From a virus, in IMG/VR virus record IMGVR_UViG_3300032282_001273, positions 1 to 30,111 of that record: DNA of 30,111 nt; one strand, given 5' to 3'. Below are positions 1 to 30,111 of this stretch, in pieces (position 1 is the first letter of the stretch; each line of letters starts with the position of its first letter). The notes beneath the pieces were generated by a model. It was not told the DNA's origin and searched no databases. It saw only the letters and a list, made by a program, of their open reading frames with translations. The translations under genes and the position numbers were made by a program.

Positions 1-771
1 AAAGCTGGCAACGGAACAGCAACTCTCCGATTCCTACCACGTGTCGAAGGCGATGAACTCCCATGGGTTCGTATCTTCAGTCATGGCTTCCAGGGTCCAA
101 CTGGTAAGTGGTATATCGAAAACTCCCTAACAACTCTTGGTGAAAATGATCCAGTCGGTGAATTGAACACTATGCTTTGGAACTCTGGTTCTGATGCTAA
201 CAAAGAGATCGCTCGTAAACAAAAGCGTAAGTTGTCTTTCACTGCCAACGTACTCATTGTGTCTGACCCAAAGCACCCTGAGAATGAAGGTAAGGTATTC
301 TTGTTTAAATTCGGCAAGAAAATCTTTGATAAGATTATGGACAAGGCTCGTCCAACTTTCGAAGATGAGAAACCAGTTAACGTGTTTGACTTCTGGGAAG
401 GTGCAAACTTCAAACTCCGTATGCGTAAGAAAGATGGTTACGCAAACTATGATGAGTCTGCATTCATGGAGCCAGCACCAATTGGTACTGATGATGAGAT
501 CGTTAAGTATGCTTCTGCTCAACACAAGTTGTCTGAGTTTACAGATCGTAAGAACTTCAAGTCTTATGATGAGTTGAAGAAGAAACTCAATGAGGTTTTA
601 TCTGGTGATTCATTTGCTAGCAAGTCTGCTGCACAGATCGCTGAAGATGAAGATCGTCCAGTAGCACAAGCACCAAAGATTGCTTCTAAACCTGCGCCAG
701 CACCCAAGGCAATGGAAGAAGACGATGATGATGTAATGTCTTACTTTGAAAAGATTGCTAAAGAAGATTAA
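1..771 (+). CDS. gp32: Single-stranded DNA-binding protein gp32, 5'-truncated by the window edge
   Basis: Frame 1 is open from base 1, so the window begins inside the gene; 256 residues are visible. The T4 protein coats ssDNA during replication, recombination and repair. Recognisable gp32 blocks are RFLPR near the start, SHGF..GKWYIE (residues 27-40), PENEGKVFLFKFGKKIFDKI and FWEGANFKL. The C-terminus is strongly acidic (EEDDDDVMSYF), as in the gp32 tail that binds other replication proteins. His28 aligns with T4 zinc ligand His64, but the three T4 zinc cysteines are replaced (Ser42, about Asp50, about Gly53), so this copy probably lacks the structural zinc; I recall cyanophage gp32 looking similar. 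The gene converges on the tape-measure candidate and ends just before a hairpin terminator. Identity is secure from sequence; about 45-50 N-terminal residues are missing compared with T4. Confidence 0.95.
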   Translation, partial: KAGNGTATLRFLPRVEGDELPWVRIFSHGFQGPTGKWYIENSLTTLGENDPVGELNTMLWNSGSDANKEIARKQKRKLSFTANVLIVSDPKHPENEGKVFLFKFGKKIFDKIMDKARPTFEDEKPVNVFDFWEGANFKLRMRKKDGYANYDESAFMEPAPIGTDDEIVKYASAQHKLSEFTDRKNFKSYDELKKKLNEVLSGDSFASKSAAQIAEDEDRPVAQAPKIASKPAPAPKAMEEDDDDVMSYFEKIAKED

Positions 772-790
772 TCTTTAGAGTAGAAAAGAG

Positions 791-823
791 AATGGGATCC
801 TGTTGGATCCCATTTTTGTTTTA
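791..823 (+). terminator. Rho-independent terminator after gp32
   Basis: A perfect 9-bp stem (792-800 pairs with 805-813, ATGGGATCC with GGATCCCAT), extendable by one A-T pair, encloses the loop TGTT and is followed by TTTTTGTTTT. It lies 20 bases after the gp32 stop. It also lies immediately after the stop of the convergent minus-strand gene, where the outgoing strand reads TCTCTTTTCT, so it may work weakly in both directions. Confidence 0.88.
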
Positions 824-2650
824 GACGGCAGATAATCGTCTGCCATATGCAGCGTTACTTGATTCCTGATTTCGAATATTTGGTTTAATAACATTGGTAG
901 TTTTACTCATGTTATTGACTGGTGCATTAACGATGTTAGTCTTATTACCACCACCGCCACCTGCAGTGGCTGCAGCATCAGCGTTGGCTCTTGAACCACC
1001 TTCAACTGCATTTGCTGGTCTCATTGCTGCACCCATTGCAGCGATTTTCTCAACAGGAAGTGCAGCAATTGCTTTAATTTTATCTGGATCGACTTGGGAG
1101 AACATAGAAAGTCCTTTGCCAAGATTCAATACACCAGTACCAGCCTGATTGATTAGTTCACCTTTCTCACCAAGCATCATAATCTGTTCAACTGGAGTCT
1201 TTTGACCAGTCACAGCTGATAAGAATCCAGTCACTAGATTCGAGATACCAGATGCCACATTACCTGCAGCAAATACAGCCATACCTGCACCAATAGATGC
1301 GATGCCTGCACCAACTTGTAGAAGATTCGATCCATCCAGTTTACCTAGTTTTTCTAGACCAACTGTCATCTCATCGAAACCTTTACCGACTGCCTGCATT
1401 GCTTCACCAACAACCCACAATGCACCACCAAGTAAAGTAATTGCAGCTGCACCCAATGTGATAGGAACAATAGCATTACCCATAACTGCAGCTATGATAC
1501 CAATACCAGCAACAGCAAGCATACCCTTACCGATAGTTTCCCATTCTAAATCAGCAAATCCTTGAAGTGCTTCACTCATTAAATACATTGCTCCAGCCAA
1601 TACACCAAGAGCAAATGCACCTTTAATGATAGATCCTTTAACTTTATCCAGACCAATTGCAGCGAGAACTAAACCACCAAGAGCAACCATACCCTTGCCA
1701 ATCATATCCCAATCTACTTCACCGAAATTCTTAAATGCTTCTGCAGCAAGCCATAATGCGCCAGCAATAGCAATTAGTCCAACACCGAACTTCTTCATTC
1801 CTTCGAGTGCTTTACCAAATTTACTACCACCCTCTTCTCCACCACCTTCTTTTGGTTTTGCTTTCTGATCTGGAGATTCACCACGAGTATTTTGTTCAAT
1901 CTTCATTAAAAGATCGTCCATCTTTTCTTCGTGTTTGGCTTCTTCGTTTTGTCTCTCTTCAGCAACACCAGCATCAGCATGTTCTTGAGTAGGGGAAGAC
2001 TCTCGTTTAACTAATCCTGCTCTTAAATCATTTTGCGCATAGGTATTAGATAGTTCTTCACGTTTGCTTAATAATCGTTTACCTTCTTTAGTCTGAGCAA
2101 GTTGAGACTCAGACATTCTACTATCTTTTTTAAGTTTATTAAACTCTGCTTCATTTTCTTTAATATCTTTTGAAGCACGTTCTGCTTTATTAAATTTGTT
2201 TCCAAGAGTAGAACGATCATCTTCAGAGCCAAGTTTACGCTGAGTTTGAATGAACTTCTCTTTTGCGATAGATCTGTTGAAAATACCAGCAACATTAAAT
2301 GCCTTTAGAGCAGTAACTTTAAGAGCAGACATTGAACCAAAGTTATCCTTTAGTTTCTTACCCATGTCACGGACTCTATCACCCATAGTTTTGAATGTTT
2401 CCATACCCTGCGCAATATTTGCAATGGCTTTGGCTTCTTCTTTGCGAAGTTGTAGATTCTCTTTCAGAGCATCATTGGCTTCTTTAATTTTTAACTTTTC
2501 TTGATCCTTTAGTTTAATGGCTTCTAGTTTTGCTTCATTAAACTGTTTATCTTGAAGTTGAGCAATCAATGCTTCTTTGATATCTTTCATCATAGCCGAC
2601 TGAGCAATCTGTTCAGCCAACTGTTGCTGATTTGCACCAGCCTGAGCCAT
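821..2650 (-). CDS. Putative tail tape-measure protein (gp29 equivalent)
   Basis: This 609-residue protein has a charged, helical, probably coiled-coil N-terminal half (about residues 1-260), an acidic/glycine linker (about 258-276), then a hydrophobic helix-rich region (about 285-480) and a Gly/Ala/Asn-rich tail. The hydrophobic region contains three related segments starting near residues 298, 354 and 410, spaced exactly 56 residues; the first two share the pattern W/EW..IGKGM. Tape-measure proteins fix tube length at roughly 0.15 nm per residue; 609 residues is close to T4 gp29 (590), which fits a T4-sized tail of about 90 nm. The gene follows gp26/gp51, where a tape measure is expected. 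No strong Shine-Dalgarno precedes the ATG. I assign function from composition, length and position, not from a sequence motif. A membrane protein is the alternative, but phage context and the mixed helices argue against it. Confidence 0.62.
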   Translation of the reverse strand: MAQAGANQQQLAEQIAQSAMMKDIKEALIAQLQDKQFNEAKLEAIKLKDQEKLKIKEANDALKENLQLRKEEAKAIANIAQGMETFKTMGDRVRDMGKKLKDNFGSMSALKVTALKAFNVAGIFNRSIAKEKFIQTQRKLGSEDDRSTLGNKFNKAERASKDIKENEAEFNKLKKDSRMSESQLAQTKEGKRLLSKREELSNTYAQNDLRAGLVKRESSPTQEHADAGVAEERQNEEAKHEEKMDDLLMKIEQNTRGESPDQKAKPKEGGGEEGGSKFGKALEGMKKFGVGLIAIAGALWLAAEAFKNFGEVDWDMIGKGMVALGGLVLAAIGLDKVKGSIIKGAFALGVLAGAMYLMSEALQGFADLEWETIGKGMLAVAGIGIIAAVMGNAIVPITLGAAAITLLGGALWVVGEAMQAVGKGFDEMTVGLEKLGKLDGSNLLQVGAGIASIGAGMAVFAAGNVASGISNLVTGFLSAVTGQKTPVEQIMMLGEKGELINQAGTGVLNLGKGLSMFSQVDPDKIKAIAALPVEKIAAMGAAMRPANAVEGGSRANADAAATAGGGGGNKTNIVNAPVNNMSKTTNVIKPNIRNQESSNAAYGRRLSAV

Positions 2651-2662
2651 AGAGGACTCTAG

Positions 2663-2812
2663 TTATTTGATGGCAGTTTCGTTAGCCTTTGCCTGTTCTG
2701 AAAGTAGTTTAGAAAAGGCTGTGCTGTCCCACGCATTTACTGACTGTGAGATTGTTTGATTAAGAATCACAGGTTGATCTTTACCTGCATTCTTACTTTG
2801 TCTTTTTGCCAT
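2663..2812 (-). CDS. Small unrecognised 49-residue protein between the gp51-like frame and the tape-measure candidate
   Basis: Reading the minus strand from an ATG at 2812-2810 gives MAKRQSKNAGKDQPVILNQT at the N-terminus and a TAA at 2665-2663. Support: a good Shine-Dalgarno (AGAGGA, eight bases before the ATG) overlaps the end of the gp51-like frame, and the ORF fills what would otherwise be a 165-base gap in a tightly packed operon, ending 12 bases before the next start. The N-terminus is basic; the C-terminal half (about residues 22-49) could form an amphipathic helix. I recognise no family. A role in tail assembly is inferred only from its position between the chaperone and tape-measure genes. 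Confidence 0.6.
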   Translation of the reverse strand: MAKRQSKNAGKDQPVILNQTISQSVNAWDSTAFSKLLSEQAKANETAIK

Positions 2813-2815
2813 CTG

Positions 2816-2998
2816 TTACATCCTCTTTTTGGATTCGATTCTTTTCTTTTCTTCTTCAAGATACTGAATTAACATAAAGACATACACTTCTCGTTCAAAG
2901 GGTATCATGTCTTCCAGCTCAGCCAAAGAGTATTTGTGGTACTGCATCATCGCAAAATTCATTTTATAATAGTTCTCAAGCGATTCATGACTGAGCAA
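2816..2998 (-). CDS. gp51: gp51-like tail/baseplate-hub assembly frame, probably expressed by -1 frameshift from gp26
   Basis: This 60-codon frame has a compact helical, charged sequence (NYYKMNF, YSLAELEDMIPFEREVYV, EEEKKR) of the kind I associate with the small protein following gp26 in T4-like phages (gp51 position, hub assembly). It has no convincing start: the first possible codon is TTG at 2998 without a nearby Shine-Dalgarno, and the first ATG (2962) falls inside the apparent domain. The frame is open upstream across the T8 run at the end of gp26 and is exactly the -1 frame there, so a fusion with gp26 is the likeliest way it is made. It ends in TAA at 2818-2816, within the ribosome-binding region of the next ORF. 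The gp51 identity rests on position and weak family recall; the relation to gp26 is seen directly. Confidence 0.65.
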   Translation of the reverse strand: MLSHESLENYYKMNFAMMQYHKYSLAELEDMIPFEREVYVFMLIQYLEEEKKRIESKKRM

Positions 2999-3723
2999 TA
3001 CTAAAAAAAACTTTGGAGTCCCTCCAGCATCTTAACGTGGTGTCTATTACACACTGGACAATCATATTGAATTTCTTTTTTTATCTTTGGCATAGTTTCA
3101 AAGAATTTTTGTACTCGTGCGAACTGCTCTGAAGATAAATTTTCAATAAATGCTAATAGTTCTTCTCTAGTACTTTCTTTAGCATAAAATAGTTGTTCAC
3201 CATCATAAATGTGATCAATAGATAAAGCCATGATATCAAAAACTGTATCTAAATCATTAACATCAAAACCTTCTAACTTTTTAATAACATCAACTGTAGG
3301 ATACTTCATTACTACACCAACATTACCAAATAGTTCAATTTTATTTGTATGGTCTGCAGATTTTTCTACTGTAATAGTAGATAGATCAACAGTAACAGTG
3401 GCTTTAGCCTTTTCGTTCTGTTCACCATGATCTAAATCACAACCAAAAATCAAATCAACAGTTTCACCAACAGATTTACCACGGATCTGAGTAAACATAT
3501 ACTCTAGATCGAATGTTGCTAGTTTTTCAACATCCAGTTTATCTTGTACGCATGCCTTAACGACTTGCTTTAATGTTTCAATCATTGTTACAACATCTTC
3601 AGATTGCTGAGCAATCAAAAGTGCTTTCTCCTCTTTAACAAGGAATGGGCGATATTTTACTGTCGCTCCACTTGAAGGCACAACCAATGTATAGATTGGT
3701 GCATTCATCATAGGTAAAGCCAT
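2816..3723 (-). CDS. Predicted gp26-gp51 frameshift fusion (G/GT-type tail assembly chaperone)
   Basis: If a -1 shift occurs at the T run, translation passes from gp26 residue 240 through Leu-Val into the 60-codon downstream frame, giving a protein of about 302 residues. Long-tailed phages of the lambda G/GT and P2 E/E' types make a short chaperone and a longer frameshifted one, encoded directly before the tape-measure gene; here the same three-part order occurs (short frame, -1 extension, long helical protein), with one 49-codon ORF between. T4 itself is annotated with separate genes 26 and 51. The frame relationship is seen in the sequence; production and function of the fusion are inferred. 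Confidence 0.6.
3001..3723 (-). CDS. gp26: Baseplate hub subunit / assembly protein gp26
   Basis: This 240-residue protein matches the gp26-type T4 baseplate family of cyanophages in its N-terminal pattern (MALPMMNAPIYTLVVPSSG, then YRPFLVKEEKALLIAQQS) and in the segment IRGKSVGETVDL. T4 gp26 (208 residues) acts in assembly of the central hub. Near the C-terminus is a CxxCxxHH cluster (Cys222, Cys225, His228, His229) that could bind zinc. The product ends in ...LQSFF immediately after a run of eight T, where a -1 frameshift can extend it into the next frame. It begins three bases after the gp16 gene ends. Family identity is fairly secure; whether it is a virion part or a chaperone is not shown here. 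Confidence 0.8.
   Translation of the reverse strand: MALPMMNAPIYTLVVPSSGATVKYRPFLVKEEKALLIAQQSEDVVTMIETLKQVVKACVQDKLDVEKLATFDLEYMFTQIRGKSVGETVDLIFGCDLDHGEQNEKAKATVTVDLSTITVEKSADHTNKIELFGNVGVVMKYPTVDVIKKLEGFDVNDLDTVFDIMALSIDHIYDGEQLFYAKESTREELLAFIENLSSEQFARVQKFFETMPKIKKEIQYDCPVCNRHHVKMLEGLQSFF
3004..3025 (-). promoter_or_regulatory. Candidate programmed -1 ribosomal frameshift signal (slippery T run plus upstream SD-like element)
   Basis: On the minus strand gp26 ends AGT TTT TTT TAG. The heptamer T TTT TTT (3010-3004) lets both P- and A-site tRNAs re-pair after a -1 slip, moving the ribosome off the adjacent stop into TTA GTA TTG and the gp51-like frame. A Shine-Dalgarno-like GGAGGG lies at 3025-3020, nine bases before the heptamer; E. 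coli dnaX uses a similar upstream SD about ten bases before its slip site to stimulate -1 shifting. I see no strong downstream stem or pseudoknot, only a weak CTCA/TGAG pairing. Polymerase slippage on the T8 run is the other possibility. Confidence 0.72.
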
Positions 3724-3725
3724 AA

Positions 3726-4139
3726 TTATTCTCCTTTAGACATATTCTTAATTAACTTATTCAACTCAGCAGTGCTACCTGTAAAGATAACATTGTTATT
3801 CGTCACTTCTTTTCTAGATCCTTCTTTAGGTGTATCTAGTTTTTGTTTCTGTTGATGTAGATCTAATAACTGTTGGTTTATATCAGCCAACTGTTTCATT
3901 AGATTTCCAACAACCTCAAATGCTCTTGGGTGTTCAGACTGCATAGCCACATCAAGTGACTTCTGTAGTGCTTCTTGTCCTTGTTGCAATAATATACGAA
4001 GATTACCTCGAGTAACATCAAAGTCATCTTGAATCTTATTTGTGGAGTCGTTAATAACTTCTCCAGTTTGTGTAATCACTTCAGTCTTACCCATCGGCTC
4101 AATACCAAACTCGGCAGATAATGTTTCATCAATTTTCAT
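3726..4139 (-). CDS. gp16: Terminase small subunit gp16
   Basis: The 137-residue protein follows the T4 gp16 layout: a variable acidic N-terminus, then DDFDVTRGNLRILL (T4 has DDYGVVRRNMHF), a central coiled-coil hairpin containing SEHPRAFEVVGNLMKQLADIN (T4 SPRHMEVFATLMGQM), and a C-terminal NNNVIFTGSTAELNKL (T4 NATVFMGSPTELM). The small terminase forms a ring that recognises DNA and regulates the large terminase gp17 during packaging. It lies between the tube-initiator and hub genes, away from gp17, which is not in this window. Only a weak TGAG precedes the ATG; a GATAAATA late-promoter-like string abuts the start but is too close to drive this gene. Confidence 0.82.
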   Translation of the reverse strand: MKIDETLSAEFGIEPMGKTEVITQTGEVINDSTNKIQDDFDVTRGNLRILLQQGQEALQKSLDVAMQSEHPRAFEVVGNLMKQLADINQQLLDLHQQKQKLDTPKEGSRKEVTNNNVIFTGSTAELNKLIKNMSKGE

Positions 4140-4153
4140 TATTTATCTCATAG

Positions 4154-4906
4154 TTAGAATTTCAATAATCCTGGAAGTTTTGTTACCCCATACGATAGAA
4201 CTGAACCAGTCAAGAAGTTACCTGCTCTGGTGCCAAGTGTATTGTTAATCGTTTCTTGAAATCCAGTAAAATTTTGAGTCATTTTATCAAAGAAATTAGT
4301 AGGAACTTTCTGTCCATCAGCCAGCGGAGATTTAGGAGATGCAATCCAGTTTTTGTACTGCATTCCAATACTAATCTTCATAACATCTTTTGCAGCGTAA
4401 TCCATTTGAATTGAACTAATAGTTTTAGGGTAACATTCAAATAAAGTCATCTCATAGCGAGTTTTATCATTGATATCTTGAACTTCAATAACCATATCTG
4501 TAATGTAGTCATTGTAGTAGTTGTATGTTTTTGTAACTGGGTTTGAGATTATATTAGACCAGTCATCAAACAAAGATTTAACTTTCATATCTACGTCAAC
4601 ATAAAACGACATAGTAATATTATCATATAGTTTCTCGTATGGAACCTCACGGAATTCTCCGAATGTTCTATTTTGAGTAGTTGAGTAGTTTGTTCCTGGA
4701 AGCTGAATCTGATCGCAGAACAAAAGAATCTTTTGTAAGTTTGCTGGATTAATACCTTGAGGTGGAGTAAACAAAACTGCATATCGATTAGTTCTTGCCA
4801 ACGCTCCAGATTTTATCTGAGAGATAAACTGATTAATAGGTTTTTGATCTCTACCTGTAACTCTATCTGTTATATCTTTTGTGGAAAATGGTAAGTTAAG
4901 TGCCAT
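4154..4906 (-). CDS. gp54: Baseplate tail-tube initiator gp54
   Basis: The 250-residue protein carries the tail-tube-like pattern ALARTNRYAVLFTPP, then LLFCDQIQLPG, YEKLYDNITMSFYVD, the LFDDW element, and LFECYPKTISSIQMDYAAKDVMKISIGMQYKNW, as in the gp54/gp19 group of T4-like phages. T4 gp54 (320 residues) sits on gp48 at the top of the hub and starts polymerisation of the gp19 tube. The short N-terminal extension and the C-terminal tail (from about residue 190) distinguish it from a plain tube subunit. Its start is one base beyond the stop of the upstream gene. gp19 itself is the alternative, but the baseplate neighbourhood and the extra ends favour gp54. Confidence 0.78.
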   Translation of the reverse strand: MALNLPFSTKDITDRVTGRDQKPINQFISQIKSGALARTNRYAVLFTPPQGINPANLQKILLFCDQIQLPGTNYSTTQNRTFGEFREVPYEKLYDNITMSFYVDVDMKVKSLFDDWSNIISNPVTKTYNYYNDYITDMVIEVQDINDKTRYEMTLFECYPKTISSIQMDYAAKDVMKISIGMQYKNWIASPKSPLADGQKVPTNFFDKMTQNFTGFQETINNTLGTRAGNFLTGSVLSYGVTKLPGLLKF

Positions 4907-4907
4907 T

Positions 4908-5510
4908 TTATGCCTTCCTAATTATCTTGGTCGAATCAGACCAGACTTCTTGTTTACTTGCTCCAACAAATCTCTCAACTGGAAGTAACATAGCTGTTGC
5001 CCAATCTTCAGAAGAAACTTGTCTAAATTGTGTTCTAACATGACCAGTAAGATATTGTCTTACGCATGGCTGAGCAGGTGCAAATCTAGACACACCATCA
5101 ATAACTTGCCATGAATATTTTAATCTTGTTGTTTCATCCATTCTATTGTTGCTTTTAAAAGCCATCAATTTATCTAACAAACCGATTCTAAGAGGATAAG
5201 GTAAATAGTGCATATTCAACCCTATGAATCCGTCTTGAGTTTTACTAAATGGAAATACCAAAGGAAACCTATCGTAGTAAGGTAATTCCTTCTTCATGTT
5301 TGGATCGTATACAAACAGGTATAGTTTTCCAGGCATTATTCTAGTGACTAGTTGGTCTGGATCACCATTTAGCACTTTAGCTGGGGTGAGTTGCTGCTTA
5401 GTCATCAAAGTGACTTGTTGTTCGAACCAACCTTTAGACTTCCTGACAGCTGTTGTCAGGTCGTATTTATTACGTTCGAATACATCGACCATTGTTTGCT
5501 TTTTAGCCAT
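4908..5510 (-). CDS. gp2-like protein, putative DNA end protector / head-completion factor
   Basis: This 200-residue protein contains the block MPGKLYLFVYDPNMKKELPYYDRFPLVFPF followed by GFIGLNMHYLPYPLRIGLLDKLM, which I recall from a conserved T4-like cyanophage protein lying next to gp4, often labelled DNA end protector gp2. In T4, gp2 (274 residues) protects packaged DNA ends from RecBCD and gene 2 adjoins gene 4, as here. The function is transferred from position and remembered family membership; I see no catalytic motif. The start region reads CTAAATAATAATATG with no Shine-Dalgarno, and the same 15 bases precede gp25. A perfect 7-bp hairpin lies about 50 bases into the coding sequence. 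Confidence 0.5.
   Translation of the reverse strand: MAKKQTMVDVFERNKYDLTTAVRKSKGWFEQQVTLMTKQQLTPAKVLNGDPDQLVTRIMPGKLYLFVYDPNMKKELPYYDRFPLVFPFSKTQDGFIGLNMHYLPYPLRIGLLDKLMAFKSNNRMDETTRLKYSWQVIDGVSRFAPAQPCVRQYLTGHVRTQFRQVSSEDWATAMLLPVERFVGASKQEVWSDSTKIIRKA
5442..5460. repeat. Inverted repeat early in the gp2-like gene
   Basis: CCTGACA (5442-5448) pairs perfectly with TGTCAGG (5454-5460) around a five-base loop. It is 50-68 bases inside the minus-strand coding sequence. No terminator-type T run follows. It may be chance or an RNA element. Confidence 0.4.
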
Positions 5511-5514
5511 ATTA

Positions 5515-5946
5515 TTATTTAGGTGTTAATCCTAACTCTTTCTCGGTGATAATTTTAAATTCCCATCCTCGATCTCGAGCAAACTCGATTGCTGCTTCCC
5601 ATTTGGCTTTGTTTTTCATAAAAGTAAGGGATTCTGTAATGTATCTTTGAGTTTGGCGTCCTGGATAAATAGGAGGTTGAGTCTGTGCAGCTGGTTTTAC
5701 CTCCACGATATAGGTTTTACCTGTACTAACAGTTATCTTAAAATCAACAAAATAACGATGGATTCGGTTGTCAGTTGGACAACGATAAGGAACAATGGTT
5801 TCTTCCGAATTCCATTTCAGAACACTGGGGTTTTTATCACACCAAGAAGCAAACCTAGTCTCCCAACTCGATCTCATAATGATGTTAGTTGGGTCTCCTG
5901 TATACTTCTCAGGGAATATTGGGATAAACTTTCTCTTATGGAACAT
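5515..5946 (-). CDS. gp4: Head completion protein gp4 (TnsA-like nuclease fold)
   Basis: The 143-residue protein matches T4 gp4 (also called gp50/65; about 150 residues), which is needed to finish DNA-filled heads before tail joining. A PD-(D/E)xK nuclease signature is visible: Glu29 in SSWETRFASW, Asp68 in YFVDF, and Glu82-x-Lys84 in YIVEVKP, the arrangement of the TnsA endonuclease fold. The family is known for this fold; whether it cuts DNA during head completion is not shown by sequence. It is the first gene of the minus-strand operon, and its ATG overlaps a plus-strand late-promoter-like motif. No transposon partner genes occur nearby, so a TnsA of a Tn7-like element is ruled out by context. 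Confidence 0.88.
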   Translation of the reverse strand: MFHKRKFIPIFPEKYTGDPTNIIMRSSWETRFASWCDKNPSVLKWNSEETIVPYRCPTDNRIHRYFVDFKITVSTGKTYIVEVKPAAQTQPPIYPGRQTQRYITESLTFMKNKAKWEAAIEFARDRGWEFKIITEKELGLTPK

Positions 5947-5951
5947 AAATA
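5944..5951 (+). promoter_or_regulatory. Late-type promoter motif CATAAATA before gp48
   Basis: CATAAATA fits the T4 late promoter element (TATAAATA) and the NATAAATA form reported for T4-like cyanophages. It lies 46 bases before the gp48 ATG in the only divergent intergenic region, leaving a plausible ~40-base leader. It overlaps the start codon of the divergent gp4 gene (5944-5946). Confidence 0.6.
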
Positions 5952-5974
5952 ACTAATTAGGGTAACAATAACCA

Positions 5975-5982
5975 CTATTTAG
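5975..5982 (-). promoter_or_regulatory. Candidate late-type promoter motif CTAAATAG before gp4
   Basis: On the minus strand CTAAATAG lies about 30 bases before the gp4 ATG. It shares TAAATA with the late element but lacks the consensus second-position A. Some promoter must serve this eight-ORF minus-strand operon, and this is the best-placed candidate. Confidence 0.4.
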
Positions 5983-5997
5983 GTTAAAGGTATAAAA

Positions 5998-7164
5998 ATG
6001 AGTAAAATCACAGATGCTATGAATTCAATAGGAGATGCAGCCAGTTCGTTTGGTTCATCTGCTAAGAAAATAATGAATGACTTAGCAACTCCCATTAGTC
6101 TTGATAAAAGAAGTACAAAAACAGGTACATTTAACACTGGTCAATATAATGTGACTAGTCACTCATATCCTGCAGATCTGTTATCACCAACAGGTAGTTA
6201 TGGTGGAAACTATGCTATTTTTTATATAAATGTAGCAATCGATAGTAAATTAATAGGTCAACTGGGTGAGAGTGGTTTAGTTGGTGTTGACGATATCCCA
6301 GCAAGAGATCGTGGAGATCTTATTGCCATGAATATATCAAAAGATAAATTAGTGGCTACTCAGACAGTTACTGCAGTTGGTGGTGCAGTTCTTGCTAAAA
6401 TAGGTTTAGGTACTGGAGCTGGAGCCACTGCCACAGTTGCTGGTGCTGCAGTCGTTGGTGCATCAGTTACTGCTTCTCAAGCTGCATCGGCAAATCGTGC
6501 ACAGCGTAGATTAAAAACTGCTATTGCTTTACATATACCAAATCAGTTATCTATTCGTTATGGTGTAAACTGGTCTGACGATGACACAGCTGCATTTCAG
6601 ATGATTGCCACTGGTGGTTCAGAGATTATGAATGCTTTGAATAGTAAAGATACAAAGCAGTTAGGCGAAAACGCTAAAAAAGCAGGTAGTGTGGGTGCTT
6701 CTATTATTAGTAATCTAGCACTATCCAAAGGACCAAATGCATCAGCAATGTCTGCTGCAACTGGTCTTGCAGCAAACCCAAAGAAAGAACAAGTATTTAA
6801 AGGTGTTGATTTTAGAACATTTAGTTTTGATTATCAATTCTTCCCACGTAGTGAACCAGAAGCTGCAAATGTACTAAACATTATCAAAGAATTCAAGTAT
6901 CATATGCATCCAGAGTTCAAAGATGCTAATAACTTTTTGTACATTTATCCATCTGAGTTTGATATTTCATACTATCAAAATGGTGAAGAAAACACAAATT
7001 TACATCGTCATACATCATGTGTTCTTCAAGAGATGACTGTAAACTATACACCGAATGGTGCATTTACTACATTCCCAAATGGAATGCCAACGCAAATTAA
7101 TATCACTTTAACATTTAGAGAACTTGCTCTACTAACCAAAGACAAAGTGGAGGATGGACTATAA
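5998..7164 (+). CDS. gp48: Baseplate tail-tube cap gp48
   Basis: The 388-residue protein is close to T4 gp48 (364), which caps the hub and, with gp54, forms the platform for tube growth. Visible family features are the C-terminal block FDYQFFPRSEPEAANVLNII followed by EFKYHMHPEF, then a beta segment ending in PTQINITLTFRELALL. Residues 121-165 form an Ala/Gly-rich hydrophobic stretch ending in ANRAQRR, which may be an insertion. The start is supported by AAAGG at 5986-5990, seven bases before the ATG, and by a late-type promoter motif 46 bases upstream. It heads the plus-strand baseplate operon and shares TAATG with gp53. Confidence 0.85.
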   Translation: MSKITDAMNSIGDAASSFGSSAKKIMNDLATPISLDKRSTKTGTFNTGQYNVTSHSYPADLLSPTGSYGGNYAIFYINVAIDSKLIGQLGESGLVGVDDIPARDRGDLIAMNISKDKLVATQTVTAVGGAVLAKIGLGTGAGATATVAGAAVVGASVTASQAASANRAQRRLKTAIALHIPNQLSIRYGVNWSDDDTAAFQMIATGGSEIMNALNSKDTKQLGENAKKAGSVGASIISNLALSKGPNASAMSAATGLAANPKKEQVFKGVDFRTFSFDYQFFPRSEPEAANVLNIIKEFKYHMHPEFKDANNFLYIYPSEFDISYYQNGEENTNLHRHTSCVLQEMTVNYTPNGAFTTFPNGMPTQINITLTFRELALLTKDKVEDGL

Positions 7165-7655
7165 TGTACTTTAAAGATTTTCCAACATTTCAGTATGACT
7201 TTGCATATGGAAATGATAAAAAAGTTTCTGTTGTAAAAGATATAACTAGAAATATTCGTTTCCGTAGAGACGTGCTTGCCAATGTATCACTCTATGATGA
7301 GTATGATATTATTGATGGTGAGACTCCAGAAATAATTGCTGAAAAATATTATGGTAATCCTGAATATCATTGGATCGTTATGCTTGCCAATGAAAGGCAT
7401 GATTATATTTCTGACTTTCCATTACCACAATACACGTTGGAACGATATATCGTTGATAAGTATGGAGCACAAAGATATGCTACTCATCACTACGAAGACG
7501 CAAATGGTTTTGTAGTAAATTCTGATGCAGTTGGCGCAGCATCAGTTTCCAATGATGATTACGAAAGATTATTAAACGAATCCAAACGAAGAATTAAACT
7601 TATTTCACCAGACTTAATATCTGCTATTTTAAAACAGTATAAAGAATTATTGTAA
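7164..7655 (+). CDS. gp53: Baseplate wedge subunit gp53
   Basis: The 163-residue protein carries the gp53 core YDIIDGETPEIIAEKYYGNP followed by EYHWIVMLANERHDYISDFPLP, where T4 has an equivalent AIYGNPQLYWVLLMCND segment, and a C-terminal NESKRRIKLISPDLISAIL block. T4 gp53 (196 residues) binds the wedge and helps close six wedges around the hub. The LysM-like helix-strand character of the core is a family expectation, not something I can prove here. The ATG overlaps the previous stop by one base (TAATG), implying translational coupling. Confidence 0.9.
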   Translation: MYFKDFPTFQYDFAYGNDKKVSVVKDITRNIRFRRDVLANVSLYDEYDIIDGETPEIIAEKYYGNPEYHWIVMLANERHDYISDFPLPQYTLERYIVDKYGAQRYATHHYEDANGFVVNSDAVGAASVSNDDYERLLNESKRRIKLISPDLISAILKQYKELL

Positions 7656-8932
7656 TGCAATCTAGTCAAAAATTGAGATTTGCTGGCGATGTCAGCGTTG
7701 ATAAAATTCAGATAATTACCCCAACTGGGTTCTATCAGGATATCACAGCTCAAGTTTTAAACATACAATTTTATGAAGATATTTTTGCTCCATTTATTAC
7801 TGGAAGTGTCATCGTTAAAGAATCGTTTGATTTAATTAACTTGTTTCCTTTTGTCGGTGAAGAATTTCTTGATATAGAAATCACAACACCAACTCTAAAA
7901 AATTCCAGTATTAAAGGTAAGTATTACATTTACAAATTAACTGATAGAGAACATCTTGGTGATAAAAATGTAGTTTATCAAATTCATTTTATTTCTGTTG
8001 AAGCAGTTGCCGATATGAATAAGAAAGTTAGTAAAACTTTCTCAGGTAAAGTTTCTGATTTAGTTCAACAGTTTGTTAAAGATAAAAATATCGGACTTGA
8101 GAGTGAGAAAAAGGTTATCATTGATCCAACCAATAATAGTGTAAAATATATTTCAAATTATTGGAGTCCAGTTACAAATCTTAACTATCTTTGTAGCAAT
8201 GCGGTCAACAAAAACAAAACTCCAAACTATGTTTTCTTTGAGAATAGAGATGGGTTTTATTTTGTTAGTTTAGAAAATCTTTATCAAAACCCAGTTACTG
8301 CTGAATTTGTCTATGACAAATATACTCGTGATAAATTACCTGATGGAAAAGACATTCGTAATGTTAATGAAGATTATAAACGTATTCTAGAAATAAACAT
8401 GCCAGTAGTTCATGATTATATGGATAGACTTAGAAATGGTATGCTTGCGTCAAGACAGTTTTCTTACGATGTCACTAAGAAAACACTTAATGTTAAAAAC
8501 TATAATATGTTGGATCGTTTTAAAGAACAAAAACATTTAAACCAATATCCAATAAATTCTAGTAAAGTTATTTTTAGAAGTAATTCTACAATTATCATTT
8601 ATCCAAAAGACTACGGTAACTTTAATGGATACGGAGATGTTACAAACGCACACTCCAATCAAGAAAGAATCTCTACATTAAAGATGGCAGAAGCCAATAA
8701 AATTAATATTACAGTTCCAGGTAGAACTGACTATACAGTTGGTCAAAAGATTGCTGTTGTATTATACAGAGTTGAACCAGCCAGTAAAAAAGACAAAGAT
8801 TTAACTGATAAAATGTTTTCTGGTTACTACCTTATTGCAGCTATCAACCATGTTATCAATAAAGAAAAACATGAATGTTATATGGAATTGATTAAAGAAT
8901 CATCACAGATGGATATGAATAGGAACAAATAA
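7655..8932 (+). CDS. gp27: Baseplate central hub protein gp27
   Basis: The 425-residue protein sits directly before gp5, the same order as hub and spike in T4-like phages and VgrG-type systems. T4 gp27 (391 residues) is a trimeric ring joining the tail tube to the gp5 spike. The N-terminal half shows hub-type beta segments (VDKIQIITPTGFYQDITAQV, ITGSVIVKES, and GEEFLDIEI), followed by a helical chaperone-like stretch and a C-terminal barrel ending in YYLIAAINHVINKEKHECYM, which is typical of phage late-control/hub proteins. Both ends are joined by TAATG overlaps. Fold assignment is by pattern; direct similarity to T4 gp27 is low. Confidence 0.8.
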   Translation: MQSSQKLRFAGDVSVDKIQIITPTGFYQDITAQVLNIQFYEDIFAPFITGSVIVKESFDLINLFPFVGEEFLDIEITTPTLKNSSIKGKYYIYKLTDREHLGDKNVVYQIHFISVEAVADMNKKVSKTFSGKVSDLVQQFVKDKNIGLESEKKVIIDPTNNSVKYISNYWSPVTNLNYLCSNAVNKNKTPNYVFFENRDGFYFVSLENLYQNPVTAEFVYDKYTRDKLPDGKDIRNVNEDYKRILEINMPVVHDYMDRLRNGMLASRQFSYDVTKKTLNVKNYNMLDRFKEQKHLNQYPINSSKVIFRSNSTIIIYPKDYGNFNGYGDVTNAHSNQERISTLKMAEANKINITVPGRTDYTVGQKIAVVLYRVEPASKKDKDLTDKMFSGYYLIAAINHVINKEKHECYMELIKESSQMDMNRNK

Positions 8933-11769
8933 TGAATTTTTACTATGGTGTCGTAGAAAATAGAGAAGATCCATTGAAACTTGGTCGTTGCCAAGTTCGT
9001 ATCGTTGGTTTGCACACGCATGATAAAAGTTTACTTCCAACCATAGATCTTCCATGGGCTACACCAATGCAGCCTGTGACTTCTGCTGCAATGAATGGTA
9101 TCGGCTGGACCCCAACTGGACCAGTTCCAGGAACAACTGTAATTATTCTATTTGCAGATAGTGAACAACAACAGCCAGTTATGATTGGTACTGTTGGTGG
9201 TATCCCACAAAGTAAGTTATCAGAGTCTTCAGTTGATATTGAACAGTCAGGTGCTATTGTTACTGATGGTGGTGTCTTAACTGATAGTAGTGGTAACACT
9301 ATTAAATCAAGCGATGGAATTCCTGTCACTGTTGGTTCTACTGCTGCAACTACATCTGAAACTACTCAACCCAATTTAACAGAACAGAAGACTCCAAATA
9401 AACCACCTGATTCTGCTCTTAATGCATCTATTCCTACAAAACCACCAGCTGGTTCTACAAGTAATGCTACTACAGCAGAACAGAACATTAAGTATCTTAT
9501 TGAAGCGTGTGACCAAGTTGGATTGACGAGTAAATATGCCAAAGCATCTATTCTAGGTATTTGTGGTGGTGAATCTGGATGGTTATGTATTGAAGAAGGA
9601 TCTTATTACACAAAAGCCAGTTCTCTTTCTGCAATTTTTAAGAGATCTTTTCCTACAGAAGAATCTGCACAACCATATGTTAAATGGCAAGGCACGAAAG
9701 CAGACTTCTTTAGAAAAGTTTACTCACCAGAAGGTAATGGTAAATTAGTTGGACATAAAGATCCAGAAGATGGAGCAAAATACTATGGTCGTGGTTTTAA
9801 CCAGATTACTGGTAAATCTTTATACCAACAGCTACAAAAGTTTTTGATTAGTAAAGGTATTCCAGTAGACTTTGTGAATAATCCACAATCTTTGGTTGAT
9901 GATCCAAAGACTTCTGCCCTTGCTACTGCTGCTTTCTATTCACTGAATGTTAAACATGATATTAACGATCCTGGATATTTCCAAACAGCATTGAAGCGTA
10001 CTGGTGCTGATGCTAATGGTTCTGGTTATGCAAAGAAACAAAAATTCTATGAATACTTTTTAGGTGCTTCAGTTACAGTTGATTCTACAAATAAACCTGC
10101 AGCTGATGATCAGAAAGTTTATACCAAAGAAGAAGTTAAAGATCTTCCACCAGCTAAACAAGCAGCACTATTGGAAGATCGTTCAGATGCCAAGACAGTT
10201 GGCTTTAAAGATCCAAAAGGTAAGTATCCACTAAGACATTTACTGGATGAGCCAGATACAAATCGTCTTGCACGACAAGTACAAAAAGAAACAGCCATTG
10301 AGTTTAAAGATTCAACAAGAACAAAAGAAATTGCTGCTGCAAATGATGGAGATTCTTGGGAACAGCCACTTGCTCCATTTGGTGGATTATATCCATACAA
10401 TAAAGTTTACGAATCTGAATCAGGACACTTGTTTGTTCTAGATGATACTCCAGCAAATGAAAACGTAAGTTTATATCACAAAACTGGTTCATTCATTGAT
10501 ATCGATGCAAACGGCACTCAAGTTAACAAAATTGTTGGTGATGGATATACCATCATTGATAGAAATGGTGCAATCTATATCGGTGGTAAGTGTAACTTAA
10601 CAGTTGGTAATAGCGTAAATATCCTTGTACAAGGTGCAGCTGATATTCAAGTTGATGGTGCAGCTACTATTAATCTAAACAACAACGCTGATATTGGTAT
10701 CGGTGGCGACCTTAACATGGTCGTTGGTGGTGACTATAACTTACAAGTAGATGGAGACTTTACTGTTAAGGGTAATAGTTCTATTGTAGTTGAATCTGCT
10801 GCAATTACTTCTGTTAAGGCTGGTTCGATGCTTAATATGCAGGCAGCACAAAACGCAAGTCTTAAGGCAAACGCAGACATGTTTTTGGAAGCAACTGGTA
10901 TACAAAATATCAAAGCAGGTGGTAATGTTAATGTGGATGGCGCAGAATTCCATGGACAAGAAGGTGCTGCAGCTGCAGGTGTAGATATTGAAGATTCTAA
11001 ACTAGCACTCACTGCTCCAGACTTTGCTGATGGACGTCCAGATCAATTTGGGACTCTTACTACTCCAGTTCGCCCAAGCCCACCAACAGATTTAAAATAT
11101 GCTCTCAATGAAGAGAATCAAAACAAAGTTGATGATTATATTGCAAATCCAAATAAATATTACAACGCTGGTGCAGCAGAGGGTGGTGTAAAACCGAATT
11201 ATGCTGGAACACCTAAGACAGATGAGGGTGGTGGAAGTTTAATTGCTGGATCAACACCATCTGACTTGTATCAATTCCTCACTAAACAACTGCAGTTGGC
11301 AGAGTCTGGTTATTGGAGAGAAACAGGGCAAAATGGTGCTCCAAGTAATGCAAACATCACTCGTATTTGGGCAGATCTTGGTTACTCGAAAACTAATGCG
11401 TATTGGACTACAGATCAAACTGCATGGTGTATGGGTTTTGTGAACTGGTCATTAAAACAGTGTGGATATCGTTATGTTCAAGAAGCAGCAGCACGAGCAA
11501 TTAAGGCAAATCCAGGAAGATGGAAAGCCACTGAAATTACTGATTTCTCTCAGGCGGAACCTGGAGATATCGCTCTCTGGAGTTATGGACACGTGAACTT
11601 TGTTTATGCAAATAAAGCTGGTGCTCTATCTTTTGTTGGTGGTAATCAAACACCAAAGGCTAAAACAAATAATCCATCTGATGGAGATGTTTCATTGTCA
11701 TGGCCAGGTGGATATAGAGCACCTGGAAATGGTTCTTTAGTTGGTTTATGGAGACCAAGTAAGGATTAA
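8932..11769 (+). CDS. gp5: Baseplate spike gp5 with GH19-like lysozyme domain and extra C-terminal NlpC/CHAP-like domain
   Basis: At 945 residues this is far longer than T4 gp5 (575). Order: OB-fold (about 1-95, YGVVENREDPLKLGRCQVRI through VMIGTVGGIP); Ser/Thr/Pro linker; a muralytic domain (about 185-377) with candidate catalytic Glu214 in GGESGW and the GH19-type GRGFNQITG at 286-294; a second linker; a gp5/VgrG beta-helix (about 495-690) with repeating short strands; then a further domain (about 765-945) with AWCMGFVNW (Cys833), GHVNF (His887) and GGNQ (Asn905), the triad pattern of the TIGR02594/CHAP-like cysteine peptidase or amidase family. T4 gp5 has one lysozyme domain between OB-fold and helix; here it is GH19-like and a second enzyme follows the helix. 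The spike pierces the outer membrane and digests peptidoglycan during injection. The C-terminal enzyme is the unusual part; its fold is inferred from motifs. Confidence 0.9.
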   Translation: MNFYYGVVENREDPLKLGRCQVRIVGLHTHDKSLLPTIDLPWATPMQPVTSAAMNGIGWTPTGPVPGTTVIILFADSEQQQPVMIGTVGGIPQSKLSESSVDIEQSGAIVTDGGVLTDSSGNTIKSSDGIPVTVGSTAATTSETTQPNLTEQKTPNKPPDSALNASIPTKPPAGSTSNATTAEQNIKYLIEACDQVGLTSKYAKASILGICGGESGWLCIEEGSYYTKASSLSAIFKRSFPTEESAQPYVKWQGTKADFFRKVYSPEGNGKLVGHKDPEDGAKYYGRGFNQITGKSLYQQLQKFLISKGIPVDFVNNPQSLVDDPKTSALATAAFYSLNVKHDINDPGYFQTALKRTGADANGSGYAKKQKFYEYFLGASVTVDSTNKPAADDQKVYTKEEVKDLPPAKQAALLEDRSDAKTVGFKDPKGKYPLRHLLDEPDTNRLARQVQKETAIEFKDSTRTKEIAAANDGDSWEQPLAPFGGLYPYNKVYESESGHLFVLDDTPANENVSLYHKTGSFIDIDANGTQVNKIVGDGYTIIDRNGAIYIGGKCNLTVGNSVNILVQGAADIQVDGAATINLNNNADIGIGGDLNMVVGGDYNLQVDGDFTVKGNSSIVVESAAITSVKAGSMLNMQAAQNASLKANADMFLEATGIQNIKAGGNVNVDGAEFHGQEGAAAAGVDIEDSKLALTAPDFADGRPDQFGTLTTPVRPSPPTDLKYALNEENQNKVDDYIANPNKYYNAGAAEGGVKPNYAGTPKTDEGGGSLIAGSTPSDLYQFLTKQLQLAESGYWRETGQNGAPSNANITRIWADLGYSKTNAYWTTDQTAWCMGFVNWSLKQCGYRYVQEAAARAIKANPGRWKATEITDFSQAEPGDIALWSYGHVNFVYANKAGALSFVGGNQTPKAKTNNPSDGDVSLSWPGGYRAPGNGSLVGLWRPSKD

Positions 11770-11770
11770 T

Positions 11771-12319
11771 ATGGCTGGAGTATGGACACCTACTGATACT
11801 TTGCTTGGAACTCATATTGAATTAGAAACATTCAGTCATAGTATTACGTATATTGAACCTGCAGGAGAAGGTGATCCATTAGCAGATCCTCCAGTAGATG
11901 CCACGCAAGAAGTTAGATGGACTGTGAGGGTAATACCACTAGAAACAAACTCTCCAACAGTTATTTTTACTACAGGAGATCCAGCAATAGTTTCTGGTTA
12001 TTTTAAAAGAGTTTTTAATGATACAATACAATATAAAACTTTTGATAAAAGAATAGTAACTGCAGTTACCGATCCAGATAATGGTGCGTGGGATAAAGTT
12101 ATTAACTCAGAAGTATACGAAGCAACATCATTTAAGGCTGATACTTCTAGAAATATTATAAAAAATTATAGAGCAGAAGCGTTTAATAATGACCCAGCCA
12201 GCCCACATTACTTAGAAATTGTTGCAACAAAAAATTACACTATTAATATTAAGGATTTGAACTGGACCACAGGACAAACCCTACTAAAACAATTAGTAAC
12301 GACAACACAGAGTAGATAA
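11771..12319 (+). CDS. Unrecognised baseplate-region protein between gp5 and PAAR
   Basis: The 182-residue protein is predicted to be mainly beta-stranded and has no motif I recognise. I chose the ATG at 11771 because AAGGA lies at 11761-11765 with a good spacing and the TAATATG junction follows the gp5 stop; an in-frame ATG at 11741 would overlap gp5 by 29 bases. The short Pro/Asp-rich segment GDPLADPPVD is near residue 40. It is locked between the spike and its PAAR tip by tight spacing upstream and a TAATG overlap downstream, so a role in spike or baseplate assembly is likely, but this is only inference from position. Confidence 0.7.
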   Translation: MAGVWTPTDTLLGTHIELETFSHSITYIEPAGEGDPLADPPVDATQEVRWTVRVIPLETNSPTVIFTTGDPAIVSGYFKRVFNDTIQYKTFDKRIVTAVTDPDNGAWDKVINSEVYEATSFKADTSRNIIKNYRAEAFNNDPASPHYLEIVATKNYTINIKDLNWTTGQTLLKQLVTTTQSR

Positions 12320-12618
12320 TGCCAGCTATATCTTTAGAAGCCCAACAATCAACAGGACACGGATGTTTTCCTCCGACTGCTGCAGCTGGACCATACACGA
12401 CTAAGTCTTTCTTCAATGGTAAGGCTATTCAACTTCTTGGTCATACTCAATATCAGGCACATACTTGTGGATTGACTACTCATCCAAATTCTGCTCGAAA
12501 AGTATCATCTTCTTCCTCCACTTTCTATTTTGAAGGTAAAAAAGTCGCTCGAATCGGAGACGATATTGCCTGTGGAGATACAATAGCTGAAGGATCGCAA
12601 GATTCGTTTATTGGATAG
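12319..12618 (+). CDS. gp5.4: PAAR-repeat spike tip protein gp5.4
   Basis: The 99-residue protein matches the PAAR family (T4 gp5.4, 97 residues): Gly-rich turns, His and Cys residues (HGC near 14-16, GHTQYQAHTCG near 41-51) and the C-terminal VARIGDDIACGDTIAEGS pattern. PAAR proteins fold into a metal-bound cone that sharpens the end of the gp5/VgrG beta-helix for membrane piercing. Its start overlaps the previous stop (TAATG). Here gp5 continues for about 255 residues past the helix, so how the cone docks on the helix end is an open structural question. Confidence 0.88.
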   Translation: MPAISLEAQQSTGHGCFPPTAAAGPYTTKSFFNGKAIQLLGHTQYQAHTCGLTTHPNSARKVSSSSSTFYFEGKKVARIGDDIACGDTIAEGSQDSFIG

Positions 12619-12631
12619 ACTAAATAATAAT

Positions 12632-13024
12632 ATGTCAAGAAATACAAGAACATTTTCGGATTTAGACTTAAATTTCACTGCTCACCCAGTGACTAAAGAC
12701 ATTGTACGTCGTTACGATGAGAATGCCATTAAGGCATCGGTTAAAAACCTTCTTTTGACTCGAAATTTTGAGCGTCCATTTCATAGCGAAATTGGTTCAC
12801 CTATCAGAGCATTAATGTTTGAACTTCCTGGACCAATGTTTACAGTTATGATGAAACGAGCCATCGTGGATGTTATTAATAACTTTGAACCACGAGTTAA
12901 CATTATAGACGTATTGGTGAATGATTCCTTAGACGAAAACGCAGTCTATATCACTTTAAACTTTAAAATAGTAAATACCGAGAGACCTATCACTCTCGAT
13001 TTAGCACTAGAGAGAACACGATAA
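12632..13024 (+). CDS. gp25: Baseplate wedge / sheath initiator gp25
   Basis: The 130-residue product (T4 gp25: 132) shows the family core NERPFHSEIGS-type segment (here RNFERPFHSEIGSPIRALMF) and the conserved EPR motif (Glu86-Pro87-Arg88 in NNFEPRVNI) shared by gp25 and TssE of type VI secretion. gp25 starts sheath polymerisation on the baseplate. I start at the ATG at 12632 because MSRNTRTFSDLDLNF agrees with the usual family N-terminus; an in-frame TTG at 12611 would overlap the PAAR stop. The start context CTAAATAATAATATG has no Shine-Dalgarno and is identical over 15 bases to that of the gp2-like gene. A TAATG joins it to gp6. Confidence 0.9.
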   Translation: MSRNTRTFSDLDLNFTAHPVTKDIVRRYDENAIKASVKNLLLTRNFERPFHSEIGSPIRALMFELPGPMFTVMMKRAIVDVINNFEPRVNIIDVLVNDSLDENAVYITLNFKIVNTERPITLDLALERTR

Positions 13025-14874
13025 TGGCATCCAATAATAAAAGAATTAGTGTTTCAGAATTAGATTTTGACAACATTAAGGCTAATCTAAAAGAATACCT
13101 AAAAGGTCAGGATGCATTTTCTGACTATGATTTTGAGGGATCAGGGCTTTCTATTCTTTTAGATGTTCTGGCTTACAACACTCACTATAATGGTATCTAC
13201 ACAAACCTTGCTGTCAATGAAATGTTTATTGACTCTGCGAGTAAAAGATCATCTGTAGTTTCCCTTGCCAAGTTACTTGGATATACTCCAAATTCAGCTA
13301 CCTGTGCCAAAGCCACAGTTACTTTAAATATCACATCTCCTTCAACTGGTCCATCTGTAGTTACTGTTCCAGCATATACGCAATTCAATACTACTGTTGA
13401 TGGGAATTCCTACGCTTTTTATACGACACAAGAATATACTGCAATCGGTGCATCAACAAGTTACAGCATTCCAAATGTTATGTTAACCGAAGGTTCTCCT
13501 TTAACATTTAAATATACAGTTGCTTCTGGCGTAAGATACCTTATTCCAAATGCCAATGTTGATTTATCAAGTGTTAAAGTTCGTGTTCAAGAAAATTCAA
13601 CATCATCAAATTATTTTACGTATACAATTTCTACTTCTGTTATATCTGCAGACTCAAACTCAAAAGTGTTTTGGGTTAAAGAGATTGATGATGGTTTATA
13701 TGAATTAACATTTGGTAATGGAACTATAGGTAAAGCACTTGACAATGGTAACGTGGTTCATATTAGTTATTTTGTTTCTAGTTTAGATGCGCCAAATAAT
13801 GCATCTCTATTTTCTTATGATGGATCCACTCTTTATTCTGGAGCCAATGTTTCCATTACTACTACTTCTGCTGCATCTGGTGGTGGAATGGTTGAAGACA
13901 TTTCAAGTATTAAATTTAATGCACCAAGATCTTATGCTGCACAAGATCGTGCAGTAACCCCAGATGACTATCGTGCCTTAATTTACGCAAACTTTCCAGA
14001 AGCAGCATCAGTTGCTGTTTGGGGTGGTGAAGATAATGATCCACCTGTTTATGGTAAAACATATATTTCAGTTAAGCCAAAAACTGCAGGTAAATTAACC
14101 ATTCAACAAAAATCAGATATTATAAACACAATTTTACAGTCAAAGAATATTGTATCAATAACTCCAGAAATTTTGGATGCAGAGTATATTAATATTGCTT
14201 TAAATGTTACTGTTTACTACAATGATAGAGAAACAGGATATACTCCAACTGATATGGCATCAATTGTACGTAATGTTATTTTAGATTACAACACTTCTGA
14301 TTTACAAAAATTTGAAAGCGTATTCCGTTATTCTAAGTTGAGTCGTTTAATTGATGCAGCAGAACCAGCAATTACAAATAACATTACAACTGTATTGTTA
14401 AGAAGAAAATTATCTCCACGTTATAATATTTCTGCAGAGTATAACATTAATGTTATTAACCCAATCTTCACCTCTGGTGTTCCAGAAGACTCAGTTATTT
14501 CAACAGGATTCTATATTAAAGGAAGTGAATTCCTACACTACCTAAGTGATGATGGTATTGGTAATGTGGTTCTTTACTATCGTTCAGCAGGTACAGCTAC
14601 TCAAGAATCTCAAAAAATTATTGTTGATGCCACTATTGGTACTGTTGACTATGCTGCAGGTAAGATTAATATTAAGAATCTAAATATTACAGGATTGGCA
14701 GATGTTGACTTTGAGATCAGTATTAAGCCATCTTCAAACGATGTGATTTCTGCATATACTCAAATCGCTGAGATCGCTACAGACCATTTATTCGTAACAG
14801 CAATTCCTGATAAGACTGCCAATGGCGATCTACGTGCAGGAATAAATTATACATTCACTACTAGCCGTTCATAA
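13024..14874 (+). CDS. gp6: Baseplate wedge subunit gp6
   Basis: The 616-residue protein (T4 gp6: 660) carries the gp6/baseplate-J-type N-terminus: SELDFDNIKANLKEYLKGQ, then GSGLSILLDVLAYNTHYNGI, then a helix leading into KLLGYTPNSATCAKATVTL. Residues about 300-335 contain APRSYAAQDRAVTPDDYRAL, a hallmark of the J/gp6 core. gp6 dimers form the continuous inner ring of the baseplate that holds the wedges and is a mechanical part of contraction. Both junctions are TAATG overlaps. Identification is secure. Confidence 0.92.
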   Translation: MASNNKRISVSELDFDNIKANLKEYLKGQDAFSDYDFEGSGLSILLDVLAYNTHYNGIYTNLAVNEMFIDSASKRSSVVSLAKLLGYTPNSATCAKATVTLNITSPSTGPSVVTVPAYTQFNTTVDGNSYAFYTTQEYTAIGASTSYSIPNVMLTEGSPLTFKYTVASGVRYLIPNANVDLSSVKVRVQENSTSSNYFTYTISTSVISADSNSKVFWVKEIDDGLYELTFGNGTIGKALDNGNVVHISYFVSSLDAPNNASLFSYDGSTLYSGANVSITTTSAASGGGMVEDISSIKFNAPRSYAAQDRAVTPDDYRALIYANFPEAASVAVWGGEDNDPPVYGKTYISVKPKTAGKLTIQQKSDIINTILQSKNIVSITPEILDAEYINIALNVTVYYNDRETGYTPTDMASIVRNVILDYNTSDLQKFESVFRYSKLSRLIDAAEPAITNNITTVLLRRKLSPRYNISAEYNINVINPIFTSGVPEDSVISTGFYIKGSEFLHYLSDDGIGNVVLYYRSAGTATQESQKIIVDATIGTVDYAAGKINIKNLNITGLADVDFEISIKPSSNDVISAYTQIAEIATDHLFVTAIPDKTANGDLRAGINYTFTTSRS

Positions 14875-17045
14875 TGACAAATCCTCGTCGCACATTATCA
14901 TCGTTAGTTGCGAACCAACTCCCTGAGTTCGTCAGGGAGGATAACCAAACATTCGTCGCATTTTTAGAAGCATACTATGAGTATCTTCAAAATATGGATG
15001 GGAATGATTTAAAATCTCTTGGTGACATTGATACAACATTAGATTCATTTATTAAATATTTTAAAAATGAAGTTGCTATTAATTTTCCAAAACCTGTAAT
15101 AGATGAAAGATTTTTATTACAGCACATGAAAGACCATTACCTTGCGAAAGGTAGCGAGGCATCTTTTAAATTTTTATTCAGAGTTCTTTTTGATAAAGAT
15201 GTAACGATAGAATATCCATCAAAGCAATTACTTCGTGCATCAGATGGACGTTGGAATCAAGACGTATCAATTTTTGCTAAAGTAAATGCTGGTAATCCAG
15301 ATGACATTATTGGTAGAATCGTTGATGTTGTTACACCAAATAGAATCATTAGACTCCAGATCGATAGAAGACAATATGTTGAAGTTGAAATTGATCGTGT
15401 AGTTAAAATTGCTGATGGTATCTACGAATTTTTTATTGATCGTAAATTTTTTGGAGATATTGCTCCAGGAGATAGAATTCGTTATGCAGATACTTTTGAT
15501 GCTACTATTTTACCAACAACATCAAAAATCACAATTCAACAAAGAGGTAAAAACTTTAAACTTGGTGATTTGTATGAACTTAAGAATGGTGCTGGCGCAG
15601 GATCAATTTTAAAAGTTTCTGGTATCAGTGATATCGGTGCTATTACAAGTATTGAATTTGTAAAATACGGTATTAATTATGCAACCGACTTTACTGCTAC
15701 ATTGTTACCAATTGGTGGTACTTCCGCAACAAACGCTGGCGCAACAGGATTAACTATTGGTGGAGCAACTCCAAGTTGGACTGTCGCTTTAAATGAAACC
15801 ACCAATGGATTCTTTGAACAAGGTATTATCAACACAACAGATTATAATACAACAGAATATTGGGATGGTACTTATGTTGGTGATGTTATTCGTGAATTCT
15901 TTGTGGATAACAAATATACAGTTTTAGATGCTGATGAACCTTCAATTATTAAAATCACTCTAGGCTCACTTGCAAAATATCCAGGATACTATACAAGTAA
16001 TCTTGGATTCTTAGATGACGCTATTTACATTCAAGATAGTAAATTCTATCAAGCATTCTCATATGTTGTTAAGATTGATGAGAAATTAGAAACATATCGT
16101 TCTGCAGTTAAAACACTAATTCACCCTGCTGGTATGGCACTGTTTGGTGAATATGATATTAGAAATAACTTTGATACAGGAACTAGCCTAACATCTATGT
16201 TACGTTTCTTGGTGCTTGCTGCACAAGACGAAGCATTCTTAACAGATACTACACCAAACTTTGAAGTAACTAAACCACTTGCCACTCATTACTTGTATGA
16301 TGGTACGACGGCAGATACAAGTTCATTTACATTAAGTGATACCACAGGAACAGATGGTACAAGAACAGTTCCATATTTAACTGTTTCTAAACCGCTGGAT
16401 ACTCATTATCTGTACGATGGTACAACGGCAGATACAAGTTCAATTACATTAAGTGATACTACTGGAACAAATAGTACAAGAACAGTTCCTTATTTTGGGT
16501 TTGGTAAATCTTTATCTACTCATTATTTGTATGATGGAACTACAGCGGATACAAATTCTGTATCTTTATCAGAAGCAACTATTTCTTATGGATATAGTTC
16601 ATTGAGTCGTTTGGGTATTAGCACTCTTAATACAACAAAGGTGTTTAATTCCCCAGTCTATGATCATAAACTTTATGACAATACGACTCTAGATACAGAT
16701 ACATTTACAGTCACTGAACCGATACCTAATTTTGATATATCTAAACCACTTGATACTCATTATTTAAATGATGAGACAACAGAAGATACAAGTTCTGTTA
16801 CAATGATTTCAGAAATAGGAACAAATGGTACAAGAACAGTTCCTTACTTTGTCCTAAATAAAGGATTGGCTACCCATTATTTGTATAATGGGACAACAGC
16901 AGATACAAATTCAGTTACAATGACTGGCAGTGGTGGGAAACTCTGGCTAAATGCTTATACAGATGCCCCTTATCCATATGACAGTTCTTATTTTGCAAAC
17001 GATAGTGGAAACTATACAACAGGTGAAGAAACCTTCACTGGATAA
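14874..17045 (+). CDS. Virion structural protein at the gp7 position, with C-terminal 39-residue tandem repeats
   Basis: The 723-residue protein starts SSLVANQLPEFVREDNQTF then VAFLEAYYEYLQ, an N-terminal signature I recall for the wedge/structural protein following gp6 in cyanophage-like T4 relatives. T4 has gp7 (1032 residues) at this position, but I see no direct gp7 similarity. Residues about 460-690 hold at least five clear copies of a 39-residue repeat (K.L.THYLYDGTTADTSS....) plus one degenerate copy between the third and fifth. The conserved lysine codons start at 16272, 16389, 16506, 16743 and 16860. A helical N-terminal part is followed by a beta-rich middle. A role in the wedge or in fibre attachment is inferred from position. 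Confidence 0.72.
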   Translation: MTNPRRTLSSLVANQLPEFVREDNQTFVAFLEAYYEYLQNMDGNDLKSLGDIDTTLDSFIKYFKNEVAINFPKPVIDERFLLQHMKDHYLAKGSEASFKFLFRVLFDKDVTIEYPSKQLLRASDGRWNQDVSIFAKVNAGNPDDIIGRIVDVVTPNRIIRLQIDRRQYVEVEIDRVVKIADGIYEFFIDRKFFGDIAPGDRIRYADTFDATILPTTSKITIQQRGKNFKLGDLYELKNGAGAGSILKVSGISDIGAITSIEFVKYGINYATDFTATLLPIGGTSATNAGATGLTIGGATPSWTVALNETTNGFFEQGIINTTDYNTTEYWDGTYVGDVIREFFVDNKYTVLDADEPSIIKITLGSLAKYPGYYTSNLGFLDDAIYIQDSKFYQAFSYVVKIDEKLETYRSAVKTLIHPAGMALFGEYDIRNNFDTGTSLTSMLRFLVLAAQDEAFLTDTTPNFEVTKPLATHYLYDGTTADTSSFTLSDTTGTDGTRTVPYLTVSKPLDTHYLYDGTTADTSSITLSDTTGTNSTRTVPYFGFGKSLSTHYLYDGTTADTNSVSLSEATISYGYSSLSRLGISTLNTTKVFNSPVYDHKLYDNTTLDTDTFTVTEPIPNFDISKPLDTHYLNDETTEDTSSVTMISEIGTNGTRTVPYFVLNKGLATHYLYNGTTADTNSVTMTGSGGKLWLNAYTDAPYPYDSSYFANDSGNYTTGEETFTG
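14919..14939. repeat. Inverted repeat early in the gp7-position gene
   Basis: CTCCCTGA (14919-14926) pairs perfectly with TCAGGGAG (14932-14939) around the loop GTTCG, 45-65 bases after the start codon. It encodes part of LPEFVRE, which seems conserved in the family, so the pairing may be a by-product of codon choice. Confidence 0.4.
16269..16970 (+). repeat. 117-bp (39-codon) tandem repeat region in the gp7-position gene
   Basis: Conserved codons for K.L.THYLY recur at 16272, 16389, 16506, 16743 and 16860. Three of the four gaps are exactly 117 bases; the 237-base gap holds one degenerate unit with HKLYDNTTLDTDTF. Copies differ mostly at third positions, so they are old enough to have drifted while protein sequence was kept. 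Confidence 0.9.
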
Positions 17046-17064
17046 TTAATAAAAGGAGATTTCG

Positions 17065-17532
17065 ATGAATTTAAAAGAAAATTTGGGAATTACAGGCGAA
17101 TTGACCATTCAAGTTTTTAATGAAAATGGCGATTTAAAATCAGCAACTAAAGTACCTAACCTAGTTGTCACTAATGGTAAAAACTACATTGCCTCACGCA
17201 TGGCTGGTGCTTCTGTAACTACAATGGGTTATATGGCTATCGGTACTGGTACTGCAACACCAGTTAATGGTGACACAAACTTAGCAACTGAAGCATCATC
17301 TGGAAGACAGTCTATGACTTTCGTTTCTTCCACTAATACTGTTACTGGCACTGCTACTTTTGCTGCTGGCCAAGGCACTGGTGCTATCACTGAAGCAGCT
17401 ATTTTTAACTATGGCACATATGCTGCTAGCCCTTCAGCTGGTCAATATATGCTTTGCCGTACTACATTCCCACCTGTAAACAAAGCAGCTGGTGACTCTA
17501 TTGCAATCACTTGGGTTGTTACAGTAAGTTAA
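17065..17532 (+). CDS. Small virion-type protein of unknown role
   Basis: The 155-residue protein begins MNLKENLGITGELTIQVFNE, with NLVVTNGKNYIASRMAG following, and is beta-rich with many Gly/Ser/Thr/Ala residues. I recall similar small proteins near tail or fibre genes of many aquatic phages, without a proven function. The strongest Shine-Dalgarno of the region (AAAGGAG at 17053-17059, seven bases before the ATG) and a free-standing rather than overlapping junction suggest higher expression than its neighbours. A surface or decoration protein would fit, but this is inference. Confidence 0.65.
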   Translation: MNLKENLGITGELTIQVFNENGDLKSATKVPNLVVTNGKNYIASRMAGASVTTMGYMAIGTGTATPVNGDTNLATEASSGRQSMTFVSSTNTVTGTATFAAGQGTGAITEAAIFNYGTYAASPSAGQYMLCRTTFPPVNKAAGDSIAITWVVTVS

Positions 17533-17548
17533 TTAAAAGAAAATACAC

Positions 17549-20446
17549 ATGGCTACATCTGCGTTAATGAAATCCATTCTGCATAATTCTATTGCAGATG
17601 GATTATACAATGAGGTTGTTACTAAAAATAGTAGATACTACTACTATTTGGGGAAAACAGTAACTTGGGATAACGATTTAGTACCACCATATCCAACAGA
17701 TAGTGTAGCATATGAGTTTGCTTCACGTAATGATATTATTACGATGAAAGAAATTAAATCAACAGATATAGCGTATGTTATCCCACGCTATAACTGGACT
17801 ATGGATACAATTTACGATCAATATGATGATCAATATTCTACTGAAGTTCAAGGAGTTAATTTAACTTCTGGCGGATATGGATATGGATCTGATCCATATG
17901 TTTATATTGGATCTAAAGGCTCGGTGAATTGGGTAGCATTAACTTCTTATGTTAATGGTAGATTGATTAAGTCTGGTACCAATTATTATATTGTGACTAA
18001 TACAGGTATTACTGGTACTACTGCTCCAACTCATACAACTGGTTCTGTTCTTAATGGATCTGCAACGCTAAAATGGGTTTATGTTAATGATGCCAATGGT
18101 TCTGGTGCCACTGCAACATCAACACGAATAGAAGGAAATGTTGCTGGTATTACATTGACTGCAAGAGGATCGGGATATACTAGCGAACCAACTTGTATCA
18201 TTGCTGGTGGTAATGGAGAGAATGCAGTTGGAAATGCAGTAGTCAATGTTTCTCCAAATGGATTTCAAAAATTAGAAGACTCATTATTCTATGTAGTGAC
18301 AGATGAGTTTAATGTGTACAAATGTTTAGATAATAATCTTGGTGCACCATCTACAGTTAAACCAATATCAACTACAGTTGATCCTATTCTTCTTTCAGAT
18401 GGTTATCTGTGGAAGTTTATGTATAATGTTCCTATTGCTCTTCGCAATAAATTTGTAACAGACGAACACATTCCTGTTGTTAGTGCTTTGCGCAATCAAT
18501 TTTATTCTAATGGTCAACTTCAAACTATTCGTGTAGACTCAGGTGGTTCTGGTTATACTTCTGGAGCAATTACAGTCCAAGGCGACGGATCTAATGAAGC
18601 TGATCCATTATATTTAAATGGAATAACTATTTCTAGCGGTGGAGCAAGTTATACAAGTCCTACTATTTCAATTGATCCACCATTCACTGGTGTTTCTACT
18701 TGGCAACCAAGTACATTGGTTTTAACTGGACAGAAATTTTCATACAATAATAACATTTATGAAGTAGCTGTTTCTGGTACTAGTAGTACTACTGGACCAG
18801 TTCATCGATTTGGTGTAATATCAAATGGTACTGCTGCTTTTAAATATGTTGGCACACAAGCAATTGCCACTGCCACAATTAATGGTTCTGGTACTATCAC
18901 TGCATTAACATTATATGGAATGTTAAGAACTATTCAAGTATTATCTGGTGGTTCTGGATATACTTCTACTCCAACTATTACTGTTGGAACCTTATGGACT
19001 GCATCAACTGCATACACTTTAAACACTCAAGTTTATTATGCAAATAATTTGTATACTGTTACGACAGCTGGAACTACAGGTTCTACAGCACCGAGTCATA
19101 CATCTGGTGCTGTATCAAATGGTTCTGCCACATTAACATATGTTGGAAAACCTGCTACAGTAAAAGCCACTTTATCTGTATCCTCTATTATTCGTTTTGA
19201 TATTACAGATCCAGGAATTGGATACAATGCTGCACCAACAATTAATATTGGAACTCAGTGGACAGCAAGTACTGCAGTTACTATTGGACAGCAAATTTGG
19301 TATTCTAATAGACTTTATACTGTTGCCACTGCTGGTACTACTCATGCCTCTACTGCTCCATCACATAATTCTGGAACAGTTAGTAATGGATCTGCCACAT
19401 TAACATATGCTGGTGCTCAAGGTACTGCTACTGCAAGTATTAAATATGGCGCAGGATATTCTTCAAAACCAACTATTACTGTTTCTGGCGGTGCTGGTAC
19501 TGGTGCCAATATTACTTTTAATACAATTGATTCTACTGCTAGATTAATTCCAATTTTTGAAAATGGACAGTTATCTACAGTTCAAATTGACGATCCAGGA
19601 ATTGGATATACCTACGCTAATCTTAATGTAACTGGTGACGGAACAGGTGCTGCTATTTCTGCAGACTTATCTCCAGGTGATGTTAATACACTTCAAGCAA
19701 CTATTGAGTTACTTACTGTTGATGGTCGTATTATGAATATTCCAGTTATTTCAGGTGGCTGGGGATATGGTGGAACACCGACTATTACTATTACTGGTGA
19801 TGGTACTGGTGCTACTGCTTCTGCTGTTATTGAAAGTGGTGCTATTAAAAAGATTAATATGGTATCTTATGGTTCTGGATATCGTTGGGCAAAGGTTGTT
19901 ATAGCAGGAACAGGATATGGAGCAAAGGCTAGAGCTATTATTTCTCCATATGGTGGGCATGCTAAAGAAGCACTAAATAACTTTTATGCAAGAACATTAA
20001 TGTTCTATAGTAATATTAGCCAAGATAAAAATCAAGGATTTGCAGTTAATAATGATTATCGTCAATTGGGTATTATTAAAAATCCTAGACAGTATGGAAA
20101 TACAAATAGTTTAACATCTATCTTAGCGTCTGCATGTTGGGTTATTTCTGCTTCAACAAGCACTACATTATTTCCAGCAGATTCAATTATTACAAAAACT
20201 AGCGACTCAACTCGTTTTAGAATTATTACAAATACAGGTACTGCTATGTTAGTTCAGTCGCTAGATAATGCAAGTATTAGTATTGGATCCAATTTTTCTT
20301 TGGGTAGTAATGTTTTTACTGCCAATGCAGTCACTGCTCCAACAGTAGATAAATATTCAGGAGACTTAATGTTTATCGATAATAGAGCAGCATTTACTCC
20401 AACTGCCGACCAGACAGTTACATTAAGAACAGTTATTCGTTTTTAA
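17549..20446 (+). CDS. gp8: Baseplate wedge subunit gp8, enlarged by inserted repeat modules
   Basis: At 965 residues this is nearly three times T4 gp8 (334). The gp8 core is visible in separate blocks: the N-terminus (NSRYYYYLGKTVTWDNDLVPP, IPRYNWTMDTIYDQYDDQ), a middle block near 240-325 (LFYVVTDEFNVYKCLDNNLG, DGYLWKFMYNVP) and a late block near 810-850 (LMFYSNISQDKNQGF, NDYRQLGIIKNPRQYGN). Between them lie two repeat classes: about ten glycine-rich units of the type SGGSGYTSTPTITV, and four ~50-residue units starting with Trp and ending NGSATL.Y.G (near residues 128, 385, 483 and 571). gp8 dimers sit on the outer wedge near gp10 and gp7. The inserts probably project outward and may bind host glycans or lend stability; function not shown. 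Confidence 0.88.
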   Translation: MATSALMKSILHNSIADGLYNEVVTKNSRYYYYLGKTVTWDNDLVPPYPTDSVAYEFASRNDIITMKEIKSTDIAYVIPRYNWTMDTIYDQYDDQYSTEVQGVNLTSGGYGYGSDPYVYIGSKGSVNWVALTSYVNGRLIKSGTNYYIVTNTGITGTTAPTHTTGSVLNGSATLKWVYVNDANGSGATATSTRIEGNVAGITLTARGSGYTSEPTCIIAGGNGENAVGNAVVNVSPNGFQKLEDSLFYVVTDEFNVYKCLDNNLGAPSTVKPISTTVDPILLSDGYLWKFMYNVPIALRNKFVTDEHIPVVSALRNQFYSNGQLQTIRVDSGGSGYTSGAITVQGDGSNEADPLYLNGITISSGGASYTSPTISIDPPFTGVSTWQPSTLVLTGQKFSYNNNIYEVAVSGTSSTTGPVHRFGVISNGTAAFKYVGTQAIATATINGSGTITALTLYGMLRTIQVLSGGSGYTSTPTITVGTLWTASTAYTLNTQVYYANNLYTVTTAGTTGSTAPSHTSGAVSNGSATLTYVGKPATVKATLSVSSIIRFDITDPGIGYNAAPTINIGTQWTASTAVTIGQQIWYSNRLYTVATAGTTHASTAPSHNSGTVSNGSATLTYAGAQGTATASIKYGAGYSSKPTITVSGGAGTGANITFNTIDSTARLIPIFENGQLSTVQIDDPGIGYTYANLNVTGDGTGAAISADLSPGDVNTLQATIELLTVDGRIMNIPVISGGWGYGGTPTITITGDGTGATASAVIESGAIKKINMVSYGSGYRWAKVVIAGTGYGAKARAIISPYGGHAKEALNNFYARTLMFYSNISQDKNQGFAVNNDYRQLGIIKNPRQYGNTNSLTSILASACWVISASTSTTLFPADSIITKTSDSTRFRIITNTGTAMLVQSLDNASISIGSNFSLGSNVFTANAVTAPTVDKYSGDLMFIDNRAAFTPTADQTVTLRTVIRF
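17930..19416 (+). repeat. Four copies of a ~50-codon W...Y...GTTG..AP.H..G module in gp8
   Basis: Copies lie at about 17930-18091, 18701-18860, 18995-19149 and 19259-19416. Each starts with Trp, has an Asn-x-x-Tyr strand in the middle, then a GTTGS.APSH.SG turn and ends NGSATL.YVG. The third and fourth are close even at DNA level. The pattern resembles small chitin-binding-like beta domains common in phage tail proteins. Confidence 0.85.
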
Positions 20447-20475
20447 GAAATTATTCAACAGGATAAGATTAAACA

Positions 20476-23400
20476 ATGTTAGACTTCAACACCGAACCGT
20501 ATAATGACGACTTTGATGAGAATAATAAATTCTATCGAATTCTATTCCGTCCATCTTTTGCTGTTCAAGCCAGAGAATTAACTCAGCTACAAAGCATTTT
20601 ACAAAAACAAATCGCTTATCATGGGAACCATATCTTTAAACAAGGTGCAATGGTTATTCCTGGACAGATTTCTTTAGATACAAAATATAATTATGTAAAA
20701 TTACAAACTTATTATGGTTCTGAGGTTATTGAAACCTATATCACTAATTTTCAAGGTAGAGAAATTATAGGTGATAGTGGTGTTACAGCAACAGTTTTAA
20801 AAGTTGTTCGTGAAGAAGGCTCTGATGAGACAACTCTTTATGTTCGTTATAAAAAAGGTGGTTCTGATACTGTAACTAAAACATTTTCAAATAATGAAGT
20901 TATTACCACTACTAGTGGTACAGGCACATATACCGTTCAGGCTATTGCTTCTAATGCTACTGGTGTCGGCTCTGCTGCAACAATTCAGCGTGGTGTTTAT
21001 TATGTTAATGGATACTTTGTTCTTTGTGATACTCAAACTATTATACTTGACAAATATACCAATAACCCAACATATCGTGTTGGATTAACAATTAATGAAG
21101 TTAAAACAACTCCAGAAGATGACGAAACTCTTTTGGATAATGCTCAAACATCATATAACTATGCTGCTCCAGGTGCACATCGTTATTATATCGATTTAGT
21201 CTTAACAAAGATTCCATTATTAAATAGTGCTTATACTTGGACTGCAACTACTAAAGTTGCTGAAGGTGATATCGTTAAAAGCGGAACACTTTTCTATCAA
21301 GTAACTAGCGCAGGAACTACTGGTTCATCTGCTCCAAGTCACACTTCTGGCACTTCTTCAAATGGTAGTGCAACTTTACGCTATATTCAAACATATGTGG
21401 CATCATTGGATGTTGACTCTGATTCTAACTTCATTGAACTACTTACAACAGATTCTGGACTTGTTCAGCAACAAGTTAATACAACTAATTACGCTGAAAT
21501 TGAAAAAACTTTAGCACGTCGTACATTTGATGAATCTGGTAACTATACTGTTAAACCATTTAAGATTGATGTTCGTGAGCACAGAAATAATAATCGTGGT
21601 GAGTGGGTAACTGATATTGCATATTTAATTGGCGATGTTGTAACACATAACAGCAAAACTTACGTTGCCACAAATAACGGAACATCAAAAACTGTTGCTC
21701 CAGTTCATACTACTGGAACTGTATCTGATAGTTCTACCACTGGTGGTGTATTGTGGGAATACAATGAAACTCCATATTACAATCGTGGCATTTATAGTCC
21801 AACAGATGCAAACAATCCAGGTAGTGATACTAAACTTGCTATTGGTTTAGAACCAGGAAAAGCATATGTTCAAGGATATGAACTTGAGAAAATTGTTACT
21901 GAATATGTGACAATTGATAAAGCACAAGATTCAGTTCAAGTGAATGATAGTTATTTAACTACTCCAGTTGGTAATTATGTTTTAGTGAGTAATATTAATT
22001 CTTTACCACCATTTGATTCAACATCAGGAATGCCATCAGTAACTCTGTATAATAGATTTACTTCTTCTGTTGGTGTTGCTCCAGCCAGTGCAACTGCAGT
22101 TGGTACTGCACGTGTTCGTGGTATTGAGTGGGATAATGGAACTATTGGTACACAAACTGCAGTTTATAAACTTTATCTGTTTGACGTACAACTTACAACA
22201 GGATATGATTTTGCCAGAGATGTAAAATCATTCTACTATAGTCGATCAGATTCAAACTTAAACTTTACTGCCGACATTAAAGAAATAACTACAAACTTAA
22301 TCGGTTCTGGAACAACATATACTTCTTATCCTGGAACTCGTGGTGCATCAACTACCATTTACGGTATTAATACTGCATTCTCAGGTGGAACAACGACACC
22401 AGTTGTTAGTCCTGCTCTTAAAGTTGGTGATTATATTTCATTTATTACACCTACTGGAGTTGTTCGTCGTAGAGTTGTAACAATTACAAATAATCAACAA
22501 ATCGATGTTGATTCTTCACTTACTATTGATGGTATTACTCCTGCTCTCATCCAAACAGCTGTACAAGAGCCAAGAAATGATTCTTTAATTTATCCTTTAC
22601 CGAACTATGCAATTAAGTCTGTTCGTGCATCTGATGGTATAACTAAAAATATTATTTACTACGGTATTCAATACTTGACTGGATCAACTGGTTCTGGATC
22701 AGGTGGATATTGCACATTACCTTTAACAACATCATCAGGTGTTTTTGCTGATCCAGCAGAAACTGATAATTATATTCTTGTTTATAATGATGCCACAGCA
22801 GGTGGTGTTGTAGTTAACCCAACATCATATACATCTGGTGGAAGTTCTTCTATCACGTTCACTCTACCAGACACTTATGCCAGCAAAGAATTTATTGTTA
22901 TGGCAACTGTTAAGAAAGTTGATATTGGTGAAAAGAGCAAAACTTTATCCACTGCAACAGTTACTTTAACAACACAAGCCACTGCATCTAAACCTGTACT
23001 ATCACTTGGCAAGGCAGACATTCTTCGTATCAAATCTATTAAGATGGATACTGGAACCTATGCATCACCAACTGGTAGTTATACTATTGACATTTCAGAT
23101 CGTTATGATCTTGATAATGGTCAACGAGACACTCATTATGATCTTGGAAAATTAATATTAAAACAATCTTATTCTCCTCCTTCTGCTCCAATCGCTATAA
23201 CTTTTGATTGGTTTGAACATGGTACTGGAGATTACTTTACTAAAAATTCGTATCCAATTGATACAGATATTAAAGCTGTTGATGTTCCATCTTATGATGC
23301 ATATTCTTTACGTGATGTTTTAGATTTCCGTCCAAGAATCGGTGATGGTGGTGTCACTTTCAATGGTGCGAACTCATCATTTTCTATGTTACCAAAACGT

Positions 23401-26400
23401 GGTCAAGATGTAACTTTAGATTATTCATATTACCTTGCACGTAAAGATAAAATTGCCATAGACTTCAGTGGTAAATTCTTTAATATTAAAGGTGTATCTT
23501 CTTTAGCACCTGTAGAACCAGTTGATCCAGCTATTGGTATGGTTCTTTATAAGTTAAGTCTTGAGCCATATACATTTGGCACAACAAATAAAAGCGTTAT
23601 TGTTGATCAAGTTGATAACAAGCGTTACACAATGCGTGATATTGGTAAATTAGAAAAACGTATTGACAATTTAGAATACTATACTTCTTTATCACTACTA
23701 GAACAAGAAACAAAATCTCTTTCTGTAACTGACTCTAAAGGTTTGGAGAGATTTAAAAATGGATTTATTGTAGATTCATTTACAGGACACAATGTTGGTG
23801 ATGTAACATCACCAGATTACCTATGCTCTGTTGATATGGAACAAGGCGAGTTGCGCCCATTCTACTCAATGGCAAACGTAAATCTTGTAGAAAATAAAAC
23901 AAATGATGCAAACCGATTAACAGCTGGATATAAACTTTATGGTGATGTAATTACATTACCTGTTAAAGAAGATATTCCACTTGTTACACAGACATATGCT
24001 TCTCGTTTAGAAAATATTAATCCGTTTGCTATTTTCACATTCCTTGGTAATATTCATATCAATCCTTCTTCTGATGACTGGTTTGAAACAGTGAAAGCAC
24101 CAGACATTGTTCGCAACGTAGAAGGTAACTATAATACTATTGCAACTCTTGCTAATAAAGCTGGTGTTTTGGGTACTGTTTGGAATGCATGGCAAACAGC
24201 TTGGGTTGGTGCAGAACGCAGTCTTGGTGTTTGGGAAACTGCATCGGGTGGAAGAAACTGGTACTCATGGGCTCAATATCAAACCATTGCACAAGATGTT
24301 GGATTGTCTCGTACTGGTGTTAAAACATCTATTCAAGTTCAATTGGACAGACAAGTTGTTGATGATAAAGTTATCTCAACTGCTGTTATTCCATATATTC
24401 GTCAACGAAATGTATTGGTACAAGTTAAAGGATTGAAACCAAATACTCGTTTCTATCCATTCTTTGATAATACAGCAGTTACTAATTATTGCACTCCATG
24501 TTCTTATCTAACATATACATTACCATCTGCAACTGCTGCAGACTTTGATACATCAAAGAATGCTGGTATTGATGCAACAGATAGAGCACGTATTATTAGT
24601 TATATTGCAAATGTTACTAATGGTGATTCTTCTGGTAACATGTGTTTAAATATTGGTGATAGAATTACTGGTAGCACATCTGGTGCAACAGCTGTAGTTA
24701 TTGGTAAAGATTATAACGAAGATACAGGTGTTCGTCGTCTACATATTGTAAATATCAGAACAGATAATGGAGCAGTGGCATTCACAACTGGTGAAACTAT
24801 TACTGCCTACGGTACTGGCTCTGGTGCAACTGCAACTATTAGTGGCACTATGCCTAATAATGGTGTACAGGGTGGTGCGTTAACAACTAACTTTGCTGGT
24901 GATTTGAATTTTATTTTCTGGATTCCAAATTACGATTCTATTAGATTCCGTACAGGTACTCGTGAATTTAAGTTATTAGATGTAACTACTGCTGATGGAC
25001 AATCAACATCTTCTGCAAAAGTTCAATACGAATCAACTGGTACTCTTCAAACTAGACAACAGACTATTAACTCTGTGCGTAATGCCGTTATCACTCAAGA
25101 AGTTGTTAGCGAGAGCACTACAATAACTAACACATCAAATCGTCTTCTTGCTTCTTACTATACTTGGTGGGATCCACTTGCGCAGACATTCTTGGTTCAA
25201 TCTCCAGGTGGTGCGTTCTTAAGTAAAGTTGATATTTTCTTTGCCACTAAAGATCACGCAGTACCAGTTAATCTGGAAATTCGTGAAGTGGTTAATGGAT
25301 ATCCAGGTAAAAAAGTTCTTCCATTCTCTAAAGTCACTCTAAAACCTGACCAAGTTAATGCTCCAGTGGCTGGTGCTACAATTGATACCGCCAAGTTTAA
25401 TACTGTTACTCTTGATGGTGCCACTGTTGCAAAATATGATAAAGCAACAACATTTGTGTTCCCATCTCCTGTTTATGTTCAGGATGGACAAGAATACGCT
25501 ATCGTATTATCATCTGATTCAAATAACTATAAAGTTTGGATTTCTCAGATGGGTGATCAGATTCCTGGATCGTCAAGAACTATTTCTGAGCAACCATATG
25601 CTGGTGTTCTGTTCAAATCACAAAACGCATCTACATGGACTGCTAATCAAGACCAAGATTTGAAATTTACAGTTTATCGCTGTAAGTTTGATGTTGAACG
25701 TACTGGTAGTGTTGAGTTTGTTAATGATGTATTGTCCACCAATTTAATTGAAATGGATCCATTCCAGACTGCAAGCGGAACAAATAAACTCCGTGTATGG
25801 CATCAAAACCATGGAATGTTTACCGACTCAAAAGTAGTATTTGATAATATTGATAAAACAGTTTATCAAGGTACTGCTGCAACAGGAACATTTACTTGTA
25901 GTGATACTAGTACTACTGTTACTGGTACAGGAACATCATTCTTATCAATATTAAATCCTGTTGGAACCACATTCATTCGTGCCTCAGATAATAAAGTTAT
26001 CGGAACTATTGCATCAGTAACTGACAATACTCATTTAACATTAACTTCTAATGCTTCTACATTAGTCACTTCTGCTGTTGCGTTTACGTTGGCTCCATCG
26101 ATGAATGGAATTCCTGTCACACAAATTTATACTAGTGCTGCAGCAAATGCTCAAATTCAGCATACAATTAGTGATGTCGATTTAGACTCATATTGTATTA
26201 CCGTTTCTACCAATGCGACAAGCACTGGATATGGTGGTGGTGCTAAAGTTCTTGCAAGTAGTAATGTGGTTTATGATACAGCAATTCCATCAATACAAGC
26301 GCAGATTTTCTCAGATACAAATATTGACTATACTATGAAGACTACTTCTGGTAAATCAGTGGATGGTTCGGAAACTCCATATACGTATGGAACATATAAA

Positions 26401-27549
26401 GGTATTATTCCAAACAACAATAATAACTTTAATGCACCTCAAGTAGTCGCTTCCACAGTTAATCAGTCTGCAGGTAAAACTGTAACATTACAAGCAACTA
26501 TCACTTCTAGTAATAATGCGTTGTCTCCTATTATTGATACTCATAGAACTTCATTAATTGCAGTTTCTAATAAGATTAATAATCCATCTGAAACTAATAT
26601 CAACGTATCAGTGCTTGATAATAGAACAGTATTTACTGGTGCCACTGGAGCCTTCGCATTTAGCGGTAAAACTATCACCAATTCAAACACTACTGCTTTA
26701 GCTGCTACAGTTGCTATTTCTGGATCTACAGGGCAGTTTACTTGTGGTAATTCTATTTTGGCTGTTGGTGATTTAATTACTATCACTGGGTCGAAAGGTG
26801 GAACTTCTACCTTCACTGGTTATACTTCTGGCACAACTTATAAAGTTTCTGCTGTTACTGGTACTTCACCAAGCGTAACTGGTTTTACTCTAACGACTAC
26901 TTCTGATGGTGCATTGTCAACTGCAGCTGGTACTTTGACTGGTTTGACTTATACAGTTACAAGTTCCTCTGTTGCTGCTTTAATGCCAAATATTCAAGTC
27001 GGTAAATATATCACTATTTCTGGAGCTACTACTTCTGCAAATAATGGAACATATTTGGTGACTGGTGTTAGTGGAGACGCATCAACATTAGGAACGATTA
27101 CTGTTGATAGAACTGCAAACTTCACTAGCGAATCGGCTGTTTCTGGAACCACTGTTGTTGTAAGAACTCTATTCGTAGATGAGATTGCTCCGATTGGTAG
27201 TTCTTCAATAAATAAATATATCTCAAGAGCAATTACTCTGGCCAATCCATCTACTTTCTTTAGAATTAGATACGCTGGTAATATTCCACAAGAAGCCGAT
27301 GTAAAGGTTTACTATAAAGTTTCTCCTGTTGGATCTACGCTAGATTTTGATAGAATTAACTGGACTTTAACTGCTCCAGATTCTGCAATCGTTAAGGTTC
27401 AAAACGGAGATTCAACCTTTATTGATGTGGATTACTCCGAAGAGGGATTAGCTCAATTTGACGTGATTGCAGTTAAGATTGTTATGCAGTCTACTAATAG
27501 TTCTGCGATTCCTAAGATCAAAGATTTACGAATTATAGCGTGTGCATAA
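20476..27549 (+). CDS. Giant DUF4815 baseplate/tail-fibre structural protein (T4 gp10 position)
   Basis: The 2357-residue protein opens with the DUF4815 signature: MLDFNTEPYNDDFDENNKFY, then FRPSFAVQARELTQLQSILQ, FKQGAMVIPG, and YYVNGYFVLCDTQTIILDKY with a later YNYAAPGAHRYYIDL. This family is found in T4-like cyanophages as a large virion protein following gp8; T4 has gp9/gp10 there, without obvious similarity. Two copies of the gp8-type Trp module occur at about residues 255-305 and 377-431. Further beta-rich inserts include GDRITGSTSGATAVVIGKDY (about 1392-1458) and a Thr/Ser/Gly-rich block around residues 2050-2230. A YTWWDPLAQTFLVQSPGGAF segment near 1560 begins a conserved late domain, followed by VNLEIREVVNGYPGK. 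It is probably a wedge-peripheral pin or fibre anchor. AGGAT lies about 11 bases before the ATG. Confidence 0.85.
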   Translation: MLDFNTEPYNDDFDENNKFYRILFRPSFAVQARELTQLQSILQKQIAYHGNHIFKQGAMVIPGQISLDTKYNYVKLQTYYGSEVIETYITNFQGREIIGDSGVTATVLKVVREEGSDETTLYVRYKKGGSDTVTKTFSNNEVITTTSGTGTYTVQAIASNATGVGSAATIQRGVYYVNGYFVLCDTQTIILDKYTNNPTYRVGLTINEVKTTPEDDETLLDNAQTSYNYAAPGAHRYYIDLVLTKIPLLNSAYTWTATTKVAEGDIVKSGTLFYQVTSAGTTGSSAPSHTSGTSSNGSATLRYIQTYVASLDVDSDSNFIELLTTDSGLVQQQVNTTNYAEIEKTLARRTFDESGNYTVKPFKIDVREHRNNNRGEWVTDIAYLIGDVVTHNSKTYVATNNGTSKTVAPVHTTGTVSDSSTTGGVLWEYNETPYYNRGIYSPTDANNPGSDTKLAIGLEPGKAYVQGYELEKIVTEYVTIDKAQDSVQVNDSYLTTPVGNYVLVSNINSLPPFDSTSGMPSVTLYNRFTSSVGVAPASATAVGTARVRGIEWDNGTIGTQTAVYKLYLFDVQLTTGYDFARDVKSFYYSRSDSNLNFTADIKEITTNLIGSGTTYTSYPGTRGASTTIYGINTAFSGGTTTPVVSPALKVGDYISFITPTGVVRRRVVTITNNQQIDVDSSLTIDGITPALIQTAVQEPRNDSLIYPLPNYAIKSVRASDGITKNIIYYGIQYLTGSTGSGSGGYCTLPLTTSSGVFADPAETDNYILVYNDATAGGVVVNPTSYTSGGSSSITFTLPDTYASKEFIVMATVKKVDIGEKSKTLSTATVTLTTQATASKPVLSLGKADILRIKSIKMDTGTYASPTGSYTIDISDRYDLDNGQRDTHYDLGKLILKQSYSPPSAPIAITFDWFEHGTGDYFTKNSYPIDTDIKAVDVPSYDAYSLRDVLDFRPRIGDGGVTFNGANSSFSMLPKRGQDVTLDYSYYLARKDKIAIDFSGKFFNIKGVSSLAPVEPVDPAIGMVLYKLSLEPYTFGTTNKSVIVDQVDNKRYTMRDIGKLEKRIDNLEYYTSLSLLEQETKSLSVTDSKGLERFKNGFIVDSFTGHNVGDVTSPDYLCSVDMEQGELRPFYSMANVNLVENKTNDANRLTAGYKLYGDVITLPVKEDIPLVTQTYASRLENINPFAIFTFLGNIHINPSSDDWFETVKAPDIVRNVEGNYNTIATLANKAGVLGTVWNAWQTAWVGAERSLGVWETASGGRNWYSWAQYQTIAQDVGLSRTGVKTSIQVQLDRQVVDDKVISTAVIPYIRQRNVLVQVKGLKPNTRFYPFFDNTAVTNYCTPCSYLTYTLPSATAADFDTSKNAGIDATDRARIISYIANVTNGDSSGNMCLNIGDRITGSTSGATAVVIGKDYNEDTGVRRLHIVNIRTDNGAVAFTTGETITAYGTGSGATATISGTMPNNGVQGGALTTNFAGDLNFIFWIPNYDSIRFRTGTREFKLLDVTTADGQSTSSAKVQYESTGTLQTRQQTINSVRNAVITQEVVSESTTITNTSNRLLASYYTWWDPLAQTFLVQSPGGAFLSKVDIFFATKDHAVPVNLEIREVVNGYPGKKVLPFSKVTLKPDQVNAPVAGATIDTAKFNTVTLDGATVAKYDKATTFVFPSPVYVQDGQEYAIVLSSDSNNYKVWISQMGDQIPGSSRTISEQPYAGVLFKSQNASTWTANQDQDLKFTVYRCKFDVERTGSVEFVNDVLSTNLIEMDPFQTASGTNKLRVWHQNHGMFTDSKVVFDNIDKTVYQGTAATGTFTCSDTSTTVTGTGTSFLSILNPVGTTFIRASDNKVIGTIASVTDNTHLTLTSNASTLVTSAVAFTLAPSMNGIPVTQIYTSAAANAQIQHTISDVDLDSYCITVSTNATSTGYGGGAKVLASSNVVYDTAIPSIQAQIFSDTNIDYTMKTTSGKSVDGSETPYTYGTYKGIIPNNNNNFNAPQVVASTVNQSAGKTVTLQATITSSNNALSPIIDTHRTSLIAVSNKINNPSETNINVSVLDNRTVFTGATGAFAFSGKTITNSNTTALAATVAISGSTGQFTCGNSILAVGDLITITGSKGGTSTFTGYTSGTTYKVSAVTGTSPSVTGFTLTTTSDGALSTAAGTLTGLTYTVTSSSVAALMPNIQVGKYITISGATTSANNGTYLVTGVSGDASTLGTITVDRTANFTSESAVSGTTVVVRTLFVDEIAPIGSSSINKYISRAITLANPSTFFRIRYAGNIPQEADVKVYYKVSPVGSTLDFDRINWTLTAPDSAIVKVQNGDSTFIDVDYSEEGLAQFDVIAVKIVMQSTNSSAIPKIKDLRIIACA
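21238..21768 (+). repeat. Two further copies of the gp8 Trp module in the DUF4815 gene
   Basis: The units lie at about 21238-21390 and 21604-21768. The first (W.ATTKVAEGD, then GTTGSSAPSHTSG, NGSATLRY) is clearly related to the gp8 copies; the second (W.TDIAYLIGDVV, APVHTTGTVSD, LWEY) is more diverged. They are separated by the stretch that belongs to the DUF4815 core, so they look like insertions in the framework. Confidence 0.8.
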
Positions 27550-27550
27550 T

Positions 27551-27781
27551 ATGTTCCTAAAGGTACAAGGCGATCCAAGTTTAGTTAGAGACAGCAACAC
27601 TATGGCTATCCTAAATACTAATGGAACAGAATATGAGAACTATATTCGTAGAAGACAGGCTTTAATGTCTGATAAAGAGCAGTTGGCTACTCAGGCACAA
27701 GAAATAAATAACATAAAACAAGATTTGAGTGAAATCAAACAGATGCTATCAGCATTATTGCAAGATCGTATAAAAGGATAA
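27551..27781 (+). CDS. Small conserved T4-like protein with C-terminal coiled coil
   Basis: The 76-residue protein begins MFLKVQGDPSLVRDSNTMAI, followed by LNTNGTEYENYIRRRQ and a heptad-like helix (about residues 40-72, EINNIKQDLSEIKQMLSALL). I recall similar small proteins after the large structural gene in T4-like cyanophages, without known function. I chose ATG 27551 over an in-frame GTG at 27542 because FLKV...LVRD agrees with the family start and the TAATATG junction matches the one before the 11771 gene. A trimer-forming or bridging role is only a guess from the coiled coil. Confidence 0.75.
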   Translation: MFLKVQGDPSLVRDSNTMAILNTNGTEYENYIRRRQALMSDKEQLATQAQEINNIKQDLSEIKQMLSALLQDRIKG

Positions 27782-27784
27782 TAA

Positions 27785-28780
27785 ATGTCAACAATAGTCT
27801 TAAGAGCGACTAAAGGGTCTCCTCTTACTAATACTGAAGTCGATGCTAACTTTAGTAACTTAAACACAGATAAAATTGAGTCCACCTATTCTGGTGCGAT
27901 GAATAGTTTAACTGGCGGTACTTCTATCGCCACTGTGGGAACAGTTACTGCAGGTACTTGGTCGGCAACAGCCATTGCTGCGACCAAAGGTGGTACTGGT
28001 TTAACTGCTTACGCTACTGGCGATACAATTTATGCGAGTGCCTCAAATACTTTAAGTAAATTAACCAAACCATCAGTTACCTCTATTTTGCAGATGGACT
28101 CAGCTGGAACTCCTTCATGGGTTTCATTGGCTGCAACTAATATTACTTCACTTGGTACTATCACTTCTGGTACTTGGAATGGTTCTGTTATTGCTCCTGC
28201 ATATGGTGGTACTGGTGTCGCAAATAATGCAGCAAATACTATAACATTTACAGGTAGTTATGCTCTTGGTCTCACACTAACTGCAGCGACTTCAGTTACT
28301 CTACCAACAACTGGTACATTGGCTACTCGTGCAGGATCTGAGGCACTTACAAATAAAAGTATTAATGGAATGACCATTACTGCAAGTACTGGTACATTTA
28401 CTTTAGCCAATGCTAAGACTTTAACTGCTTCTAATACACTAACATTTACTGGTACTGATGGATCTTCAGCTGATTTTGGCTCAGGTGGTACTGTTGCCTA
28501 TACAAACGTAGGTACTTTATCAAGTTTAGCATCGGTTGGTACAATTACAACTGGTACTTGGTCAGCAACTGCTATTGCAGCCACTAAAGGTGGTACTGGT
28601 TTAACTGCTTACGCTACTGGTGATTTGATTTATGCGTCTGCGGCAAATACCCTAAGTAAATTAACAGTAGGTTCAGAAGGACAACTTATGGTTGTAGAGA
28701 GCGGTGCTCCTGCATGGATAACTTCTCCATACGCATCAACAGGTAAGGCTATTGCAATGGCAATGGTTTTTGGCGGATAA
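27785..28780 (+). CDS. Repeat-rich tail fibre protein
   Basis: The 331-residue protein has the N-terminus TIVLRATKGSPLTNTEVDANFSNLNTDKIE, typical of aquatic phage fibre proteins, followed by beta repeats of the form GTWNGSVIAPAYGGTGV and GTWSATAIAATKGGTGLTAY. Two nearly identical 38-residue units (about residues 57-94 and 257-294) lie exactly 600 bases apart and share a 35-base perfect match. Such GTW...GGTG repeats build fibrous shafts, and short C-terminal sequences often need a trimerisation or adaptor partner; the C-terminus (GKAIAMAMVFGG) is short. AAAGGA lies just before the ATG. Role in host contact is inferred from family. Confidence 0.8.
   Translation: MSTIVLRATKGSPLTNTEVDANFSNLNTDKIESTYSGAMNSLTGGTSIATVGTVTAGTWSATAIAATKGGTGLTAYATGDTIYASASNTLSKLTKPSVTSILQMDSAGTPSWVSLAATNITSLGTITSGTWNGSVIAPAYGGTGVANNAANTITFTGSYALGLTLTAATSVTLPTTGTLATRAGSEALTNKSINGMTITASTGTFTLANAKTLTASNTLTFTGTDGSSADFGSGGTVAYTNVGTLSSLASVGTITTGTWSATAIAATKGGTGLTAYATGDLIYASAANTLSKLTVGSEGQLMVVESGAPAWITSPYASTGKAIAMAMVFGG
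27986..28620 (+). repeat. 35-bp perfect direct repeat in the fibre gene
   Basis: Bases 27986-28020 and 28586-28620 are identical, inside a longer near-identical pair about 110 bases long, spaced exactly 600 bases apart and in frame. Recombination between them would delete or duplicate 200 codons without breaking the frame. Confidence 0.9.
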
Positions 28781-28798
28781 TTTTAAGAGGAAATAAAC

Positions 28799-29203
28799 AT
28801 GGCAAATCCAAACATTGTATCAGTTACAACCATTAATGGTGGTACTGCATACCAAGCATTAACAAACACAAATGATAACGCTTTGATTAGCAATGCTGCA
28901 TCTAGCGGTACTATCATTAAAGTAAATAACATTTTCGTATCAAACGTGAATGGTGTTTCAGCTGCGACTGTATCACTATCATTCCGTTCTGCTGCAAACG
29001 CTGTAACTAGCGGTACATTGACTACTGCTTCTAGCGGTACTGCATATCGTATGGTATATCAAATTTCTGTTCCTGCAAATACAACTTTAATGTTGTTGGA
29101 TAAAGCAGGTGCGATTTATTTGACAGAAAATACATCAATGTCTGTACAGGCTGGCACAGCAAGTTACTTAGAAGTGGTTGCTTCATACGAAACAATTTCT
29201 TAA
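28799..29203 (+). CDS. Small beta-rich virion-associated protein
   Basis: The 134-residue protein begins MANPNIVSVTTINGGTAYQA and ends YLEVVASYETIS. Its middle has alternating strands (IIKVNNIFVSNVNGVSAATV) and a late LMLLDKAGAIYLTENTSMSV hairpin. I recall it as a widespread small protein of T4-like cyanophages, usually hypothetical or structural. A strong AAGAGGAA lies at 28784-28791 before the ATG. Its place between fibre genes and its jelly-roll-like strand pattern suggest a fibre-tip or decoration protein; neither is shown. Confidence 0.7.
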   Translation: MANPNIVSVTTINGGTAYQALTNTNDNALISNAASSGTIIKVNNIFVSNVNGVSAATVSLSFRSAANAVTSGTLTTASSGTAYRMVYQISVPANTTLMLLDKAGAIYLTENTSMSVQAGTASYLEVVASYETIS

Positions 29204-29238
29204 TTTTTAGTTAGTAGATTTGAACGAGAAGAGACAAC

Positions 29239-30111
29239 ATGTCTAAAAGATATCCAGGAAATTTTATTACTGGTAATCCAGTAGCATTATCACAAACATC
29301 AAACGCTGGTGTTTGGGATTTAAAAGATCAATATCAGGCTACTGGTAATAATACTTGGCAAGAAACTGATGGTATCTATGAGATTGATAAATCCGTAAGA
29401 TTTAGAGGTGCTAACGGTAATACTTTTTCACGCACTAATCCAGCTGCTGGAAATCAAAAAACTTGGACAATGAGTTTTTGGACTAAGCGTGGAAAGTTAT
29501 CCTATAGTAACGATATTATGGGTTGCTATTCATCTGGTACTGATACTGCTAATTTTGAAGCAAGATTTACATCATCAAATGATGGTTTTTATGTCATTTT
29601 ATGGAATTATGTATCTCAAACAACTGCAGCATTTCGTGACCCAACTGCTTGGTATCATGTTGTTTTAATATTGGACACAACACAAGCTGGAACTTCATCT
29701 GGGTCAAAAATAAAAGTTTACATCAATGGTGTTTTGCAATCTTGGTCATCAGATGGTATTAGTGCAAATATTTCTCAAAATACTAATTTAGCTTGGAATG
29801 GTACTACCACACAATGGCTTGGTAGATGGCAAGGATCAGATGGTGGTGGTTATTATTATGATGGTCATATTACTGAAGTCAATTTTATTGATGGTCAGGC
29901 ATTAGACGCATCATACTTTGGTTATACTGATTCCATCACTGGTATTTGGCAACCAAAGCGTTACACTGGTTCATATGGTGTCACTGGATATTATTTGCCA
30001 TTTAAAGATACCACTAATCTTTATGGGTTAGGATGCGATAGAAAAGCAACATCGTCTTTAACCAATTATATTTCTGGCACACCTTTTACTTCATCTACAA
30101 ATAAATGGGGT
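29239..30111 (+). CDS. LamG/concanavalin-like fibre or adhesin protein, 3'-truncated by the window edge
   Basis: An ATG at 29239 opens a frame running to the window end (291 codons, no stop). The N-terminus reads SKRYPGNFITGNPVALSQTS followed by GVWDLKDQYQATG; the rest has the laminin-G/lectin pattern: SVRFRGANGNTFSRT, KTWTMSFWTKRG, WYHVVLILDTTQAG, KIKVYINGVLQSW, YYYDGHITEVNFIDGQAL. Such proteins are common in aquatic phages beside tail fibres and probably bind host surface sugars. The binding specificity cannot be told. AGAAGAG precedes the start by about seven bases. The C-terminal part lies outside the window. Confidence 0.85.
   Translation, partial: MSKRYPGNFITGNPVALSQTSNAGVWDLKDQYQATGNNTWQETDGIYEIDKSVRFRGANGNTFSRTNPAAGNQKTWTMSFWTKRGKLSYSNDIMGCYSSGTDTANFEARFTSSNDGFYVILWNYVSQTTAAFRDPTAWYHVVLILDTTQAGTSSGSKIKVYINGVLQSWSSDGISANISQNTNLAWNGTTTQWLGRWQGSDGGGYYYDGHITEVNFIDGQALDASYFGYTDSITGIWQPKRYTGSYGVTGYYLPFKDTTNLYGLGCDRKATSSLTNYISGTPFTSSTNKWG

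Follow-up and report, generated by a model that had tools for sequence, protein, structure and literature searches.

A close counterpart in arrangement is the G/GT pair of phage lambda, where a short chaperone gene lies just before the tape-measure gene and a −1 shift near its 3′ end adds an extra domain read in the −1 frame. Both the chaperone role and the reasoning on the ratio of short to long form derive from lambda; T4 has long been cited as the case that departs from the rule of a frameshifted tail chaperone (PMC5009743). A −1 shift at a conserved GTTTTT at the 3′ end of TAC-N, followed by an unannotated tail, was further described for the tail assembly chaperones (TAC) of Pseudomonas phage Adele (Vandenendeviridae) and of Andersonviridae (PMC12846349). 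These belong to other virus families and are likened to the locus studied here by their published description.

For T4-like phages, the chaperone was reportedly assigned to genes 26 and 51 by Vladimirov, Gautam and Davidson in 2022. Two papers citing this work (Virology 566:9–15) credit it with the assignment of T4-like phage chaperones (PMC10885494, PMC12846349). According to the PRFect paper, some T4-like phages possess a short and a fused gene and use no frameshifting (PMC10885494), while the Adele paper refers to the work for slippery poly-T stretches in the TAC-N genes of T4-like phages (PMC12846349). With the present locus these chaperones share the PF12322 family and the same two domains. 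Our literature search yielded no primary paper on gp26/gp51 frameshifting, the 2022 work being known to us through the papers that cite it. Sullivan et al. 2010 reported cyanophage gp51 to amount to only about 20% of T4 gp51 and to lack its first ~200 residues, with no mention of a frameshift (PMC3037559). The kind of system is thus already known, and the frameshift idea, by the two citing accounts of Vladimirov et al. 2022, is not new. Our addition is modest: we show how far the arrangement extends, describe the constraint on a Shine-Dalgarno (SD)-like element and account for the short cyanophage ‘gp51’.

Results

Site and reading frames in the window

The window, i.e. the whole stretch of DNA analysed here (30,111 nt), is a 30 kb virus record from IMG/VR encoding the tail and baseplate of a T4-like myovirus. 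The features of the locus are collected in Table 1.

Table 1. Features of the gp26–gp51 locus, listed 5′ to 3′ along the minus strand of the window
Feature	Position	Strand	Basis and remarks
Tail tube protein gene	4154..4906	-	phrog_45 E=5e-36, PF23849
Small terminase-like gene	3726-4139	-	between tail tube gene and gp26
gp26-like gene, tail assembly chaperone short form (TAC-N)	3001..3723	-	240 aa; PF12322 E=1.4e-58, phrog_150 E=5e-65
SD-like GGAGGG, probable shift stimulator	3020..3025	-	sequence and GAG preference; 9 nt upstream of heptamer
Slippery heptamer T_TTT_TTT	3004..3010	-	sequence; inside T run 3003-3010 (eight T's)
Zero-frame stop TAG of gp26	3001..3003	-	sequence; abuts heptamer
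-1 frame extension, gp51-type C-terminal domain of predicted long form (TAC-NC)	2816..3004	-	62 codons + TAA; phrog_634
Tape-measure-like gene	821..2812	-	phrog_4372 tail length tape measure E=7.7e-13 for 821-2650

The gp26-like gene scores 198.7 bits against PF12322 (curated cut-off 24.5), and its 3′ end reads CAA AGT TTT TTT TAG on the minus strand. From position 3004 the −1 frame runs to a TAA at 2818–2816 (LVLLSHES...KKRM). Its first start-like codon is a TTG at the third codon without SD sequence, while the first ATG is codon 15. A preliminary description of this DNA, made from the letters and their reading frames, had placed the gp26 end, the T run, the heptamer and the GGAGGG nine bases before it, had described the next frame as exactly −1, open across the site and provided with neither a Shine-Dalgarno sequence nor a start other than TTG, and had proposed a fusion of about 302 residues. 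All of these positions are correct and the underlying observation is confirmed; the fusion length is the one predicted by frame arithmetic, 240 + 62 = 302 aa. Readthrough of the frame-0 stop was considered and rejected, the next stop following after only 13 codons.

gp26 and the −1 frame, in the following called the tail, lie between the tail tube and tape-measure genes, all on the same strand. The tape-measure candidate claimed downstream is borne out by its profile match, and its ATG (2812–2810) lies three bases past the tail stop. About 49 codons into this gene there is an in-frame TAA (2665–2663), so that the ORF seems to start at 2650; near relatives such as L003, L018 and L020 carry a sense codon at this position, and the TAA reflects a sequence error or else a genuine nonsense variant.

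Conservation of the slippery heptamer

Scanning of viral contigs with gp26 yielded 80 relatives from IMG/VR, 79 of them readable beyond the gp26 end. A wider census, to which matches of cyanophage, rhizobiophage, Aeh1 and T4 queries as well as named phage records were added, comprised 265 gp26-like/gp51-like genes, and clustering at 75% identity gave 74 representatives. T_TTT_TTT or T_TTT_TTC is found at the gp26 stop in 79/79 IMG/VR relatives at identities down to 57%, and their −1 frame stays open over 61–63 codons, apart from a few loci that are truncated or reach the contig end and one with a deletion. In L016, a jump of ~80 bases into the tail after the T run breaks the −1 frame, a deletion or misassembly by which most of the tail is lost, and in L004 and L061 the tail is shorter than in other relatives.

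Throughout the census, an in-frame T_TTT_TT[T/C] at most 12 codons from the gp26 stop was found at 246 loci, window included, at which the −1 frame ends within the locus (median 62 codons) and, in 245 cases, is a homologous tail. The heptamer is present in 62/62 non-redundant clusters with a terminal Phe-Phe, and the 12 clusters devoid of it comprise five genes of Ackermannviridae type and otherwise gp51 genes of T4 type, one of them a fragment. Outside this position the 74 representatives have one such in-frame heptamer per 16,837 codons, which places its occurrence at the gp26 end well beyond chance. Phe-Phe elsewhere in these genes begins with TTT in only 23 of 72 cases. Both TTTTTTT and TTTTTTC occur, most clusters featuring TTTTTTC with six T's, and the phase is always X_XXY_YYZ, the in-frame motif at a conserved position characteristic of programmed −1 frameshifting. 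Comparison with relatives, as proposed beforehand, hence revealed conservation of both the T run and the −1 relation.

Across 60 relatives aligned without gaps, the window among them, synonymous variation is lower at the last seven codons of gp26 than in any other of the 234 windows of this size (mean 0.13 vs 0.39). Near the site, Ser is AGT in 59/59, the first Phe is TTT in 60/60 and Glu is GAG in 59/60 aligned relatives.

Two variations of the site were additionally observed. In L181, L207, L226, L227, L229 and L241, gp26 extends eight codons past the heptamer, leaving a short dual-frame stretch before the zero-frame stop. Vibrio D486 (L095), Stenotrophomonas Yut2 (L088), L231, L243 and L258 combine a T_TTT_TTY heptamer with a stop-overlapping ATG in the −1 frame, so that frameshifting and reinitiation could both operate.

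SD-like element and RNA structure

An upstream SD-like stimulator is a frequent, though not required, feature of programmed frameshift sites, and GGAGGG in the window is of this kind. Like the T run and the −1 relation, the element proved conserved in relatives, though none was found in 12/62 clusters, and its presence partly follows a conserved Glu-Gly. Where Glu occupies the position, it is encoded by GAG in 31/39 clusters, compared to 30% GAG among the Glu codons of these genes (binomial p=2.8e-10 with clusters taken as independent, which is only roughly true). This excess of GAG over GAA suggests selection on the SD-like element itself, beyond what Glu-Gly would bring along as a by-product. 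E. coli dnaX likewise has an SD-like element, ~10 nt upstream of its homopolymer heptamer. There, however, the heptamer is A_AAA_AAG and a downstream stem-loop follows. A 3′ stem-loop or pseudoknot is likewise common at programmed frameshift sites without being required; in the window, a stem-loop search of the 60 nt downstream turned up none that convinced (z=+1.2). Over the clusters, the same stem-loop search gave a mean z of −0.9, with 12/62 below −2.

Conservation, starts and annotation of the tail

For the tail, phrog_634 (‘baseplate hub assembly catalyst’, the cyanophage gp51) is matched with E=9.5e-26; a Pfam search with the tail alone returned nothing meaningful even at E<=10. A median pairwise dN/dS of 0.018 among close relatives, compared to 0.15 for gp26, shows strong purifying selection on the tail. 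An ATG with SD within the first 25 tail codons exists in only 5/62 clusters, and 8/62 clusters show an ATG overlapping the gp26 stop in the −1 frame (TGATG or TAATG). The position of candidate starts in the −1 frame varies between clusters, mostly without a preceding SD. We thus find a −1 domain that is conserved as protein and, as a rule, devoid of a good start of its own, and the good own start downstream that had been named in advance as contrary evidence is rarely seen.

In public records the tail is either entered as a short gp51 with an internal ATG as its start or left without annotation, and the annotated internal starts remove conserved tail residues. In the records of S-WAM1, S-MbCM7, Sf-CH1b and P-RSM1 (L273–L276), the whole tail is an unannotated gap of ~175–190 bases between gp26 and the next gene. 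By its sequence, the short cyanophage ‘gp51’ as annotated is just part of the −1 tail, which explains why it looked like only ~20% of T4 gp51 and misses the first ~200 residues.

T4 and other arrangements of the gene pair

T4 gp26 and T4 gp51 both match PF12322 over the full model length, and T4 gp51 alone extends into the tail, with matches to phrog_150, up to position 280, and to phrog_634. In hhalign comparisons with T4 gp51, the gp26 alignment matches the N-terminus (E=3.6e-11) and the tail alignment the C-terminus (E=1.1e-6). On these profile matches, T4 gp51 is the PF12322 (gp26) domain and the tail joined in one frame. T4 gp26 ends in GLKEFFELL with Phe-Phe encoded by TTC TTT after G and therefore cannot slip canonically. 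In contrast to the single gene with −1 tail of the present phage, T4 possesses two genes, a short gp26 and a fused gp51, and no shift site. The separate genes 26 and 51 of T4, which the preliminary description had mentioned, are thus no refutation, as T4 gp51 itself constitutes the fused form. The simplest reading would be that a T4 ancestor swapped the frameshift for a second, fused gene, a direction suggested by these comparisons.

Three Vibrio phages of Ackermannviridae type (L090, L091, L094) have a conserved −1 tail and no T_TTT_TTY, and their gp26 stop overlaps an ATG (TAATG), which suggests reinitiation in these phages. Salmonella SFP10 (L092, 3220–3402) and Klebsiella Madison (L093, 3289–3462) carry a conserved, unannotated −1 tail (LIFEIDLLSYF...) after ...GAG ATT TTC ATT TAA, with neither canonical heptamer nor overlapping ATG.

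Fold of gp26

An AlphaFold2 model of gp26 (pLDDT 87) was compared with solved structures by VIA-align. The three best matches, all spanning gp26 residues 1–92, are the HK97 tail assembly chaperone 2ob9 (Z 7.7), YqbN from a Bacillus prophage (7.1) and, at 5.4, ORF19 from a PICI-like element in V. cholerae; the next match follows at 4.3. For 2ob9, 84 residues are aligned with an rmsd of 4.2, and the Z of 7.7 lies just below the safe level for a shared fold. Foldseek gave a probability of 0.80 for the HK97 chaperone at an E of 0.88, a weak match. A profile search of gp26 against the sequences of solved structures yielded no relative, the HK97 chaperone being found by fold comparison only. The resemblance of the modelled gp26 N-terminal domain to a TAC fold lends support without settling the matter by itself.

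Discussion

We propose that −1 ribosomal frameshifting very probably yields a short chaperone and a fused, long gp26–gp51 chaperone from the locus studied here. A conserved site and a conserved tail are read directly from the sequence, and from these we infer the slippage itself. Most ribosomes would halt at the TAG and release the 240-aa gp26 as the short form. A minority would pause at T_TTT_TTT, probably aided by pairing of the upstream GGAGGG with 16S rRNA, whereupon P- and A-site tRNA-Phe would re-pair one base back and translation of the 62-codon −1 frame would lead to the long form of ~302 aa. That TTTTTTT and TTTTTTC are both found, and in the same phase, is as predicted for tandem slippage and favours such re-pairing of tRNA-Phe.

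The proposed membership of gp26/gp51 in the G/GT class is supported by the position before the tape-measure gene, the architecture of T4 gp51 and HK97 as best fold match, and we consider the assignment of gp26 plus tail to a G/GT-type tail assembly chaperone supported. The chaperone role would then follow from analogy with lambda: many short and few long copies may cover the tape measure, whose gene lies just downstream, and the tail tube protein may be recruited by the extra domain. However, the shift site here is T_TTT_TTT at the stop codon and not that of lambda, the likeness drawn here being one of arrangement, and the first domain is 240 aa long, with 85 chaperone-like residues at its start and further parts behind them.

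Alternatively, the tail could be made as a separate small protein (‘gp51’), from its own start or by termination–reinitiation at the gp26 stop, without any fusion. In cyanophage records an internal ATG is indeed taken as the start of a short gp51 (43 aa in Syn1, 31 aa in ACG-2014a), and both the clusters with a stop-overlapping ATG and the Ackermannviridae-type TAATG lacking a heptamer fit such production. We nevertheless regard a separate protein as improbable for this phage, since the first ATG in the −1 frame of the window comes only at codon 15 and an SD is lacking, ATGs differ in position among the clusters and are rarely combined with an SD, and the annotated internal starts clip conserved residues. 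In addition, a separate product leaves the heptamer and the synonymous-site conservation unexplained, while T4 gp51 encodes both domains fused. The fusion could also arise from mRNAs with an altered number of T's after slippage of RNA polymerase on the T run, as eight T's are present in the window, about the length where polymerase slippage begins. With only six T's in the TTTTTTC of most clusters and the X_XXY_YYZ phase always kept, this explanation is even harder to uphold and has very little probability. A homopolymer sequencing or assembly error, or a decayed gp26 gene, is suggested by the generally error-prone T8 run and the unexpected stop in the neighbouring tape-measure gene, but is practically negligible, as the same relation in some 245 loci, including the isolate genomes Syn1, ACG-2014a and Aeh1, and the purifying selection on both frames refute sequence error as a general explanation. 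Reinitiation, transcriptional slippage and sequence error are thus all much less likely than ribosomal frameshifting.

If −1 frameshifting is accepted for the present locus, the tail is misannotated or missing in many cyanophage records and should be joined to gp26. Despite T4 as the cited exception, the frameshift arrangement is kept by most of the T4-like relatives sampled. More tentatively, and less likely than not in our view, one homologous chaperone gene might have switched among three ways of making the long form or the tail, namely −1 frameshifting in this phage, cyanophages and Aeh1, a TAATG overlap without slippery site in the Ackermannviridae-type phages and a second, fused gene in T4. 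If true, this three-way switch would constitute a natural series for asking what sets the ratio of short to long chaperone.
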